From Cryobacterium sp. (GTDB lineage Bacteria; Actinomycetota; Actinomycetes; Actinomycetales; Microbacteriaceae), in NCBI RefSeq assembly GCF_026786305.1, contig NZ_JAJAYI010000108.1:29072-93071 (forward strand): a stretch of 64,000 nucleotides of DNA, read 5' to 3'. Positions 1 to 64,000 of the stretch are shown one piece after another. The notes under the pieces were generated by a model, which saw only the letters and a list, made by a program, of their open reading frames with translations, searched no databases and had not been told where the DNA came from. The position numbers and the translations under genes were made by a program. The first letter of the stretch is position 1; every line of letters begins with the position of its first letter.

Positions 1-491
1 ACTCCGGCATGGCCGGTGGCGCCCACGCCATCCTCATTCCCGAGCAGCCCAAGTCGATCGAGCAGATCTGCGACTGGGTCGAGCACGTGCGTGACCGCGG
101 CCGGGCCCCGGTCATCGTCGTCTCCGAAGGCTTTCTCCTCTCCGGCATGGAGGAGGCTCATTCCACGAAAGGCCTCGACGCCTTTCATCGCCCCCGCCTC
201 GGCGGAATCAGTGAGGTCATCGCCCCGCTCATCGAGGAACGCACCGGAATCGAAAGTCGGGCCACCGTGCTCGGTCACACCCAGCGCGGCGGTGCCCCGT
301 CGGCCTACGACCGGGTGCTCGCCACCCGTCTCGGCATGGCCGCCGTTGACGCGATCCACAACGCGCAGTGGGGATCGATGGTATCGCTGCGCGGCACGGA
401 AATCGACGTCGTGAGCATCGCCTCGGCCACCATCGGCCTCAAGCGGGTGTCACCGGCCCGCTACGACGAGGCCGCCGTACTCTTCGGCTAA
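1..491 (+). CDS. pfkA: 6-phosphofructokinase, C-terminal part (5' end outside window)
   Basis: The reading frame is open from base 3 and ends at TAA 489-491, giving about 163 visible residues; the N-terminal half lies upstream of the window. Near the left edge is MAGGAHAILIPE, typical of the substrate-binding region of bacterial phosphofructokinase, and further on LGHTQRGGAPSAYDR, the family's signature around the fructose-6-phosphate site. The enzyme phosphorylates fructose 6-phosphate to fructose 1,6-bisphosphate in cytoplasmic glycolysis. Whether ATP or pyrophosphate is the donor cannot be judged because the nucleotide-binding loop is missing. The gene is convergent with the mycoredoxin gene and separated from it by a hairpin. 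Confidence 0.95.
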   Translation, partial: SGMAGGAHAILIPEQPKSIEQICDWVEHVRDRGRAPVIVVSEGFLLSGMEEAHSTKGLDAFHRPRLGGISEVIAPLIEERTGIESRATVLGHTQRGGAPSAYDRVLATRLGMAAVDAIHNAQWGSMVSLRGTEIDVVSIASATIGLKRVSPARYDEAAVLFG

Positions 492-499
492 CCCATGTT

Positions 500-548
500 G
501 GTCGAGCCTGACAGTGATGACCAGAAAACGGTCCCGACCGGCTCGACC
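500..548. terminator. Stem-loop between convergent pfkA and mycoredoxin genes
   Basis: GGTCGAGCC (500-508) pairs perfectly with GGCTCGACC (540-548). It lies between two genes that end towards each other and can serve both strands. No T-tract follows, which is common for actinobacterial terminators. Confidence 0.55.
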
Positions 549-559
549 CGCGGTTCGGG

Positions 560-814
560 TCAGGCGAGTTTGGCCTGCACCTGGGCCAGCGAGGGGTTCG
601 TCGCCGCCGATCCATCGGGGTAGAGAATGGTTGGCACCGTCTGGTTGCCGCCGTTGAGGCTCATCACCAGCTCTGGTGTGCCGTCAACCTGCTCGATGTT
701 CACCTCGGTATAGCCGATTCCGGCGGTGTCGAGCTGCTTCTTCAAACGTTTGCAGTAGCCGCACCAGTCGGTTGTGAACATGGTGATGGTTCCGTTAGCG
801 GGTACAAAGTTCAT
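560..814 (-). CDS. Mycoredoxin / glutaredoxin-family protein
   Basis: An 84-residue single-domain thioredoxin-fold protein. The active site is WCGYC at residues 17-21, the CGYC form typical of actinobacterial mycoredoxins, and the cis-proline loop is TVPTI near residue 60. Mycoredoxins reduce protein-mycothiol mixed disulfides in the cytoplasm, using mycothiol where other bacteria use glutathione. The start codon lies 6 nt after a TAGGCT hexamer with no ribosome-binding site, so it is probably leaderless. It is divergent from the Nudix gene. The alternative name NrdH-like glutaredoxin cannot be excluded on sequence alone. Confidence 0.9.
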   Translation of the reverse strand: MNFVPANGTITMFTTDWCGYCKRLKKQLDTAGIGYTEVNIEQVDGTPELVMSLNGGNQTVPTILYPDGSAATNPSLAQVQAKLA

Positions 815-820
815 GTTTGC

Positions 821-826
821 AGCCTA
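821..826 (-). promoter_or_regulatory. -10 element of mycoredoxin gene (leaderless)
   Basis: TAGGCT on the minus strand ends 6 nt before the ATG at 814. No Shine-Dalgarno is present. Confidence 0.6.
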
Positions 827-859
827 TCCGAGCCGCCTCCAAAACCGCTCCGTGAGGGT

Positions 860-865
860 TAAGAT
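860..865 (+). promoter_or_regulatory. -10 element of Nudix gene (leaderless)
   Basis: TAAGAT ends 6 nt before the ATG at 872, with no Shine-Dalgarno. It is back to back with the mycoredoxin -10, leaving about 33 bp between the two hexamers. Confidence 0.6.
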
Positions 866-871
866 GACGTA

Positions 872-1345
872 ATGACTTTGCCCCAGGTATGCGTGTGCTA
901 CCTCACTCGACTATCTCCCGAAGGCAACCGGCAAGTCTTGCTGGGGCGCAAGAAGAAAGGCCTCGGCCTGGGCAACATTGTCGGCCTCGGCGGCAAGCTG
1001 GAGGTCGGCGAGAGCGCAGTGGACGCTGCGGTGCGCGAAATCGAAGAAGAATCCGGTCTCGTGGTGGCGGCATCCGCCCTCACCGAAGCTGGGTACCTCA
1101 CCTATCTCTTTCCGCACCGCGAGGAGTGGAGCCAGGAATCGACCGTGTTCGTCTGCGACGCTTGGTCGGGAACGCCTCGGGAATCGAACGAGCTGAACCC
1201 GGTGTGGTTCGACGTCGCGAGCCTGCCGGTCGATGAGATGTGGGACGACGCGCGCCACTGGCTGCCGGGGGTGCTCGCCGGCGTGCCGGTGCGCGCCACG
1301 TTCACGTTCGGTGCCGACCTGGAAAGCGTGGTGTCTCGTGCCTGA
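872..1345 (+). CDS. Nudix hydrolase (8-oxo-dGTP diphosphatase-like)
   Basis: 157 residues with a complete Nudix box at about residues 41-63: Gly41, Glu47, then R-E-I-E-E-E and Gly62. These are the residues that bind catalytic Mg2+. Compact proteins with this layout hydrolyse nucleoside diphosphate derivatives, often oxidised dGTP, to keep the nucleotide pool clean. The exact substrate is not shown by the sequence. The 3' end overlaps the GTG start of the phosphate transporter by 8 bp, so the two are probably co-transcribed even though their functions look unrelated. Confidence 0.88.
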   Translation: MTLPQVCVCYLTRLSPEGNRQVLLGRKKKGLGLGNIVGLGGKLEVGESAVDAAVREIEEESGLVVAASALTEAGYLTYLFPHREEWSQESTVFVCDAWSGTPRESNELNPVWFDVASLPVDEMWDDARHWLPGVLAGVPVRATFTFGADLESVVSRA

Positions 1346-2534
1346 ATTCAGCCTCATCATCGTCTTGGTCATCGCCCTTGCGCTCATTTTTGACTTCACC
1401 AATGGTTTTCACGACACGGCGAACGCCATGGCCACCCCGATCGCAACGGGGGCAATGAAGCCCAAGGTCGCCGTTGGTGTTGCCGCCGTTCTCAACCTGG
1501 TTGGGGCGTTTCTCTCGACCGAGGTTGCGCGCACCGTGTCGGGCGGCATTGTCAAGGAGGGTAACGGTGGGGTGCTGATCACCCCCGAGCTCATCTTCGC
1601 CGGCCTGATCGGCGCAATCGTGTGGAACCTCGTCACCTGGCTGATGGGCCTGCCATCGAGCTCGAGCCACGCCCTGTTCGGCGGGCTGATCGGCGCGACC
1701 ATCATCGGGGTCGGTTCCCAGGCGGTCGACTACAACGTCGTCGTCGCCAAGGTCATGCTGCCCGCACTGATCGCACCGCTGATCGCCGGAGTCGTCGCAC
1801 TCGTCGCGACTCGTCTCGCCTACACGATCACCCGTCGCGACGTCGGCAAGCCCGACGGCCGCGGCGGATTTCGTTACGCGCAGATCTTCTCCTCCTCGCT
1901 CGTCGCGTTGGCCCACGGCACCAATGATGCGCAGAAGACCATGGGAGTGATCACACTCACGCTCATCGCCGGGGGGTTTCAGGCCGTCGGCAGCGGACCC
2001 ACCTTCTGGGTGATCGCCGCGTGCGCCCTCGCGATTGCCATCGGCACCTACACCGGCGGCTGGCGCATCATCCGAACCATGGGCTCGGGCTTGACCGAGA
2101 TCAAGCCGGCGCAGGGCTTCGCCGCCGAAACCAGCACTGCGGCCACGATCCTCGCTTCGAGCCAGCTCGGATTCGCTCTCTCCACCACCCAGGTGGCGTC
2201 CGGTTCTGTGATCGGTTCCGGCCTCGGTCGCCGAGGCTCGACCATTCGCTGGGGGATGGCCGGACGCATCGCGCTCGGCTGGGTGATGACGCTGCCGGCC
2301 GCGGCCATCGTGGGCGCCTTCGCCGCCGGACTCGCCCTGCTGGGCCCGATCGGTATCGTGCTCGACATGGTGATCGGAACGATCGTGATCATGGCGCTGT
2401 TCCGCTGGTCCCGGCGCAACCGGGTCACGCACAACACGCTCCGCAACGACATCGATGACGCTGGACGGGTCGTCAACATCAAGAAGACGCCGCGCCGCCC
2501 CACCCGTCGAGACCATAGGAAGGTGTCGCTGTGA
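1338..2534 (+). CDS. pit: Inorganic phosphate transporter, PiT family
   Basis: About 398 residues of largely hydrophobic sequence. Both PiT signatures are present: an N-terminal DFTNGFHDTANAMATP and a second-half ALAHGTNDAQKTMG, the inverted repeat with the conserved N-D pairs of this family. It imports phosphate, usually as a metal-phosphate complex, by proton or cation symport. The open frame extends upstream to 1233, but that part only translates the Nudix gene out of frame. GTG 1338 is chosen because it gives a normal N-terminus directly before the first membrane helix and an 8-bp overlap with the Nudix stop. The stop overlaps the next gene's GTG. Confidence 0.92.
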   Translation: MPEFSLIIVLVIALALIFDFTNGFHDTANAMATPIATGAMKPKVAVGVAAVLNLVGAFLSTEVARTVSGGIVKEGNGGVLITPELIFAGLIGAIVWNLVTWLMGLPSSSSHALFGGLIGATIIGVGSQAVDYNVVVAKVMLPALIAPLIAGVVALVATRLAYTITRRDVGKPDGRGGFRYAQIFSSSLVALAHGTNDAQKTMGVITLTLIAGGFQAVGSGPTFWVIAACALAIAIGTYTGGWRIIRTMGSGLTEIKPAQGFAAETSTAATILASSQLGFALSTTQVASGSVIGSGLGRRGSTIRWGMAGRIALGWVMTLPAAAIVGAFAAGLALLGPIGIVLDMVIGTIVIMALFRWSRRNRVTHNTLRNDIDDAGRVVNIKKTPRRPTRRDHRKVSL

Positions 2535-2863
2535 TCGGCTGGAGCGCATTCCTCATTGTCTCGGCCGCGTCACTGTTCTCGGCCGCTCTGCTCGTGAGCC
2601 TCTACTCGCTCGGGCTGCGCCTACTCACCACGGCCGGCCGCATCCCGCTGGTGGAGCCGCGCGAGTTCACCGGCGCGATTACCGTGCTGACCCCGAAGAA
2701 GGCCGCAAAACAGCTGAAACGGGCGCGGAAGGCCGCCGCGGCCAACCCGCTGACTCCCGGGTTGAAGAGCCTGGCGTTGAACGCTGGCTACGCCTGTTTT
2801 GTGCTCTGCGGCGTCGCCGTGCTCTACGGCGTCTACCTGATCGTGCCTGCCCTGCACCGATAG
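2531..2863 (+). CDS. Small two-helix membrane protein, PiT partner (unknown function)
   Basis: 110 residues with hydrophobic segments at about 5-32 and 84-106 and a basic, Lys/Arg/Ala-rich loop in between (around PKKAAKQLKRARKAAAANP). It starts with GTG overlapping the phosphate transporter stop (GTGA, 4 bp), which implies translational coupling. I do not recognise a named family. Tight coupling to pit suggests a role in phosphate uptake or its regulation, as accessory proteins of PiT carriers are often encoded next to them, but no motif shows this. Confidence 0.8.
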   Translation: MIGWSAFLIVSAASLFSAALLVSLYSLGLRLLTTAGRIPLVEPREFTGAITVLTPKKAAKQLKRARKAAAANPLTPGLKSLALNAGYACFVLCGVAVLYGVYLIVPALHR

Positions 2864-2878
2864 CGCCCGCCGTGTGTT

Positions 2879-2894
2879 CCGTGCCCGGGCACGG
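2879..2894. terminator. Perfect 16-nt palindrome between convergent genes
   Basis: CCGTGCCCGGGCACGG is its own reverse complement and lies in the 55-bp gap between the small membrane protein and the uracil permease, which converge here. It is a plausible bidirectional transcription stop. Confidence 0.4.
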
Positions 2895-2918
2895 GTGGCG
2901 GTGATGGTGGCGGTGGGG

Positions 2919-4196
2919 CTACGCGGTCCGGCGCACGCGGCCGAGCCAGGTCATCAGGTGGTAGATCACGATGGCCGCGACCGTGCCGAGCGCGATGCCG
3001 TTGAAGCTCAGCGCGCCGGCGTTGAGGGTGAAGTCTGCGATGCCGATGATGAGCGCGGTCGCGGCCGTGAACTGGTTCACCGGCTTGGAGAAGTCGACCT
3101 TGTTGTCGAGCCAGATCTTGACGCCGATGACGCCGATCAGCCCGTAGAGCGCCGTGGTGACGCCGCCGAGCACACCGTTGGGAATAGTGAAGATGATCGC
3201 ACCGACCTTCGGGGAGAGGCCGAGGAGAATCGCGACGATTCCGGCGACCCAGTAGGCGGCCGTGGAGTAGATGCGGGTCGCCGCCATGACGCCGATGTTC
3301 TCGCCGTACGTCGTGGTTCCGCTGCCGCCGCCAAAACCGGCGAGCATGGTGGCGAGCCCGTCGGCGAGCAGAGCGCGCCCGGTGAGCCGGTTCACCTTCG
3401 CATCCGTCATCTGCGCCACGCCCTTGATGTGGCCAACGTTCTCGGCGATGAGCACGAGCACGACGGGCAGAAAAGCGGGCAGCACACCGAAGACGGCGGC
3501 CGGGTTCTCAAACGGGTTGGCCGGCGCGGTGAACGGCGGCAGTCCGATCCAGGCAGCCTCGGCAACCCTGCTGAAGTCGACCTCACCGAAGAAAACCGCC
3601 GCGACATAGCCGACGAGCACACCGAGAAAGATCGACAGCCGGCCGAGGATGCCGCGAAACAGCACCGTGCACAGGATTACGGCGACGAGTGTGATGAGCG
3701 CGGTTAGCGGTGCCTTGTCGAAGTTCGCCTTGGCCACCGGGGCGAGGTTGAAACCGATCAGCGCGACGATGGCACCCGACACGATCGGCGGCATGAGCCG
3801 GTCGATCCAGCCGGTACCGGTGAGCTGCACGATGACGCCGACGAGGGCGAGCAGCACACCGACAGCCATGATGCCGAACAGGGCGCTGCCCATGCCGGCC
3901 GAGGCGGTTGCGGCGGTGATCGGTGCGATGAACGCGAACGACGAGCCAAGGTAGCTGGGCAGTCTATTGCCGGTGATCAGAAGAAACAGTAGGGTTCCTA
4001 CGCCGGAGAACAGCAGCGTCGTGCTCGGGGGAAAGTCGGTGAGCAGCGGCACCAGAAAGGTTGCACCAAACATGGCGACGACGTGCTGCGAGCCGATGCC
4101 GATGGTCAGCGGCCAGCTCAGCCGTTCACCCGGGCCGACGACCTCCTGAACCCCGACCGTCTTTCCGTCGCCGTGCAGGGTCCAGGGCAGTTGCAT
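2919..4196 (-). CDS. uraA: Uracil/xanthine permease, NCS2 family (UraA-like)
   Basis: 425 residues with about 12-14 predicted membrane segments. GSQHVVAMFGATFLVP near residue 36 and the TTYGENIGVMAATRIYS segment near residue 300 are characteristic of UraA-type nucleobase:proton symporters; the TYGEN glutamate belongs to the substrate site. It imports uracil for pyrimidine salvage. It is the first of two NCS2-superfamily carriers in 5 kb; the second (5974-7458) is a purine-type AzgA relative. No clear -10/start spacing is seen upstream, and a tandem repeat begins about 25 bp in front of the start codon. Confidence 0.9.
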   Translation of the reverse strand: MQLPWTLHGDGKTVGVQEVVGPGERLSWPLTIGIGSQHVVAMFGATFLVPLLTDFPPSTTLLFSGVGTLLFLLITGNRLPSYLGSSFAFIAPITAATASAGMGSALFGIMAVGVLLALVGVIVQLTGTGWIDRLMPPIVSGAIVALIGFNLAPVAKANFDKAPLTALITLVAVILCTVLFRGILGRLSIFLGVLVGYVAAVFFGEVDFSRVAEAAWIGLPPFTAPANPFENPAAVFGVLPAFLPVVLVLIAENVGHIKGVAQMTDAKVNRLTGRALLADGLATMLAGFGGGSGTTTYGENIGVMAATRIYSTAAYWVAGIVAILLGLSPKVGAIIFTIPNGVLGGVTTALYGLIGVIGVKIWLDNKVDFSKPVNQFTAATALIIGIADFTLNAGALSFNGIALGTVAAIVIYHLMTWLGRVRRTA

Positions 4197-4220
4197 GTGG
4201 TTCTCGTCTCGTCTGCTACG

Positions 4221-4266
4221 TGATCAGTTCTGTTGCGTGATCAGTTCTGTTGCGTGATCACTGTTG
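4221..4266. repeat. 17-bp tandem repeat, 2.7 copies
   Basis: TGATCAGTTCTGTTGCG is repeated exactly at 4221-4237 and 4238-4254, then a partial copy follows. It occupies the intergenic space between divergent uraA and the carboxylesterase. Confidence 0.85.
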
Positions 4267-4323
4267 AGCGTAGTCGCAGCGGATCCCGCCGTGAGCGAGC
4301 GCCGAATATGCAGGAGGGACCCA

Positions 4324-4329
4324 TAGACT
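4324..4329 (+). promoter_or_regulatory. -10 element of carboxylesterase gene (leaderless)
   Basis: TAGACT ends 7 nt before the ATG at 4337; no Shine-Dalgarno. Confidence 0.6.
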
Positions 4330-4336
4330 CGGGCGC

Positions 4337-5908
4337 ATGAGCCAGCTCGCCGATTCGACCACCACGGAGGGTCTCGAGGTACGAGTGGCCACCGGACTGC
4401 TTCGAGGGGTGCGCGAGCGCGGCGTGCTCGCGTGGCGGGGTATTCCCTATGCGGCGGCTCCGGTTGGCGATCGGCGTTTTCGTGCCCCGCAGCCGGCGCC
4501 CGCCTGGCACGGCGTGCGCGATGCAAGCCAGTGGGGTCTGATCGCCCCGCAGAGTCACAGGGGCCAGTTTCGCGGCGCTCACCCGCGCATTCCGCAGGGG
4601 GAAGACTGCCTCAACCTCAACGTGATCGCGCCCGACGAGAAGATGCGCCCGGGCTGGCAACTGCAGGACGCCCTCCGACCGGTGATGGTGTTCATCCACG
4701 GCGGCGCCTACAGCGTCGGCTCCAGCCGCGAGGTTCCCCGCCAGGGGGAGGGGCTGGTGCGGCGGGGCGGCATCGTCTACGTCAGCCTCAACTACCGGCT
4801 GGGGGCTCTGGGATACCTGGACTTTTCCCGGTTTGCCACGCCGGAACATCCGTTTGAAAGCAATCTGGGCCTGCGCGATCAGGTCGCCGCCCTGCAGTGG
4901 GTGCGGGACAACATTCGCGCCTTCGGAGGGGACCCGGATGCCGTCACCCTGTTTGGTGAGTCGGCCGGCGGCAACGCGGTCACCACGCTGATGACCGTTC
5001 CGAGGGCGACCGGCCTGTTTCATCGGGCCATCGCACAGAGTGCGCCGCCGAACGCGGTCTACCCGGGCGACCTCACCGCACGTTGGGCGGGCGAGTTCGT
5101 GGACAGCCTGATCGAGGCCGGCGGCCCCGGAGAGTACAGCGACGCTGATGCCGCCCGGCTGCTTTTCGCGGCTGATCCGGCGCGGCTCGCCGCGGCGACG
5201 ACGGCACTGACCGTGCGCACGCCCGACCAGGACCCGGGAACGATTCCGCTCTGCCCGGTGATCGACGGCGAATTTCTGCCGGAACGCCCGCTCGACGCCT
5301 TTCGGGACGGCCGGGCTGCGCGCATCCCGCTGATCATCGGCACCAACGCGCGTGAGGGTTCACTGTTCAGCGGCCGGATCGATATTCTCGCCACGACGCC
5401 CGCACGAATCCGGGCGATCTTCAAGAAGACAACGAAGAAGGCGAAGAAAGCTCTCAAAGCGCAGTATCCGGGCATTCCGGCGCTGCGAGCCGCGCTTGAT
5501 TTCGGCGGCGACTACTCGTTCTGGTACCCGAGCGTCAAGGTCGGCGAACGACACTCGCGGTATGCGCCGGTGTATTTCTACCGGTTCGATGCCGCTCCGC
5601 GGCTGTTGCGGCTGATGGGTCTCGATGCCACGCACGGCCTCGAACTGTTTCCGCTGTTCGACCGGCTCGACGGCTGGTTCGGCCGCGGCATGACGGCGCT
5701 CGGCGGGCGCCGCTCCTTTCAGAACATCGGAATCCGGATGCAGGGCTGGTGGCTCGGCTTTGTGCAGGGCGGGGTTCCATCGGCCGGGTGGCCGCGCTAC
5801 GACGAAACCACGCGCGAGACGCTCATCATCGATCAGGCCGACCACGTCGAATCCGACCCGCACCGTGAACGGCGTCTGGCCTGGGGACGGTTCGTGCCCC
5901 ACGTGTGA
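4337..5908 (+). CDS. Type-B carboxylesterase (alpha/beta hydrolase)
   Basis: 523 residues, the normal length for this family. Visible motifs are EDCLNLNV (about 89-96, type-B signature), the oxyanion hole HGGAYSVGS (121-129), the nucleophile elbow GESAGG with Ser209, and an HGLELF segment near residue 435 that probably carries the catalytic histidine. These enzymes hydrolyse carboxylic esters, including p-nitrobenzyl and aryl esters. No signal peptide is visible, so it should be cytoplasmic. It stands alone between divergent uraA and the downstream purine permease. Natural substrate unknown. Confidence 0.92.
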   Translation: MSQLADSTTTEGLEVRVATGLLRGVRERGVLAWRGIPYAAAPVGDRRFRAPQPAPAWHGVRDASQWGLIAPQSHRGQFRGAHPRIPQGEDCLNLNVIAPDEKMRPGWQLQDALRPVMVFIHGGAYSVGSSREVPRQGEGLVRRGGIVYVSLNYRLGALGYLDFSRFATPEHPFESNLGLRDQVAALQWVRDNIRAFGGDPDAVTLFGESAGGNAVTTLMTVPRATGLFHRAIAQSAPPNAVYPGDLTARWAGEFVDSLIEAGGPGEYSDADAARLLFAADPARLAAATTALTVRTPDQDPGTIPLCPVIDGEFLPERPLDAFRDGRAARIPLIIGTNAREGSLFSGRIDILATTPARIRAIFKKTTKKAKKALKAQYPGIPALRAALDFGGDYSFWYPSVKVGERHSRYAPVYFYRFDAAPRLLRLMGLDATHGLELFPLFDRLDGWFGRGMTALGGRRSFQNIGIRMQGWWLGFVQGGVPSAGWPRYDETTRETLIIDQADHVESDPHRERRLAWGRFVPHV

Positions 5909-5962
5909 GCTGCCTGCCTGGCCGGTCGTAGACTGGAACCTTGCGTTAAGAGCCACGGCAAC

Positions 5963-5967
5963 GGGAG
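5963..5967 (+). promoter_or_regulatory. Ribosome-binding site that selects the ATT start
   Basis: GGGAG, spacer cacacc (6 nt), then ATT at 5974. It is the only Shine-Dalgarno-like site suitably placed between the upstream stop TAA 5947 and the conserved N-terminus of the purine permease. Confidence 0.7.
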
Positions 5968-5973
5968 CACACC

Positions 5974-7458
5974 ATTAGCAGCACTGACACACCCACCACC
6001 GCGGCCTCGCCGCAGCCGGCAGCACGTGGCCTGAAGGCCCGCGTCGACTCTTACTTCGAGATAACCAGCCGCGGCTCGACCTGGTCTCGAGAATTTCGTG
6101 GCGGAGTCGTCACCTTTGTCACGATGGCCTACATCGTTATTCTGAATCCGCTGATTCTCGGCGGGTTCAGCGCCGACCAGGCCGCCGTCGACGTGGAGGG
6201 CGGCTGGCTGCCCAACGAGCAGGTTGCAGCCGTCACCGCGCTGACCGCCGGCGTCATGACGATTCTGTTCGGGGTCATCGCCCGCCTGCCCTACGGTTTC
6301 GCCGCCGGCCTCGGCATCAACTCGTTCCTCGCCGTGAGCGTCGTCGGCCAGGTCACCTGGGCTGAAGCGATGGGCCTCGTCGTCATAAACGGTCTCATCA
6401 TCGTGTTGCTCGCCTCGACCGGCCTGCGCGAACTCATCTTCAACGCCATTCCGCGCCCGCTGAAAATTGCCATCACCGTCGGTATCGGCCTGTTCATCGC
6501 GTTTATCGGCCTCGTCGACTCCGGCTTTGTGCGGGCCAGCGGCGCGAACTCGCCGCCGGTGCAGCTCGGCGACGCCGGCTCGATCGCCACCCTGCCGACC
6601 GCAGTATTCGTGATCGGGCTCATCATCATCGGTGTGCTCCTGGCCCGCAAGGTCAAGGCCGCGCTGCTGATCGGCATCGTCGCAACCACCGTCATTGCCG
6701 TGATCCTGGAAGCCATCTTCACGGTTGGCCCCTCGCTCGGCACGAACCCGGACGGTTGGAACCTGAATGCCCCGGTGCTGCCGACGAGCGTCGTCGCCCT
6801 GCCCGACCTCGGACTGATCGGCCAGGTCTCCTTCGGTGCCTTCGAGCGCATCGGCATGCTCGCCGCCGTGATGCTCGTCTTCACCCTCGTCTTCACGAAC
6901 TTCTTTGATGCCATGGGTACGATGACCGGCCTGGCCAGTGAGGCCGGACTTGCCGACCAGGACGGCAAGTTTCCGCGGCTGAAATCCGCACTGATCGTCG
7001 AGGGCATCGGCGCCGTCGCCGGCGGTGCGACCAGCGCCTCGTCGAACACGGTGTTCATCGAGTCGGGGGCCGGCATCGGAGAGGGAGCCCGTACCGGCAT
7101 GGCCAACGTGATCACCGGCATCCTCTTTCTGGCCGCCATGTTCTTCACCCCGCTGACCCAGATCGTGCCGCTCGAAGTGGCCGCCGCCGCACTCGTCATC
7201 GTCGGAGCGCTCATGGTGTCGCAGATTCGCCACCTTGACTTCACCGAATTCTCGAGCACGCTGCCGATCTTCTTGACTATCATCGTCATGCCACTGACCT
7301 ACTCCATCGCCAACGGAATCGGCGCGGGGTTCATCAGCTGGGTACTCGTGCGCAGTCTGTCGGGCAAGGGCCGCGAGATCAGTCCGCTGCTCTGGGTCGT
7401 CGCGGTCGGTTTTGTGCTCTACTTCGTGCGCGGCCCGGTCGAGGCGCTGATCGGCTAG
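5974..7458 (+). CDS. AzgA-type adenine/guanine/hypoxanthine permease, apparent ATT start
   Basis: A multi-helix NCS2/AzgA-family carrier of about 494 residues. The N-terminal block YFEITSRGSTWSREFRGG followed by VVTFVTMAYIVILNPLIL matches where AzgA proteins begin, and NFFDAMGTMTGLASEAG and GATSASSNTVFIESGAG are family motifs. The first ATG (6124) lies inside helix 1, so the start must be upstream. Between the in-frame TAA at 5947 and 6124 there is no ATG, GTG or TTG. ATT 5974 has GGGAG at 5963-5967 with a 6-nt spacer and is the best start; CTG 6031 is the alternative. It imports purine bases by proton symport. Confidence 0.85.
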   Translation: MSSTDTPTTAASPQPAARGLKARVDSYFEITSRGSTWSREFRGGVVTFVTMAYIVILNPLILGGFSADQAAVDVEGGWLPNEQVAAVTALTAGVMTILFGVIARLPYGFAAGLGINSFLAVSVVGQVTWAEAMGLVVINGLIIVLLASTGLRELIFNAIPRPLKIAITVGIGLFIAFIGLVDSGFVRASGANSPPVQLGDAGSIATLPTAVFVIGLIIIGVLLARKVKAALLIGIVATTVIAVILEAIFTVGPSLGTNPDGWNLNAPVLPTSVVALPDLGLIGQVSFGAFERIGMLAAVMLVFTLVFTNFFDAMGTMTGLASEAGLADQDGKFPRLKSALIVEGIGAVAGGATSASSNTVFIESGAGIGEGARTGMANVITGILFLAAMFFTPLTQIVPLEVAAAALVIVGALMVSQIRHLDFTEFSSTLPIFLTIIVMPLTYSIANGIGAGFISWVLVRSLSGKGREISPLLWVVAVGFVLYFVRGPVEALIG

Positions 7459-7489
7459 GGTTCCCGGCGAGCGCACGCGCCTTTCCGGC

Positions 7490-7682
7490 CCTGCAGGCCC
7501 CGCCATCCTCTTCGATCGCGTCGGCCGTCGGGCTTCCATCGTGACCGCCTGCATTGTGGCGGTGCCGTGGTTTCTCGTGCTGTTTTACGATTCTCGACAT
7601 CGTCGCCGGATTCTACGGCCCGGTCGGCGCGTTCCTGCCCGAACTGTGCGCGACCGCGCTGAACTGGCCGCTGATTCGTAAG
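7490..7682 (+). pseudogene. Remnant of an MHS-type MFS transporter gene
   Basis: Two fragments in different frames resemble the metabolite:H+ symporter branch of the major facilitator superfamily. The first (about 7493-7587) reads ILFDRVGRRASIV, the conserved D-R-x-G-R-R loop plus a helix. The second (about 7590-7682) reads AGFYGPVGAFLPELCAT, matching the YGPxGAFLPELF motif of the second half of these transporters. The spacing is too short and the frame changes, so both internal deletion and frameshift have occurred. The rest of the 312-bp gap 7459-7770 holds no gene, only a terminator. Confidence 0.7.
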
Positions 7683-7716
7683 AAAAGCACCGTCGTGTTC
7701 GTAGGACGGTGCTTTT
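7683..7716. terminator. Bidirectional rho-independent terminator
   Basis: AAAAGCACCGTC (7683-7694) pairs perfectly with GACGGTGCTTTT (7705-7716), a 12-bp stem with a 10-nt loop and A/T flanks. It lies between the converging transporter remnant and the FAH-family gene. Confidence 0.85.
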
Positions 7717-7770
7717 CCCACCATTCGGGCACGGCCCCATCGGATGCTGCGGCGCCCGTTGCGAAGGCGG

Positions 7771-8646
7771 CTAGATTTCGCGACAGTGCGTCGTGAGCAT
7801 GCCGATCTTGTCGATTGAAATGGTCACGGTCGAGCCATCGCGCAGAAAGATCGGCGGTTTACGGCTGTAGCCGGCGCCGCCCGGGCTGCCGGTGGAAATC
7901 AAGGTGCCGGGCATGAGCGTGGACGTCTTCGACAGGTAGGAGATGATCTCCGCCACGGTGCGCACCATGTCCCCGCTCGAGGCGTCCTGCAGAATGCGAC
8001 CGTCGACATGGGTGGTCAGCCACAGGTTCTGTGGGTCGCCGATCTCATCGGCCGTGACCACGAGCGGGCCGGTCGGGGTGAAGCCGTCGAACGATTTGCA
8101 GCGTGACCACTGCGCTTCGGAGAACTGCAGGTCGCGCGCGGTGATGTCGTTCACGACGGTGTAACCGAAAACATAGTCCAGGGCATTGGCGACCGACACA
8201 TTGCGGGCCGGGCGGCCGATGATGACGCCGAGTTCGGCCTCGTAGTCGACCTGGGTGGTGAGGTCGCGCGGCCAGGTGATAACGGATTCGTGTCCGGTGA
8301 GCGAGTTCGGCCAGAGCGAGAACACGGTCGCTGCGGTCTCCAGGCGCAGGCTCAGCTCGGAGGAGTGGGCGGCGTAGTTGGCGCCGATCGCGATGATCTG
8401 CGGCGGGCGCAGCACCGCGGAGGAGTGCCGCAGCTCGTCGACCGGGGTCAGGACAGCCCCGTTGGAGACGGCATCGAGGCTGATCGCGCGGGTGCGTTCG
8501 TACCCGGCGTCGCCCTGTTCGAGCAGGTCTTGCAGGTCGCGGGGGGCGTCGTCAGTGACGTCGTCGAGAAACAGTGCCGCATCGTCGAAGATCACGGCCA
8601 ATCGGGGAACGGAGGAGCCGTCAACTCTCAAATGCGCAAATTTCAC
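7771..8646 (-). CDS. Fumarylacetoacetate hydrolase (FAH) family protein
   Basis: 291 residues. The C-terminal two-thirds carries FAH-fold motifs: [12 protein letters not shown] (metal-binding E-x-E type), [13 protein letters not shown], and [13 protein letters not shown] near the end. Members cleave or decarboxylate beta-diketo acids such as acylpyruvates, oxaloacetate or fumarylacetoacetate with Mg2+/Mn2+; the substrate here is undetermined. The start is GTG 8646, overlapping the stop of the upstream Ada/AlkA gene (GTGA). The two genes are therefore translationally coupled although one is metabolic and the other DNA repair. Confidence 0.88.
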
Positions 8647-10235
8647 TCTTCTAGGCTAACTGGCCCTGCCCCGAGCTGCCCTGCGAGGTGCTCCAACCCT
8701 CGGTCGGTCTGCTTGGAGGAAACGGGCGAAGTGTTGCCGTAGGCCCGCCACAGGTGCATTCCGGCGTAACTGCGCCACGGAGCCCAGTCCGCCCCGCGGG
8801 CGGCCAGCGCCCGCGGTTCAACGGCGAGCCCGAGTCGGCCGGCCCCCTGTCGCAGCGCCAGATCGCTCGTCAGCAGAATGTCAGGGCTGCCAAGCACCCG
8901 TATGGCCACGTACCCGGCCGTCCATGGTCCGATTCCGGGCAGGGCGACCAGGCTGGCTTCCAGCTCGGCGCGCGTCTGCCCAAACGACAGCGCCAGATCG
9001 CCCACAGCCAGTGCCTGCGCGACCCCGAGGATCGCCTCGACGCGGGCGCCCGGCCCGCGCAGCACCGTACGACCGCCCGCGGCGATCTGCGCCGCGGTCG
9101 GAAAAAGCAGCCGGAGCTCGGGACCGGGCAGGCGCTCGCCGAGCGCGTCGGCCAGCCGGGTCAGCGCGGTGCGGGCGGCGGCGACCGAGATCTGCTGCCC
9201 GATCAGCGCCCGAAACAGGGTTTCCTCGGCGTCCATGCTGCCCGGCACACGTATGCCAGGGGTCTGCGCGACCGAGGCGGCCAGCGTCGGGTCCGCCGCG
9301 AGGTGACGGTCGATCGCCGATGCGTCAGCATCGAGGTCGAACAATCGACGCACGCGGCTGACCAGCGGTGCCAGGTCGGTGAGTTGTGCGAGACGGATGC
9401 TGCAGGCCACCGCGGGGGCCGCATCCGTTCCCGACAGGGTCACCTCGACCGTGGCCGTGCCGTGCGGCAACCGCACGGTGCGGGCGTAGCTCGTGTCGGT
9501 GGCCGTTTCGACGCCGGGCAGGGCGCGCGTGCCGAGAAAACGCAGCACGCCGACGCCATCGAAGGGCGCCCGTGCCGGCAGTTGCAGCGTAATTTTGGTT
9601 TCGGCGTGATCGACGCCTGACACCGCATGCTCAGGCGCTGTGCGCCGGGCGGCGCGCACCTCGGAGGGGGTGCGTTCGTACACGGCGGTGACGGTGTCGT
9701 TGAACTGGCGCACACTGCCAAAACCGGCGGCGAAGGCCACGTCGGTGATCTTCAGGTCGGTGCCGAGCAAGAGCAGGCGGGCGGTCTGCGCACGATGGGC
9801 TCGGGCGAGTGCGAGCGGACCGGCGCCGAGCTCGGCGACGAGCACCCGGGTCAGGTGCCGGGGCGTGTAACCGAGGCGGGCGGCGAGACCCGGCACACCG
9901 TCACGCTCCACGACGCCGTCGGAGATGAGTCGCATCGAGCGGGCGGCGAGATCGTCGCGCATATTCCAGGCCGGTGAGCCGGGCACCGCGTCGGGCAGGC
10001 AGCGTTTGCAGGCCCGCAGCCCGGCATCATGGGCGGCTGCAATGGTGAGATAGAACGACACATTGCCGGGCTTGGGCGTGGTCGCCGGGCAGCTCGGCCG
10101 GCAGTAGATGCCCGTCGTGTGCACGCCGGTGATGAACTGGCCGTCGAACCGGGTGTCGCGCGCGCACATGATGCGGTAGCGCTCGGCGAAGACCGGGTCG
10201 GTCAACCCGGGTGCGGCGGCGGGAGAGAAGGACAC
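8643..10235 (-). CDS. Ada methyl-acceptor/AraC regulator fused to AlkA-type DNA-3-methyladenine glycosylase
   Basis: About 530 residues in three parts. The N-terminal Ada domain has the four zinc/acceptor cysteines in YCRPSC and ACKRC. Next comes an AraC-type helix-turn-helix ([16 protein letters not shown]). The C-terminal half is AlkA-like, with helix-hairpin-helix [11 protein letters not shown] and the catalytic Asp in SDLALRQG. It senses methylphosphotriesters in DNA, activates transcription and excises alkylated bases. The open frame extends to 10319, but that would overlap the divergent GlcD start. GTG 10235, 6 nt after a CAGGCT hexamer and just before the conserved Ada domain, is preferred. 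Confidence 0.88.
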
Positions 10236-10297
10236 CTTTTGAGCCTGCCACGCCTGGCCGCGCGGCGGTAGCGGAAAACAGACCTGGAGCGGCTCGA

Positions 10298-10303
10298 TAG
10301 GCT
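10298..10303 (+). promoter_or_regulatory. -10 element of GlcD-like gene (leaderless)
   Basis: TAGGCT ends 6 nt before ATG 10310. The facing minus-strand CAGGCT (10242-10247) has the same 6-nt distance to the Ada/AlkA GTG. Confidence 0.6.
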
Positions 10304-10309
10304 GGGGAC

Positions 10310-11695
10310 ATGAACGCACTGACGCGCCTCCAGTCCGAGCTCGGCGACATCGTCAGCGTTGAACCACTCGACCTGGCAGCCAGTCGCACGGACAAGTCCG
10401 GCTGGGTGGCCGATGGCACACCGCTGGCTATCGTGCGCGCCACGACGGTCGCGCAGGTTCAAGCCGTGCTGCGCATCGCAACCGAATTTCGGGTGCCGGT
10501 GGTGACCCGCGGCGCCGGCACCGGCCTGTCTGGCGGAGCCTGCGGCACCGACGAATCCATTGTGTTGAGCGTTGCCGGGCTCACCCGCATCCTCGAAATC
10601 AACCACGATGACGAACTCGCTGTCGTCGAAGCGGGCGTGATCAACCAGCACCTCAACGACGCACTAGCGGAACAGAACCTGTGGTTCGCCCCCGATCCGG
10701 CCAGTAAAGCCATCTCCACCGTCGGCGGCAATATCGCCACGAACGCCGGCGGGTTACTCTGCGCCAAATACGGGGTCACCCGGGAGGCGGTGCTCGGCCT
10801 GACCGTCGTGCTCGCCGACGGCAGCCTGCTGCGCACCGGGCACCGCACCATCAAGGGCGTCACCGGTTACGATCTGACCGCGCTGCTCACCGGCTCCGAG
10901 GGCACGCTCGGCGTCATCGTCGAGGCGACAGTGCGGGTGCGGGCCCGCACGGCGGGCACCGTTGCCACGATCGGTGCGGTTTTTGAGACCGTCACTGCGG
11001 CGGCCGCAGCGAGCGCGGCCATCACGGCCGCACGCATCCGCCCTGCCGTGATGGAACTGATCGATCCGGTCGCGCTCGGCCTGGTCGCCGCCTACCTCGG
11101 GCCAGAGGGCTCCGCCGGCCTGCCCCTTGGTCGGGGTGCGTTTCTACTCGTGCAGACCGACGGTCCGGCGGCGCTCGCCGAAGCCGAGGCGGCCGTGGAG
11201 GTGCTGCGGGCGGGCGGCGGCGAAGCCAGCCTGTCAACGGATGCAGCCTCCGGCGACCGCCTGCTGGCCATCCGCCGCGCCATGCACCCGGCCCTGGAGC
11301 AGTTCGGCCGGGTGCTCATTGAAGATGTGTCGGTACCGCGTTCGCGCATGGCGGAGATGTTCGCCGTAATCGACGAGATCAGTGCCCGCACCGGCATCGC
11401 TATTCCCACGGTTGCCCACGCCGGCGACGGCAACCTGCACCCCAATTTCGTCATTCCGCGCGGAGGGACCGCGGATGCGGCGGTGCCCGATGAGATCTGG
11501 GCGGCCGCCGACGAGATGTTCGAGGCGGCGCTCGCTCTCGGCGGCACGCTCACCGGCGAACACGGCGTGGGCGTGCTGAAACGTCGCTGGCTGCGTGACG
11601 AGATCGGCGACACAAGCCTCGCCCTGCAACGTCAACTCAAAGCAGTCTTTGACCCCCTGGGTCTGCTGAACCCGGGCACCATGTTCGACGCCTGA
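10310..11695 (+). CDS. FAD-linked oxidase, glycolate/D-lactate dehydrogenase GlcD family
   Basis: 461 residues. The N-terminal FAD-binding PCMH domain shows [16 protein letters not shown] and the pyrophosphate-binding [15 protein letters not shown]. The C-terminal FAD-oxidase domain has [11 protein letters not shown] and [13 protein letters not shown], both hallmarks of GlcD and D-lactate dehydrogenases. It oxidises a 2-hydroxy acid (glycolate or D-lactate) and passes electrons to the quinone pool or a partner. No GlcE or GlcF partner genes are adjacent, which favours a stand-alone D-2-hydroxyacid dehydrogenase. ATG 10310 follows TAGGCT by 6 nt. Confidence 0.9.
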
Positions 11696-11755
11696 GGCGC
11701 GGGACCGACGGATCGCGCCGGTTCGATCTCCAGACGGGTCTGGCACTGGGGCCGG

Positions 11756-11761
11756 TATTCT
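11756..11761 (+). promoter_or_regulatory. -10 element of PrsW-like gene (leaderless)
   Basis: TATTCT ends 6 nt before ATG 11768; no Shine-Dalgarno. Confidence 0.55.
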
Positions 11762-11767
11762 CAAGTA

Positions 11768-13030
11768 ATGAGCCTCGATCAGCCGCCAGGCCACCAGCCC
11801 GCAAAACCCCGGCCGACCGCACAGCAGCCAGTCCAACAGCTGCCCGTGCAGCCGAGTCCCAACCCGGTACAACAGGTCTGGAGCAGGCCGGTTCCTCCGC
11901 GTCGCACCGGCCGAATCGTCGTGGCCTTTGTCGGCATCGTGCTCGCCGGGTTGGCCCTGCTCGCCGTGTTTGCCTACCTGACGACGTTTCTCGGCACCGG
12001 GGCGCTGCTGTTCGGACTGCTCCTGGCACTGCTGCCGCTCGCGGTCGTGCTGTTCGCGGTGCGTTGGATGGACCGCTGGGACCCGGAGCCGCGGCCCGCG
12101 CTGATCTTCGCGCTGCTCTGGGGCGCTGGCATCTCCATCGTTACCGCGCTGGTATTTGACCTCGGCGTTCAGATCACGATTGCGGCCAGCGCGGGCTCGC
12201 TTACCGGGAGTGATTTCGCATCCGCTGTTATTCAAGCCCCAATTGTGGAAGAAGTCGCCAAGGGCTTCGGCGTGCTCGTGCTGTTCTGGGCGGTGCGCCG
12301 GCATTTCGACGGACCCCTCGACGGCGTTGTCTACGCCGCGACGATTGCGGCCGGCTTCGCGTTTTCGGAGAATATTCAGTATTTCGGCCTCGCCATGACC
12401 GAGGGCAACGCGCAGAGCCTCGGTATCACCTTTCTGCTGCGCGGTGTATTCTCGCCGTTCGCGCACGTCACCTTCACGATCTGCACCGGGCTCGCCCTCG
12501 GCCTGGCCGCGCGCCGCAGCGCTACCAAGAGCGGGGTGGTCGGCTACTTTCTGCTCGGCCTGATGCCGGCGATCGCCCTGCACGCGCTCTGGAACGGCTC
12601 GACCTTCGTGCTCACCGGCGACGCCTCCGTACTCTTTTATTACGTGATCGTACAGGTACCGTTGTTCGTCGCCGCTGTCCTCATCGTGGTGTTTTTGCGC
12701 CGGCAGGAGGCCCGCATCACCCTGCGCCGGCTGCACGAATACTCGCAGGCCGGGTGGTTCACGCCGGCGGAGGTCTCCATGCTCGGCACCGGCGCCGGCC
12801 GACGTCAGGCGCTGGCCTGGGGCCGACACCAGGAGCGACCGAAGAAACTCGCGACGCGCCACTTCATAGCGGATGCGACGCGGCTCGCCTTTGTGCGCGA
12901 CCGCCTCGTTCGGGGGCAGAGCACGCCGGCTCTGCACGCCCTCGAGGCGCGACTGCTCGAGCTGCTGATGAATCACCGGGCCGACATGCTCGGGCACACG
13001 CTGCCGGGTTCGGGGCCACCGGAACAATAG
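11768..13030 (+). CDS. prsW: PrsW-family intramembrane metalloprotease
   Basis: 420 residues: a Pro/Gln-rich cytoplasmic N-terminus of about 45 residues, seven to eight membrane helices and a charged C-terminal tail of about 110 residues. The PrsW catalytic motifs are present: EEVAK near residue 160, GFAFSENIQYF near 200, and conserved histidines in FAHVTF and LHALWNG. In Bacillus, PrsW cuts an anti-sigma factor in the membrane (established for that protein). Here no anti-sigma factor gene is adjacent, so the substrate is unknown. The proline-rich N-terminal extension is additional to the Bacillus protein. Confidence 0.88.
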   Translation: MSLDQPPGHQPAKPRPTAQQPVQQLPVQPSPNPVQQVWSRPVPPRRTGRIVVAFVGIVLAGLALLAVFAYLTTFLGTGALLFGLLLALLPLAVVLFAVRWMDRWDPEPRPALIFALLWGAGISIVTALVFDLGVQITIAASAGSLTGSDFASAVIQAPIVEEVAKGFGVLVLFWAVRRHFDGPLDGVVYAATIAAGFAFSENIQYFGLAMTEGNAQSLGITFLLRGVFSPFAHVTFTICTGLALGLAARRSATKSGVVGYFLLGLMPAIALHALWNGSTFVLTGDASVLFYYVIVQVPLFVAAVLIVVFLRRQEARITLRRLHEYSQAGWFTPAEVSMLGTGAGRRQALAWGRHQERPKKLATRHFIADATRLAFVRDRLVRGQSTPALHALEARLLELLMNHRADMLGHTLPGSGPPEQ

Positions 13031-13068
13031 TGGCGCTGGGGCTGCGCGATCGCGCCGAAGCGCAGCAT

Positions 13069-13106
13069 CGGAACCAAGTGGCACCGGAACCAAGTGGCAC
13101 CGGTAA
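13069..13106. repeat. 16-bp tandem repeat, just over 2 copies
   Basis: CGGAACCAAGTGGCAC is repeated exactly at 13069-13084 and 13085-13100, then CGGTAAC begins a degenerate third copy. It lies in the 250-bp gap between prsW and the FKBP gene. The rest of that gap has no recognisable feature. Confidence 0.85.
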
Positions 13107-13280
13107 CAACGAGCACCAACAGAAACTCGCCGCTTCGGTGGTGTGGCAATGCCGACGACTCTACCGATGCGACGAGTTGGTGTACATCAAGGATGCACCC
13201 GCCGGCGGCCGGGCGCAAGCATTATTTTCGTAGGTCTTGCTCGGTGTGCATTCCGGTGCCGAATCCGGTTGGATGGGGGT

Positions 13281-13652
13281 ATGACTGATTTGAATTCCAA
13301 GCCCGAAATTGATTTCCCCGAGGGCGCTGCGCCCGAACAACTCGAGATCACCGATGTCGTCGAAGGCACCGGCGCCGAGGCGACCGCCGGCGCCACCGTC
13401 GACGTGCACTACCTCGGCGTCGAGTTCGCGTCCGGGGACGAGTTCGACTCGTCCTGGAACCGCGGCCAGTCGATCAACTTTCCGCTGCGCTCGCTCATCG
13501 CCGGCTGGCAGCAAGGTATCCCCGGCATGAAGGTCGGCGGCCGTCGCAAGCTCGTGGTGCCCCCGCACCTCGCCTACGGACCGGCCGGTTCCGGCCACCG
13601 TCTCTCCGGACAGACCCTGATCTTCGTCATCGACCTGCTCGGCGTGAGCTAG
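13281..13652 (+). CDS. FKBP-type peptidyl-prolyl cis-trans isomerase
   Basis: 123 residues, a single FKBP domain: TVDVHYLGVEF, GDEFDSSWNRGQ, the active-site FPLRSLIAGWQQGIPGMKVGGRRKL region and LAYGPAG. It catalyses cis-trans isomerisation of X-Pro bonds during protein folding, and is soluble because no signal peptide is seen. The open frame reaches back to 13143, but ATG 13281 is the natural start. A TTGGAT hexamer ends 6 nt before it, an imperfect fit to the leaderless pattern of the neighbourhood. Confidence 0.93.
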   Translation: MTDLNSKPEIDFPEGAAPEQLEITDVVEGTGAEATAGATVDVHYLGVEFASGDEFDSSWNRGQSINFPLRSLIAGWQQGIPGMKVGGRRKLVVPPHLAYGPAGSGHRLSGQTLIFVIDLLGVS

Positions 13653-13669
13653 GTCAAGGCACACCAGTT

Positions 13670-13972
13670 TCACACCGATCGGGCTGCGGCTGAGCCAGTC
13701 GCAGCCCGGTTTCGGTGAGGTTCACAGATGACTGCGACCGGTGAACACGACGGGCTATGACCGCGGATGATGCTCACGTCGCGCTTGGCCACCTTGAAAT
13801 GCTTGGCCAAGAGCGCGACCAGGGCATCGTTGGCTGCGCCCTCGATCGCGCGCTGCTGCAGAAAGACCGTCACCGACACGTGATCCGGTGTGCTCTCCGG
13901 GTCCTCCACAACGAGTGGGCCTTTTCGACTGTCCGGCTTCACGTGCACCGTCAGGCTGAGCATGGCGGGCAC
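13670..13972 (-). CDS. DUF167/YggU-family protein with an apparently lost stop codon
   Basis: A small alpha/beta domain protein of unknown function. LTVHVKPDSRKGPL and the RAIEGAANDALVALLAKHF helix are typical of DUF167, and RGH near the C-terminus is where the domain normally ends with a basic SR-x-K strand. Here that strand reads SPSCSPVAVI. Where a stop would be expected there is TGT (13724-13726), so translation runs 18 residues further, through the terminator hairpin. GTG 13972, preceded by AGGAG, is the preferred start; ATG 13963 is possible. The gene may be decaying. Confidence 0.6.
   Translation of the reverse strand: MPAMLSLTVHVKPDSRKGPLVVEDPESTPDHVSVTVFLQQRAIEGAANDALVALLAKHFKVAKRDVSIIRGHSPSCSPVAVICEPHRNRAATGSAAARSV
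13680..13708. terminator. Bidirectional terminator between FKBP and DUF167 genes
   Basis: CGGGCTGCG (13680-13688) pairs with CGCAGCCCG (13700-13708), with an additional ACCGA/TCGGT outer pairing. It lies inside the apparent 3' extension of the DUF167 reading frame. Confidence 0.7.
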
Positions 13973-14080
13973 GGCACTCCTGTTTGCCCCGGGTTTGCGG
14001 CCACCGGGCAAAATGCAACGGTAGCGCCCCGCCAGCTGCCGGGCAGTACGAGCGCAGGCCAGCATGAGCGCAGGCCGCTA

Positions 14081-14524
14081 CTACAGCAGGGTCGCCGTCG
14101 GCTCCGGGCCGAGCGCGAACCGCCGCCCGGTGATCAACTGCGGCACGATCTCGACAAAGATCGGCTTGACCGTGGGAATCAGCGGCCGCAACGGTAATGC
14201 GACGGCGTCATCGATCTCACGCTGGGTGTCGAGCGCCTTGGCCGTTCCGTGCACGATGACACTCCACGCCTCGTCGCGACCCACGCCATCCGTTTCGAAA
14301 GCGACTCGGTTGTTGACCGTGAGTTCGATCAATTTGGTGCCCGACGCGGTGCGAAACAGCAGGCGTCGGTCGGCCGCCACGAAATTGACCGGAAAAATAT
14401 CGGGGATGCCGCCGACGGCCACGGCGAGGCGGCCCAGACTGGCCGAAAGCAACGCATCCCAGCACTCCTCTTCGCTGAGAACCTGCACGGGGACTGCAGT
14501 CGCGTTTACGTCATCGAAAGTCAT
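14081..14524 (-). CDS. Pyridoxamine 5'-phosphate oxidase-family (FMN split-barrel) protein
   Basis: 147 residues. LGRLAVAVGGIPDIFPVNF and RLLFRTASGTKL are the opening strands of the flavin-binding split barrel, and EAWSVIVHGTA is the next conserved strand. Actinobacterial members of this size bind FMN, heme or F420 and act as small oxidoreductases. The sequence does not settle the cofactor or substrate. It is transcribed convergently towards the upstream DUF167 gene and divergently from the BCCT transporter, separated by 245 bp. Confidence 0.85.
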   Translation of the reverse strand: MTFDDVNATAVPVQVLSEEECWDALLSASLGRLAVAVGGIPDIFPVNFVAADRRLLFRTASGTKLIELTVNNRVAFETDGVGRDEAWSVIVHGTAKALDTQREIDDAVALPLRPLIPTVKPIFVEIVPQLITGRRFALGPEPTATLL

Positions 14525-14769
14525 GGTCCATCGTCACACGCCCAGCGCCCCACGGCGAGCGGGGTAGACACATTATTACTCCGCCCGCGGCGGACAAATC
14601 ATGAACGGGTGATCACACGACGAACAAAAAAAGGCATATATATATATTGCTCTCCCCGGCGGTGCGCTTTGCCTGTACACTGTAATGTTGCCCAGCGGGG
14701 CACGCACCTGACGGTGCCGAAGCGGTTTCTTATCGTGCTCCGCAATCTAGTCGTTGAGAAAGTTCCACC
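14525..14769. other. AT-rich divergent intergenic region upstream of BCCT transporter
   Basis: It contains an A7 run followed by an alternating AT stretch (about 14623-14648) that is unusual in this GC-rich window, then TACACT and TGTAAT hexamers near 14673-14684 that could be -10 elements for the transporter. No convincing -35 or operator palindrome is visible. Confidence 0.4.
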
Positions 14770-16518
14770 GTGAGTGCACTACCCGAGATTCCGTCGAAAA
14801 AGCCGAAGAGCAGCCCGCCCACATCCCGGCGACTGGTCATTTCGGCACCCCGAGTGTTCTTCCCAGCGCTTGGCATCATCCTGGCCGTCGTCATCATTGC
14901 CATCGCTTTCCCGGTACGCACCGGCAGCGTTCTGGCCCTCCTGCAGGGCTGGGTGGTAGCCGGCCTCGGCCCGTACTACATGGTCATCGTGGCGGCGTTC
15001 GTGGTGTTCGCGATCTGGATGGGCGCGAGCCGCTTCGGAGACATCAAGCTCGGCCAGGACGACGACAAGCCCGAATTCGGCATCATGAGTTGGTTCGCCA
15101 TGCTGTTCGCCGCGGGCATGGGCATCGGACTCGTCTTCTGGGGAGCGGCCGAGCCGCTTACCTTCTTCACAAACCCGAAACCCGGTGTGACCGGTGACGC
15201 GCAGGAACTCGCCGCTGCCGCCATGTCGCAAACCTTCCTGCACTGGGGCTTCCACGCCTGGGCCATCTATGCCGTGGTCGGGCTCGCGGTGTCCTATTCC
15301 ATTCACCGCAAGGGCCGCCCGGTATCCATTCGCTGGGCGCTCGAGCCGCTGCTCGGTGACCGGGTCAAAGGTCGTCTCGGTGACGCCATCGACGTCATCG
15401 CCATCGTCGGAACGCTGTTCGGCGTGGCGACCTCACTCGGCCTCGGCGTCAAGCAAATTGCCGCTGGGCTGAGCTACCTCGGTGTTGTCGGAGAGGTCAA
15501 CAACACCCTCCTTGTCGTGCTCATCATCGCGATCACAGCCGTCGCCACCGCCTCTGTGGTCAGCGGTGTCGGCAAGGGCATTAAATGGCTCTCCAACATC
15601 AACCTCGGCATGGCTGGCCTGCTGCTGATTGCGGTGCTGGCGCTCGGCCCCACCCTGTACCTGTTGCGCGTGCTCGTCGAGTCCATCGGTGCCTATTTTC
15701 AGAACGTCGTCGGACTCACCTTCGATGCCGGTTCCTTCACCGGCCAGGCCGGTATCGACTGGCAGGGCGCCTGGACCGTCTTCTACTGGGGCTGGTGGAT
15801 CTCGTGGGCGCCGTTCGTCGGTGTTTTCATCGCCCGTATCTCGCGCGGCCGCACCGTACGCGAATTCATCGCCGGCGTGCTGCTCGTTCCCACCCTGGTC
15901 ACCTTCGTCTGGTTCGCCGTCATGGGTGGCAGCGCCATCCGTCTCGCCTGGGAGGGCGACGGCGGCGGGCTCTTCGACCCTGCGGTCGGGATCATTTCCG
16001 AGAACGTGCTGTTCAACTTTCTCGGCCAATTGCCGCTCGGCGGCATCCTCTCGGTGCTAGCGGTTATTGTCGTGGCGATTTTCTTCATAACCTCGGCCGA
16101 CTCCGGTTCGCTCGTGATCGACATGCTCGCTTCCGGCGGCGACACCAACCCGCCCAAGTGGAGCCGCATCATGTGGGCCAGCCTCGGCGGAATCGTGGCT
16201 ATCGCCCTGTTGTTGGCTGGTGGACTCGCCGCTCTGCAGACCGGCGCGATTCTGACCGCGATTCCGGTGAGCATCGTCATGATTGGCATGTGTATCGCCA
16301 CCTACAAGGCGTTCCGCATCGAACACGAGGTTCTGGTCACCGCCGAACGCCGCCAGCGTCGCGAGGAGATGGCCCGCCGCATCGGCAAGACCGTCACCGC
16401 GCACCTCGAGGAGAATTTCGACGACCACTTCGGTGACCAGGTCGACGGACACATCGAGGCGGCACTGACCGACGATCCGGCTCGCCGACCACGCTGGGGC
16501 CGTCGACCGAAGGTCTAG
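14770..16518 (+). CDS. BCCT-family transporter (glycine betaine/choline type)
   Basis: 582 residues with 12 predicted helices, an N-terminal tail of about 30 residues and a charged C-terminal tail of about 65 residues. GMGIGLVFWGAAEPLTFF and WTVFYWGWWISWAPFVGVFIA are the family's Gly-rich and Trp-rich substrate helices. BetP-like proteins import glycine betaine or related quaternary ammonium compounds with Na+ or H+, and their cytoplasmic tails sense osmotic stress (established for BetP). The C-terminal arginine/glutamate-rich tail here is compatible with such sensing. Start GTG 14770 has a weak GAGAAAG upstream. Confidence 0.93.
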   Translation: MSALPEIPSKKPKSSPPTSRRLVISAPRVFFPALGIILAVVIIAIAFPVRTGSVLALLQGWVVAGLGPYYMVIVAAFVVFAIWMGASRFGDIKLGQDDDKPEFGIMSWFAMLFAAGMGIGLVFWGAAEPLTFFTNPKPGVTGDAQELAAAAMSQTFLHWGFHAWAIYAVVGLAVSYSIHRKGRPVSIRWALEPLLGDRVKGRLGDAIDVIAIVGTLFGVATSLGLGVKQIAAGLSYLGVVGEVNNTLLVVLIIAITAVATASVVSGVGKGIKWLSNINLGMAGLLLIAVLALGPTLYLLRVLVESIGAYFQNVVGLTFDAGSFTGQAGIDWQGAWTVFYWGWWISWAPFVGVFIARISRGRTVREFIAGVLLVPTLVTFVWFAVMGGSAIRLAWEGDGGGLFDPAVGIISENVLFNFLGQLPLGGILSVLAVIVVAIFFITSADSGSLVIDMLASGGDTNPPKWSRIMWASLGGIVAIALLLAGGLAALQTGAILTAIPVSIVMIGMCIATYKAFRIEHEVLVTAERRQRREEMARRIGKTVTAHLEENFDDHFGDQVDGHIEAALTDDPARRPRWGRRPKV

Positions 16519-16545
16519 CACCGCCTGAGACCGCGGTCGAGGCTG

Positions 16546-16812
16546 CTACATGCCGTTGGCGGCCCTGACCCGGTTGACCAGATCGCGCCACGGACCGTTC
16601 ACCTCGGGTTCGGCGAGCACCACCTCGTGCGGAGCGCACCGAATGCGATAGGCGAAACGGTCCGGGGTGGCCTCGCTGTCGGTGACGTCGTCCCACGGCA
16701 ACGAGTTCAAGAACTCGGCCCAGGTATTCGGGTCGGGCTGTTCTTCGACTCGAACTTCCCAGGTGAGGCGGATTCCCGCCATCCCGCCGCTGCGCGAGAC
16801 GATGACTTTCAT
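16546..16812 (-). CDS. Emfourin-like inhibitor of M4 (protealysin-type) protease
   Basis: 88 residues starting MKVIVSRSGGMAGIRLTWEV, which matches the protealysin-inhibitor (emfourin) family. It lies 9 nt downstream of an M4 metalloprotease on the same strand, the standard genetic arrangement of this inhibitor. Emfourins bind the protease active site and keep it silent in the cytoplasm. A CCGGAG sequence about 13 nt before the ATG, inside the end of the protease gene, may be its ribosome-binding site. Family assignment rests on the N-terminal pattern and on synteny. Confidence 0.85.
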   Translation of the reverse strand: MKVIVSRSGGMAGIRLTWEVRVEEQPDPNTWAEFLNSLPWDDVTDSEATPDRFAYRIRCAPHEVVLAEPEVNGPWRDLVNRVRAANGM

Positions 16813-16821
16813 ACCGTGATA

Positions 16822-18009
16822 TTACTCCGGTGGCAGCGGTGCGGCCGGAAGCGGGGTGGGGCTGCCCGCCATCACCCCCACCGTCGCCCAGGCGCGCATA
16901 ACCGCGTCGTGGGCGCCCCCGCCGCTGCCGTACAGCCTGGCCGCGGTGTCGGCCGTGGCCGCGGCGAATGCAGCGAAATCGCTCTGGCGGCTGAGCCCGG
17001 TGCCGGTCAGCGTGTCAAACCAAATCCGGCCCGGCGTCTCCCAGGCATTGCCGCCGAGGGCGTCGGCGACCAAGTAGAACGCCCGGTTGGGAATGCCCGA
17101 ATTGAGGTGCACTCCGCCGTTGTCGTCGTCGGTTTCGACGTAGCCGGCCATGCTGTCGGGCTGGGGATCCTTTCCGAGCACGTCGTCGTTATACGCGGTC
17201 CCGGGCGCTTTCATCGAGCGCAGTGCTTCGCCCTCGACCTGGTCGGTGAACAGGCCCTCGCCGATCAGCCAACTGGCCTGCGCCGTCGACTGCCCCGTGG
17301 CGTACTGCTCGACCAGGGCTCCGAACACGTCGGAGATGGATTCGTTGAGCGCCCCGGACTGGCCCCGATATTCCAGATTGGCCGTGAACTGTGTCACGCC
17401 GTGCGTGAGCTCATGCCCGATCACACTGGGCGAGATCGTGAATCGGTTGAAGACCTGCCCATCACCGTCGCCGAACACCATGCGTTCGCCATCCCAAAAG
17501 GCGTTGTCGTACTGCCTGCCGTAGTGCACGGTCGCGTCCAGTGGAAGTCCGAAGCCATCGATGCTGTCCCGGCCGAACTGCGTCCAAAACAGGTTCTGTG
17601 TGGTGCCCAGACTGTCGTACGCCTCGTTCACGGCCGGATCGCTGCCGGCCGGCTGGCCCTCGGCACGCACCCGGCGACCGGGCAGGCGTTCCTGGCCGCC
17701 GGCATCCGAAATGGTGCGATCAGACTCGCCCGGGGTGCGCGCCGGCAGGGTGCGTGCTCCGGAACGGGGAACCGGATGCGCCCCGCCCCGCAGTTGTCGA
17801 ATTTGCGAGTCCCGCAGCAGCGACGCTCGTGCGGCCGCTGCCGTCTGCGCAAATCGGGGATCGTCGAGTTTCGCCAGTCGCACCAGCAGATACGGCGGAA
17901 CGATCGTGCAACGGGCGTGGAGCGCCGGGTGCATCTGCGGAGTGTGCATCTGCGGAGTGTGCATCTGCGGAGTGTCTATGTGCGGAGTGTCCATGTGCCG
18001 AGTGTCCAT
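16822..18009 (-). CDS. M4-family metalloprotease, protealysin-like
   Basis: About 395 residues. The short N-terminal pro-region contains ARCTIVPPYLL, the PPxL motif of protealysin-type precursors. The catalytic domain has GHELTHG (zinc His and Glu) followed by GALNESISDVFG with the third zinc ligand, and HDAVMRAW near the C-terminus. No signal peptide is visible. The N-terminal segment consists of 15-bp repeats giving M-H/D-T-P-Q/H units, each with its own ATG. ATG 18009, 17994, 17964, 17949 and 17934 are all possible starts, and no ribosome-binding site decides between them. It is paired with an emfourin-type inhibitor. Confidence 0.88.
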   Translation of the reverse strand: MDTRHMDTPHIDTPQMHTPQMHTPQMHPALHARCTIVPPYLLVRLAKLDDPRFAQTAAAARASLLRDSQIRQLRGGAHPVPRSGARTLPARTPGESDRTISDAGGQERLPGRRVRAEGQPAGSDPAVNEAYDSLGTTQNLFWTQFGRDSIDGFGLPLDATVHYGRQYDNAFWDGERMVFGDGDGQVFNRFTISPSVIGHELTHGVTQFTANLEYRGQSGALNESISDVFGALVEQYATGQSTAQASWLIGEGLFTDQVEGEALRSMKAPGTAYNDDVLGKDPQPDSMAGYVETDDDNGGVHLNSGIPNRAFYLVADALGGNAWETPGRIWFDTLTGTGLSRQSDFAAFAAATADTAARLYGSGGGAHDAVMRAWATVGVMAGSPTPLPAAPLPPE

Positions 18010-18014
18010 GTGCA
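17929..18014. repeat. 15-bp tandem repeat at the 5' end of the M4 protease gene
   Basis: On the minus strand a unit close to CAGATGCACACTCCG is repeated about six times; the 3' copies are nearly identical and the 5' ones have diverged. Because 15 is a multiple of three, copy-number change would lengthen or shorten the Met/His-rich N-terminus without frameshift. Confidence 0.85.
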
Positions 18015-18066
18015 GAGTCTGGCACTGGCCGGCGACATTGCAACCGCGGGTTTTTATCCCACTGAA

Positions 18067-18072
18067 TAGACT
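18067..18072 (+). promoter_or_regulatory. -10 element of LLM oxidoreductase gene (leaderless)
   Basis: TAGACT ends 6 nt before ATG 18079. Confidence 0.6.
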
Positions 18073-18078
18073 CGACTC

Positions 18079-18969
18079 ATGCGCTTTGGAATCGTCATCC
18101 TTCCACAGGACCCCTGGCCGATTGCTCGCAGAAAGTGGCTTGGCGCCGAGCAATACGGCTTCGACCACGCCTTCACCTACGACCACCTGTCCTGGCGTTC
18201 ACTCGCCGACGAGCCGTGGAACGCGACCATCCCCACCCTCACCGCGGCGGCGGTCGTGACCGAGCGCATCACGCTCGGCACCTTTGTCTCGTCACCGAAC
18301 TTTCGGCATCCGGTGCCCTTTGCCAAGGATGTCGCAACGGCCGACGATGTGTCGGGTGGGCGGTTTCTGCTCGGCATCGGGTCGGGCGGCACCGGTTTTG
18401 ACGCGAGCGTTCTCGGCCAGGCACAGTTCACGCCTCGACTGCGACACGAACGGTTTGTTGAATTCGTCACCGACCTCGACCTGTTGCTGCGCGGCGAAGA
18501 ACAGGGCGCCACCGACGGTATCAGTTTCGCCGGCGAGTGGTACACCGCCGATCACGCGCGCATGGTGCAACCAGATATCGGTGACGGAGACCGCCAGCGG
18601 GTACCGTTCCTGATCGCCGCCAACGGGCCGAAAGGTCTCGGACTGGCCAGCCGTTTCGGGCAGGGCTGGGTGACGACCGGGCAGGACGGCGCGGAGGGGG
18701 AGGACTGGTGGACCAGCGTGCGCGCTCTCACCCTCCGGCTCGACGACGTCGTCAGCGGCGCGGGCCGGGACCCCGCCGCGATCGACCGCTACCTCTCGCT
18801 CGACAGTGGCGGAACATATTCCCTGCAGAGCATGAACGCCTTTGAGGATGCCGTCGGCCGGGCCGCTGAGCTCGGCTTCACCGATGTGATCAGCCACTGG
18901 CCGCGCGAGCACGGCCTCTACGCGGGCGACGAGGGCATCCTCGACACGGTCGCGGGTGCCCTGCACTGA
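18079..18969 (+). CDS. LLM-class flavin-dependent oxidoreductase (luciferase-like)
   Basis: 296 residues of a luciferase-like TIM barrel: MRFGIVILPQDPW at the start, then DHAFTYDHLSWR and the flavin-contacting GGRFLLGIGSGG. Actinobacterial proteins of this type use FMN or F420 in monooxygenase or dehydrogenase reactions; the cofactor and substrate cannot be assigned. The gene stands alone, divergent from the M4 protease and upstream of the AI-2E exporter, which has its own promoter. Confidence 0.88.
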   Translation: MRFGIVILPQDPWPIARRKWLGAEQYGFDHAFTYDHLSWRSLADEPWNATIPTLTAAAVVTERITLGTFVSSPNFRHPVPFAKDVATADDVSGGRFLLGIGSGGTGFDASVLGQAQFTPRLRHERFVEFVTDLDLLLRGEEQGATDGISFAGEWYTADHARMVQPDIGDGDRQRVPFLIAANGPKGLGLASRFGQGWVTTGQDGAEGEDWWTSVRALTLRLDDVVSGAGRDPAAIDRYLSLDSGGTYSLQSMNAFEDAVGRAAELGFTDVISHWPREHGLYAGDEGILDTVAGALH

Positions 18970-19016
18970 ATCAGTCAAAGAGGCCGGTCGATCGGTGTTT
19001 CTGCCCAGCGGATGTC

Positions 19017-19022
19017 TAGGCT
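19017..19022 (+). promoter_or_regulatory. -10 element of AI-2E family gene (leaderless)
   Basis: TAGGCT ends 6 nt before ATG 19029; no Shine-Dalgarno. Confidence 0.6.
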
Positions 19023-19028
19023 GGGTGC

Positions 19029-20144
19029 ATGCGCGCACAAGACGACCCCACGCCATTGGTACCTCGCACCCCACGGAACGATCGGCTCGGCTGGCTCGGA
19101 TTGCGCAGCGGCCAGATTCTGCTCGTCATCATTCTCGCTTCCGCGGTCATCTTCGGCCTGGTTCAGCTCAAGCTCGTCGTCATCCCGGTACTGATCGCGA
19201 TCATCCTCGCCTCGGCGCTGAGCCCGGTCATTAACGGACTGCGCAAGCGCGGCGTCGCCGCCATCCTGGCCACCTGGATCACCCTGCTCGGCGGCATCAC
19301 CGTCTTCGGCGGCATCATCACCCTCATCGTCTTCGCGGTGCGCGACCAGTGGAACGAACTGTTCTTCTCGGCCTCCACCGGCATCGACCGTCTCCAGCAG
19401 TTTCTGATCGACGGGCCGATTCAGGTCGACGCGAAGCAGATCAACGGCGCGCGCACCGCGATCGTGGACTTTCTCACCAGTAGCCAGTTCGGCACCGGGG
19501 CGCTCGCCGGAGCATCCGCTGTCTTCGAACTGATAACCGGCACCGTGCTGCTCGTGGTCATTCTGTTCTTCTTTCTCAAAGACGGTGGCCAAATCTGGAA
19601 CTTCTTCCTGACGCCGTTCACGGGCGAGCGCCTCGCCCGCGGACGCCGAATCGGCCACACCTCGCTGCGGGTGCTCGGCGGCTACGTGCGCGGCACGGCG
19701 ATCGTTGCTGCCGTCGATGCCACCGCGATCGGCATCGGACTGGCCGTCTTGCAGGTGCCGCTCGCCTTGCCGCTGGCGGTCATCGTGTTCCTCGGTGCGT
19801 TCATTCCGCTGATTGGCGCGACCGCAGCCGGTGTGCTCGCGGCGCTGGTCGCCCTCGTCGCGAGTGGGCCGGGCGTCGCGCTCATCGTCATCATCATCGT
19901 GATTGCCGTCAACCAGCTCGAGGGCAATTTTCTGCAGCCGGTCGTCATGGCGCAATCGCTCAAGCTGCACCCGCTCGTCATTCTGGTCGGGTTGACCGCC
20001 GGAACCATCCTCGGCGGCATCGTCGGCGCCGTGCTCTCGGTGCCGATCGCGGCCGTCGCGTGGGCAATCGCCAAGGCGTGGAACACACCGGAAACCCCGC
20101 GCCCCCGTGCCATCCCGCCCAAGCGTCGCATGCGCAAGCGCTGA
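19029..20144 (+). CDS. AI-2E family transporter
   Basis: 371 residues with about eight membrane helices, matching the family length. The opening helices contain KLVVIPVLIAIILASALSPV and the C-terminal half has VQ/NQLEGNFLQPVVMAQSLKLHP-like sequence, with NQLEGNFLQPVVM as the family signature. The prototype was proposed to export autoinducer-2, while other members are Na+/H+ antiporters, so the transported species here is open. The basic C-terminus (PPKRRMRKR) is cytoplasmic. Confidence 0.9.
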   Translation: MRAQDDPTPLVPRTPRNDRLGWLGLRSGQILLVIILASAVIFGLVQLKLVVIPVLIAIILASALSPVINGLRKRGVAAILATWITLLGGITVFGGIITLIVFAVRDQWNELFFSASTGIDRLQQFLIDGPIQVDAKQINGARTAIVDFLTSSQFGTGALAGASAVFELITGTVLLVVILFFFLKDGGQIWNFFLTPFTGERLARGRRIGHTSLRVLGGYVRGTAIVAAVDATAIGIGLAVLQVPLALPLAVIVFLGAFIPLIGATAAGVLAALVALVASGPGVALIVIIIVIAVNQLEGNFLQPVVMAQSLKLHPLVILVGLTAGTILGGIVGAVLSVPIAAVAWAIAKAWNTPETPRPRAIPPKRRMRKR

Positions 20145-20206
20145 ACCGGCGCATCCGCTTTCCCCTGCCCGTGCCACCGCTGCCACCCGCGTGACTGGAG
20201 AACAAC

Positions 20207-23152
20207 TTGACGCAGAGCCTTTTTCACCTGCCCCGCCCGCGCCTGACTCTCGAGCAGGCGACCCAGCTCGCCCGGGACCGGTTCGGCGTCACGGGCACCG
20301 TCACCGAGCTCGGCAGCCACCAGGACCGCAATTTTCGCATCGAAACGGATGCCGCCACCGTCGTTCTCAAGGTCTCCAACCCGGCCATCACCACCGTCGA
20401 GCTCGAGGCTCAAAACGCCGCCCTGGCGCACCTCGGCGGCCTGGGCCTCGACCTGCCCTCGGCCGTTGCCGGGACCGACGCAGACGAGATTCAGCGCGTC
20501 AGCATCGACGGGCAAAACCTTGACCTGCGTTTGCTGACCTACGTCGACGGGCATCCGCTGACCGACTCGCGGCGCCTGTCGACCGGGCAGATGCGTGCGC
20601 TCGGTGACGTGGCCGGTCGCATCGTTCGGGGACTCGCCGACTTCGAGCACCCGGGAACCGACCGGTTTCTGCAGTGGGATCTGCGGCGCGGCGGTGAGGT
20701 CGTCGACGCGCTCCTGCGGTTTGTCGACGACGGCGACCATCGCGAGCGGCTGCGCACCGTCACTGACCGGGCCCGGCAGCAGCTCGCCCGGGTCGCGGTC
20801 GACCTGCGCGTGCAGACCATTCACGGTGACCTGACCGACGACAACGTTGTGAGCCGCGATGACGCTGCCGTCACGATCAGCGGCGACACGATCACCGGCG
20901 TAATCGACTTCGGTGATCTGGCGCAGGGCTGGCTCGTCGCCGAACTCGCCGCGACGTGCGCCTGCGTGCTGTACCGGAGCCCCAAGCATCCGCTCGCCAT
21001 CCTCGACCCGATCGTCGCCTTCACCGGGCTGGTGCCGCTCTCCGACGCCGAACTTGAGGCGCTCTGGCCCCTTATCGTGCTTCGTACGGCGGTGCTCGTT
21101 GTGAGCGGTGAACATCAGGTGCACCTCGACGGTGACAACGACTACGCCGACGCGAACCGCGCCCGCGAGTGGCTCGCCTTCGACACGGCGGCCGGCCAGG
21201 ACGGCGCCGAGCTTGAAGCCCTCATCCGCTTCGCCGTGACCGGCGCGGATGCGCCGATCGGGGCAACCGAACACCCCCTGGCCGGTCCACTGGACCGCGC
21301 AGCCATCATCGACCTGTCGGTCACGAGCGCCGTGTTCGACGCCGGCAGCTGGCTCGAACCGGGCATAGACCAGCGGGTGGCAGCGGATGCCGCAGCCCGC
21401 CTCGGCCACGCCGTCACCCGCTACGGCGAGTACCGGCTATCGCAGACCCGCCGTGACACAGCCAAGGAGTCGGTCACCCTGGCCCTCGGCGTCGAGGTGT
21501 ACCTGCCCGCCGAAAGCCCGGTCATGGCGCCGATCGACGGGACCGTCGTTGTGGTTGATGCCGACGCGGTGCGACTTGAAGGTGCCGACCATGACCTGTG
21601 GCTGACCGGCGTCGACGCGAGGGCCCTGGACGGTCAGGCGATTGGGGCGGGAACCGTTTTTGGCGCCGTTGTTGGCACGGTCGACGCCGGCTCCGGCGGC
21701 GCACGGCACAGCAGCGTCATCGCTCGCGTGACCGTGCAGGCCAGCCGGCTCCGCGGCATCCGTCCCCCGTTTTTCGTCGCACCGTCGAACGCTGCACTGT
21801 GGCAGCGGGTGTGCCCCGACCCCTCCGCGCTGCTCGGGCTGGAAACCTTCCGGTCGCTCGACGACCCGGCGGCCCTGTTGCAGCGCCGCGATGCGTCGTT
21901 CGCGCGCGTTCAGGAACACTATTATGCGGACCCGCCGCAGATCGAGCGCGGCTGGAAACAGCACCTCATCGACACCCACGGGCAAAGCTACGTCGACATG
22001 GTCAACAATGTCACGACCGTTGGACACGGACACCCGCGCATTGCCGAGGCCGCACGCAGCCAGTGGTCGCTGCTCAACACCAACTCCCGTTTTCATTACG
22101 AAGAGCTCGTGCGGTTCACCGAACGCCTCGCCGAGCTCGCGCCCGACCCGCTGGACACCGTCTTCCTCGTCAACAGCGGTACCGAAGCCGTCGACTTGGC
22201 CCTGCGCCTGGCCCTCACCTACACCGGCCATGACACCGTCTTGTCGGTGCGGGAGGCCTACCACGGCTGGTCGATGGCAGCCGAGGCCGTCTCCTCCTCG
22301 GTTGCCGACAACCCCCGGGCGCTCGATACGAGGCCGGACTGGGTGCACCTGGTCGAGGCGCCCAACGCCGTGCGCGGCAAGTATCGGGGCATGCACTCGG
22401 CGCCGCACTACCTCGACGATCTCGACGGTGACCTGCAGGCCGTGGCTGACGACGGGCGCACGGTCGCCGCATTCATCGCTGAGCCGGTGTTCGGCAATGC
22501 CGGCGGCGTGCTGCTGCCCGATGGCTACCTGACCGGCGTGTACGACAGGGTGCGCGCCCGCGGTGGACTCTGCATCGCCGACGAGGTCCAGGTGAGCTAC
22601 GCGCGCCTCGGCGAATACTTCTGGGGTGCCGAGCAGCAAAACGTGGTCCCCGACATAATCACCATCGCCAAGGCGATGGGCAACGGTCATCCGCTTGGAG
22701 CGGTCATCACTCGCCGCGACATCGCCGAACGATTCGCCGACGACGGACCGTTCTTCTCCTCCGCCGGCGGCAGCCCGCTCAGCTGCCGTATCGGCCTCAC
22801 CGTGCTCGACATCATGCGTGACGAAGGCCTGCAACAGAACGCGGAGGTCGTCGGTCGTCACCTGAAGCACGGACTCGAACAGCTCGGCGAACGATTCGAC
22901 CTGATCGGTGCGGTCTACGGCCTGGGTCTCTATCTCGGCGTTGAACTGGTCAGCGATCGGGCCGATTTCACGCCGGCCACCGCCGCCGCCGCCCTGATCT
23001 GCACCGAGCTGCTGCTGCGCGGCTGCATCGCACAGCCCACCGGCGATTTCAAAAACGTGCTCAAGATCAAGCCGCCGCTCTGCCTCACCATCGCCAGCGC
23101 CGACCATTTTCTACACGCTCTCGAGGACGTGCTCAGCGAAATTTCGGCATGA
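20207..23152 (+). CDS. Three-domain phosphotransferase / M23-like / class-III aminotransferase
   Basis: 981 residues. Residues 1-330 are an aminoglycoside-phosphotransferase-type kinase with HGDLTDDNVV and VIDFGDLAQGW. Residues 430-520 resemble an M23-peptidase-like beta barrel (LGVEVYLPAESPVMAPIDG). Residues 560-980 form a class-III PLP aminotransferase with NSGTEAVDLALRLA and the PLP lysine in IAKAMGNGHPLGA. The aminotransferase part resembles human phosphoethanolamine/phosphohydroxylysine phospho-lyases. A kinase fused to a phospho-lyase suggests phosphorylation of an amino alcohol followed by elimination, which is inference. The start is TTG 20207 with GGAGAACAAC directly upstream. Transcribed alone. 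Confidence 0.88.
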   Translation: MTQSLFHLPRPRLTLEQATQLARDRFGVTGTVTELGSHQDRNFRIETDAATVVLKVSNPAITTVELEAQNAALAHLGGLGLDLPSAVAGTDADEIQRVSIDGQNLDLRLLTYVDGHPLTDSRRLSTGQMRALGDVAGRIVRGLADFEHPGTDRFLQWDLRRGGEVVDALLRFVDDGDHRERLRTVTDRARQQLARVAVDLRVQTIHGDLTDDNVVSRDDAAVTISGDTITGVIDFGDLAQGWLVAELAATCACVLYRSPKHPLAILDPIVAFTGLVPLSDAELEALWPLIVLRTAVLVVSGEHQVHLDGDNDYADANRAREWLAFDTAAGQDGAELEALIRFAVTGADAPIGATEHPLAGPLDRAAIIDLSVTSAVFDAGSWLEPGIDQRVAADAAARLGHAVTRYGEYRLSQTRRDTAKESVTLALGVEVYLPAESPVMAPIDGTVVVVDADAVRLEGADHDLWLTGVDARALDGQAIGAGTVFGAVVGTVDAGSGGARHSSVIARVTVQASRLRGIRPPFFVAPSNAALWQRVCPDPSALLGLETFRSLDDPAALLQRRDASFARVQEHYYADPPQIERGWKQHLIDTHGQSYVDMVNNVTTVGHGHPRIAEAARSQWSLLNTNSRFHYEELVRFTERLAELAPDPLDTVFLVNSGTEAVDLALRLALTYTGHDTVLSVREAYHGWSMAAEAVSSSVADNPRALDTRPDWVHLVEAPNAVRGKYRGMHSAPHYLDDLDGDLQAVADDGRTVAAFIAEPVFGNAGGVLLPDGYLTGVYDRVRARGGLCIADEVQVSYARLGEYFWGAEQQNVVPDIITIAKAMGNGHPLGAVITRRDIAERFADDGPFFSSAGGSPLSCRIGLTVLDIMRDEGLQQNAEVVGRHLKHGLEQLGERFDLIGAVYGLGLYLGVELVSDRADFTPATAAAALICTELLLRGCIAQPTGDFKNVLKIKPPLCLTIASADHFLHALEDVLSEISA

Positions 23153-23505
23153 GGAGTCTCCAACGGTTTCATCTTCATTACCATCGCGTTCGATCTGACG
23201 CAGCTGGAGGCCACTGCGCCATCACACCGGGATGCTGCGCGGAGCACCTGAGTGCTCGGCCCAGCGGCGAGGTTTCGACGGCTCTGGTGCGGCGATGAAG
23301 ACCAGGCCGCCGGCGCTATTGGCCGAGGGCATGAGCGCGTCGATCGTCGAAGATGATCACGGTGCCCGGATTGCCGGAGAGCAACGTACCCATGAGTGCA
23401 CCTCCTCGATTATTTCCCACGCTGTAGCGGCACACAGGTAGGGGACGGACCGGAAGGGATGCCGCCAAATATGCACCGTGGGACCGCGCCGGTCGCCCGT
23501 TCTGC
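23153..23505. other. Gene-poor stretch between the three-domain enzyme and rpsO
   Basis: No convincing gene. On the minus strand a 25-codon frame (23393 down to 23316) begins ATG with a strong AGGAGG upstream (MGTLLSGNPGTVIIFDD) and then meets TAG. A second frame continues with AGGLVFIAAPEPSKPRRWAE. Together they look like a frameshifted remnant of a small gene I cannot identify, or chance. Confidence 0.35.
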
Positions 23506-23511
23506 TAAAGT
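23506..23511 (+). promoter_or_regulatory. Probable extended -10 of rpsO
   Basis: TGC-TAAAGT (an extended -10 with a TG dinucleotide) lies about 90 nt before the rpsO ATG. A small hairpin GCCGTT/AACGGC follows in the leader. The -35 is weak. Confidence 0.45.
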
Positions 23512-23600
23512 GTTTAGGTTGCCGTTCAACGGCCGCGGATAAAGAGAGCTCAGGCATTCAGCCAGGGGCACCGCGCAGTGAGAGAAAGGGGATCTACTTT

Positions 23601-23870
23601 ATGGCACTCGAACCAGATGCTAAGAAGGCGATCATCGAAAAGTACGCTACCCACCCAGGCGACACCGGGTCCCCGGAAGTTCAGATTGCAATGCTCACGC
23701 AGCGCATTCTCGACCTCACCGAGCACCTGAAAGAGCACAAGCACGACCACCACTCACGTCGTGGCCTGCTTCTTATGGTTGGTCAGCGTCGCCGTCTGCT
23801 CGGTTACCTGTCGGACATCGACATTACTCGGTACCGCACACTGATCGGCAGCCTCGGCCTGCGTCGCTAA
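23601..23870 (+). CDS. rpsO: 30S ribosomal protein S15
   Basis: 89 residues, full length. [19 protein letters not shown] and [19 protein letters not shown] are the S15 signatures. It binds the central domain of 16S rRNA early in small-subunit assembly. ATG 23601 has AAAGGGGATC upstream. S15 is normally followed directly by pnp in bacteria; here an amino-acid permease is interposed and a terminator follows rpsO. Confidence 0.98.
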
Positions 23871-23911
23871 TTTTTCGTAGCGAATGCAGCGTTGATACCG
23901 CGAACTTCTTC

Positions 23912-23947
23912 AGAACGGGCCGTCACCTCGGGGTGGCGGCCCGTTCT
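23912..23947 (+). terminator. Terminator after rpsO
   Basis: AGAACGGGCCG (from 23912) pairs with CGGCCCGTTCT (to 23947), with additional CACC/GGTG pairing inside: a long GC stem 40 nt past the rpsO stop. Confidence 0.75.
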
Positions 23948-24116
23948 GCGTTCCCCAACGTAGACCGAAACGGTGCTCATTCGGGTCTGTCGGCGCTCTG
24001 CCCACGCCCGGCCCTTTCTCTCGAATCAGCCCCGCACGGGCCGGCTACAACTGAACGGGGGGAGAACGGGGTTGCTAGCATGGGGAGTTGGCAAAAACGA
24101 ACGGATACCACTACGC

Positions 24117-25655
24117 ATGAGTCTCTGGCGCACCAAGAGTATTGAAGATTCGATAGCAGACTCGCTGGAGAAGGGCCACAGCCTCAAACGCACCCTCGGC
24201 ACCTGGGACCTCATGATCATGGGCGTCGCCGTTGCCGTGGGCGCGGGAATCTTCTCGGTCGGTGCCAAGGCCGCCGGCAGCTACGCCGGACCGTCGGTCA
24301 CCCTCGCCTTTCTCCTGGCCGCGTTTACCTGTGCGCTCGCGATCATGTGTTACGCCGAGTTCGCCTCGGCCGTTCCCGTCGCGGGTTCCGCCTACACCTT
24401 CACCTACGCCACCCTCGGCGAACTGCTCGCCTGGATCATCGGCTGGGACCTCATTCTCGAGATGCTCACCGCGGCCGCCGTGATCGCCAAGTACTGGGGC
24501 ATCTACCTCAGCACCGTGTTCGACCTGGCCGGCTGGAACGTTCCGTCCACGATCAATGTGCTCGGCCTGGACGTGAGCTGGGGTGCCTTCGTCATCGTCG
24601 CGATCTTCACCGCGCTGCTCGTGCTCGGCACCCAGCTCTCCGCCCGGGTCGCGAGCGTCTTCACGATCATCAAGGTCGCCATCGTCGTCTTCGTCATCAT
24701 CGTCGGCGCGTTCTTCATCAACCCGAAGAACTACACCCCGTTCATCCCGGAGTCCGTGCCGTCCAAGCCGGGCGAGGGCGACGTGTGGATGCAGTCACTG
24801 TTCTCGTTCATGACCGGCGCGGCGCCCGCCCAGTACGGCCTGTTCGGACTGCTCGCCGGCGCCTCGCTCGTGTTTTTCGCGTTCATCGGGTTCGACGTCG
24901 TGGCCACGAGCGCTGAAGAGGTCAAGAACCCGCAGAAGACCCTGCCGCGCGGTATCTTCGCGGGGCTCGCCATCGTCACCGTGCTCTACCTCGGCGTGAG
25001 CCTGGTGCTCACCGGCATGGTCCCGTACACGGTGCTCGCCGACGATCCCAATGCCTCGCTCGCGACGGCTTTCGTGGCCGTCGGTGCGGGCTGGGCGGCC
25101 CAGATCATTTCCGTGGGTATCCTCGTCGGTCTCACGACCGTCATTATGGTGCTGCTGCTCGGGCTCTCGCGGGTGCTGTTCGCCATGAGCCGTGATGGTC
25201 TGCTCCCACGCTGGCTGAGCGTGACGAGTGAGAAGCGCCGCACGCCGGCCCGCATCCAGATCATCGCGGGCACCGCCGTCGCCCTCATCGCCGGATTGAC
25301 CGACGTCGGCGTACTCGAAGAGATGATCAACATCGGAACCCTCTCGGCCTTTGTGCTCGTGAGCATCGCCGTTGTCGTGCTGCGCAAGAATCGCCCCGAC
25401 CTGCCGCGCGCGTTCAAGGTGCCGTTCTCTCCCGTGTTGCCGATTCTCTCGGCGGTGCTCTGCACGTGGCTCATGCTCAACCTGACCACGTTGACCTGGG
25501 TACGGTTCCTGGTCTGGCTCGCGATCGGGTTCGTCGTGTACTTTTCCTACGGTCGACGCCACTCGGTGCTCGGCATCAAGCAGCGCGCTGCCACAGCGGC
25601 GGCTGCGGAGGCAGCCTTCGACCCCAGGTCCGTTGAATCCAGGCCCATCGACTAG
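24117..25655 (+). CDS. APC-superfamily amino-acid permease (cationic amino-acid transporter type)
   Basis: 512 residues with about 12 helices. SLKRTLGTWDLMIMGVAVAVGAGIFS-type sequence opens helix 1 (the unwound GAGIF motif of APC carriers). FFAFIGFDVVATSAEEVKNP is the helix-6/7 region typical of YfnA/CAT proteins, and SRDGLLPRWLS precedes the last helices. It imports amino acids by proton symport; CAT relatives favour cationic ones. ATG 24117 is preferred over upstream starts because it precedes the conserved LWRTKSIED segment. It sits between rpsO and pnp, breaking the usual pair. Confidence 0.9.
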   Translation: MSLWRTKSIEDSIADSLEKGHSLKRTLGTWDLMIMGVAVAVGAGIFSVGAKAAGSYAGPSVTLAFLLAAFTCALAIMCYAEFASAVPVAGSAYTFTYATLGELLAWIIGWDLILEMLTAAAVIAKYWGIYLSTVFDLAGWNVPSTINVLGLDVSWGAFVIVAIFTALLVLGTQLSARVASVFTIIKVAIVVFVIIVGAFFINPKNYTPFIPESVPSKPGEGDVWMQSLFSFMTGAAPAQYGLFGLLAGASLVFFAFIGFDVVATSAEEVKNPQKTLPRGIFAGLAIVTVLYLGVSLVLTGMVPYTVLADDPNASLATAFVAVGAGWAAQIISVGILVGLTTVIMVLLLGLSRVLFAMSRDGLLPRWLSVTSEKRRTPARIQIIAGTAVALIAGLTDVGVLEEMINIGTLSAFVLVSIAVVVLRKNRPDLPRAFKVPFSPVLPILSAVLCTWLMLNLTTLTWVRFLVWLAIGFVVYFSYGRRHSVLGIKQRAATAAAAEAAFDPRSVESRPID

Positions 25656-25880
25656 CTCTTGCTGTCGGTGAACTCATCGCTTGCCCAACGGCGACCCAAT
25701 GGGAAACCCCGGATAGAGCCGAATCTACCGCGGACCTACAACACAGCGCCTGCCGCGAAATCGATCGTCCACATGGGTATCGCCTACGACAATCGCTCCG
25801 AGCTGGAGCCAGGCATCCGTCCCGCGCCGGCTGCACCACGGACTCACACGCGCACAGCGGCTCAGGACCGGCAAAAACCG
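25656..25880. other. Intergenic stretch after the amino-acid permease
   Basis: No gene, clear hairpin or repeat was found before the pnp leader begins near 25890. Confidence 0.5.
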
Positions 25881-25900
25881 GCTGTCTGATAAGCTGACAC

Positions 25901-26000
25901 CGGCCCTTCTTCGGAAGTGGCCGAGCAACCGGAGCAGGCTGGCAGGAAGCTGGTCCTCGGTGGTGGTTTCCCAGACGCGTAGCTCCTGGTGAATTTCTAC
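25901..26000 (+). promoter_or_regulatory. Structured 5' leader of pnp
   Basis: A hairpin at 25901-25923 pairs CGGCC-CTTC with GAAG-(T)-GGCCG around a TTCG tetraloop. A second, larger stem can form between ACCGGAGC (about 25928-25935) and GCTCCTGGT (about 25981-25989). In other bacteria the pnp leader is a double-stranded target for RNase III and PNPase autoregulation (established in E. coli). These stems could play that part here. Confidence 0.5.
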
Positions 26001-26141
26001 TGGTGGCCAGCAAAGCGTAAGCGTTGACATGCGGCTTAGTCCTGCCTGTTCGGGCTCCTCGTCCCACTCGTGCGCCACATGGGCACGCGAGCCTTCGTCG
26101 CCAGAATGGCGAGAAGCATACTTAAAGGAGAAAACCCCCAC

Positions 26142-28430
26142 ATGGAGGGTCCAGAGATCACGTTCGCCGAAACCGTTATCGATAACGGCAAGTACGGCAC
26201 GCGCACCATCCGTTTTGAAACCGGGCGTCTCGCCCAGCAGGCGCAGGGTTCAGCTGCCGCGTACATTGACGAAGAGACGATGCTGCTCTCCGCCACGAGC
26301 GTCAGCAAGCAGCCGAAGGACAACTTCGACTTCTTCCCGCTCACCATCGATGTCGAAGAGCGTATGTACGCTGCCGGACGCATCCCGGGCAGCTTCTTTC
26401 GTCGCGAAGGTCGTCCCTCGACCGACGCAATCCTCACCTGCCGTCTGATCGACCGGCCGCTGCGCCCGTCGTTCGTTGACGGTCTCCGCAACGAGATCCA
26501 GGTTGTCATCACCGTTCTGGCCATCGAGCCCGACGAACTCTACGACGTGCTCGCGATCAACGCGGCCTCCATGTCGACCCAGCTCGCCGGACTGCCGTTC
26601 TCCGGACCGATCGGTGGCGTTCGCGTCGCCCTCATTCCCAACGAGAACGGTGGCGGGCAGTGGGTTGCCTTCCCGAAGCACTCGCAGATCGTTGACGCCG
26701 TGTTCAGCATGGTCGTCGCCGGCCGCGTCGTCACGGATGCTGCCGGGGCACAGGACGTCGCGATCATGATGATCGAGGCCGAAGCGACCGACGCCGCCTG
26801 GAACCTGATCAAGGGTGGCGCCATCGCGCCAAACGAAGAGGTCGTTGCCCAGGGCATCGAGGCCTCCAAGCCGTTCATCAAGCAGCTCGTGTTCGCGCAG
26901 CAGCAGGTAGCCGACGCGGCCGCGAAGCCGACCGCCGACTTCGCCCTGTTCCCGCCGTACCAGAGCGCCACCTACGACGCCGTCGCGGCGCTGTCCTACG
27001 ACCAGCTGAAGGCGGTCTACATGATCGCCGATAAGGTCGAACGTCAGAACGCTGACGACGCTCTCAAGGCATCCGTGAAGACCGCCGTCGCGGCCAAGGT
27101 CGACGCCGGCGAGCTCGACTCGAGCGCCAATAACCAGGTCAACGCGGCCTACAAGTCGGTCACTAAGCTCGTCGTGCGTTCACGCGTGCTCGACGAGGGT
27201 ATCCGTATTGACGGTCGCGGGCTGGCAGACATCCGTCCGCTCGACGCCGAGGTTGCGGTCATCCCGCGCGTGCACGGCTCAGCCATCTTCCAGCGCGGCG
27301 AAACCCAGATCCTGGGCGTCACCACCCTGAACATGCTCAAGCTTGAGCAGTCAATCGACTCCCTGAGCCCGGTCACCAAGAAGCGCTACATGCACAACTA
27401 CAACTTCCCGCCCTACTCGACCGGTGAAACCGGACGCGTCGGTACCCCGAAGCGCCGTGAGATCGGGCACGGAGCCCTCGCTGAGCGTGCCCTGGTTCCC
27501 GTGCTGCCCTCGCGAGAGGAATTTCCGTACGCCATCCGTCAGGTCTCCGAAGCGCTCAGCTCCAACGGATCCACCTCGATGGGTTCCGTCTGCGCCTCGA
27601 CCCTGTCGCTGCTGAACGCCGGAGTGCCGCTGCGCGCCCCGGTGGCGGGTATCGCCATGGGCCTCATCAGCGACACCGTTGACGGCCGGACTCGTTACGC
27701 GGCCCTGACCGACATCCTTGGCGCCGAAGATGCCCTCGGCGACATGGACTTCAAGGTTGCCGGTACGAGCGAATTCATCACAGCGATCCAGCTCGACACC
27801 AAGCTCGACGGCATCCCCGCCTCGGTCCTGGCCGGCGCGCTGACACAGGCCAAGGATGCCCGCACCACGATCCTGTCCGTGCTGAACGCCGCGATCGACG
27901 CCCCCGACGAAATGGCGCCCACCGCGCCCCGCGTCATCAGCGTGCAGATTCCGGTCGACAAGATTGGCGAGCTGATCGGCCCGAAGGGCAAGACGATCAA
28001 CTCGATCCAGGACACCACCGGTGCCGACATCTCGATCGAGGAAGACGGCACCGTGTACATCGGCGCCGTCGATGGACCGTCGGCCGAGGCCGCTCGCGCC
28101 CAGGTCAACGCCATCGCCAACCCCACCAACCCTGAGGTCGGCGAGCAGTTCCTCGGAACCGTCGTGAAGATCGCCGCGTTCGGCGCCTTCGTCTCCCTGC
28201 TCCCGGGCAAGGATGGTCTGCTGCACATCTCCGAGGTGCGTAAACTTGCTGGTGGCAAGCGGGTCGAGAACGTCGAAGACGTGCTCGGCGTCGGCCAGAA
28301 GGTGCTCGTGGAAATCACGAAGATCGACGACCGTGGCAAGCTGTCGCTCGCCCCGGTTCTCGACGAGGCCGCTGACACCGAAGGTCGCGCTGCGGCCTCC
28401 GACAGTGCAGACGCTTCGACCGAGGTTTAA
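26142..28430 (+). CDS. pnp: Polyribonucleotide nucleotidyltransferase (PNPase)
   Basis: 762 residues with the full PNPase layout: two RNase-PH domains ([21 protein letters not shown] in the first; [12 protein letters not shown] and the catalytic DxxxD region near [13 protein letters not shown] in the second), a KH domain ([15 protein letters not shown]) and an S1 domain ([21 protein letters not shown]). It degrades RNA 3' to 5' with phosphate and works in the degradosome alongside RNase J, also encoded in this window. ATG 26142 has AAAGGAG at 26125-26130; the frame upstream of it lies in the leader. Confidence 0.98.
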
Positions 28431-28495
28431 TACAGGGGGCCAACCAGCCCCGAAGATCTCCCGATCACCTCTCGCCAGGTCGGTCGGGTAGACGG

Positions 28496-28531
28496 AAGGC
28501 CCGGGCCGCTTCGGCGGTTCGGGCCTTTTCG
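28496..28531 (+). terminator. Rho-independent terminator after pnp
   Basis: A GC-rich stem (GGCCCG with CGGGCC and an inner CCG/CGG pairing) is followed by a short T run. It sits about 70 nt past the pnp stop. Confidence 0.75.
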
Positions 28532-28589
28532 CTGTGTTGGGCCAACAACTGGTCATGCGGCCCTATTGCTCGGCCGTAGTGTGGCGCGG

Positions 28590-28595
28590 TACGGT
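28590..28595 (+). promoter_or_regulatory. -10 element of SGNH hydrolase gene (leaderless)
   Basis: TACGGT ends 6 nt before ATG 28602. Confidence 0.5.
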
Positions 28596-28601
28596 GCCCA
28601 C

Positions 28602-29513
28602 ATGATGAATCCTCAGAACAAAGCGCGGTTGCTCACGCGCACAGCTGCACTGTCCGTGCTCGTTCTCGGCCTCGTCGCGGGCGTGTCTGCCATGCCCGCC
28701 GCGGCAACGCCAGCGATGGCCAACGCCACCATCGCACAATCAGGCCTGGCCGCAGCATCCTCTGTGCGGTCCGGTGCTTCGCCAGCCCTCGACTACGTGG
28801 CTATCGGAGACTCGTTCACGGCCGGGCAGGGTGCCCCCCCGTATGATCTCAGTTCGGGGGTATGCCTGCGCAGCAGGTCCTCGAGCTACCCGACCATTGT
28901 TTCTGTGCTCAGTCCGTTCCGACTCCCCACCAACCGGGCGTGCTCGGGCGCGACCGTGGAGAGCGTATATCAACAACTGGATGCCATCACGAGTTCCCCC
29001 GGGTTGGTGACACTGACCGTCGGCGGCATCGATGCCGGTTCCAATCAGGTCCTGGCCGCCTGCGCGGACTATCCAGTGAATCCGAATAGTACGTGCCTGG
29101 CCACCATCGCTCTCAGTCAACAGAAGACCCTCGCGCTGGCGACCACGCTGCCCACGCTCTATGTCGCCATCGCCGCGAAGTTTCCCCGGGCCAGGATCGC
29201 CGTTCTGGGCTATCCACTGCTGTTCGAACCGGCGGTTCCGCCGGTCGGAGACCTCGTAAACGCTGGCACGGTTGGTCTCAATAGCGTCATTGCGGCGTCG
29301 GAGGATCTGGTTCCTGCAGCCCTGGGCGGGAACCGAATCCGCTATGTCGACCCGACCCAGGAGTTCGCCGGCCACGGCATCGGCTCCAGGATTCCGTTCA
29401 TCAGTTTCGACCCGAGCAACCCGGCAGCACCGGCCAACTTTCACCCGAACGCCCTGGGTAATGCACTCGGCTACTATCGCGCCCTACTCCACGACGGGTT
29501 GCTTCGCCGCTAG
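28602..29513 (+). CDS. Secreted SGNH/GDSL-family lipase/esterase
   Basis: 303 residues with an N-terminal signal peptide (basic start, hydrophobic LSVLVLGLVAGVSA, likely cleavage after an AAA/ATPA region). Block I is YVAIGDSFTAG with the nucleophile Ser; block V is NFHPNALGN with the catalytic His. Block III reads VGGIDAG in place of the common GGND. Several cysteines (CLRS, RACS, ACAD, STC) could form disulfides, as in the Streptomyces SGNH lipases. It probably hydrolyses lipids or esters outside the cell. An upstream in-frame start (28566) would add residues before the signal peptide and is not used. Confidence 0.88.
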   Translation: MMNPQNKARLLTRTAALSVLVLGLVAGVSAMPAAATPAMANATIAQSGLAAASSVRSGASPALDYVAIGDSFTAGQGAPPYDLSSGVCLRSRSSSYPTIVSVLSPFRLPTNRACSGATVESVYQQLDAITSSPGLVTLTVGGIDAGSNQVLAACADYPVNPNSTCLATIALSQQKTLALATTLPTLYVAIAAKFPRARIAVLGYPLLFEPAVPPVGDLVNAGTVGLNSVIAASEDLVPAALGGNRIRYVDPTQEFAGHGIGSRIPFISFDPSNPAAPANFHPNALGNALGYYRALLHDGLLRR

Positions 29514-29539
29514 TTGACCGCGGCCAGATAACCACCGAC

Positions 29540-29573
29540 AGATGCTGCGTCCGCGACGTGCCGCGCAGCATCT
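29540..29573 (+). terminator. Stem-loop after SGNH hydrolase gene
   Basis: AGATGCTGCG (29540-29549) pairs perfectly with CGCAGCATCT (29564-29573), 14-nt loop, about 25 nt past the stop. Confidence 0.55.
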
Positions 29574-29608
29574 GCCCGGTCGACCCCGCTGATCCACGCA
29601 GCGGCTAA

Positions 29609-29625
29609 CTAATTGAAAGAATTAG
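29609..29625. promoter_or_regulatory. Palindromic operator candidate upstream of arsR-type gene
   Basis: CTAATT-GAAAG-AATTAG is a perfect 6-bp inverted repeat with a 5-nt spacer. It lies 10 bp upstream of the TATAAT -10, in a strikingly AT-rich promoter. This is a typical place for ArsR-family autoregulation. Confidence 0.65.
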
Positions 29626-29635
29626 AAACTAGCTA

Positions 29636-29641
29636 TATAAT
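29636..29641 (+). promoter_or_regulatory. Consensus -10 of arsR-type gene (leaderless)
   Basis: A perfect TATAAT ends 6 nt before GTG 29648. No Shine-Dalgarno. Confidence 0.75.
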
Positions 29642-29647
29642 AAAGCT

Positions 29648-29983
29648 GTGCTAAGTTCTGGTCTGCCCGCCGCCCAACTCAAGTCTGACTTGTTCAAGTC
29701 GCTCGGGCATCCATTGCGCGTGCAGGTATTGGAACAGCTCGTAGCCGGTGAACGATCGGTGGGTAGCCTGGCCGAGGCCATCGGTTGCGAACTGTCGAAT
29801 CTGTCCCAACAGCTCGGCGTGCTTCGCCGGGCCGGCGTCGTCACCACCCGGCGCGACGGCAACACGATCTTCTACGCGGTGCGGGGCACCGATGCGGCCG
29901 AGCTGCTCGTCGCCGCCAAACGCATGGTCATGGCCAACCTCACCGACTCACACGCCCTGCTCCGCCACCTCGAGCAGGAGTAG
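29648..29983 (+). CDS. ArsR-family transcriptional regulator, Rv0081-like
   Basis: 111 residues with a winged helix-turn-helix. LFKSLGHPLRVQVLEQLV opens the fold, ELSNLSQQLGVLRRAGVV is the recognition helix, and RRDGNTIFYAV is the wing. There is no metal-binding cysteine motif of the arsenic type. The recognition helix and wing closely match my recollection of M. tuberculosis Rv0081, the ArsR protein heading the Rv0082-Rv0087 formate-hydrogenlyase-like operon and a hub of the hypoxia response. Here the gene faces that operon's 3' end, 22 bp away. It starts with GTG on a leaderless mRNA and has a palindrome in its own promoter. Confidence 0.85.
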   Translation: MLSSGLPAAQLKSDLFKSLGHPLRVQVLEQLVAGERSVGSLAEAIGCELSNLSQQLGVLRRAGVVTTRRDGNTIFYAVRGTDAAELLVAAKRMVMANLTDSHALLRHLEQE

Positions 29984-30005
29984 TTCCGCCCGGGCGCAAC
30001 CCGGT

Positions 30006-31565
30006 CTACAGGTCGTTTCCCGCGTAGGACAGGTTGAAGCTCTTGTTGGCGAGCGGAAAGTCCGGAACGATCGTCTCCGACAGGGCGTCCGGCACGGCGG
30101 GCCAGTTCAGGAAGGACGGGTCGACGACCTTCACCCGTGCGAGCGTGCCGTCCGCGGCGAGCTCGACCCGGTGGGTCGCCGTTCCGCGCCACGCTTCGAC
30201 CAGGGCGAGCCCGGTGCCGGCTGTGGTCGGGTTCACGCTGAACGCGGTTCCGGTGTGGCCCTGCAGCCGACGCAGCAGGTCGAGGGCGACCGCCGTCGAC
30301 ACCTCGACCTCGCGGGCGCGCACGGTGTACCGAGCGAGCACATCGCCACCGTCCTCGATCACGACGTGGAAGGCTTCGCCGAGGTTGACGAACGGATGCT
30401 CGTTGCGGGCATCCGTATCGATGCCGGACGCCCGGGCGACGTACCCGAGCGTTCCGATCGTGGTCGCGCGCGCGGTGGAGAGCCGGGCCGTGCCGCTGAA
30501 ACGACCGCGCACGATGGCGTGGCCGAGAGTGATACCAGCCAGTTCGGCCATGGCCGCGGCGATGCGGGACAGGTCGGCCGCATCGGGGAGCGCGTTCACC
30601 CGGGTGCCGCCGACGCTGAGGGCGCCGCGGAGCAGGCGGTGTCCGGTGACCGTTTTGTTGATGCGCAGAAGCTGTTCGCGCAACCCTTGGGCGTGGGCGT
30701 CGATGATGCCGAAGCCCACGTCGTTGGCGAGGGAGCCGAGGTCGGTCACGTGGTTGTAGAGGCGTTCCAGTTCCAGCAGCAGGGCACGCAGCAGCCGGTC
30801 GGGCTCGGAGACCTCGATACCGGCGGCCTGCTCGACGGCCATGACGAAGGCGAGGGAGTGGCCCACGGCGGTGTCGCCGCTGATCTGCTCGGCCAGGAAC
30901 ACCCCTTCGGCCGCGGACTTGCCCTCGAACACCTTCTCGACACCGCGATGCAGGTACCACTGACGGGCTTCCATGCGCACGATGGTTTCACCGACGACCG
31001 AGAATCGAAAGTGTCCGGGTTCGATGATGCCGGCGTGGATGGGACCGACGGCGATCTCGTAGACGCCGGGGCCCTCCACCGGCACGAACGGGAATGACTC
31101 GACGTCGGGCTCGAACTCGGGCACGACGGTGTTGGCGCGCAGCATCGGGTACCAGCCGCGCGGCCAGTGGCCATGCCGCACCAGGCGGTGCGGCTGCGGG
31201 TGGTTGAGAGGAACAACGCCATACAGGTCGCGTATTCCGCGCTCGAAGTTTCCGGCCGATAGGGAGATCTCGGCGAGGCTGGGTATCCACGCGTCGTCCC
31301 GCGGAACGCTGACCGACAGCTCGGCGCGTAGCGACGGGGTCGCGCCGACAAAGGAGTACACGATGCGAAAATCATCGTCGTCTTCGTGACAGGCGACCAG
31401 GGCCAGGCGACTGCCGGAGTCGAGCAACGCGCCAGCGGCGGCCGGTAGCTGTGCCCGGTCGAGGTGGCGCAGTTCGGCTCCGCCAGCCGCCCGGCCGCCA
31501 GGGATGGGATGACTGGCGGCCGGGTTGGCGGCGGTCAGGTCTTCTGGTGTTCGCTCGTCACGCAT
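30006..31565 (-). CDS. HyfG/HycE-like NuoC-NuoD fusion subunit lacking Ni-Fe ligands
   Basis: 519 residues. Residues about 30-150 are a NuoC-like domain (NFERGIRDLYGVVPLNHPQPHRL). The remainder is the large-subunit fold of group-4 hydrogenases and NuoD (RQWYLHRGVEKVFEGKS). Where hydrogenases have the CGIC ligand pair this protein reads SGDT (residues 229-232), and the C-terminal DPCxxC is DPSFLNW (482-488). The only cysteine is near residue 59. It therefore cannot hold a Ni-Fe centre and is an Ehr-type subunit. ATG 31565 overlaps the stop of the HyfF-like gene (TAATG). Confidence 0.9.
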   Translation of the reverse strand: MRDERTPEDLTAANPAASHPIPGGRAAGGAELRHLDRAQLPAAAGALLDSGSRLALVACHEDDDDFRIVYSFVGATPSLRAELSVSVPRDDAWIPSLAEISLSAGNFERGIRDLYGVVPLNHPQPHRLVRHGHWPRGWYPMLRANTVVPEFEPDVESFPFVPVEGPGVYEIAVGPIHAGIIEPGHFRFSVVGETIVRMEARQWYLHRGVEKVFEGKSAAEGVFLAEQISGDTAVGHSLAFVMAVEQAAGIEVSEPDRLLRALLLELERLYNHVTDLGSLANDVGFGIIDAHAQGLREQLLRINKTVTGHRLLRGALSVGGTRVNALPDAADLSRIAAAMAELAGITLGHAIVRGRFSGTARLSTARATTIGTLGYVARASGIDTDARNEHPFVNLGEAFHVVIEDGGDVLARYTVRAREVEVSTAVALDLLRRLQGHTGTAFSVNPTTAGTGLALVEAWRGTATHRVELAADGTLARVKVVDPSFLNWPAVPDALSETIVPDFPLANKSFNLSYAGNDL

Positions 31566-33013
31566 TAGTTGGAACCTCCGAGAACGGCTGTGGCCTGCAG
31601 GAGAAGGGCGCCGACCGGTTCGGCGACGAAGGCCACCGCGGCCGTCGTTGCCAGGGCCAGGATGATCGGCAGGCGCGGGCCGTGGGCCGAATAGTCGGGC
31701 GTGAACGCAACGTCGTGCGGGGGAGCGCCGATGGTCATCTGCACGGTCAGACGGGTGAACGCGGCGAAGATCACGAGCAGCAGCACGAGAGCTGCTCCGA
31801 CGACGACGCCGAGGCCCACCGACCAGCCGGCCATGATGATGCCGACCTCGGAAAAGAAGATGCTGAACGGGGGAAAGCCGACGATGGCGGCCATGGCGAT
31901 GAGCCAGGGCACGGCGAGGCCAGGTCGCCGGACCAGCAGGGCGCGCACATCGGAGATCACCGGGGTGCCCTCGACCTTGAGGATTCGCCCGGAGATCACG
32001 AACAGGGTCGCCTTGATCAGGCCGTGGCCGAGAATGTACAGCAGCACCGACGGGAGGGCGGCCGGGCCGATGGCCACACCGATCGCCATGAGGCCCATGT
32101 GTTCGATGCTGGAGTAAGCGAGCATCCGCTTGTAGTCGCGTTGCCGAATGAGCAGGGAGGCTGCCACGAGCAGCGACAGCAGGCCGCCGATGCTGAGCAT
32201 GGTGCGCAGAAACTCCGGGCCGATCACGAGGTTGGTGATCGACTGGATGCGCAGGATGGCGTAGAGCGCGACCGACAGCAACACGCCGGACATCAGGCCG
32301 GAGACCGGGGCCGGGGCCTGGCTGTGGGCATCCGGTAGCCAGCTGTGCATCGGGGCGAGGCCCGATTTGGTGGCGAAACCGAGCACGGCGAGGGCGCCGC
32401 CGGCCGTAATGAGCGCCGGGTCGAGGCCGAGGTCGGACTGGCTCAGCAGCAACCAGGACAGGGTTGGGGTGTCGGTACCGACCGAGGCGGCGTAGATCAG
32501 CACGATGCCGAGCAGTGCGATAGCCACACCGACCGAGCCGAGGATGACGTATTTCCAGGCAGCTTCGAGGGACCGGCGGGTGCGGTGGTGGCCGACCAGG
32601 AACGCGGTGGCGATGGTTGTGGCTTCGACGGCGGCCCACATCAGGCCGATGCTGTCAGCGAGTACGGCGAGCGACATCGCGGCGAGGAACAGGGCGATGA
32701 GCGCCTCGTAGCCGGCTGCGTCCTTGGTGCGGCTCGATGCGGCGCTGCTGAGGCCGCCCCAGGTCGAGATGAGCCCGACCGCTCCGACGACGCTGAGCAT
32801 GTAGGCCGAGAGGGCGTCGGCGCGCAGCATGCCGCCGCCACTGGCGGGCACGGTGCCGTTCAGTACCGCGCTGACCAGGAACAGTCCCGAGACGAGCACC
32901 GCGCTCGAGGCGGCAACACCGACGAAACGGCGAAGCTCCGAGGTACGCAGCAGCAGGCTGAGACCGGCGAAGAAGAGGGGGCCGACCAAGGGAATCCACA
33001 GAACAACAGACAT
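31565..33013 (-). CDS. HyfF-like proton-translocating antiporter-type membrane subunit
   Basis: 482 residues, about 13-14 helices, related to NuoN/NuoM and HyfF/HycC. A Glu in the fifth-helix region (MWAAVEATTIATAFLVGHHR) and GFATKSGLAPMHSWLPDAHSQAPAP, with the channel lysine and histidines, are typical of proton-pumping subunits. It is a membrane arm component of the Ehr-type complex. Its ATG overlaps the stop of the HyfE-like gene by one base (TAATG), so translation is coupled. Confidence 0.9.
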   Translation of the reverse strand: MSVVLWIPLVGPLFFAGLSLLLRTSELRRFVGVAASSAVLVSGLFLVSAVLNGTVPASGGGMLRADALSAYMLSVVGAVGLISTWGGLSSAASSRTKDAAGYEALIALFLAAMSLAVLADSIGLMWAAVEATTIATAFLVGHHRTRRSLEAAWKYVILGSVGVAIALLGIVLIYAASVGTDTPTLSWLLLSQSDLGLDPALITAGGALAVLGFATKSGLAPMHSWLPDAHSQAPAPVSGLMSGVLLSVALYAILRIQSITNLVIGPEFLRTMLSIGGLLSLLVAASLLIRQRDYKRMLAYSSIEHMGLMAIGVAIGPAALPSVLLYILGHGLIKATLFVISGRILKVEGTPVISDVRALLVRRPGLAVPWLIAMAAIVGFPPFSIFFSEVGIIMAGWSVGLGVVVGAALVLLLVIFAAFTRLTVQMTIGAPPHDVAFTPDYSAHGPRLPIILALATTAAVAFVAEPVGALLLQATAVLGGSN

Positions 33014-33672
33014 TAATCGTGCAACTCTCTGAGCTGATCGACGGCGGTGCCGCCGAACTTGGTGCGCATGCGGCCGGCGAACACGTGCAGGATGAGAACG
33101 ACCAGCAGCACGTCGAGGGAGACCGCGAACTCGAGCAGAATCGGCACGCCGCCGCTGGTCAAAAACGCGATCGTGGCAATGCCGTTATCGAGCAGCAGAA
33201 AGCCGATGAGCTGCGAGCGGGCGCGGCGTCGGCTGATCAGCAGCAGAAAGCCGATGAGCACCATGGCGAGGCCGATCGGTGCGGCGTGGCCGGTCGTGGT
33301 GTCGCCGAGGCCGAAGACTCGGCTGACCACGACGTAGCTGAGGATGGTCAGCAGGGTGACGGCGAGTAGCGCGGCGGTCGGGTTGAGCCTGGGGGACTCC
33401 TGAATCTGCTTGATCGACGCTTTGGACTGGTGTGCGAGTACCCAGGGAAGGCCGATGCCCTTGACCGAGAGAATCAGCAGCGACACGAGCACGAGTTCGG
33501 ATTCGCCCTCGGCGATGCCGATCACCGCGACGAGCGCGGCGAGGGCGACGCCCTGCAGGGCGAGCAACCGGATCGAGGCGAGCAGGGAGTGACGCCAGAC
33601 CATGAGTGCGCTCGTAAGGAGCAGGGCGCCGGTGCAGAGGCCGATCAGTTGCGGATAGAACGTTTCGAACAC
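33013..33672 (-). CDS. HyfE-like membrane subunit (NuoK-related)
   Basis: 219 residues, about six to seven helices. SLLILSVKGIGLPWVLAHQ and LIGFLLLDNGIATIAFLTSGG match HyfE, whose second half resembles NuoK. Start GTG 33672 lies 13 bp after the stop of the HyfC-like gene. Part of the membrane arm of the Ehr-type complex. Confidence 0.88.
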   Translation of the reverse strand: MFETFYPQLIGLCTGALLLTSALMVWRHSLLASIRLLALQGVALAALVAVIGIAEGESELVLVSLLILSVKGIGLPWVLAHQSKASIKQIQESPRLNPTAALLAVTLLTILSYVVVSRVFGLGDTTTGHAAPIGLAMVLIGFLLLISRRRARSQLIGFLLLDNGIATIAFLTSGGVPILLEFAVSLDVLLVVLILHVFAGRMRTKFGGTAVDQLRELHD

Positions 33673-33684
33673 GACGGATGCTCC

Positions 33685-34635
33685 TCAGGCGACCAGATAG
33701 GAGGCGGTGACGGCCAGGAAGGCGAGGGCAAAGGAGCCCGCGAGTAGCTCGGGCACCTGGAACAGGCGCACCTTGGCCAGAAAGATCTCGCCGACGCTGA
33801 GCAGCACGCCGAGTACGAGCACCTTCACGGCGATGCTGACGACGCCGATCAGCAGGCCGAGGGCGCTGAAATCGGTGACGACGCCCCACGGCGCGATCAG
33901 GTTGCTGACCAGTCCGAGCAGGGCGGCGAGCTTCAGCCAGGAGCCGACTTCGAGCCAGACCAGGTCGCGTCCGCTCGCTTCGAGGGTCATTGCCTCGTGC
34001 AACATGGTCAGTTCAAGATGGGTGCCCGGATTGTCCACCGGCAGGCGGCCGGTTTCGGCCATGATCGCGATCGACAGTGCCACGAGGGCGAGGACGCTGA
34101 CCGGCGAGATGATGACCTCGGGGGAGAACAGCCGGGTTTCGACGATGGCAGAGATGGTGCTGGTTCCAGCCGGGATCGACAGGGCGTAGACCGAGAGCAG
34201 CAGTGTCGGTTCGACGAGCGCGGCGACGGTCATGTGCCGGCTCGAGCCCATGCCGCCGAATGCCGTTCCGCCGTCGAGCCCGACCAGGGCGAGCGCGACC
34301 ACGCCGATGAGCATGACCGAGACGATGACAAACAGATCGCTTGGAATGGATGGAAACGGGATGGTGCCCACGAGCGGCAGCAGCACGCAGAGCAGGAGGC
34401 TCGAGACCATCAGGGCTACCGGGCCGACCCGCAGCATCCAGCTGCTGTCGGCGGCGCGCACCGGGTTCTTCACGAGCAGCTTGCGCACGTCACGCCAGGG
34501 CTGCCAGATTCCGGCGCCGGCGCGTCCTTCGATCGTGGCCCGCACCTGGCGGATCACACCGATGAGCAGCGGGGCGAGGAAGACGAACAGCACAACCTGA
34601 ACGAGAGCGATGATGATCGCGCTGACGGCGGCCAT
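33685..34635 (-). CDS. HyfC/HycD-like NuoH-type membrane subunit
   Basis: 316 residues, about eight helices. ETGRLPVDNPGTHLELTM followed by LHEAMTLEASG is the NuoH/HycD signature of the loop that contacts the hydrophilic arm. APLLIGVIRQVRATIEGRAG near the N-terminus is also typical. The frame is open to 34716, but ATG 34635 begins exactly at the conserved hydrophobic N-terminus and overlaps by one base (TGATG) with the stop of a 22-codon frame that itself overlaps the end of the HyfB-like gene. Confidence 0.88.
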   Translation of the reverse strand: MAAVSAIIIALVQVVLFVFLAPLLIGVIRQVRATIEGRAGAGIWQPWRDVRKLLVKNPVRAADSSWMLRVGPVALMVSSLLLCVLLPLVGTIPFPSIPSDLFVIVSVMLIGVVALALVGLDGGTAFGGMGSSRHMTVAALVEPTLLLSVYALSIPAGTSTISAIVETRLFSPEVIISPVSVLALVALSIAIMAETGRLPVDNPGTHLELTMLHEAMTLEASGRDLVWLEVGSWLKLAALLGLVSNLIAPWGVVTDFSALGLLIGVVSIAVKVLVLGVLLSVGEIFLAKVRLFQVPELLAGSFALAFLAVTASYLVA

Positions 34636-34703
34636 CACAGGGACACCGCGCTCAGTTCGCGTGGGGCCAGCGCGACGGTGGCGGGAGTACCGAGGGCGTT
34701 CAT
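34635..34703 (-). CDS. Possible 22-codon coupling ORF between HyfB- and HyfC-like genes
   Basis: ATG 34703 overlaps the HyfB-like stop as ATGA. The frame encodes MNALGTPATVALAPRELSAV plus two residues and ends TGA 34637-34635, which shares its last base with the HyfC-like ATG. This exact nesting fills the 64-nt gap between the two genes with a translated path for terminating ribosomes. Whether the peptide has any function is unknown; it could merely carry ribosomes to hyfC. No family resemblance. Confidence 0.4.
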   Translation of the reverse strand: MNALGTPATVALAPRELSAVSL

Positions 34704-36718
34704 AGCGAGACCACAATCAGCACGATCAGGAGAGCAACAAAAGAATAGGACAGGTAGCGGTGGATGCTGCCGTTGGCGACGTGGCGCACGACGATTCCGT
34801 AGCGTTGGAACAGGTTGAGCACCGGCCGATACAGCCGGGTTTCGATGACATCCGAGACACGCTGTTCCACCCGGACGTGTTCCACCAGATAGCGGGACTC
34901 GGCCACGTGGGTGACCTGCACGTCGCGCGACGGCTTGAGCACGTCGTCGAAGACCCGCACGAGCGGCTCGGCGTAGGAGGTCGCGGTGTACTGCATGCGC
35001 GGCCGTGCTCGGGAGCCGCCGCCACCCCATGGCAGGTCAATGGTGCGATGGGGATGCCGGCGAGCCGACACGATGATCGACACGATCACCGGGATGGCGA
35101 CGAGGGCCGACAGTGCGACGAGTATGATCGGGTCGAGGACCGCCCCGATGCCCGGAAGTGACACGCCGCCGAGGCCGACCGACTGCACCGCGACGGTGGG
35201 GTTCGAGCTGATCGTGTTCGCCACGAGCGCGGCGATCGGCCCGGGGAGCAGCCCGAGGGCGAGCACCGAGAGGGCGCCGAGGGCCAGGGCGAGTTGCATG
35301 AGCGGCGGCACCTCACGGGCATCCGCGGCTTCAACGCTGCGGGGACGCGCGAGGAAGGCGATGCCGTAGGCCTTGACGAAGGTAAGCAGGGCCAGGCCGG
35401 CGGTGAGCGCGATCACGGCAACGGCGAGGGGCATGGCAACGGATGCCGCGACCGAGACGACCGCCCCGTCAAGGCGACCGCCGTGAATGAGTGACTGCAG
35501 CAGCATCCACTCGGCGACGAAACCGCTCGTGATCGGGATGGCGGCGGCGCCGAGGCTCGCGATGCCGAACGCCGAAGCGGTCACCGGCATGCGTGCGCCG
35601 AGCCCGCCGAGCCGGTCGAGGTTGCGTTCCCCGGTGGCGTGGATGATGGCACCGGCGCCGAGAAACAGCGTCGATTTGAACGCGGCGTGGCTGACGGCGA
35701 GGAGCAGGGCGGCGACGAGCGCGGCATCCGCTGCCGCCGTGGCGTCGTACCCGCGCAGCAGCATGCTCGCGCCGAGTCCGAGAAAGACCAGGCCCATGTT
35801 CTCGGTCGTCGAGTAGGCGAGCAGTACCTTGAGATCGCTCGATACGGAGGCCTGCAGAATGCCGTAGAGAGCGGATGCGCCACCGACCAACATGATCGCG
35901 ATGGCCCACCAGGCGGGGCCGTCGGGCAGCAGGCGCACGCAGACCAGCAGACCGCCGTAGACACCGATCTTGACCATGGCGCCACTCATCGCGGCCGAGA
36001 CGTGGCTGGGCGCTTCGGGCAACACCCGGGGCACCCAGACGTGCAGCGGCACGAGTTCGGCCTTACCGCCGAAGCCGAGTAGGAACAGCACGAAGGCCAC
36101 GTTCGCCGGCCCTGAGCCGGGTTCAATCGCCTGCAGGTTGGTGAAGCTCGTACCATTCGACGCGGCTGCGAGCACGGCGAATCCGGCAAGAATGAAGAAG
36201 AAGCTCAGCTGCGACATTGCCGAGTACCAGATGCCGGCGGAGGCGACGGTGGCGCGGCTCGCGTGGTCGGCGAGCAGCAGCACGGTCGAGCCGAGGGTCA
36301 TGATTTCCCAGGCGAGCAGGAACGAGACCGAGTCTGTCGCGGCTGGGACGAGCTGCATCCCCACGAGGAACACCGGCATGGCTGCCCAAGCGGTACGGCT
36401 CGCGTCGGGGCCGCGGGTGGAACTCATGGCGTAGAGCGACACGAGAATACCGACGCCGGAGACGATGAGCATGAACAGGCCGCCGAGACGATCGGGGGCC
36501 AGCAGCAGCGGGTCCATCGGAAGCGCGATCGGAATGAGCAGGCCGCCGGTGGCGCCCAGCAGGGCGGCGAGTCCGGTCAGAAAACCGGTCACCGCGATCA
36601 GGGTGCAGAGGATGCCGCCCGCCCGCGACCGCAGAGACGGTGCCCCCGCGAGGGCGCTCACCACGGCCAGCGCGCCGAGGCCCAGTTGCAGGAGCAGTCC
36701 TGCGCCGATGCCGGTCAT
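34700..36718 (-). CDS. HyfB-like antiporter-type membrane subunit
   Basis: 672 residues, about 15-16 helices, from the HyfB/HycC and MnhD/NuoL superfamily. LLAWEIMTLGSTVLLLADH contains the conserved helix-5 Glu. FGGKAELVPLHVWVPRVLPEAPSHVSAAMSGAM is the proton-channel helix with its Lys and His. VLLAYSTTENMGLVFLGLG is the helix-8 region. The C-terminal hydrophilic segment and last helix resemble the lateral extension of HyfB proteins. GTG/ATG 36718 overlaps the HyfI-like stop by 4 bp. Probably the main ion-pumping unit of the complex. Confidence 0.9.
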   Translation of the reverse strand: MTGIGAGLLLQLGLGALAVVSALAGAPSLRSRAGGILCTLIAVTGFLTGLAALLGATGGLLIPIALPMDPLLLAPDRLGGLFMLIVSGVGILVSLYAMSSTRGPDASRTAWAAMPVFLVGMQLVPAATDSVSFLLAWEIMTLGSTVLLLADHASRATVASAGIWYSAMSQLSFFFILAGFAVLAAASNGTSFTNLQAIEPGSGPANVAFVLFLLGFGGKAELVPLHVWVPRVLPEAPSHVSAAMSGAMVKIGVYGGLLVCVRLLPDGPAWWAIAIMLVGGASALYGILQASVSSDLKVLLAYSTTENMGLVFLGLGASMLLRGYDATAAADAALVAALLLAVSHAAFKSTLFLGAGAIIHATGERNLDRLGGLGARMPVTASAFGIASLGAAAIPITSGFVAEWMLLQSLIHGGRLDGAVVSVAASVAMPLAVAVIALTAGLALLTFVKAYGIAFLARPRSVEAADAREVPPLMQLALALGALSVLALGLLPGPIAALVANTISSNPTVAVQSVGLGGVSLPGIGAVLDPIILVALSALVAIPVIVSIIVSARRHPHRTIDLPWGGGGSRARPRMQYTATSYAEPLVRVFDDVLKPSRDVQVTHVAESRYLVEHVRVEQRVSDVIETRLYRPVLNLFQRYGIVVRHVANGSIHRYLSYSFVALLIVLIVVSL

Positions 36719-37200
36719 CGGCCGGTCATCCTGCGCAGGGCCTCTACGATGTCGGCCGGCTCCGGCGGACTGCCGTGCACCTCGATGTCGACGTGCACGA
36801 AGTCCGACACGGGCCCCATGATGCCATAGCCGTCGCGGAAGGCTCCACCGTGCAGGGCGCAGTCACCGACCGCGATCACAAACCGGGGCGTGGGGGTGGC
36901 CTCGATGGTGCGGCGCAGCGGCTCAGCCATGTTGCGGGTCACGCTGCCGACGATGAGCAGCACGTCGGCGTGCCGCGGCGAAGGCACAAGGCGCACGCCG
37001 TAGCGTTCCACGTCGTAAACCGGGCCGAACGCGGCGGACACTTCAAGCGCACAGTCATTACAGCCGCCAGCATTGATGAAACGCACCTGCACGCTGCCGC
37101 CGAAGACCTGCGCACCCTCAAACAGCGGCGGGGCCGATGGTGCCGGTTCGGCGATGCGAGCGCCGTGACGAATAAGCGTGGCCAATCGCAGGAAACTCAT
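36715..37200 (-). CDS. HyfI/HycG-like NuoB-type small subunit with an incomplete Fe-S ligand set
   Basis: 161 residues, first gene of the operon. FINAGGCNDCALEV carries Cys47 and Cys50 (the CxxC of group-4 small subunits), GSVTRNMAEPLRRT follows, and GDCALHGG carries Cys113. The fourth [4Fe-4S] ligand, normally in GCPPxP, is replaced by Ser144 (VHGSPPEPAD). In complex I and group-4 hydrogenases this cluster hands electrons to or from the active site. Serine can occasionally ligate iron, so a modified cluster or none is possible. ATG 37200 has GGGGAC upstream. Confidence 0.88.
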   Translation of the reverse strand: MSFLRLATLIRHGARIAEPAPSAPPLFEGAQVFGGSVQVRFINAGGCNDCALEVSAAFGPVYDVERYGVRLVPSPRHADVLLIVGSVTRNMAEPLRRTIEATPTPRFVIAVGDCALHGGAFRDGYGIMGPVSDFVHVDIEVHGSPPEPADIVEALRRMTGR

Positions 37201-37325
37201 ACGAGTCCCCGGTGTGCATGCATGTTCACGAAGCTGGTGCCTTCTGTGGGGAGCGCGAAGTCGAAGGGTGAAGGGCAGGCGACGGATTCTGCGGTGCGTC
37301 TGGTTGAGTGCAATACTACCAGCGC

Positions 37326-37342
37326 AAGTAACTTCATTACTT
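37326..37342. promoter_or_regulatory. Palindromic operator candidate at the Ehr-type operon promoter
   Basis: AAGTAA-CTTCA-TTACTT is a perfect 6-bp inverted repeat with a 5-nt spacer, about 125 bp upstream of the first gene. Its geometry equals that of the palindrome at the ArsR-type gene (29609-29625), although the arms differ. Confidence 0.6.
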
Positions 37343-37343
37343 C

Positions 37344-37352
37344 TTTATATAA
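37344..37352 (-). promoter_or_regulatory. AT-rich promoter core of the Ehr-type operon
   Basis: On the minus strand TTATATAAA lies directly upstream of the palindrome in an AT-rich island of about 50 bp (37335-37375). The likely transcript would begin in or near the palindrome and have a leader of about 130 nt. Confidence 0.5.
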
Positions 37353-37395
37353 CTATATGAAGAATTTAGCAAATAGATCGAGAGGCGAGCACTGC

Positions 37396-37860
37396 CTACC
37401 CGCGTCGGTCCAGCAGCGGTGTGAGCCGATAGGGGATGACCTCGCCCATCGCGAGCGAGGTCTCGGTACGCTCGACACCGTTGCAGGCAAGAATTGTGCC
37501 GTCGATGCGAAACAGATCGGCGGCGTCGGTGCAGACCACCCGCACGAGCAGATCGGCCTGCCCGCTCATACCGTGCGCCTGCACGATCTCGGGGATCAGC
37601 GCAAGGTCGAGCACGATCTGGGCGAGCCGTTTCTGCTGCACGTGTACCTCGATGAACGCGGTCAACGGGTAGCCGAGGGCGGCCGGATTGATGCGGCGAT
37701 CGAAGCCGAGAAAGGCGCCAGAATCTTCCAATCGTTTCATGCGGGCCTGCACGGTGTTGCGTGACAGGCCCAGGGTATCGGCGAGCGCAACAAAGGTGCT
37801 GCGCGGGTCGGCGGAGAGCGCTTGGAGGAGCTTCGTGTCGGTCTTGTCAAGGCTGTACAT
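37396..37860 (-). CDS. Lrp/AsnC-family transcriptional regulator
   Basis: About 154 residues. An N-terminal helix-turn-helix (LDKTDTKLLQALSADPR, ADTLGLSRNTVQARMKRLE) is followed by a C-terminal RAM ligand-binding domain (TAFIEVHVQQ, MSGQADLLVRVVC). Lrp/AsnC proteins sense amino acids; the gene is divergent from bkdABC, so control of branched-chain ketoacid dehydrogenase by leucine, isoleucine or valine is a natural inference. GTG 37878 and ATG 37872 are also possible starts; ATG 37860 matches the usual family N-terminus. No ribosome-binding site decides. Confidence 0.9.
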   Translation of the reverse strand: MYSLDKTDTKLLQALSADPRSTFVALADTLGLSRNTVQARMKRLEDSGAFLGFDRRINPAALGYPLTAFIEVHVQQKRLAQIVLDLALIPEIVQAHGMSGQADLLVRVVCTDAADLFRIDGTILACNGVERTETSLAMGEVIPYRLTPLLDRRG

Positions 37861-37991
37861 AGTGCAAAACATTAACACGGTCTGGCGAGCCTGAATAGGG
37901 CACTCTGCTCACTATTTCTGACAGCGGTTGTGCTCCCTGTTGCCTCGACATAGGCTCACGACAACTTTAGCAATGACGCTCGGAGCGAACC

Positions 37992-39095
37992 ATGATTGAT
38001 TTTTCCCCCCCGCTGGTGCAGCTTCTCTCGCTTGACGGCGAGCGGATTTCCCGCCCCGACTTCGACCCGTGGGTCTCCGATCTCGACGGGCCGGCTTTGC
38101 TGGCCCTCTACCGCGACATGGTCGTGGTCCGCCGCATCGACACCGAGGCGACCGCCCTGCAACGCCAGGGTGAACTGGGCCTGTGGCCGCCACTGCTCGG
38201 CCAGGAGGCCGCCCAGGTCGGCTCGGCTCGCGCCCTGCGCAACGACGACTTCGTCTTTCCGAGCTACCGCGAGAACGCGGTCGCCTACTGCCGCGGCGTT
38301 CAACTGACCGATATCGTCAGGGTCTGGCGGGGCAACGCCCAGTCCGGCTGGGACCCGTACACGGTCAATATGGCCACCCCGGCGATCATCATCGGCGCGC
38401 AGACCCTGCACGCCACCGGCTGGGCGCTCGGCGCCCAGCGCGACGAGGTCGACTCCGTCGCCATCACCTACTTCGGTGACGGCGCCACGAGCGAGGGCGA
38501 CGTCAACGAGGCCTTGATCTTCGCGGCGAGTTTCCAGGCCCCGGTGATCTTCTTCTGCCAGAACAACCACTGGGCCATCTCCGAGCCGGTCGGGGTGCAG
38601 GCGCACCGCAACATCGCCGATCGCGCGCCGGGCTTCGGCATTCCCAGCCTGCGCATTGACGGTAACGACGTGATCGCGGTGCTGGCGGCGACCCGCATCG
38701 CCCTCGATCGCGCCAGAGCCGGCGATGGCCCCACCTTCATCGAAGCGGTCACCTACCGCATGGGGCCACACACCACAGCGGATGACCCCACCCGCTACCG
38801 CGACCCGGCCGAACTCGCCGAGTGGAAGACGCGCGACCCGTTGGTGCGCCTGCACCGGCTGCTGACGAAGCTCGGTGAGATCACCCCCGAGGTCGAGGCG
38901 GCCACCCAGGCCCTCGCCGATGCTGCGGCCGCCGAGCTGCGCGCGGGCTGCATCGGCATGCCCGACCCCGAGCCGCTCAGCGTATTCGACCACGTCTACG
39001 CCACCCCCAACGCCACCCTCGAGCGCCAGCGCACCGACTACGCCGGGTACCTCACGAGCTTCGGAAGTTCAGATCAGCCTGGAGAAGGACGATGA
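37992..39095 (+). CDS. bkdA: Branched-chain 2-oxoacid dehydrogenase E1 alpha subunit
   Basis: 367 residues. The thiamine-diphosphate motif is GDGATSEGDVNEALIFA through FFCQNNHWAIS, and PSYRENAVAYCRGV and YRMGPHTTADDPTRY are E1-alpha landmarks. With E1 beta it decarboxylates 2-oxoacids and transfers the acyl group to lipoyl-E2. Synteny with the M. tuberculosis Rv2495c-Rv2502c block (bkdCBA next to citE, MaoC, fadE19, accA1, accD1) favours branched-chain 2-oxoacids over pyruvate. ATG 37992 has a CGGAGCG sequence upstream. First gene of a coupled three-gene operon. Confidence 0.92.
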   Translation: MIDFSPPLVQLLSLDGERISRPDFDPWVSDLDGPALLALYRDMVVVRRIDTEATALQRQGELGLWPPLLGQEAAQVGSARALRNDDFVFPSYRENAVAYCRGVQLTDIVRVWRGNAQSGWDPYTVNMATPAIIIGAQTLHATGWALGAQRDEVDSVAITYFGDGATSEGDVNEALIFAASFQAPVIFFCQNNHWAISEPVGVQAHRNIADRAPGFGIPSLRIDGNDVIAVLAATRIALDRARAGDGPTFIEAVTYRMGPHTTADDPTRYRDPAELAEWKTRDPLVRLHRLLTKLGEITPEVEAATQALADAAAAELRAGCIGMPDPEPLSVFDHVYATPNATLERQRTDYAGYLTSFGSSDQPGEGR

Positions 39096-40150
39096 CCATG
39101 ACGACCCTGATGACCCCCTCAATCGTGTCGACGGTGCCCGGCCTCAACGCGCCGCAACCCAGCCCGCTCAGTGAAACGACGACCCTCACCGTGGCCAAGG
39201 CCATCAACGAGGGTCTGCGCCAAGCCATGCTCGATGACCCCAAGGTCGTGCTGCTCGGCGAGGACATCGGTGCCCTCGGCGGTGTCTTTCGCGTGACGAG
39301 CGACCTGCTCGCCCAGTTCGGCGCCCGCCGCGTGATCGACACGCCGCTCGCCGAATCCGCGATCATCGGCACCGCCGTTGGCCTGGCCTACCGCGGCTAC
39401 CGCCCGGTCTGCGAGATCCAGTTCGACGGCTTCATATTTCCCGGCTTTGACCAGATTGTCAGCCAGGTAGCCAAGTTTCACTACCGCACCCAGGGTGCCG
39501 TGCGCATGCCGATCACCATTCGGGTGCCGTTCGGCGGCGGAATCGGAGCGGCCGAACACCACTCCGAATCGCCCGAGGCCTACTTCACCCACACCTCCGG
39601 CCTGCGCGTGATCGCCGTCTCCAACGCCCAGGATGCCTACAGCCTCATTCGGCAGGCCATCGCGAGCGACGACCCGGTGCTCTACTTCGAGCCCAAGCGC
39701 CGCTACCACGTCAAGGGCGAGGTCGTGCCCGAGCTGGGGGCTCCGATGGAGCAGGCCGTCATCGTGCGCCCCGGAACGGATGTCACCCTTCTCACCTATG
39801 GCGCGCTCGTGTCGACCGCGCGGGACGCGGCGCTCGCCGCCGCCGATGAGGGCGTTTCGATCGAGGTCATCGACCTGCGCTCACTGTCACCGGTGGACTA
39901 CGCGGTGGTGGAGGCATCCGTTCGAAAGACCGGGCGTCTCGTCGTGACCCACGAGGCGGCCCAGTCGGGCGGACTCGGCGGCGAGATCATCGCGACCGTC
40001 ACCGAGCGCTGTTTCAGCTACCTGGAATCTGCGCCGGTGCGGGTGACCGGCTTCGATGTGCCGTACCCGCCGGCCAAGCTCGAAAGCCACCACCTGCCCG
40101 ACCTCGATCGCATTCTCGACGGCGTCGACCGGGTCATGGGGCGACGATGA
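39092..40150 (+). CDS. bkdB: Branched-chain 2-oxoacid dehydrogenase E1 beta subunit
   Basis: 352 residues. VVLLGEDIGALGGVFRVT, IDTPLAESAIIGTAVGLAY and GGIGAAEHHSESPEAYF are typical transketolase-like beta-subunit sequences; LVVTHEAAQSGGLGGE is in the C-terminal domain that docks E2. It forms the alpha2beta2 E1 with the preceding gene. The start overlaps the E1-alpha stop (ATGA). The first 28 residues are an N-terminal extension before the conserved TLTVAKAINEGL. Confidence 0.92.
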   Translation: MTMTTLMTPSIVSTVPGLNAPQPSPLSETTTLTVAKAINEGLRQAMLDDPKVVLLGEDIGALGGVFRVTSDLLAQFGARRVIDTPLAESAIIGTAVGLAYRGYRPVCEIQFDGFIFPGFDQIVSQVAKFHYRTQGAVRMPITIRVPFGGGIGAAEHHSESPEAYFTHTSGLRVIAVSNAQDAYSLIRQAIASDDPVLYFEPKRRYHVKGEVVPELGAPMEQAVIVRPGTDVTLLTYGALVSTARDAALAAADEGVSIEVIDLRSLSPVDYAVVEASVRKTGRLVVTHEAAQSGGLGGEIIATVTERCFSYLESAPVRVTGFDVPYPPAKLESHHLPDLDRILDGVDRVMGRR

Positions 40151-41649
40151 TCAAGGTATTCAAGCTGCCCGACCTCGGTGAGGGGCTCACCGAGAGTGAG
40201 ATTGTGGCCTGGCTCGTGGCGCCGGGCGACGAGGTCACGCTCAACCAGCACATCGCTGACGTCGAGACGGCCAAGGCCGTGGTCGAGCTGCCGAGCCCGT
40301 TCGCCGGAGTGGTGCGCGTGCTGCACCAGCCGGCCGGCGTGGTCGTGCGCGTCGGCGAACCGATCGTTTCCTTCGACATCGGCGGCGCCGCCGAGCCCGC
40401 TTCCGCTCCACCAACGGATGCCGCAGCGTCGGCCGCAGCGTCGGCTTCGGACTCCGCTCCGGCCGAGCAGCGCGAGGCCAACCTGGTCGGCTACGGCCCG
40501 ACGGTGGAGCGCGGCGGCCACCCCCAGCGTCGGGCTCGCCCGGGCAGCGGTCCACTGGTGCCGGAAGATCAGCCCGCGGCCGACCACGCACCGTCAGCCG
40601 AGGCTGACCAGCCTGTGGCCGCCGCGACGCCCGCCGAACAGCCCGCCGAACAGCCCGCCGAACAGCCCGCAGAACAGCCCGACGAACAGCCCGCCGCGAC
40701 CCCTACCGAACAGCCCGCCGCCGCATCCGCTGGGGACCGGCCGCGCTCGACGCCGCCGGTACGGGCCCTGGCCCGTGACCTCGGAATCGACCTCAACACC
40801 GTCACCGGAACCGGTCGCGACGGCCTGATCACACGCGCTGACGTGCGTGCCCACAGCACCGAGTCGGTGCCGGCGCGCGCCCTGCACGGGGCCCCCCCGA
40901 CGACAACGGGCGGCCGGGCCACGTCGGCCACGAGTCTCGACGTCGGGGTGCGCGAGACCCGCACACCGATCAAGAGCCTGCGCAAACTCACCGCTGCGGC
41001 CATGGTGCAGAGCGCGTTCACGGCGCCGCACGTGACCGAGTTTCTCACCGTCGACGTCACACCAACCCTCGAGCTGCTCGATGCTCTGCGCGCCGACCGG
41101 CACTTCGCCGACGCCGGGATCGGCATCCTCGCCGTGGTGGCCAAGGCGCTCTGTCTCGCCGTGGGCCGCACCCCCTCGGTGAACACCCGGTGGGACGAGC
41201 CGGCCGGGGAAATCGTGCAGTTCCACCACGTGAACCTCGGCATCGCCGCGGCGACGCCGCGCGGGCTGCTCGTGCCGAACATCGTCGATGCCGACCGCCT
41301 CGACCTGCGCGGCATCGCCGACGCGCTCGCCGAGCTCACCGCTGCGGCCCGGGCCGGCACGACGACCCCGGCGGCGCTGTCCGGCGGCACCATCACCATC
41401 ACCAATATCGGGGTGTTCGGCATTGACGCCGGTACGCCGATAATCAACCCGGGGGAGGCGGCGATTCTCGCACTGGGCGCCATCCGCTCCAAGCCGTGGG
41501 AGTATCGTGGGCAGGTCGCCTTGCGCAAGGTGCTCACGCTCAGCCTGTCATTCGACCACCGCCTGGTCGACGGCGAGCAGGGTTCACGCTTTCTGGCCGA
41601 CATCGGAACTGTCCTCGCCAATCCCGCCCGGGTTCTGACCATGGTCTAG
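40147..41649 (+). CDS. bkdC: Dihydrolipoamide acyltransferase E2 of the 2-oxoacid dehydrogenase complex
   Basis: 500 residues: one lipoyl domain (residues 1-80, lipoyl Lys in DVETAKAVVE), a long Ala/Pro/Gln linker (about 85-195), a peripheral-subunit-binding domain (VRALARDLGIDLNTVTGTG), a second linker and the catalytic domain ending with SLSFDHRLVDGEQG, containing the active-site His and Asp. It transfers the branched acyl group to CoA. The linker includes five 12-bp repeats encoding E-Q-P-A. No E3 gene is present nearby, so a shared lipoamide dehydrogenase must be used. Confidence 0.93.
   Translation: MIKVFKLPDLGEGLTESEIVAWLVAPGDEVTLNQHIADVETAKAVVELPSPFAGVVRVLHQPAGVVVRVGEPIVSFDIGGAAEPASAPPTDAAASAAASASDSAPAEQREANLVGYGPTVERGGHPQRRARPGSGPLVPEDQPAADHAPSAEADQPVAAATPAEQPAEQPAEQPAEQPDEQPAATPTEQPAAASAGDRPRSTPPVRALARDLGIDLNTVTGTGRDGLITRADVRAHSTESVPARALHGAPPTTTGGRATSATSLDVGVRETRTPIKSLRKLTAAAMVQSAFTAPHVTEFLTVDVTPTLELLDALRADRHFADAGIGILAVVAKALCLAVGRTPSVNTRWDEPAGEIVQFHHVNLGIAAATPRGLLVPNIVDADRLDLRGIADALAELTAAARAGTTTPAALSGGTITITNIGVFGIDAGTPIINPGEAAILALGAIRSKPWEYRGQVALRKVLTLSLSFDHRLVDGEQGSRFLADIGTVLANPARVLTMV
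40636..40695. repeat. 12-bp tandem repeat in the E2 linker, 5 copies
   Basis: GAACAGCCCGCC repeats five times with two single-base variants, encoding E-Q-P-A/D. In-frame copy-number change would alter linker length only. Confidence 0.9.
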
Positions 41650-41687
41650 CGGTTGACTGGGGTGCGGGGGCGGAGCAGAGTGGAGTC

Positions 41688-42350
41688 ATGAATGCTCACG
41701 GCGCACTCCTCGCCCCTTTCACGACGACGAAGCAGCTGGCGGAGACGGCTTTCGTGCACCTCGACGGATGCCTGCACGCCACGTTCCGCACCAAAGACTT
41801 CGCGTCGGCTCTGGAACTTGTCAACCGGGTGGGCGAGGTCGCCGAGGCCATGAATCACCACCCCGACGTGCGATTGGGCTACGGCACGGTGTCACTCACC
41901 CTGACGTCCCACGACGTCGGGGGAGTCACCGCGCGCGACCTTGATCTGGCGGCCCGGGTGCAGCAGATCGCCGACACCCTCGGCGCCACTGCGAGCGACG
42001 CGCGGCCGACCCGCTACGACATTGCCATCGACTGCACCGACGCGGACGCGGTTCGCCCGTTCTGGCGGGTCGGCCTCGGCTACATCGAGGTTGCCGGCGA
42101 CGACGGCGTTGAGCTGGTCGACCCGCGTGGCCTCGCCCCCAAGGTCTGGTTTCAGCACATGGAAATCTCCCGCACTGATCGCAACCGTATCCACCTCGAC
42201 GTCTACGTTCCCAGCGATGATGCCGAGGATCGGGTCGCGGCCGTGCTCGAGGCCGGTGGTGTGCTGCTCACCGACGAACACGCTCCAGACTGGTGGGTGC
42301 TCACCGACGTCGAGGGCAACGAGCTCTGCGTCTGTACGGCCGCGTTCTAA
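41688..42350 (+). CDS. Pterin-4a-carbinolamine dehydratase fused to a VOC/glyoxalase-like domain
   Basis: 220 residues. Residues 1-100 form a 4a-hydroxytetrahydrobiopterin dehydratase domain with AEAMNHHPDVRLGYGTV; the NHHPD histidines are the catalytic ones. Residues 105-220 form a glyoxalase-superfamily domain (DIAIDCTDADAVRPFW, MEISRTDRNRIHLDVYV, DVEGNELCVC). Dehydratases of this family recycle pterin cofactors or act in other pathways; no aromatic-amino-acid hydroxylase gene is seen here. ATG 41688 follows a CAGAGT hexamer by 6 nt, a fair fit to the leaderless pattern. Function of the fused domain unknown. Confidence 0.87.
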   Translation: MNAHGALLAPFTTTKQLAETAFVHLDGCLHATFRTKDFASALELVNRVGEVAEAMNHHPDVRLGYGTVSLTLTSHDVGGVTARDLDLAARVQQIADTLGATASDARPTRYDIAIDCTDADAVRPFWRVGLGYIEVAGDDGVELVDPRGLAPKVWFQHMEISRTDRNRIHLDVYVPSDDAEDRVAAVLEAGGVLLTDEHAPDWWVLTDVEGNELCVCTAAF

Positions 42351-42392
42351 GCTGCTCGAACGGACCGGTGAAGGTCGGCTCGCCAAAGAAAC

Positions 42393-43028
42393 TTAGTCCC
42401 CGGTCAGGCCGAGGGCCGCGAGCGCCATCTCCTCGAGCAGGGCGCGCACGGCGGGCTGCGCTGAGGCGCGCGCGCTGTGCGGCGTCGAGTTCAACAGCCC
42501 GAAGGTCGCGTGGGCGCGAATGCGCAGCTGCGCCTCGTCGACCGGGGGGTGCACTCGCTGCAACACCCGTACCCAGAGTTCCACGTACTCGCGTTGCAGC
42601 ACTCGCACGCGGTGCCGGTCCGACTCGGCCAGGCTGTCGAGGTCACGGTCCTGCACGCGGATCACGTCGGGGTTCGACAGGGCGAAGTTCACGTGAAAAC
42701 GCACGAGATCGCGCAGGGCGGCCGCGGCATCCGTTGTCGCCGTGACGACCGAACCGCCCCCGGCGACGAGATCCTCGCTCACGTCAGTGAGCAGGGCGGC
42801 GAGCACGGCCTGCTTGCCGGTGAAGTGGCGGTACACCGCCGGTCCGCTCACCCCGACGGCCGCACCGAGGTCTTCGATCGAGACACCGTTGAAGCCCGAT
42901 CGGGCAAACAGGGTAGCCGCCGCGCGCAGCAGGGCGCTCCGCCGGTCGGCCTTAGCCTGGCTGCGCGGAGTTGTTGGACTGCGCGGAGTTGTTGGACTGC
43001 GCGGTGTGCTTCTCTGAACGCTGGACAT
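42393..43028 (-). CDS. TetR-family regulator of the leucine-degradation operon
   Basis: 211 residues. The helix-turn-helix is LLRAAATLFARSGFNGVSIED followed by GVSGPAVYRHFTGKQAV, with a ligand-binding C-terminal domain. The first 25 residues are a low-complexity extension with two SPTTPR repeats. It is divergent from the acyl-CoA carboxylase operon with palindromes in between, so it most likely represses that operon and senses an acyl-CoA intermediate, as actinobacterial TetR proteins beside acyl-CoA catabolism genes do. Confidence 0.9.
   Translation of the reverse strand: MSSVQRSTPRSPTTPRSPTTPRSQAKADRRSALLRAAATLFARSGFNGVSIEDLGAAVGVSGPAVYRHFTGKQAVLAALLTDVSEDLVAGGGSVVTATTDAAAALRDLVRFHVNFALSNPDVIRVQDRDLDSLAESDRHRVRVLQREYVELWVRVLQRVHPPVDEAQLRIRAHATFGLLNSTPHSARASAQPAVRALLEEMALAALGLTGD
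42961..43007. repeat. 18-bp tandem repeat at the 5' end of the TetR gene
   Basis: CTGCGCGGAGTTGTTGGA occurs exactly at 42961-42978 and 42979-42996, followed by a partial third copy. It encodes S-P-T-T-P-R units in the N-terminal tail. Confidence 0.85.
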
Positions 43029-43037
43029 TTCAGTTAA

Positions 43038-43082
43038 TACTAGCTAACCTGATCTGAGTTACCAATCATTAACTGTGATTGG
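43038..43082. promoter_or_regulatory. Divergent control region with two inverted repeats (TetR operator candidates)
   Basis: GTTA-N8-TAAC (43038-43053, start approximate by a base or two) and CCAATC-N9-GATTGG lie in the short interval between the TetR start and the carboxylase operon. The second repeat reaches the first possible start (GTG 43075) of the carboxyltransferase gene, so a bound repressor would block initiation. Confidence 0.5.
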
Positions 43083-43110
43083 CGTCAAGTCGAAGGAGAC
43101 TCAGCCGGCG

Positions 43111-44718
43111 ATGCACGCACTCACGAGTGAGCTCGACCACAGCGCCCCGACCTTTCGCGCCAACGACACCGAGCAGCGCGCCCTCGTCGCCGATCTCCGC
43201 TCGCGCCTCGCCACTGCTGCGCTCGGCGGCCCCGAGGCCTCCCGGCAGCGGCACGTCGCCCGCGGCAAGCTCCTGCCGCGGGAGCGCGTCGACCGGCTGC
43301 TCGATGAGGGCAGCCCCTTCCTCGAAATTGCCCCGCTCGCCGCCACCGGGCTGTACCACGACGACAGTCCCGGCGCCGGTCTCATCGCGGGAATCGGCCT
43401 CGTTCACGGCCGCCCCGTGCTCGTCATCTGCAACGATGCCACCGTCAAGGGCGGCACCTACTACCCGCTCACGGTCAAGAAGCACCTGCGTGCCCAAGAA
43501 ATTGCCCTCGAGAACCGCCTTCCGTGCGTCTACCTGGTTGACTCCGGCGGCGCCTTCCTGCCGCGGCAAGACGAGGTCTTTCCCGACCGCGACCACTTCG
43601 GTCGCATCTTCTTCAACCAGGCGCGGATGTCCGCGGCCCGCATTCCTCAGATCGCCGCGGTGCTGGGCTCGTGCACGGCTGGCGGCGCCTACGTTCCGGC
43701 GATGAGCGACGAAACCGTGATTGTGCGCAACCAGGGCACGATCTTTCTCGGCGGACCGCCGCTCGTCAAGGCCGCGATCGGCGAGATCGTCTCGGCCGAG
43801 GAATTGGGCGGCGGCGACCTGCACTCCCGAGTGTCGGGCGTCACCGACCACCTCGCCGAGAACGACGACCACGCCCTGCAGATCGTGCGCGACATCGTGG
43901 CAACCCTGCCGCCGCCCGCCTCATCGGCCTGGCCGGTGCTGCCGGTGCGCGAGCCGACCGCTCCCGCCGACGAACTCTACGGCGCCGTGCCCGTCGACGT
44001 GCAGCAGCCCTACGACGTGCGTGAGGTCATCGTCCGGCTTGTGGACGCGAGCGAATTCCACGAATTCAAGAAGGAATACGGCACCACCCTCGTCACCGGA
44101 TTCGCCCACCTGCACGGCCATCCTGTGGGCATCGTCGCGAACAACGGCATCCTGTTCGCCGAATCGGCGCAGAAGGGCGCCCACTTCATTGAACTGTGCG
44201 ACCAGCGAGGCATTCCCCTCATTTTTCTGCAGAACATCTCCGGATTCATGGTGGGAACGGACGCCGAGGCCGGCGGCATCGCCAAGCACGGCGCCAAAAT
44301 GGTCACCGCCGTCGCCACCACCCGCGTTCCCAAACTCACCGTCGTCATCGGCGGGTCCTTCGGCGCCGGCAACTATTCCATGTGCGGCCGCGCCTACTCG
44401 CCGCGCTTCCTCTGGATGTGGCCGGGAAGCCGCATCTCGGTGATGGGTGGCCCGCAGGCGTCCGCCGTGCTCGCGACCGTTAAACGCGAGCAGATCGAGT
44501 CGCGTGGGGAAAAGTGGTCGGACGAGGCCGAGGCGACGTTCAAGAAACCCATCCTTGAGCAGTACGAGCAGCAGGGCAGCCCGTACTACTCGACTGCTCG
44601 GCTCTGGGACGACGGCGTTATCGACCCGGCCGACACCCGCACCGTACTCGGTCTTGCCCTCGAAGTATGCGCCGCCGTCGCCCTGCCCGATCCCGCCTTC
44701 GGCCTGTTTCGGATGTGA
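43111..44718 (+). CDS. accD1: Acyl-CoA (methylcrotonoyl-CoA type) carboxylase, carboxyltransferase subunit
   Basis: 535 residues of two crotonase-like carboxyltransferase domains. [20 protein letters not shown] and [20 protein letters not shown] are typical of 3-methylcrotonoyl-CoA carboxylase beta subunits, as are [19 protein letters not shown] and [20 protein letters not shown]. It moves carboxyl groups from biotin to 3-methylcrotonyl-CoA in leucine degradation. GTG 43075 is an alternative start, but ATG 43111 has AAGGAG at 43093-43098 and begins where homologues do. First gene of a five-gene operon. Confidence 0.92.
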
Positions 44719-44722
44719 GCTG

Positions 44723-46864
44723 ATGCCCCAGAACTCCGCCTTCGATACCGTGCTCGTCGCCAATCGCGGCGAGATCGCCTGCCGCATCATGCGCACCCTG
44801 CGCGAGCGGGGCATCCGCTCGATAGCCGTCTACAGTGACGCCGATCGTGGGGCCAGGCACGTGCAGCTAGCGGATGCGGCGGTGCGCATCGGCCCCGCCG
44901 CCCCGGCCCAGAGTTATCTCAGCATCGACGCTCTTCTCGCCGCCGCCGCGCAGACCGGCGCCCAGGCCATTCACCCGGGCTACGGGTTCCTCAGCGAAAA
45001 CCAGGCCTTCGCGCAGGCCTGCGCCGACGCCGGCATCGTGTTCATCGGGCCGAGCGTCAACGCGCTGGCCGTGATGGGTGACAAGATCCGCTCCAAGAAC
45101 CACGTCGCCGCCTTCGGGGTGCCGATCATTCCCGGAATCGCTCGCCCCGGGCTCAGCGACGAGGAGCTCATCGGGGCCGCGGCTGAGGTGGGGTATCCGC
45201 TGCTGATCAAACCGTCAGCAGGAGGCGGTGGCAAGGGCATGCAGATCGTCGAGGGCGCCGAGCTCCTCGCCGATGCCCTGGTGACCGCCCGTCGCATCGC
45301 CGCGAGCGCGTTCGGCGACGACACCCTTTTTCTGGAGCGGCTCGTCGCCACGCCCCGCCACATCGAGGTGCAGGTGCTCGCGGACAATTATGGTGCCGTC
45401 ATTCACCTCGGCGAACGGGAGTGTTCGCTGCAGCGCCGCCACCAAAAGGTCATCGAAGAAGCCCCGTCACCGCTGCTCGACGCGTCCACCCGGGCACGCA
45501 TTGGCGAGGCCGCCTGCGCCGCCGCCCGTAGCGTCGACTATCGCGGAGCCGGCACGGTCGAGTTTCTGGTCGCCGCCAACGCCCCCGACGAGTTCTTCTT
45601 CATGGAGATGAACACCCGTCTGCAGGTCGAGCACCCGGTCACCGAACTCGTGACCGGCGTCAACCTGGTCGACTGGCAGCTGCGCATCGCCGCGGGGGAG
45701 CCACTTACCCTCGCACAGACCGACATATGCCTCAGTGGGCATGCGATCGAGGCGCGGGTCTACGCCGAAAACCCAAACCGCGACTTTCTGCCGATGACCG
45801 GCACGGTCCTGGCCCTGCGGGAGCCCGTCGGCGACGGAATTCGCGTCGACAGTGCACTCCTACCGGGCTTGGAGATTGGCGGCGCCTACGACCCGATGCT
45901 CGCCAAGGTCGTGGCCTGGGGTCCCGACCGGGCCACCGCCATCGCCCGCCTCGACCGTGCCCTCGCCGACACCCTCGTGCTCGGCGTACATACCAATCTG
46001 GAATACCTTCGCCTGCTGCTGCACGAACCCGCCGTGCGTGCCGGCCAGCTCGATACCGGTCTGATCGAGCGCACCCTGCCGCATCTGGCCTTCAGGCAGG
46101 CCGATGACCACGTGCTCGCGGCCGCAGCCCTGCTGCTTCATGTTGCCGCCGAGCCCAAGACGTCGATCTGGGAGCGGCCGAGCGGATGGCGACTCGGTGA
46201 GCACCGTCCAACCCGCTACCAGCTCGGTGTGGCTGGTGCGGGTGCGGGTGGTGCGGGTGCGGGCGGTGCGGCTGCGGGTGGCGGTGTCGTCACCGTGAGC
46301 GTTCTTGGGGAACCGGACGCAGCATCCGTCACCGTCGGCGAGCACCCGCCGGCCCTCGGTAGCATCCGGGCTGTGGATGTCGGCCGGGTTCGAGTCGAGT
46401 TCGCGGGAGTGACGCGCCGGTACGACCTGGCACGCACGACCAGCCACCTGCACCTCGGTCACGACGGTGTCGTGTTTGATCTCGGGCTGCCCAGCCGCGC
46501 CGAACAACTGGCCGAGCTGCTCGCCGGGCGCGATCGGGTTGCGGGCACGGTGCCCCCCGAGGTGCGCTCCCCGATGCCGGGCACGGTCGTGTCCGTGCCG
46601 GTCACGACCGGGGACCGGGTGGTCGCCGGGCAGACCCTCGCCACCATCGAGGCCATGAAAATGGAGCACAAACTCGTGGCAAACCAGCCGGGCACCGTCA
46701 CCATCACCGTCACTCCCGGCGACCTCGTGCGCCTCGACCAGATCGTCGCGACCGTCACCCCCGAACCCGTCACCCGCCAACCCGGCACCCCCGACCCCGC
46801 AATCCCGAAACCCGCTGCCGAACCCGGCATCAGTACCCACCCAGACCAGGGAGACCCACAATGA
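44723..46864 (+). CDS. accA1: Acyl-CoA carboxylase biotin carboxylase/biotin carrier alpha subunit
   Basis: 713 residues: biotin carboxylase (VLVANRGEIACRIMRTL, SAGGGGKGMQIV ATP loop, MEMNTRLQVEHPVTE active site), a middle BT-type domain and a C-terminal biotinyl domain with EAMKMEHKL; the biotin Lys lies between the methionines. It carboxylates biotin with ATP and bicarbonate for the preceding subunit. ATG 44723 lies 4 bp after the carboxyltransferase stop. Two oddities: three 15-bp repeats give an AGAGG-rich linker, and a Pro/Thr-rich tail of about 40 residues follows the biotin domain, which usually ends the protein. Confidence 0.92.
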   Translation: MPQNSAFDTVLVANRGEIACRIMRTLRERGIRSIAVYSDADRGARHVQLADAAVRIGPAAPAQSYLSIDALLAAAAQTGAQAIHPGYGFLSENQAFAQACADAGIVFIGPSVNALAVMGDKIRSKNHVAAFGVPIIPGIARPGLSDEELIGAAAEVGYPLLIKPSAGGGGKGMQIVEGAELLADALVTARRIAASAFGDDTLFLERLVATPRHIEVQVLADNYGAVIHLGERECSLQRRHQKVIEEAPSPLLDASTRARIGEAACAAARSVDYRGAGTVEFLVAANAPDEFFFMEMNTRLQVEHPVTELVTGVNLVDWQLRIAAGEPLTLAQTDICLSGHAIEARVYAENPNRDFLPMTGTVLALREPVGDGIRVDSALLPGLEIGGAYDPMLAKVVAWGPDRATAIARLDRALADTLVLGVHTNLEYLRLLLHEPAVRAGQLDTGLIERTLPHLAFRQADDHVLAAAALLLHVAAEPKTSIWERPSGWRLGEHRPTRYQLGVAGAGAGGAGAGGAAAGGGVVTVSVLGEPDAASVTVGEHPPALGSIRAVDVGRVRVEFAGVTRRYDLARTTSHLHLGHDGVVFDLGLPSRAEQLAELLAGRDRVAGTVPPEVRSPMPGTVVSVPVTTGDRVVAGQTLATIEAMKMEHKLVANQPGTVTITVTPGDLVRLDQIVATVTPEPVTRQPGTPDPAIPKPAAEPGISTHPDQGDPQ
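46238..46282. repeat. 15-bp tandem repeat inside accA1, 3 copies
   Basis: GCGGGTGCGGGTGGT and two close variants encode three A-G-A-G-G units in the linker between the carboxylase and the domain before the biotin carrier. Confidence 0.85.
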
Positions 46865-48027
46865 GCTACGAACTCAGCCCCACCCAGCAGGCCCTCAGCG
46901 ACCAGGTTCGCGACTTCGCCGACACGGTTGTCGCGCCCGCCGCCTACGAGTACGACACCAAGCGCAGCCTGCCCTACGGCATCATCGACCAGATGGGCGA
47001 GATGGGATTGTTCGGCCTGCCGTTCCCGAAAGAATACGGCGGCCAGGGCAGCGACTACTTCTCGCTCTGCCTCGCCGTCGAACAACTCGGGCGCGTCGAC
47101 CAGAGCATCGCTGTCACCCTCGAAGCCGGCGTGGGACTTGGCATCATGCCGGTATACCGTCGAGGCACCGAGGAACAAAAGCAGGAGTGGGTTCCGCTGC
47201 TCGCGAGCGGTAAGGCACTCTCCGCCTTCGGTCTCACCGAAGCGGATGCCGGCTCCGACGCCGCCGGCACCAAGACCACGGCAGAACTCGTGGCCGGCGA
47301 ATGGGTGATCAACGGCAGTAAACAGTTCATCACCAACTCCGGCAGCGACATCACTCGACTGGTCACGGTGACCGCGGCCACCGGCCAATCGACCCGCGGC
47401 GACGGCTCGATCAAGAAAGAACTCACCGCCATCCTGGTGCCGACACCGGCACCCGGGTTCACCGTGCTTCCCGCCTACGACAAGGTCGGCTGGCACACCT
47501 CCGACACGCATCCGCTGCTTTTCGACAATGTGCGCGTACCCGAGGCGAACCTGCTCGGTGAGCGTGGCCGCGGCTTCGCCAACTTCGTGCAAACCCTCGA
47601 CGAGGGTCGAATCGCCTTCGCTGCGCTCTGCACCGGAGCGGCCCAGGGCTGCCTCGAGGAGTCGGTGCGCTACGCCAAGAGCCGCAACGTGTTTGGCCGC
47701 GCCATCGGATCCAACCAGCACATCGCGTTCAAACTCGCGCGGATGCAAGCGCGTGTGCACAGCGCGCGCCTCGCCTATTACGACGCGGCGCTCACCATGA
47801 TCAGCGGTCGCCCGTTCAAGATGGAGGCGTCGATCGCCAAGATGATCGGCAGCGAAGCGGCTATGGACAACGCCCGTGACGCCACCCAAATCTTCGGCGG
47901 TTACGGTTTCATGAACGAAAACCCGGTCGCCCGGCACTATCGTGATTCTAAAGTGCTCGAACTGGGCGAGGGTACGACCGAGGTACAGCTCATGGTCATC
48001 GCCCGGACGCTCGGCTTCGCGGCCTGA
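46861..48027 (+). CDS. Acyl-CoA dehydrogenase (isovaleryl-CoA type)
   Basis: 388 residues, the normal length. GLTEADAGSDAAGTKTTAEL and YAKSRNVFGRAIGSNQHIAF are acyl-CoA dehydrogenase signatures, and RDATQIFGGYGFMNENPVARHYRDSK-like sequence closes the FAD site. By position it corresponds to M. tuberculosis FadE19 and should oxidise isovaleryl- or 2-methylacyl-CoA, giving the substrate of the carboxylase. The start overlaps the accA1 stop (ATGA). Electrons go to ETF, not encoded here. Confidence 0.92.
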   Translation: MSYELSPTQQALSDQVRDFADTVVAPAAYEYDTKRSLPYGIIDQMGEMGLFGLPFPKEYGGQGSDYFSLCLAVEQLGRVDQSIAVTLEAGVGLGIMPVYRRGTEEQKQEWVPLLASGKALSAFGLTEADAGSDAAGTKTTAELVAGEWVINGSKQFITNSGSDITRLVTVTAATGQSTRGDGSIKKELTAILVPTPAPGFTVLPAYDKVGWHTSDTHPLLFDNVRVPEANLLGERGRGFANFVQTLDEGRIAFAALCTGAAQGCLEESVRYAKSRNVFGRAIGSNQHIAFKLARMQARVHSARLAYYDAALTMISGRPFKMEASIAKMIGSEAAMDNARDATQIFGGYGFMNENPVARHYRDSKVLELGEGTTEVQLMVIARTLGFAA

Positions 48028-48144
48028 CCGAACTGATCGGCCTGGATCGGCTGGGCGGCCTGATATGACTGGGCGGCCTGATATGACTGAGCGGCCTAAT
48101 ATGACTGAGCGGCCTGATAAGACTGAGCGGCCTGATAAGACTGA
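48019..48144. repeat. 18-bp tandem repeat spanning the acyl-CoA dehydrogenase stop, 7 units
   Basis: Five clear copies of GCGGCCTGATATGACTGA run from 48055 to 48144. Two more diverged units precede them in phase (48019-48036 and 48037-48054), the first containing the dehydrogenase stop codon. The array fills the whole gap to the Shine-Dalgarno of the next gene. Its GACTGAG end is continuous with GAGGAG. Confidence 0.92.
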
Positions 48145-48150
48145 GGAGAA
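48145..48150 (+). promoter_or_regulatory. Ribosome-binding site of MaoC-like gene at the end of a repeat array
   Basis: GAGGAG(AA), 6-8 nt before ATG 48155, decides the start over in-frame ATGs inside the array (48064, 48082, 48100). Confidence 0.7.
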
Positions 48151-48154
48151 GCGG

Positions 48155-48688
48155 ATGCCCGACCCCGGTACCCCCGATAGCCCGCCCGTCGTCGTCGTGC
48201 CCAGTGCGGGCGAGCGCCACCCCGTGGAGCAGCGCGGCCTCTACTACGAGGAGTTCGACCTCGCCGCGCTCTACCAGCACCGTCCCGGCCGCACCGTGAC
48301 CGAGGCCGACAATGTGCTGTTCACGACGATGACCATGAACACGCAGGCCTTGCACCTCGACGCGGCCTGGTCGGCCACCCAGCCGTTCGGCGAACGCCTG
48401 GTGAATTCGATGTTCACCCTCTCAACCATGGTCGGCAGCTCGGTCGCGCAATTGACCCAGGGCACGATCGTGGCGAACCTGGGTTTTTCGACCGTGACGT
48501 TTCCGCATCCGCTTCATCACGGCGACACCCTGTATTCGGAGACCATCGTTACCGACAAACGGCTCTCCAACAGCCGAGTGGGGCAGGGCATCATCACGCT
48601 CGAACACACCGGCCGCAACCAGAACGGTGTCGTCGTCGGTACGGCTGTGCGCACCGTGCTGGTCTGGTGCCGCGAGGCTGCAGAATGA
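48155..48688 (+). CDS. MaoC-family acyl-CoA dehydratase
   Basis: 177 residues with the hot-dog fold: VTEADNVLFTTMTMNTQALHLD contains the hydratase His and Asp, and FGERLVNSMFTLSTMVG the long helix. It corresponds to M. tuberculosis Rv2499c, beside the CitE-like lyase. Its likely role is hydration of 3-methylglutaconyl-CoA or itaconyl-CoA to a hydroxyacyl-CoA that the lyase cleaves; the substrate is inferred from context and from that homologue. ATG 48155 has GAGGAG upstream. The frame is open further 5' only because the 18-bp repeat is stop-free. Confidence 0.88.
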   Translation: MPDPGTPDSPPVVVVPSAGERHPVEQRGLYYEEFDLAALYQHRPGRTVTEADNVLFTTMTMNTQALHLDAAWSATQPFGERLVNSMFTLSTMVGSSVAQLTQGTIVANLGFSTVTFPHPLHHGDTLYSETIVTDKRLSNSRVGQGIITLEHTGRNQNGVVVGTAVRTVLVWCREAAE

Positions 48689-49638
48689 GCGGCCCGTTCG
48701 ATGGCGGCCCCCTCGATTCTGACCCGTTCGATTCAGGCCCGTTCGATTCAGGCCCGTTCGATCAGGACTTCGACCCGGACGGCCCCGACCCCTTCAACGG
48801 CAGCACCGCGGGGCTCAGCCCGTTCACCCCGGCCCCGTTCACCCTCGGCCCTGCCCTGTTATTCTGCCCGGCCGACCGGCCCGAGCGCTACGCGAAGGCG
48901 AGCGAGCGCGCCGATGCTGTCATCCTCGACCTCGAAGATGCCGTCGCGCCCGTCGACCGGGCCGCTGCGCGGCGCGCTCTGATCGAGCATCCGCTTGACC
49001 CTGCGCGCACGATCGTGCGCATCAATCCGGCCGACAGCGTCGATTTCGCGCTTGACCTGGCCGCGCTCGAGCGCACGGACTACCGTGACGTCATGCTCGC
49101 CAAGACCGTCAGCGCCGGTCAGGTCGAATTGCTCGCTGCGTTTCGGGTAATTGCCCTGTGCGAAACCGCAGCCGGTGTCATCTCGGCAACCGAGATTGCC
49201 GCCGAACGCAACGTCGTCGCGCTCATGTGGGGTGCCGAAGACCTCGTCGCCTCGCTCGGCGGCACCTCCAGCCGGTACCCCGACGGGCGCTACCGTGACG
49301 TCGCCCGCCAGGCCCGGTCGATGGTGCTGCTCGCTGCCGGAGCCCACGACAAGGCCGCCATCGACACCGTGCACCTCGACATCACCGACACGGCCGGGCT
49401 CGCGCTCGAGGCAGCGGATGCCGTCGCAAGCGGATTTACCGCCTCCGCCTGCATTCACCCCAGCCAGGTCGCCGTCATTCGCGCCGCGTACCAGCCGACC
49501 GCCGCCGAAGTGGACTATGCCCTCGGATTGCTCGAGGCCGCCGCGAGTGCGCGCGGTGTCTTCCAGCACGAGGGCCGCATGGTCGATGGCCCGGTGTTGC
49601 GTCACGCCGAGGCCGTGCTGCGTCGGGCCGCCCGCTGA
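48685..49638 (+). CDS. citE: CitE-like beta-hydroxyacyl-CoA lyase (HpcH/HpaI family)
   Basis: 317 residues. ALLFCPADRPERYAKASERAD, VILDLEDAVAP with the metal-binding acidic residues, RTIVRINP and VIALCETAAGVI match CitE-type TIM barrels. There is no citrate-lyase operon, so it is a stand-alone lyase. The M. tuberculosis counterpart Rv2498c cleaves (R)-HMG-CoA and citramalyl-CoA in leucine and itaconate breakdown. The first 50 residues are a Gly/Pro/Asp/Phe-rich extension with five 15-bp repeats (G-P-F-D-S). The ATG overlaps the MaoC stop (ATGA). Last gene of the operon. Confidence 0.9.
   Translation: MSGPFDGGPLDSDPFDSGPFDSGPFDQDFDPDGPDPFNGSTAGLSPFTPAPFTLGPALLFCPADRPERYAKASERADAVILDLEDAVAPVDRAAARRALIEHPLDPARTIVRINPADSVDFALDLAALERTDYRDVMLAKTVSAGQVELLAAFRVIALCETAAGVISATEIAAERNVVALMWGAEDLVASLGGTSSRYPDGRYRDVARQARSMVLLAAGAHDKAAIDTVHLDITDTAGLALEAADAVASGFTASACIHPSQVAVIRAAYQPTAAEVDYALGLLEAAASARGVFQHEGRMVDGPVLRHAEAVLRRAAR
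48691..48765. repeat. 15-bp tandem repeat at the 5' end of citE, 5 copies
   Basis: GGCCCGTTCGATTCA and variants, in frame, encode G-P-F-D-S/G/Q units immediately after the initiator. Confidence 0.9.
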
Positions 49639-49722
49639 GCGAGCCTCGCCGGGCCCACCCGGGAACACGGTAAGTTCTGCGCCCCTGTGGCGGTCCCGGG
49701 CCCGGAACAGGCAGAGGCGGGC

Positions 49723-50226
49723 TCAAGCGGCCTTTGCGGCCAGAACCTTGTCGATCGCGTCGATGATCTCGGTCGACTCCGGCTCCACCGACGAGGCGAA
49801 ACGGTCCACGACCACACCGGTCGGGCTCACCAGAAACTTTTCGAAGTTCCATTTTATCAGTCCGGGCAGCATGCTCTTTTTGAATTTGGTCAGCTCGGCA
49901 TACAGCGGATGCTGGTGCTTGCCCCGCACATCGACCTTGGCCGTCATCGGAAAGGTCACCCCGTAGGTCATGCTGCAGAATTCAACGATGTCCGCCTCGG
50001 TGCCGGGTTCCTGGCCCATGAACTGGTTGCTCGGCAGTGCGAGTACGACCAGGCCCTCGTCAAAGTAGCGCTGGTAGAGCGCCTCCAGGCCGGCGTACTG
50101 CCGGGTGAAGCCGCACTTCGAGGCCACGTTGACGACAAGAACCGTCTTGCCTGAGTAGGTGCCGAAGGTGGTTTCTGCACCGTCGATGAGCGTGAGGGGA
50201 ATGTCATACAGCGCAGAAGAAGTCAT
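49723..50226 (-). CDS. Glutathione peroxidase-family (thiol) peroxidase
   Basis: 167 residues. The peroxidatic Cys is in NVASKCGFTRQY, and ALPSNQFMGQEPGT supplies the conserved Gln; IKWNFEKFLV holds the conserved Trp and Asn. As a cysteine form in an organism with mycothiol it probably uses thioredoxin. It reduces hydrogen and lipid peroxides. It converges with citE. A TAATAT hexamer ends 6 nt before the ATG, indicating a leaderless mRNA. Confidence 0.93.
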   Translation of the reverse strand: MTSSALYDIPLTLIDGAETTFGTYSGKTVLVVNVASKCGFTRQYAGLEALYQRYFDEGLVVLALPSNQFMGQEPGTEADIVEFCSMTYGVTFPMTAKVDVRGKHQHPLYAELTKFKKSMLPGLIKWNFEKFLVSPTGVVVDRFASSVEPESTEIIDAIDKVLAAKAA

Positions 50227-50232
50227 TCGAAA

Positions 50233-50238
50233 ATATTA
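50233..50238 (-). promoter_or_regulatory. -10 element of glutathione peroxidase gene (leaderless)
   Basis: TAATAT on the minus strand ends 6 nt before the ATG at 50226. Confidence 0.6.
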
Positions 50239-50531
50239 TCGATACCGCCTCCGCGCTGCCTGAACAGCGCCTGTGTAGATCGTGCGTGTGCCCCAACCAG
50301 GAACTCGGTCACGTAGTCTGGACTCAGTTCAGAAGTCATGGCGGTCCAGTAGCGGACCCGGGTTTCTCAGCTCGCGCGGCGCAGCGCATTCTTCCCGCCG
50401 ACCGGGCCACCCCCCAGTTTCACTCGAATAAGTCCCGCGCAGACATGCCATCTTCGTGGACGCTTCGACGATCGCGCGTTGCTCTGGTCCACGGTCGGCA
50501 TTCGCTAGTCATCAATTGCACCAGGAGCACC

Positions 50532-50702
50532 ATGAATTCCTACGTATCGAAGTTCACGAACCGCACCAACACTGCCAATCAGTTCATCACGCCCGACGTT
50601 CGTCGTGCGATCACCGCCACCGGCTACGTCAGCGGTTCCGCGCAGCACCTCGAGGCTGGCGAATACGTTTCGCCGCGCACTGCCGCGCCCCGCGCCGCCT
50701 AG
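50532..50702 (+). CDS. Small 56-residue protein of unknown function
   Basis: It begins MNSYVSKFTNRTNTANQFIT and continues VRRAITATGYVSGSAQH, with a C-terminal tail ending in Ala/Pro/Arg. ATG 50532 has CAGGAG 4 nt upstream, the strongest initiation signal in the region, and a classical terminator follows 40 nt after the stop. There is no membrane segment or recognised domain. The strong ribosome-binding site and own terminator argue that it is an expressed single-gene unit. The preceding stretch 50239-50531 holds no other gene; a TAGTCT hexamer near 50315 may be its promoter. Confidence 0.6.
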   Translation: MNSYVSKFTNRTNTANQFITPDVRRAITATGYVSGSAQHLEAGEYVSPRTAAPRAA

Positions 50703-50741
50703 TCAACAGCTGGACCGTCCCCGGGCGGTCGGTAACCCGAC

Positions 50742-50776
50742 GAGAGGGACTCCGCCATGCGCGGGGTCCCTCTTTC
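50742..50776 (+). terminator. Rho-independent terminator after the small protein gene
   Basis: AGAGGGAC pairs with GTCCCTCT around a GC-rich loop and is followed by TTTC. It is the sharpest terminator in this interval. Confidence 0.8.
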
Positions 50777-50965
50777 GTACCCGAAAACGCCGATCGTTGA
50801 TGCATCGGTAGACTAAGGAGGTATCTGGCCGGCATTTTGCCTGCCCGCCGGACACGACGCGAGGAACGCGTATGCGCACTGAAGCCCCCTGAGTAATCCT
50901 TCGAGGCTTCGCATGCCCGAGCTCGGTCCCCACACACCTCGACGTGCAGTACCGCAGACAACGAA

Positions 50966-52660
50966 ATGAGATTCATGAATAACCACTACCTCGACCTGAG
51001 CACTCCGCCGGCACTGCCGGCTCGCGGCATGCGCATCATCCCGCTCGGAGGCCTCGGCGAGATCGGCCGCAACATGACCGTCTTCGAGCACAAGGGAAAG
51101 CTGCTCATCATCGACTGCGGCGTTCTCTTTCCCGAGGACAACCAGCCCGGCATCAACGTGATCCTGCCCGACTTCACGGCCATCCGCGACCGCCTGCAGG
51201 ACATTGAGGCCATCGTGCTCACCCACGGCCACGAAGACCACATTGGCGCCGTACCGTACCTGCTCAAGGAACGCGGCGACATTCCCGTCGTCGGCTCCAA
51301 GCTCACCCTGGCTTTCCTCGCTGCCAAGCTGCAGGAGCATCGTCTCAGCCAGAACTTCATCGAGGTGAAAGAGGGTGAGCGCCGCACCATCGGCCAGTTC
51401 GACCTTGAGTTCATTGCCGTCAACCATTCCATTCCCGACGGGCTGGCCATCGCCATTCGTACCGAAGCCGGCCTGGTGCTCGCCACCGGTGACTTCAAGA
51501 TGGATCAGTTCCCGCTCGACAAGCGCCTCACCGATCTCGGTGCCTTCGCACGCTTGGCCGAAGAGGGTGTCGACCTGTTCATGACGGACTCGACCAACGC
51601 CGAGGTTCCCGGCTTCACCACCGCTGAGAAGGACATTGGACCGGCGATCGACACCGTGTTCCGCACCTCCCCGCGTCGCATTATCGTGTCGAGCTTCGCG
51701 AGCCACGTGCACCGCATTCAGCAGGTCATCGACGCTGCCGTGACGCACAACCGCAAAGTGGCCTTCGTTGGCCGTTCCATGGTGCGCAACATGGGGATCG
51801 CGAGTGAGCTCGGCTACCTCAACATTCCCAAGGACCTTCTCGTTGATATGAAGGCGCTCGAGCGCATGAAGGACGACAAGGTCGTTCTCATCTGCACCGG
51901 CTCGCAGGGTGAGCCGATGGCTGCTCTCTCGCGCATGGCGAATCGCGAGCACGTCATCAAGATCGGCGAGGGCGACACCGTGCTGCTCGCTAGCTCGTTG
52001 ATCCCCGGCAACGAGAACTCCATCTACCGCGTCATCAACGGCCTGATTCGTTGGGGTGCCAACGTCGTGCACAAGGGCAATGCCAAGGTGCACGTCTCCG
52101 GCCACGCAAGCGCCGGCGAGCTCGTCTACTGCTACAACATCGTCAAGCCGGTCAACGTCATGCCGATCCACGGTGAATGGCGCCACCTCACTGCCAACGC
52201 CGACCTCGCCATCCAGACCGGTGTCCCCGACGAGAACGTTATCGTTGTCGAAGACGGCGTCGTCGTTGACCTCATCGATGGCCAGGCCAAGGTCACCGGC
52301 CGTGTTGTCGCCGACTACATCTTCGTTGACGGTATGACTGTTGGTGGGGCATCCACTGCCGCGATGGAAGACCGTCGTAAGCTCGCCGAGGATGTCACCA
52401 TTACCATCCTCGGAATTCTCAACGCCAAGACCGGCACGCTCTCCGAGCCCGTCGAGTTCCTGGCCCGCGGTTTCGTGCACGACGACGAGTGGGTCAAGGG
52501 CGCGACCAAGGTCATCGATGAAGCCATGAAGGCCGCGAACCGCATCAAGATCGTTGACGGCGCCGAACTTGAGGACCTGTTCACGCAGTCCGTGAGCCGC
52601 TGGATGAACCGCAAGTACCGTCGCAGCCCGGTTATCACCTCCGTGGTCGTCGACGCCTAA
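50966..52660 (+). CDS. rnj: Ribonuclease J
   Basis: 564 residues: metallo-beta-lactamase/beta-CASP nuclease with LTHGHEDHIG (zinc ligands at residues 87-92), VNHSIPDGLAIAIRT, and VSGHASAGEL and PIHGEWRHL further on, then a C-terminal domain. It has endonuclease and 5'-exonuclease activity in mRNA decay and rRNA maturation, complementing PNPase. ATG 50966 and ATG 50975 are both possible. A TAGACT hexamer at about 50813 followed by AAGGAGG suggests a leader of about 140 nt. In many actinobacteria rnj follows dapA; here they are 10 kb apart. Confidence 0.97.
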   Translation: MRFMNNHYLDLSTPPALPARGMRIIPLGGLGEIGRNMTVFEHKGKLLIIDCGVLFPEDNQPGINVILPDFTAIRDRLQDIEAIVLTHGHEDHIGAVPYLLKERGDIPVVGSKLTLAFLAAKLQEHRLSQNFIEVKEGERRTIGQFDLEFIAVNHSIPDGLAIAIRTEAGLVLATGDFKMDQFPLDKRLTDLGAFARLAEEGVDLFMTDSTNAEVPGFTTAEKDIGPAIDTVFRTSPRRIIVSSFASHVHRIQQVIDAAVTHNRKVAFVGRSMVRNMGIASELGYLNIPKDLLVDMKALERMKDDKVVLICTGSQGEPMAALSRMANREHVIKIGEGDTVLLASSLIPGNENSIYRVINGLIRWGANVVHKGNAKVHVSGHASAGELVYCYNIVKPVNVMPIHGEWRHLTANADLAIQTGVPDENVIVVEDGVVVDLIDGQAKVTGRVVADYIFVDGMTVGGASTAAMEDRRKLAEDVTITILGILNAKTGTLSEPVEFLARGFVHDDEWVKGATKVIDEAMKAANRIKIVDGAELEDLFTQSVSRWMNRKYRRSPVITSVVVDA

Positions 52661-52675
52661 CCAACACCGACACGG

Positions 52676-52714
52676 GCGAAAGGCCGCATCCTCGTTGAGG
52701 ATGCGGCCTTTCGC
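52676..52714. terminator. Perfect 18-bp bidirectional terminator between rnj and prfC
   Basis: A stem of 18 bp (GCGAAAGGCCGCATCCTC at 52676-52693, its exact complement at 52697-52714) with a 3-nt loop. It serves both converging genes. Confidence 0.95.
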
Positions 52715-52728
52715 CATAACTAAACAAG

Positions 52729-54342
52729 CTACCTGAAGTCGTCGGCGGTTGCGTTCGCGATGTCGATCAGCACGAGCTTCGGGTTCTCCTTGGCGATCGC
52801 CTGCAGCCGCCACGGCGTACTGAACAGTGCCAGTAGCGTGCCGTCCGAGCGGGTGAACACCTCCACCTGACGGGTTCCGGCGAGCAGGAGCGCGCTTTCC
52901 TTATCGGTCTTGCGGGCCACCTGGTAGGGGAGCGCTTCCATGCGAATGTCGGCGTGAAAATCGTGCACCATGCGGTCTTCAACGACCTCGAACTGCATCG
53001 GCCCGACGGCGCCGAGCACGGGAGCCTGCTCGCCGCGCACCTCGGAGCGCATCACCTGGATGACGCCCTCATGGTCGAGCTGGTCGATGCCGCGTCGAAA
53101 CTGCTTGTGCTTGCTGCTGTCGACCGGGCGGATGGCACGAAAATGTTCGGGAGAGAACAACGGCAGCGGTGGAAACTCCACGCGCTCGTCTTCGAAGATC
53201 GAGTCGCCCACGCGCAGCGCCGACGCGTTGACGAGCCCGACGATGTCGCCGGGCCAGGCCTGGTCGGTGACGGTACGTTCCTTGCCGAACAGCTGCTGGG
53301 CATACTTGGTGGCGAAGGGTCGGCCGGTCGCCGCGTGGGTGACGACCATGCCGCGGCGAAATTCGCCCGAGCACACGCGCACGAAGGCCACGTGGTCGCG
53401 GTGCGCCGAGTTCATGCCGGACTGCACCTTGAACACGAAACCGGAGAATGGTGAGGTCACCTTGCGCGGGTTCCCGTCGATGTCGATACGGGCTTCGGCC
53501 GGCGGCGCGAACTCGACCAGGGTGTCGAGCAGCTGCTGCACCCCGAAGTTCGCCACGGCGGCGCAGAAGAGCACCGGGGTGGTCTGCCCGTCGAGAAACA
53601 GCTCGGCGTCATGATTCTGGGATTCCGCGTCGAGCAGTTCCGATTCTTCGACAGCGGATGCCCAGGCCGGGCCTTCTTCGATCGCCGCGTCGGCCGCATC
53701 CAGCCGCACCGTTTCGGCCACTGTCGCGCCGCCGGCGGTGCGGGTGTATCGCAGGAAGTCGCCCGAACGGCGATCGAGCACTCCGCGCAGATCGCCAGCC
53801 TCGCCGACCGGCCAGTTGAGCGGGGTCGGCAGCAGGCCGGTGCGGGTCTGGATCTCATCCATCAGGGCCAGGGGAGTGTCGCCCGGGCGGTCCCACTTGT
53901 TGATGACGGTGATGACGGGAAGCCCGCGCTGCTTGCAGACGGCGAACAACTTCATGGTCTGCGGTTCGAGGCCCTTGGCGGCGTCGACGAGCATCACCGC
54001 GGCATCCACTGCGGATAGCACCCGAAAGGTGTCCTCAGAGAAGTCGGCGTGGCCGGGCGTGTCGACGAGGTTGATCACGGCATCGTGGTACTCGAACTGA
54101 ATCGCGGCACTCGTGACCGAGATACCACGGGCCTTCTCCATCTCCATCCAGTCTGAGACGGTGCCGCGGCGACCGGCCTTTCCGTGCGTGGCGCCAGCGG
54201 AGGTGATCGCACGGGCGTGCAGCAGCAGGGCTTCGGTCAAGGTGGACTTGCCGGCGTCGGGGTGGGAGATCACGGCGAAGGTGCGGCGCCTGCGAGCCTC
54301 ACGGGGAACCTGGGGGTTGGGCACGTCGGCGAGGGTGGTCAT
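52729..54342 (-). CDS. prfC: Peptide chain release factor 3
   Basis: 537 residues of a translational GTPase: P-loop SHPDAGKSTLTEALLLH, switch region GRRGTVSDWMEMEKARGISV, NLVDTPGHADFSEDTFR, NKWD, and RF3-specific domains 2 and 3 (PPLPLFSPEHFRAI, GPMQFEVVEDRM). It recycles RF1/RF2 from ribosomes after termination. The frame is open to 54504, but ATG 54342, with CAGGAAAG upstream, precedes the conserved N-terminus. Convergent with rnj, divergent from the aldo/keto reductase. Confidence 0.96.
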   Translation of the reverse strand: MTTLADVPNPQVPREARRRRTFAVISHPDAGKSTLTEALLLHARAITSAGATHGKAGRRGTVSDWMEMEKARGISVTSAAIQFEYHDAVINLVDTPGHADFSEDTFRVLSAVDAAVMLVDAAKGLEPQTMKLFAVCKQRGLPVITVINKWDRPGDTPLALMDEIQTRTGLLPTPLNWPVGEAGDLRGVLDRRSGDFLRYTRTAGGATVAETVRLDAADAAIEEGPAWASAVEESELLDAESQNHDAELFLDGQTTPVLFCAAVANFGVQQLLDTLVEFAPPAEARIDIDGNPRKVTSPFSGFVFKVQSGMNSAHRDHVAFVRVCSGEFRRGMVVTHAATGRPFATKYAQQLFGKERTVTDQAWPGDIVGLVNASALRVGDSIFEDERVEFPPLPLFSPEHFRAIRPVDSSKHKQFRRGIDQLDHEGVIQVMRSEVRGEQAPVLGAVGPMQFEVVEDRMVHDFHADIRMEALPYQVARKTDKESALLLAGTRQVEVFTRSDGTLLALFSTPWRLQAIAKENPKLVLIDIANATADDFR

Positions 54343-54578
54343 GGCTGCTTTCCTGCGGCTGATTCGGGCAGGATACCTAGCCAGCCGATCGATCAGAAGA
54401 TTCGACAGCGGGCGGCCCAGGCCGGATGTGCACCTGCATATCCGGCCCAATTTTCGCGCAACCTCCAGTCTAACAAACCGGGCGCGTGCCGACTTGCGGG
54501 CCACAGCCGACAGTCACCACCCCGATTAGCCCGCAACCGACGTACATTTTGGTAACAGTTTCGCGTGCCTCCGGAAAA
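54343..54578. other. Divergent intergenic region prfC / aldo-keto reductase
   Basis: No gene is seen. Apart from the PafBC-type promoter at 54579-54600, nothing regulatory was recognised. Confidence 0.5.
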
Positions 54579-54600
54579 TGTCGGTGGCCTCGCCTACTGT
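54579..54600 (+). promoter_or_regulatory. PafBC/RecA-NDp-type DNA-damage promoter
   Basis: TGTCGGTG (54579-54586), exactly 8 nt, then TACTGT (54595-54600). This matches the TGTCRGTG-N8-TANNNT promoter used by the PafBC activator for the LexA-independent DNA-damage response in mycobacteria. It is correctly oriented about 75 nt before the aldo/keto reductase start. Confidence 0.75.
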
Positions 54601-54675
54601 CGGGCACAGAGAAGTCTACGAAGAGAAAACCCGTCGCACCTGAGGGGCCGGGCGAACAACCGGGAGGAGAACGCA

Positions 54676-55680
54676 ATGACCCGACAGGCTGTCTCGTCCT
54701 CTCTCGATGCGATGGCGATCGACCGTTTGGACCAGGCTGAGACGACGGTCGGTGCGGGCCCGGTTCGCCGCCAGATTTCGGGAACCGAGCTGCGCGTGCA
54801 TCCGCTGGCCCTCGGCTGCAACGCCTTCGGCTGGACGGCGACGGGTGAAGCCTCCATCGCTATTCTCGACGCGCACCAGGGCCTCGGCGGCAATTTTCTC
54901 GACACCGCCGACAGCTTCGCCGCCGGGCGCAGCGAAGTGATTATCGGGTCGTGGCTGCGTTCGCGCGGAGCGCGCGCCGAGACCGTTCTGGCCACCAAGA
55001 TCGGCCGCAATCTCGATAACCCCGGACTGACCCAGCGCAGCATCGTGGGCGCCGTCGAAGCCAGCCTCGTGCGGCTCGGCACCGATTATCTCGACCTGCT
55101 CTACTTTCACCTCGACGACAAGACCGTCCCACTCGAAGAGAGCCTCGTGGCCGTTGACGCCCTCGTTCGCGCCGGCAAGGTGCGTTACCTCGGGGCGTCG
55201 AACTTCGCGGCGGACCGGCTCATGGAGGCGCGGGTGCTCTCGGCCCTCGGCCTGCCCAAGTTCGTCGCCGTCGAAACGCCCTACAATCTAGTGCACCGGG
55301 CCGAGCTCGAGAAAGACGTCGCCGTCGTTGCCCGCGCCCAACACCTCGCCCTGATGCCCGGCTTCGCCCTCGCCCACGGGTTTCTGGCCGGTGCGTTCCG
55401 CACCAAAGCGGATGCCGCCGGCACCGCTCGCGGGCAGCTCGCCGCGGTCTACCTGAACCGTCGCTCGCGGCGCGTGCTCGCCGTGGTCGACCGCATCGCT
55501 GCCGCGAACGCCGTGGCACCGGCGTCGATTGCCCTGGCCTGGCTGCTCGCCCGCCCCGACGTGGTCGCACCGGTGGCTGGCGCCGGCCGGGCCGACCAGG
55601 TGCACTCCCTGGTCGCCGCGGCCGGCATCCGCCTGGGCCGTAACGACCTGCTCGACCTCGACCGGGTGTCGGCCTACTGA
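54676..55680 (+). CDS. Aldo/keto reductase-family protein lacking the catalytic tyrosine
   Basis: 334 residues of the AKR TIM barrel. NFLDTADSFAAGRSEVIIG holds the catalytic Asp, but the position of the catalytic Tyr (normally DTAxxYG) is Phe. The Lys in VLATKIGRN and the His in LLYFHLDD are present. GALRAGKVRYLGASNF-like sequence (VRAGKVRYLGASNFA) and the C-terminal GAGRADQV support NADPH binding. Loss of Tyr suggests altered or lost reductase activity. ATG 54676 has GGAGGAGAACGC upstream. Controlled by a PafBC-type promoter, so probably induced by DNA damage. Confidence 0.88.
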   Translation: MTRQAVSSSLDAMAIDRLDQAETTVGAGPVRRQISGTELRVHPLALGCNAFGWTATGEASIAILDAHQGLGGNFLDTADSFAAGRSEVIIGSWLRSRGARAETVLATKIGRNLDNPGLTQRSIVGAVEASLVRLGTDYLDLLYFHLDDKTVPLEESLVAVDALVRAGKVRYLGASNFAADRLMEARVLSALGLPKFVAVETPYNLVHRAELEKDVAVVARAQHLALMPGFALAHGFLAGAFRTKADAAGTARGQLAAVYLNRRSRRVLAVVDRIAAANAVAPASIALAWLLARPDVVAPVAGAGRADQVHSLVAAAGIRLGRNDLLDLDRVSAY

Positions 55681-55683
55681 GCG

Positions 55684-56274
55684 TTAGTCGCCCGACTCGT
55701 CGAGAACGCGCTGGATAGCGCGCAGCAAAGCGGTGTGGGCACCGATCGGGTCGCCGAGATTGGCGCCGGCGAAGGCGCCGTCTCGGGCCAGAAAGAAGTC
55801 ATCGGCCGCGTCACCGGGTCGGGCATGGCCCATGCCACGAAACATGTCCTCAATCGACCGGCCGTACCAGTCCCGGTGTGCAGCAACAGCCTGACGCACC
55901 GGATGGGCCGCGTCGGTGAACTGCGCGGCGGCGTTGATGAACGGGCAGCCGTGAAAGCCTTCGCGAATGACCTGCGCTGAGATCTCGTTGACCACGCCGC
56001 GCAGCCGCTGCTCGGGGGTGTCGAAGCGGGTGTCGAGGCTGGCGAGAAAATCGCGGGCAAGCCGGTCCCGGCCCTGTAGATACACGACGATGAGGGCATC
56101 CTTGGAACGGTAGTACTTGTAGAAGGTCGCTTTGGTGACCTTGGACTCGCTGATGATGCGGTCCACACCCACGGTGTGTACACCCTCGGTATAGAACAGA
56201 CGGTCGGCGGTGGCGAGAATGCGCACCTTGGCGTGTGTCGCCGGCCGAACGGCTTCATCTGTCAGCATGGTCAT
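55684..56274 (-). CDS. TetR/AcrR-family transcriptional regulator
   Basis: 196 residues. The helix-turn-helix is ILATADRLFYTEGVHTVGVDR then SKVTKATFYKYYRSKDAL, and FHGCPFINAAAQF is in the ligand domain; the GCPF/L motif is common in the YxaF/LmrA-like subgroup. ATG 56274 has AAAGGAG 8 nt upstream; the longer open frame is not used. It converges with the aldo/keto reductase with a 3-bp gap. A perfect palindrome lies about 95 bp upstream of its start. Confidence 0.9.
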   Translation of the reverse strand: MTMLTDEAVRPATHAKVRILATADRLFYTEGVHTVGVDRIISESKVTKATFYKYYRSKDALIVVYLQGRDRLARDFLASLDTRFDTPEQRLRGVVNEISAQVIREGFHGCPFINAAAQFTDAAHPVRQAVAAHRDWYGRSIEDMFRGMGHARPGDAADDFFLARDGAFAGANLGDPIGAHTALLRAIQRVLDESGD

Positions 56275-56368
56275 GCGGGCACTCCTTTGGTGAGGGGGTG
56301 AAATCGGCCCCGGATGAACGTAAATCCGGAGGTTTCCCCGGTCGGCCTCCAGACTGTAACACACCCTA

Positions 56369-56384
56369 GACAGACCAGTCTGTC
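56369..56384. promoter_or_regulatory. Perfect TetR-type operator
   Basis: GACAGAC-CA-GTCTGTC: 7-bp arms around 2 nt, with an additional half site AGACTGT at 56351-56357. It lies between the TetR gene and the divergent M16 peptidase and is the obvious autoregulatory site. Confidence 0.8.
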
Positions 56385-56487
56385 GAAACGGGCCGCACGG
56401 GCAGTTCCGGCCAAAGTGGGGGTAGGCCGGAGGTTCGGCGCCGGGCACCCCGTCGCCATGAACGGGTCTTGTAAGGTGGGGGATGAC

Positions 56488-57831
56488 ATGAACGGTGCAG
56501 TGGACTTTCCCCTAGACCAAGCCGAACTCTCGTATCGGGCCGCCGGCGATGCCCTCGTGCGTCGAACCGCTCTGCCCAGCGGGGTGCGCATTCTCAGCGA
56601 GCAGGTACCGGGTGCCCGAAGCCTCACCATCGGCTACTGGGTAGCCGTCGGATCCCGCGACGAACAACCGGGCCACTTCGGGTCCACCCATTTTCTGGAA
56701 CACCTGCTGTTCAAGGGCACGCCAACCCGGTCCGCCCTCGACATTGCCATCTCCTTCGACGCGGTCGGCGGCGAACACAACGCCATGACAGCCAAGGAAT
56801 ACACCTGCTACTACGCCAAGGTGCAAGACCGCGACCTGCGCATGGCCATCGACGTTCTCACCGACATGCTGACCTCCTCGAAGCTGGATGCCGGTGAGTT
56901 CGAAACCGAGCGCGGGGTCATTCTCGAGGAACTCGCCATGGCCGACGACGACCCGGCCGACGTCGCCAATGAGCGATTCTTCGAAGCCGTATTGGGCAAG
57001 CATCCGCTCGGTCGACCCATCGGGGGCAGCGCCGACGACATTCGCGGTGCCACCCGCGCGGCCGTGTGGGAGCATTATCAGGCCAATTATCGGCCGCAGG
57101 ACCTCGTCGTCACGGTTGCCGGCGCCGTCGACCACGACGTGCTCGTCGCCGCTGTCACCGGTGCCCTCGAACAAGCCGGCTGGGACCTCAGTAGTCCGCA
57201 GACCCCGGTCAGCCGTCGTGGCGGTGTGCCCGCCGAGATTCACCAGGGCCGGGCCCTGACCATCGTCAAACGCCCGCTGGAGCAGGCGAATCTGCTGCTC
57301 GGCATGCCCGGCCTGCTGGCTGCCGACGACCGTCGCGTCACCATGAGCGTACTCACCTCGATCTTCGGCGGTGGCATGTCGAGCCGCCTGTTTCAGGAAG
57401 TGCGGGAGAAGCGCGGCCTGGCCTACTCGGTCTATTCGTTCGCGCCCGGCTACTCCGACGCCGGCCTGTTCGGCATGTATGCCGGGTGCACGCCGGCCAA
57501 AGCCGGGCAGGTCGCCGAGCTCATGCTCAGCGAACTGCACCGCCTCGCCGATGGCGGTGTGACCGCCGACGAGATGAAGCGGGCGTCTGGCCAGCTGAGC
57601 GGAGCATCCGCTCTCGCCCTGGAAGATTCGGACACCCGCATGTCTCGGCTGGGTCGCTCGGAGATCACCCTCGGCGAGTTCGTCGACCTCGACGAGGCGT
57701 TGCGGCGCCTCGCGCTCGTCACCGCGACCGACGTGCAGGAGCTCGCCGCCGAGCTCGCGAGCGGACCCGTGTCGATCTCCGCCGTCGGCGCCCTCGAGGA
57801 TGACGCGTTCGCGGGGATCCTCCCGGGCTGA
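56488..57831 (+). CDS. M16-family zinc metallopeptidase
   Basis: 447 residues. The inverted zinc motif HxxEH is HFLEH in GSTHFLEHLLFKGTP, with the third ligand Glu about 77 residues later in ERGVILEEL. FGGGMSSRLFQEVREKRGLAYSVYS is the conserved second-domain segment. These processing-peptidase-like enzymes degrade or trim peptides; in actinobacteria they are usually found near pnp and dapB, as here on a wider scale. ATG 56488 follows AAGGTGGGGG; ATG 56458 is an alternative. It may be controlled by the palindrome at 56369. Confidence 0.92.
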   Translation: MNGAVDFPLDQAELSYRAAGDALVRRTALPSGVRILSEQVPGARSLTIGYWVAVGSRDEQPGHFGSTHFLEHLLFKGTPTRSALDIAISFDAVGGEHNAMTAKEYTCYYAKVQDRDLRMAIDVLTDMLTSSKLDAGEFETERGVILEELAMADDDPADVANERFFEAVLGKHPLGRPIGGSADDIRGATRAAVWEHYQANYRPQDLVVTVAGAVDHDVLVAAVTGALEQAGWDLSSPQTPVSRRGGVPAEIHQGRALTIVKRPLEQANLLLGMPGLLAADDRRVTMSVLTSIFGGGMSSRLFQEVREKRGLAYSVYSFAPGYSDAGLFGMYAGCTPAKAGQVAELMLSELHRLADGGVTADEMKRASGQLSGASALALEDSDTRMSRLGRSEITLGEFVDLDEALRRLALVTATDVQELAAELASGPVSISAVGALEDDAFAGILPG

Positions 57832-57897
57832 CCGGCCACCCCACACCAGCTTCTGCACATTCCGGCCCGGCCGGACTCCCGAACTTCGAAATGGACA

Positions 57898-58503
57898 ATG
57901 ATGCCCCAGTACATCTATCTGGTACGCCACGGCGAGCAGCAGGACGCCGAACATGGTCTGCACGATGGCCCGCTGTCGCCCCGCGGCAAACGTCAGGCGC
58001 TGCTGATCGCCGACCGGCTCAGCGGTGTGCCGTTCACGGGTGCCTGGCATTCGCCGCTGCAGCGGGCCGCTGAAACCGCCGAACTCATTACCGAGCGGCT
58101 GCCAGCCCTGCACAGCGAGCCGACGGCGCTGCTCTTCGACTGCATTCCCTCCGGTCGGGCAGCCGAAACACCCTCGGCCTACGACCCGTTTTTCGGCTCG
58201 GTCACCGACGATGAGATCGCTGCGGGACGGGCCCAAATGGAAGACGCCGTCGCCGAATTTCTGCAACCGCGCCGTAGCCAGCGGCACGACCTGCTGATCA
58301 CCCACAATTTCGTGATCGCCTGGTTCGTGCGTGAAGTGCTCGGGGCCCCCGACTGGCGCTGGGTCGGCATCAACCAGGCCAATTGCGGCCTCACCGTGCT
58401 GCAGCAAAAGCCCGGCCGCCCGTGGACGCTCGTCACCCATAACGACCTCGGTCACCTGCCGGTCGAGCTGCGTACCGGGCTGCCCGAACCACTGATGTTC
58501 TAA
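57898..58503 (+). CDS. Histidine phosphatase (phosphoglycerate mutase-like)
   Basis: 201 residues. YLVRHGEQQD carries the phospho-acceptor His, HSPLQRAAETAELI the second Arg, and LLITHNFVIAWFVRE the second catalytic His. These proteins are usually phosphatases rather than mutases; the substrate is unknown. It lies 66 bp after the M16 peptidase on the same strand. Its stop overlaps the end of the GNAT remnant on the opposite strand. ATG 57898 or 57901. Confidence 0.9.
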   Translation: MMPQYIYLVRHGEQQDAEHGLHDGPLSPRGKRQALLIADRLSGVPFTGAWHSPLQRAAETAELITERLPALHSEPTALLFDCIPSGRAAETPSAYDPFFGSVTDDEIAAGRAQMEDAVAEFLQPRRSQRHDLLITHNFVIAWFVREVLGAPDWRWVGINQANCGLTVLQQKPGRPWTLVTHNDLGHLPVELRTGLPEPLMF

Positions 58504-58744
58504 GAGTCCAGGCGCTTGCGATACCAATGCGTCGCATTGGGATTGTCGTTGTACGGATGGACGTTCTCGTACCCGGCGCTCTGATAGAGCGCCCCGACGG
58601 CGGTGCGAACTGCTCTGCCGTCTGGTAGGTCGGGTGGTACGTGCCCTGGGATTGTCGAAACGACAGCTCGGGACTGCGAAAATATTCGGTGAGCAGGGTG
58701 AGGGCCGCAGTGTCTCTGACCGACGCGGCGTGAAACTGAGGCAC
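58500..58744 (-). pseudogene. GNAT N-acetyltransferase remnant with internal deletion
   Basis: Starting at ATG 58744 one frame gives TLLTEYFRSPELSFRQSQGT and TYHPTYQTAEQFAPPSG, the N-terminal part of a common small GNAT subgroup. Around 58600 the homology jumps to another frame with ALYQSAGYENVHPYNDNP and ATHWYRKRL, the usual GNAT C-terminus. The acetyl-CoA-binding core in between (around 90 residues in intact proteins) is missing. It is a dead gene. Confidence 0.8.
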
Positions 58745-58787
58745 TTCCGTAGGCTGTTGCGCAAACCGCGATGCCGCGATCGATTGG

Positions 58788-58793
58788 TAGATT
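58788..58793 (+). promoter_or_regulatory. -10 element of dapB (leaderless)
   Basis: TAGATT ends 6 nt before ATG 58800. Confidence 0.6.
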
Positions 58794-58799
58794 GGTTAT

Positions 58800-59576
58800 A
58801 TGACAACGACGGTGGCCATTATTGGTGCAACGGGCAAGATGGGCCGCCTGGTTTCCGACCTGATCGACCGAACCGAGGGCTTCGAGGTCGTCGCCCGGCT
58901 GGACTCGCGCAGCGAGCTGAGCGAGATGCTCGGTGCGCAGATCGCTGTCGACCTGACCCGGCCCGACGTGAGTCGGGACGTCGTCGATTTTGCGACCGAG
59001 CATGGTGTGCGGGTGCTCGTCGGTACCTCCGGCTGGAGCCAGGACGGCATCGACTCCCTCACCCGACGCCTTGCCGGCCGCGACGATACCGGGGTCATCA
59101 TCATTCCGAACTTCTCGATCGGTTCGGTGCTCGCGACGGCGTTTGCGGCCCTGGCTGCCCGTTTCTACGACTCCATCGAGATTGTCGAGGCACATCAGCC
59201 CTCCAAAGTCGATTCACCCTCGGGCACGGCCGTGCGTACCGCCGAACTAATCGGCCGGGTGCGCGCCGAACTCGGCCCGGTCTCGGCGCCGCACACCGAT
59301 CAGCGTGCGCGCGGCCAGCAGGTCGCTAGCGTGCCCGTGCACAGCCTGCGCCTGTCCGGTTTACTGGCCCGCCAGGACGTGTTTCTCGGCGGCACCGGGG
59401 AAACCCTCACGATCAGCCACAACACGCTGTCACCGAGCGCCTACGAGAGCGGCATTCTGCTGGCTCTCGCCGCAGCGCGAACCATTCGGGGAGTCACGGT
59501 CGGTCTTGACCAAATCGTCGATCTGGGCTTCCGTTCGGCCGCTGCTACCGCCAACGAGTCGGGGGCCTCCAAATGA
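58800..59576 (+). CDS. dapB: 4-hydroxy-tetrahydrodipicolinate reductase
   Basis: 258 residues. The NAD(P)-binding loop is VAIIGATGKMGRLV, and the active-site segment IEIVEAHQPSKVDSPSGTAV keeps the catalytic His and Lys, with the second His of the usual HH replaced by Gln. It carries out the second committed step towards diaminopimelate and lysine, using the product of DapA, encoded 4 kb downstream. Its stop overlaps the start of a small membrane protein gene. Confidence 0.95.
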   Translation: MTTTVAIIGATGKMGRLVSDLIDRTEGFEVVARLDSRSELSEMLGAQIAVDLTRPDVSRDVVDFATEHGVRVLVGTSGWSQDGIDSLTRRLAGRDDTGVIIIPNFSIGSVLATAFAALAARFYDSIEIVEAHQPSKVDSPSGTAVRTAELIGRVRAELGPVSAPHTDQRARGQQVASVPVHSLRLSGLLARQDVFLGGTGETLTISHNTLSPSAYESGILLALAAARTIRGVTVGLDQIVDLGFRSAAATANESGASK

Positions 59577-60016
59577 AGGGCAAGGTTGCTGTCGTCCTCA
59601 TGGCGGTGCTGCTCGTCTTCTACCTGGTGTTGGTCGGGGTGCGCGCCGTGCTCTTCATCCAAAGCGGTGAGCCGGTTGGCATCGCCATCGGGCTCGCGCT
59701 GCTCATTCTGCCGCTGATTGGTTTTTGGGCGCTCGCGCGTGAGGTTGCGTTCGGCATCCGCTCGGAGCGTTTGGTACGACGGCTCGGCGAACTCGGCGAG
59801 CTGCCCGCCGCCAACCTGCCGGTGCGCCCGAGCGGTCGCCCCTATCGGGACGCGGCCGACGAGCAGTTTCCGGCCGCGCGGGCCGCGGTCGATGCCGAAC
59901 CCGAGAACTGGCACGCCTGGCTGCGCCTCGGTCTGGCCTACGACGCGTCGGGCGACCGCAAGCGCGCTCGCGGCGCCATCCGTACCGCGATCGCCCTCGA
60001 GCGCACCCCGAAGTAG
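59573..60016 (+). CDS. Small membrane protein with TPR-like C-terminus (unknown function)
   Basis: 147 residues: two hydrophobic helices (about 5-27 and 36-58), then a soluble region. AENWHAWLRLGLAYDASGDRKRA-like sequence (ENWHAWLRLGLAYDASGD) resembles one tetratricopeptide unit. It starts ATGA-overlapped with the dapB stop and so is translationally coupled. Its conservation beside dapB in actinobacteria is my impression; no function is assigned. Confidence 0.82.
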   Translation: MKGKVAVVLMAVLLVFYLVLVGVRAVLFIQSGEPVGIAIGLALLILPLIGFWALAREVAFGIRSERLVRRLGELGELPAANLPVRPSGRPYRDAADEQFPAARAAVDAEPENWHAWLRLGLAYDASGDRKRARGAIRTAIALERTPK

Positions 60017-60031
60017 CGGCAGGCCGGCCGA

Positions 60032-60922
60032 CTACGGTTGGCGCAACATCCAGGCTATCGCCGTGGCCGGCGTGCGATGGGCGAACTCGAACCCATCGTC
60101 CAAGAGTTTCTGGGCGCTGACCTGCTGGTCGGCAAGCAGCAGCTGGCGGGCGGCATCCTGCAGCAGCAGGGTCAGGATCGGTTTGGGGACCGCCAGCAGG
60201 AACGGGCGGCGCACTGCGGTGGCGAGAGCACTGATGATGTCGTTGGACGTCGCCGGGGTCGGCCCGACCAGGTTGACCGGGCCAGACAGTGTTGAGGTCA
60301 GCAGGTGCACGATGGCGGCGGCCTCGTCGTGCAGGCTCACCCAGGCCCAGTGCTGGGTTCCATCACCGAGAGGTCCGGCGAGGCCGAGTTTAGCCAGGGG
60401 CAACACCGGTTTCAGCGCACCACCCTTGGCAAGTACCAGGCCGGTGCGCAGCATCACCACCCGGGTTGGTTCGGGCGCGAGCCGCGCCTCTGCCTCCCAG
60501 CGGGTGACGACGTCCGCGAGAAAATCGGTTCCAGCAGTGGATGCCTCGCTCAAGACTTCCCCCGGACGATCCCCGTAGATTCCCACCGCGGAGCCGTTCA
60601 ACAGAACGGTCGGCGGCGTCACGGCCCGGCCGAGAGCGTCGGTCAGCGTGCGGGTGGCCTGCAGACGGGAGCGCAGAATTTCTTTGCGGTACCCGCTTGT
60701 CCACGGCAGTCGGGCCAGCGACGCCCCCGACAGGTTGACAACGGCGTCGATATCGTCGAGCACGCTCGGATCCAAAACCAGGGCGGCCGGGTCCCAACGA
60801 ATTTCATTGGTTCCCAAGGCCTCCCGCCGCACCAGTCTGACGGGGGTGTGGGCAGCGGCGGCCAGCTGGCGGCTCAGCTCACTGCCGATGAGGCCGGACG
60901 CTCCGGCGATCAAAACGCGCAC
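60032..60922 (-). CDS. TIGR01777-family epimerase (NAD-dependent epimerase/dehydratase, SDR)
   Basis: 296 residues. The Rossmann motif is VLIAGASGLIGSEL, followed by AVVNLSGASLA and the GSAVGIYGDRPGEVLSE region characteristic of TIGR01777/YfcH proteins; the C-terminal DUF1731 region contains PVNLVGP and KPILTLLL. Substrate unknown. Start GTG 60922 lies 9 nt after the OsmC stop, so it is co-transcribed with that gene. Convergent with the dapB unit. Confidence 0.9.
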   Translation of the reverse strand: MRVLIAGASGLIGSELSRQLAAAAHTPVRLVRREALGTNEIRWDPAALVLDPSVLDDIDAVVNLSGASLARLPWTSGYRKEILRSRLQATRTLTDALGRAVTPPTVLLNGSAVGIYGDRPGEVLSEASTAGTDFLADVVTRWEAEARLAPEPTRVVMLRTGLVLAKGGALKPVLPLAKLGLAGPLGDGTQHWAWVSLHDEAAAIVHLLTSTLSGPVNLVGPTPATSNDIISALATAVRRPFLLAVPKPILTLLLQDAARQLLLADQQVSAQKLLDDGFEFAHRTPATAIAWMLRQP

Positions 60923-60931
60923 GGGAGCGAC

Positions 60932-61363
60932 CTAGGCCAGCTCGGCCTCAATGGTGATGGGAATCCCGGCGAGTGCCTTCGAAATCGGGCAGTTGTCCTT
61001 GGCGTCCTGGGCGAAGACCTCGAACTCGGCCTCGGTCAGACCGGGAACCTTTGCACTGACCAGTAGGTGGCTGCCGATGACGCCGGTGCCGGCCGCGAAC
61101 GTGACGGCGGCTGTGGTCTGGATGTTCTCCGGGGTGTGGCCGGCCGATCCGAGGGCGTTGGCCAGGGCCATCGAGAAGCAGGAGGCGTGGGCGGCGCCGA
61201 GCAGTTCCTCGGGGTTGGTCGTGTTCGAAACGCCTTCGGCGCGGGCCTTCCAGTTCACCGAGAATTCGGCGGCGTGCGAGGAATCGAGGGTGACGGTACC
61301 GGAACCGGTCGGAAGATCGCCGGTCCAGACGGTGGTTGATTCACTGGTGAGCGTCGTGGGCAT
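60932..61363 (-). CDS. OsmC-family peroxiredoxin
   Basis: 143 residues. The two catalytic cysteines are in AAHASCFSMALANAL and DNCPISKAL. OsmC/Ohr enzymes reduce organic hydroperoxides with lipoylated or other thiol partners. ATG 61363 has GGAGGTAAC directly upstream. A palindrome, GGTGG-N7-CCACC, and a TAGGGT hexamer lie in its promoter. First gene of a two-gene operon. Confidence 0.93.
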   Translation of the reverse strand: MPTTLTSESTTVWTGDLPTGSGTVTLDSSHAAEFSVNWKARAEGVSNTTNPEELLGAAHASCFSMALANALGSAGHTPENIQTTAAVTFAAGTGVIGSHLLVSAKVPGLTEAEFEVFAQDAKDNCPISKALAGIPITIEAELA

Positions 61364-61375
61364 GGTGTTACCTCC

Positions 61376-61392
61376 AGGTGGTTGAATTCCAC
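61376..61392. promoter_or_regulatory. Inverted repeat in the osmC promoter
   Basis: GGTGG-(7 nt)-CCACC, between the -10-like TAGGGT (minus strand) and the ribosome-binding site. A candidate for a peroxide-responsive regulator, but it may also be part of the mRNA leader. Confidence 0.4.
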
Positions 61393-61457
61393 CCTAACCG
61401 TCGGACCTGCCCCGTGAACGAGTCTCGTCTGGGAATTTCCTGAGAGCCAGTCGACAC

Positions 61458-61489
61458 GCCCGGGCGACGCGAAGGACGTCGCACCGGGC
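61458..61489 (-). terminator. Hairpin downstream of the thioredoxin-like gene
   Basis: GCCCGGGCGACG pairs with CGTCGC-(A)-CCGGGC around a 7-nt loop, 40 nt beyond the thioredoxin-like stop. Confidence 0.5.
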
Positions 61490-61528
61490 ATGTCCTGGTC
61501 AGGTTGGAGTGAGCGTGAGGGTGGCGGT

Positions 61529-61837
61529 TCAGGCGTTCCCGAACGTTCGGCCGGCCCGGTGGGTGAGATCCACGTCCACGTGCACCACGCCCGGTCGGGA
61601 CTCGGCCACGGCTCCCAGCAGACGACGGGTGCCCGGGCAGCGGGCGCGCAACTCGGTTGAAAACTGCAGCAGGGTGGCGGCGGGGCCAAACGTGATCGTG
61701 GCGGCGACATCCGCTGGGGTGATGACGTCGCCGGTCAGGCGGGCCACTGGCCCCTGGCGTTCCCGCCAGACCAGGCCCAGAACGGTTGTCGCAGCCAACA
61801 GGGCCAACAGCAGTCCGATCGCTTCGAGTGGGTTCAT
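61529..61837 (-). CDS. Truncated thioredoxin-like membrane-anchored protein, probably decaying
   Basis: 102 residues. An N-terminal helix (MNPLEAIGLLLALLAATTVL) is followed by the start of a thioredoxin fold (ITFGPAATLLQFSTELRARC, then PGTRRLL, and VVHVDVDLTHR). Related actinobacterial proteins have C-x-x-C at this place; here the first Cys is Arg (LRARC). The frame stops before the cis-proline TPT strand and last helix. It still has an apparent promoter, TAACGT 7 nt before the ATG. Probably non-functional as a thiol oxidoreductase. Confidence 0.65.
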   Translation of the reverse strand: MNPLEAIGLLLALLAATTVLGLVWRERQGPVARLTGDVITPADVAATITFGPAATLLQFSTELRARCPGTRRLLGAVAESRPGVVHVDVDLTHRAGRTFGNA

Positions 61838-61844
61838 GATGCCG

Positions 61845-61850
61845 ACGTTA
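61845..61850 (-). promoter_or_regulatory. -10 element of the truncated thioredoxin-like gene (leaderless)
   Basis: TAACGT on the minus strand ends 7 nt before ATG 61837. Confidence 0.5.
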
Positions 61851-61926
61851 CGTGGGCGCGAGCACGCTCGAGGGACTATGACGGCACATTGCGGGCGCGC
61901 GGCGGCGTTTGGGCCGGCAGACCGGC

Positions 61927-61932
61927 TAGCCT
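61927..61932 (+). promoter_or_regulatory. -10 element of thyX (leaderless)
   Basis: TAGCCT ends 6 nt before GTG 61939. Confidence 0.6.
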
Positions 61933-61938
61933 GAGGCC

Positions 61939-62676
61939 GTGTCTGAAATTGAGTTCCGATCCGAAATGACCGTGGAGTTGGTGCGCGCCAGCGCCCACGA
62001 CTCGGACGTGTTGTTCGCTGCCCGGGTGTCGACCCTGGGGGAGCAGACCCTGGAGCAGAGCCAGCTCGACGGCTCCGAAAGCGAGGCCGACGAGAAGCGT
62101 GACCGCGGTCTGATCAACTACCTCATGCGCGACCGGCACGGCTCGCCGTTCGAACACAACTCGATGACGTTCTACGTGCGCGCGCCGATTTTTGTGTTCC
62201 GCGAGTTCATGCGGCACCGCATCGCCTCCTACAACGAAGAGTCGGGCCGTTACCGGGAGCTCAACCCGGTGTTCTACGTGCCGTCTGCAAAACGCAACCT
62301 CGTGCAGGTCGGCAAGCCGGGCGCCTACGACTTTCTGCCCGGCTCGATCGAGCAGACCGCGCTCGTGCAGCAGCAGACCCGCGCCGCCGCGATTCACTCC
62401 TACGAGGCTTACCAGCGGATGCTCGAAGCCGGCGTCGCCCGCGAGGTCGCCCGTATCGTGCTGCCGCTGAGCATCTACTCCTCGATGTATGTCACGCTCA
62501 ACGCGCGCTCACTCATGAACTTTCTCAGCCTGCGCACCAAGCGTGGGGGCTCCTCATTCCCGTCGTTCCCACAGCGCGAGATCGAAATGTGCGCCGAACA
62601 GATGGAAACTCATTTCGAGAAGCTCATGCCGCTCACCTACGCCGCCTTTAACCAGAACGGCCGAGTCTCCCCCTAG
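61939..62676 (+). CDS. thyX: FAD-dependent thymidylate synthase
   Basis: 245 residues. The ThyX motif RHRIASYNEESGRYREL (RHRxxSxNxxSxRY type) is present, along with HGSPFEHNSMTFYVRAPIF and the C-terminal NARSLMNFLSLRT. It makes dTMP from dUMP using methylene-tetrahydrofolate, FAD and NADPH. In actinobacteria thyX commonly lies between dapB and dapA, as here. GTG 61939 is leaderless. Confidence 0.96.
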   Translation: MSEIEFRSEMTVELVRASAHDSDVLFAARVSTLGEQTLEQSQLDGSESEADEKRDRGLINYLMRDRHGSPFEHNSMTFYVRAPIFVFREFMRHRIASYNEESGRYRELNPVFYVPSAKRNLVQVGKPGAYDFLPGSIEQTALVQQQTRAAAIHSYEAYQRMLEAGVAREVARIVLPLSIYSSMYVTLNARSLMNFLSLRTKRGGSSFPSFPQREIEMCAEQMETHFEKLMPLTYAAFNQNGRVSP

Positions 62677-62698
62677 TCAGCTGTGAGCGGGAAAGCGA

Positions 62699-62704
62699 TA
62701 GCCT
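62699..62704 (+). promoter_or_regulatory. -10 element of dapA (leaderless)
   Basis: TAGCCT ends 7 nt before GTG 62712. Confidence 0.6.
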
Positions 62705-62711
62705 GTTCTGC

Positions 62712-63689
62712 GTGTCTACCTCTACGAATCCCTTTGGCCAGGTGCTGGTCGCGCTGGTCACCCCGTTTACCTTTGATGGCGAAGTGGACTGGGCCGGGGT
62801 GGAGAAGCACATCGACGACGTCATCAATGCGGGCGCCGATGGCATCGTCGTCACGGGCACGACCGGTGAGACGAGCACCCTGACCGACCCGGAGAAGATC
62901 CGTCTGGTCGAGGTCGGCAAGTCGGTTGCGAACGGCCGTGCCAAAATCATCACCGGCGGTGGATCCAACGAGACCGCACACGCCATGCAGCTCGCCCGCC
63001 AGAGTGAAAAGGCCGGCGCAGACGGCAACATGATCGTCACCCCGTACTACAACAAGCCCACGCAGGCTGGCATCCTCACCCACTTTCGCATGATTGCGGA
63101 CGCGACCGATCTTCCCGTCATTCTCTACGACATCCCCGCCCGCACCGGTGTGGCGATCGCCTACGAGACCATCCTGCGCGCGGCCAAGCACCCCAACATT
63201 CTGGCGATCAAAGACGCCAAGGGCGACTTCGCGCAGGCCAGCCGGGTGCTCAACCAGACCAACCTCATGTACTTCTCCGGCGACGACCCCAACGTGCTCG
63301 GCCACCTCGCCATTGGCGCGACCGGCCTGATCGGCGTCACCGGCAACATCACGGCGACCCCATATCGGCACATGGTCGACGCGGTCAACCGGGGCGACCT
63401 CAAAGTCGCGACCGCCGCACACCAGATGCTCGAACCGCTCGTGCGGGCCGTCAGTACCCACGTTCCCGGCACCGTCGCCGTAAAGTACATCCTGCACGGC
63501 CTCGGCCGCATCGGCAGCCCGCGCGTGCGGCTGCCCCTGGTCGGCCCCGAGGACTCCGAAGCCGCCCAGATCGAAGACGAACTGTCGCTGGTCGTGGACA
63601 TTCCCGGCGTGGACTTCTCCAACTTCCGCCCGGACCGCAACGCGGCCGCCGGCGGATCGCTGCCCAAGGTTGCCGGCACCACCCGTTAG
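62712..63689 (+). CDS. dapA: 4-hydroxy-tetrahydrodipicolinate synthase
   Basis: 325 residues. VALVTPFTFDGEVDW, GTTGETSTLTDPEK, the Tyr in ILYDIPARTG and the Schiff-base Lys in ILAIKDAKGD are all present. It condenses pyruvate with aspartate semialdehyde, the first step of the diaminopimelate/lysine branch, feeding DapB upstream. It follows thyX by 35 bp but has its own leaderless start at GTG 62712. Confidence 0.97.
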   Translation: MSTSTNPFGQVLVALVTPFTFDGEVDWAGVEKHIDDVINAGADGIVVTGTTGETSTLTDPEKIRLVEVGKSVANGRAKIITGGGSNETAHAMQLARQSEKAGADGNMIVTPYYNKPTQAGILTHFRMIADATDLPVILYDIPARTGVAIAYETILRAAKHPNILAIKDAKGDFAQASRVLNQTNLMYFSGDDPNVLGHLAIGATGLIGVTGNITATPYRHMVDAVNRGDLKVATAAHQMLEPLVRAVSTHVPGTVAVKYILHGLGRIGSPRVRLPLVGPEDSEAAQIEDELSLVVDIPGVDFSNFRPDRNAAAGGSLPKVAGTTR

Positions 63690-63818
63690 GCGTGCGCGGC
63701 GCTGTGTGCCGTTGTGATTGTCGAATCTGCGAGAAAGATTCCTACTCGAGAGTCATCGATCCGCGTGAGTACTTCTCGCTAACGCGGTAGTCCGCCCGAA
63801 TACAACTTCGCACAGAAA

Positions 63819-63833
63819 TCAGATTATATCTGA
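63819..63833. promoter_or_regulatory. Palindrome upstream of the right-edge gene
   Basis: TCAGAT-TAT-ATCTGA, a perfect 6-bp inverted repeat with a 3-nt centre, 30 bp upstream of the TAGAAT hexamer. Candidate operator. Confidence 0.5.
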
Positions 63834-63844
63834 GAATCCCTCGA

Positions 63845-63886
63845 CTCTGGCTCATGGTTTTGGTAGAATGAAACCATGAGCCAGAG
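63845..63886. repeat. Perfect 16-bp inverted repeat spanning promoter and start codon
   Basis: CTCTGGCTCATGGTTT (63845-63860) and AAACCATGAGCCAGAG (63871-63886) are exact reverse complements around 10 nt that contain TAGAAT. The right arm includes the ATG and the first codons of the right-edge gene. Confidence 0.95.
63864..63869 (+). promoter_or_regulatory. -10 element of the right-edge gene (leaderless)
   Basis: TAGAAT ends 6 nt before ATG 63876, inside the loop of the 16-bp inverted repeat. Confidence 0.65.
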
Positions 63887-64000
63887 CGGCGACACCCCCG
63901 AGCCGGGCTTCGTCGATCCGTTCGTTGCGGCGTACGGATGCTCGCCAGTGTCGGTCGCGGAACGCCTCGAGTTCGAAACATTTTGGGCCCAGTGTGAAAC
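63876..64000 (+). CDS. Partial gene of unknown function (3' end outside window)
   Basis: 41 complete codons, beginning MSQSGDTPEPGFVDPF, then VAAYGCSPVSVAERLEFE and running off the window. No family is recognised. Start ATG 63876 is placed by the -10 TAGAAT and lies in the right arm of a perfect inverted repeat. Microbacteriaceae often carry HNH/DUF222 endonuclease-like genes in such positions, but nothing visible here proves that. Confidence 0.6.
   Translation, partial: MSQSGDTPEPGFVDPFVAAYGCSPVSVAERLEFETFWAQCE

Follow-up and report, generated by a model that had tools for sequence, protein, structure and literature searches.

A six-gene operon at positions 30006..37200 of a 64,000-nt stretch of DNA from a cold-loving Cryobacterium sp. 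(Microbacteriaceae; positions 29,072–93,071 of contig NZ_JAJAYI010000108.1, assembly GCF_026786305.1; hereafter the window) is best explained as encoding a working Ehr ion-translocating complex. Its coupling would be independent of electron flow through the N2-type cluster and would probably be driven by chemistry or a ligand in a pocket of the large subunit, a reading drawn from sequence comparison to which we give a roughly even chance. Ehr complexes are defined by a group-4-type large subunit without Ni- and Fe-binding cysteines (PMC6349859, PMC7304191), and redox-driven charge translocation by these complexes is suspected (PMC6349859).

All six genes are located on the minus strand in the order S-B-C-E-F-L. 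S codes for a NuoB/HycG-like small subunit (161 aa, 36715..37200; PF01058, 2.2e-26) with HycG (7z0s_G) and MbhJ (6cfw_J) as nearest solved chains, B for a NuoL/HyfB-like antiporter subunit (672 aa, 34700..36718; PF00361), C for a NuoH/HycD-like subunit (316 aa, 33685..34635; PF00146; the ATG at 34635 was picked by us as start), E for a HyfE-like membrane subunit (219 aa, 33013..33672), F for a NuoN/HyfF-like antiporter subunit (482 aa, 31565..33013; PF00361) and L for a NuoC+D/HycE-like large subunit (519 aa, 30006..31565; PF00329, PF00346 and PF00374; HycE 7z0s_E, 9.6e-51). Five of the six genes carry Pfam families typical of a group-4-type complex; E gave no match in the Pfam search and was assigned by position and conservation. 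With one direction of transcription and these families, the six coupled, group-4-hydrogenase-like genes proposed in the initial annotation were recovered. Its assignment to the Ehr type also stands, as L is devoid of Ni/Fe-binding Cys and NuoB-, NuoH- and antiporter-like subunits are encoded together. An ORF of 22 codons that separates B from C was rejected as a conserved gene, as 26 of the 27 relatives compared do not show it; the related locus L141 has its own, different 22-codon ORF at this place.

Alignment of L with HycE confirmed that SGDT (L 229–232; 30870..30881, minus strand) replaces the N-terminal Ni-Fe motif CGIC. The C-terminal motif had been misplaced: the conserved DPSFLNW (L 482–488; 30102..30122, minus strand), taken for the counterpart of DPCxxC, was aligned by HMMER and MAFFT with AATYANW of HycE and faces AATYSNW in the CGIC-type rows. 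The counterpart of DPCYSC is NLSYAG (L 511–516; 30018..30035, minus strand), in which Ser513 and Gly516 take the places of the two Cys. L has none of the four Ni-Fe ligands (S229, T232, S513 and G516 instead), as was claimed despite the misplaced motif, and the two CxxC of a group 4 [NiFe] hydrogenase large subunit are not present. The loop of L is of the hydrogenase type (EPGHFR), and Gly230 faces a Tyr of E. coli NuoCD, which we take to correspond to Y87 of Nqo4. The latter is the quinone-binding Tyr of the 49-kDa subunit (PMC7684303).

Residues of L were also compared with HycE residues whose roles are described in PMC9474812. H272 and E419 are kept in 34/34 operons of the window clade, in 2/2 relatives with one ligand Cys and in 3/3 of the group with zero or one, and R460 in 33/34, 2/2 and 3/3 respectively. 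R378 is replaced by Lys in two of the three rows of the last group, 12 of 57 four-Cys rows have Gly for Glu182 (17 of the 74 being left out of this comparison), and the window has Asn511 for the canopy Asp529 of HycE. The most conserved positions of L are concentrated in segments 174–190 (13 of 17) and 504–519 (10 of 16); no such enrichment is seen over the full SGDT segment (6 of 22).

In the small subunit, three of the four Fe-S ligand positions are kept according to sequence and alignment: Cys47 (37060..37062), Cys50 (37051..37053) and Cys114 (36859..36861), all on the minus strand. The fourth, aligned with the GCPP Cys of both HycG and MbhJ, is Ser144, encoded by AGT (36769..36771, minus strand), as first annotated. 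Position 144 is S, N or T in all 33 Cryobacterium small subunits (the window and 32 other records) and in one relative, and Cys in the remaining 47 of the 81 compared. The substitution is therefore clade-wide (34/34 operons), and a sequencing error is ruled out because the 32 other Cryobacterium records carry S, N or T as well. Between S 35 and 159, 35 positions are invariant among 60 four-Cys homologues (the GDT-type set; 14 of the 74 four-Cys rows were left out). Four of these, common to 60/60, are never kept in the window clade (D43N, G49D, E51A/P and C144S/N/T), and all are at the Fe-S site. Cys47, Cys50 and Cys114 are invariant in 34/34 operons of this clade, and given that 64 of the 125 positions in the core of S do not vary there, the three would be retained by chance with a probability of about 0.13. 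Asp49 was considered as a substitute ligand; it is new in the clade (34/34) and is also present in both one-Cys sisters, so it is not tied to the cluster.

The ligand loss proceeds further in other relatives. In the sister Microbacteriaceae G989 and G981 the four positions read G/A47, C50, A114 and S144, leaving one ligand Cys, and in the second operon of Cryobacterium sp. Y50 they read D, T, D and D, leaving none; several lost Cys are replaced by Asp in two low-Cys clades. Four-Cys small subunits were found in 74 of 123 operons, and a tree built from 71 large subunits required at least four changes between complete and incomplete sites. The alteration of the Fe-S site is thus real, and it was right to ask how electrons would pass after loss of an N2-type ligand; ‘damaged’ understates a change that is clade-wide and belongs to a series reaching zero ligand Cys. 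The survey was confined to loci that were 5 kb or longer and matched both S and L. L035 and L057, which had no match to L, were omitted, as were L151 with its broken frames, the empty L228 and, from L146, the first operon, which shares a contig with L004; the exact duplicates L202, L212 and L221 were dropped. L204, in which S was cut wrongly, was left uncalled; L198, from the same genome, has D, D, D and S at the four positions. An Acidobacteria origin of L032 was rejected: its label is probably wrong, because it has the very same S and L proteins as L202, a locus from G870, and this genome is placed in the window's family. Among the literature matches listed, no report of Fe-S loss in Ehr complexes was found.

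Purifying selection acts on both soluble subunits. The dN/dS of S was 0.04–0.14 across eight Cryobacterium pairs and 0.06–0.13 across three four-Cys control pairs; the one-Cys pair gave 0.14 and the L141/L142 pair 0.20. For all six genes dN/dS was at most 0.19 in all eight Cryobacterium pairs, the constraint on S and L being similar to that on the membrane subunits. The main channel residues of the antiporter-like subunits are E138, K219, H344, K348 and E403 in B and E130, K216, H330, K334 and E389 in F. They are retained across the three-Cys, one-Cys and zero- or one-Cys groups with a Val at F E389 as single exception; for the AATT-type loci this comparison yielded gaps in place of subunit B. 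The zero- or one-Cys group has substitutions at an Arg and a Glu close to the start of C.

No partner gene was found near the operon by a motif scan of the window, by neighbour clustering or by a scan of 121 related loci. The absence of a ferredoxin-type subunit was confirmed within the window, where no C..C..C...C motif occurs in any frame, and convincing two-motif ferredoxin hits were located within 3 kb in 6 of the 121 loci (three CGIC-type, three GDE-type). The reported lack of hydrogenase maturation genes was extended for HypD, which had no match in the whole genome; the same search gave matches in 4 of 14 known genomes. Clustering of neighbours in 52 loci revealed no conserved redox partner, a weak test because many operon genes escaped the greedy choice of ORFs. 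It found the ArsR regulator in four groups (17 loci), and most other clusters spanning different groups resembled antisense ORFs. An unannotated 464-aa protein recurred in three distant groups (6 loci). An electron donor could be encoded elsewhere, since five Molybdopterin-family places are present in the genome, all on other contigs.

Downstream of the operon and convergent with it lies an ArsR-family regulator (29648..29983, plus strand), and of 121 related loci, 80 have a similar ORF no more than 1.5 kb away. The sequence TAGTTATATAAAGAAG lies upstream of S (37340..37355, minus strand) and TAGCTATATAATAAAG upstream of arsR (29630..29645, plus strand); they are candidates for an operator or promoter common to both, and a pattern built from the two had no other match in the genome. 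The operon is probably controlled by this regulator. In M. tuberculosis, Rv0081 is presumably the ArsR-type regulator adjoining Rv0082-Rv0087. Control of Rv0082-Rv0087 by Rv0081 is described in PMC6901956.

In the mechanism proposed, a small molecule or partner would bind, or react in a proton-coupled manner, in a pocket of L formed by G230-D231-T232, H206, H272, R378, E419, R460, S513 and D518, and this event would be coupled to proton movement via C into B and F. The cluster may still be built in the window clade, because its three Cys are invariant. In the low-Cys clades a carboxylate metal site or cluster-mimicking charges may take its place, because several lost Cys became Asp; these relatives could also have changed function separately. 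The main rival, possible if somewhat unlikely, is that the three Cys bind a [4Fe-4S] cluster in which one iron is free, or else a [3Fe-4S] cluster, and that this cluster itself reduces or binds a small substrate as in MBS. Invariance of the three Cys speaks for it, though weakly, because half of S does not vary. MBS provides a precedent, as it lacks two of the four Ni-Fe Cys and its proximal [4Fe-4S] cluster has only three Cys ligands, C123 among them, with the free Fe held to be catalytic (PMC7684303). There, however, it is the first Cys of the pair that is unused and not position 144; the window moreover lacks an MbsN-like ferredoxin-type subunit, and Cys47 and Cys114 are gone in the nearest sisters.

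That the complex is a plain cation/proton antiporter, exchanging ions without cytoplasmic chemistry on a mere scaffold of soluble subunits, appears doubtful. Intact channel residues and the lack of a redox input nearby would suit it, but S and L are constrained about like the membrane subunits, the conserved positions of L cluster in the two segments given above, and a dedicated Mrp antiporter is probable because an MrpE (MNHE) match is present on another contig. An antiporter with vestigial redox subunits, considered in the initial annotation, is disfavoured because of this selection and because L has retained most residues of its pocket and proton path. An ordinary redox Ehr, in which electrons of an unknown donor cross the altered cluster and reach a quinone, or some other acceptor, within L, is improbable: the four-Cys relatives could operate so, a formate dehydrogenase-Ehr link has been proposed in other phyla (PMC6349859) and the Molybdopterin-family places might supply a donor, but no partner gene lies nearby, Gly230 and the EPGHFR loop do not favour it and the one-Cys sisters would need another route. 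Decay toward loss is barely conceivable. No match to S was found at E 1e-5 in 18 of 57 Cryobacterium genomes and a further one, G403, has the operon in broken frames, but the low dN/dS and the open frames of the window oppose it.

How tightly ion pumping is tied to the redox step is an open question in the complex-I superfamily. Our preferred reading, coupling through the pocket of L, suggests that a complex-I-like machine may be able to work without electrons passing through its metal sites. The stepwise loss of ligands with channels and pocket kept provides natural variants, several from named environmental bacteria, with which to ask whether such a machine runs without electron transfer. 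The findings also bear on the annotation of Rv0082-Rv0087 as formate hydrogenlyase; these genes are termed EHR in PMC6728331, where the function of Ehr complexes is given as unknown.

The window operon appears to match Rv0082-Rv0087 in its subunit set, in lacking Ni-Fe Cys and in that HypD was not found, and an ArsR-family regulator adjoins it in many relatives. It differs in the convergent, downstream and not upstream position of arsR and in its incomplete Fe-S site, the usual Ehr state being an intact four-Cys site. The sulfane sulfur reductase MBS of Pyrococcus furiosus is likewise Ni-Fe-less with a three-Cys proximal site, but a different Cys is out of use, and MbsN with its two clusters and the two Cys in MbsL have no counterparts in the window operon. 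In E. coli formate hydrogenlyase, HycE and HycG are the closest solved chains for both soluble subunits and E193, H284, R395, E437 and R478 of HycE have counterparts in L, whereas L has no Ni-Fe ligands and an Asn for Asp529, the Fe-S site is incomplete and the window contains no HycB/HycF-like ORF. Mrp antiporters have homologous antiporter subunits; the window complex, without MrpE in its operon, has conserved soluble subunits in addition. From respiratory complex I it is set apart by the Gly facing the NuoCD Tyr, the hydrogenase-type loop, CxxC and not CC in S and a Complex1_49kDa match in a single place only, while the core and membrane-arm subunits are the same.

The operon was read from the reading frames and gene order as S, B, C, E, F and L on the minus strand, from 37200 to 30006, in a genome of 3.06 Mb. 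Pfam domains were found in S (NuoB/HycG-like; Oxidored_q6), in B and F (NuoL/HyfB-like and NuoN/HyfF-like; Proton_antipo_M in each), in C (NuoH/HycD-like; NADHdh) and in L (NuoC+D/HycE-like; Complex1_30kDa, Complex1_49kDa and NiFeSe_Hases), and the HyfE-like subunit E had no Pfam match. The solved chains closest by sequence were HycG and MbhJ for S and HycE for L. Complex1_49kDa occurs at one place in the genome and Molybdopterin-family domains at five, all on contigs other than that of the window. The initial annotation reported maturation genes and a ferredoxin-type subunit to be absent. HypD, the maturation gene sought, was indeed not found in the genome, and no C..C..C...C motif is present in any frame of the window. 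A 22-codon ORF (34635-34703) overlaps both the B stop and the C start and is unconserved among the relatives checked.

Alignment of L with HycE set SGDT (229-232) against CGIC, as proposed from the sequence. The second proposed match, DPSFLNW for DPCxxC, was rejected: DPSFLNW faces AATYANW of HycE and the real counterpart of DPCYSC is NLSYAG, so that Ser513 and Gly516 occupy the positions of the last two Ni-Fe cysteines. G230-D231 was kept in 96/96 rows of four GDT-type groups, which were partly picked for these residues. S retains Cys47, Cys50 and Cys114 and has Ser144 (codon AGT) in place of the fourth Fe-S cysteine, confirming the earlier reading.

The question whether Ser144 is clade-wide was addressed in 81 small subunits, the window and the best 80 of 215 genome_contigs loci, among which those of Cryobacterium glaciale and C. 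luteum were nearest (96% identity). Positions 47, 50 and 114 are Cys in all 81, Cys47 and Cys50 being slightly favoured because one of the six search patterns spans both. At position 144, 47 sequences carry Cys, 21 Ser, 11 Asn and two Thr; Cys is missing there from the window, all 32 Cryobacterium records and locus L032, 34 sequences together called the window clade. L032 is titled Acidobacteria MAG G2_35, probably wrongly, as the genome set places the matching G870 (contig 61) in the family of the window. Within the genus, an S match was obtained for 39 of 57 genomes, and all 29 loci read, which overlap with the named records, were of this type without Cys144. In one of the 39 (G403), four genes of the operon copy (L151), S, B, C and F, have broken frames, by assembly error or decay.

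Among 60 four-Cys homologues of GDT/GDS type, 35 of the 125 core positions of S do not vary. Four of these 35 have been replaced in every one of the 34 rows of the window clade: Asp43 by Asn, Gly49 by Asp, Glu51 by Ala or Pro, and Cys144 by Ser, Asn or Thr. Three lie at most four residues from Cys47 or Cys50 and the fourth is a ligand; wholesale changes of otherwise fixed positions are therefore confined to the cluster site. Additionally, Cys118, found in 50/60 four-Cys homologues, is Gly in 34/34 window-clade rows.

The proton path of HycE, according to PMC9474812, comprises Glu193, the canopy Ser283/Arg478/Asp529 and His284/Glu437/Arg395. Their counterparts in L were read from the alignment and counted over the window clade. 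Asn271, His272, Glu419 and Arg378 are each present in 34/34 rows and Arg460 in 33/34; Glu182 is E in 20 and D in 14, this position being Gly in 12/57 four-Cys rows. The Asp529 counterpart is Asn511 in 33/34 rows and Asp in none. Arg460 is lost in 6/6 rows of the zero-Cys B group, the pocket of which thus works differently, if at all. The clade of L203-L207 and L232 has an L without GDT and canopy Arg; in its B and F the main channel residues, where read, are retained.

In the membrane arm, five residues of B (E138, K219, H344, K348 and E403) and four of F (E130, K216, H330 and K334) are unchanged in all rows of four groups: the window clade (34/34), the one-Cys sisters (2/2), zero/one-Cys A (3/3) and zero-Cys B (4/4). 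E389 of F is likewise unchanged there apart from one window-clade row (33/34). Changes were seen at K297 of B (lost in zero-Cys B and L144/L145), D293 of F (Asn in zero/one-Cys A), E130 of F (Ala in all three AATT rows) and H206 and H213 of C (zero-Cys B). For eight Cryobacterium pairs, dN/dS was 0.04-0.14 for S, 0.07-0.19 for L and 0.05-0.15 for B, compared with 0.06-0.13 for S and 0.22-0.29 for L in three four-Cys control pairs. S gave 0.14 in the one-Cys pair and a rough 0.20 in L141/L142, where synonymous divergence exceeds 1. The zero-Cys pair L203/L205 was looser (S 0.23, L 0.37, E 0.54); the S value of L204/L205 is meaningless due to wrong extraction.

In a survey of 123 distinct operons, heavy in Cryobacterium, all four ligand cysteines were found in 74, an incomplete set in 48, and one was uncalled. 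The one-Cys sisters G989 and G981 have G/A47, C50, A114 and S144; G239 and G282 (L141, L142) have T, C, D and D. L143 and L233 lost Cys144 alone, and their sister L152 keeps it. L144 and L145 carry P at 114 and S at 144, with a Cys two residues either side of 114, possibly a shifted ligand. The distant clade of L203, L205, L206, L207 and L232 (and L204) has no ligand Cys and no GDT motif. Cryobacterium sp. Y50, alone among 57 genus genomes, has a diverged second S with D, T, D and D. Its complete second operon (L146:13469-19901 and L147:1-4656, probably contig NZ_PJJM01000102.1) is convergent with the first, their ends lying about 4 kb apart and their S genes 18 kb apart. This S, queried against 299 Microbacteriaceae genomes, gave 11 matches at E 1e-10, all with an incomplete site. 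Eight operons have CxxC at the first Ni-Fe position of L (three CGIC, five CAAC-type), all with a four-Cys S. L153, L154, L155, L231 and L235 combine a CAAC-like motif with Cys in both places of the C-terminal Ni-Fe ligands and Glu for the canopy Asp. A quickly built tree of 71 large subunits from the survey, S left out (18/68 inner branches open, long rows flagged), showed at least four changes between complete and incomplete Fe-S sites and joined the window clade and one-Cys sisters in one branch (14 rows, SH-aLRT 99).

In 80/121 loci, a protein related to the window's ArsR-family regulator is encoded no more than 1.5 kb from the operon, mostly upstream on the same strand in four-Cys operons, and downstream and convergent in Cryobacterium. 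The pattern TAG.TATATAA..AAG, derived from the regions upstream of arsR and S, matches the genome only before these two genes (reversed control zero) and may be an operator or promoter. A TATAAT box (29636-29648) lies six bases from the GTG start of arsR, which suggests a leaderless transcript. In 6/121 loci, three CGIC-type and three of a GDE variant, a convincing ferredoxin-type ORF lies no more than 3 kb away. The latter three (L218, L229, L230) have GDE for GDT, and a single ORF of 263-272 aa combines a four-Cys S with two ferredoxin motifs, possibly a form retaining electron input. An unannotated 464-aa protein (L203:15307-16701 and five other loci) adjoins operons of three distant Ehr (energy-converting-hydrogenase-related) groups.

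The Ni-Fe ligands are lost and the cluster site is altered; the membrane arm is retained, the pocket largely so, and purifying selection persists. The complex of the window clade would seem not to be driven by electrons through the N2-type cluster. The strongest rival is a three-Cys cluster with catalytic free iron, for which the sulfane-reducing MBS complex of Pyrococcus furiosus offers a precedent (PMC7684303). The invariance of Cys47, Cys50 and Cys114 in the window clade favours it weakly, since 64/125 core positions of S are invariant there, and such a cluster is considered rather unlikely. Searches of an open-access library gave no report of Fe-S loss in Ehr complexes; the founding paper (Marreiros 2013) may remark on it. 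Ehr complexes without Ni-Fe cysteines are already described in PMC6349859, PMC7304191 and PMC6728331, and the window complex is filed as an Ehr in a new form, with an altered Fe-S site.
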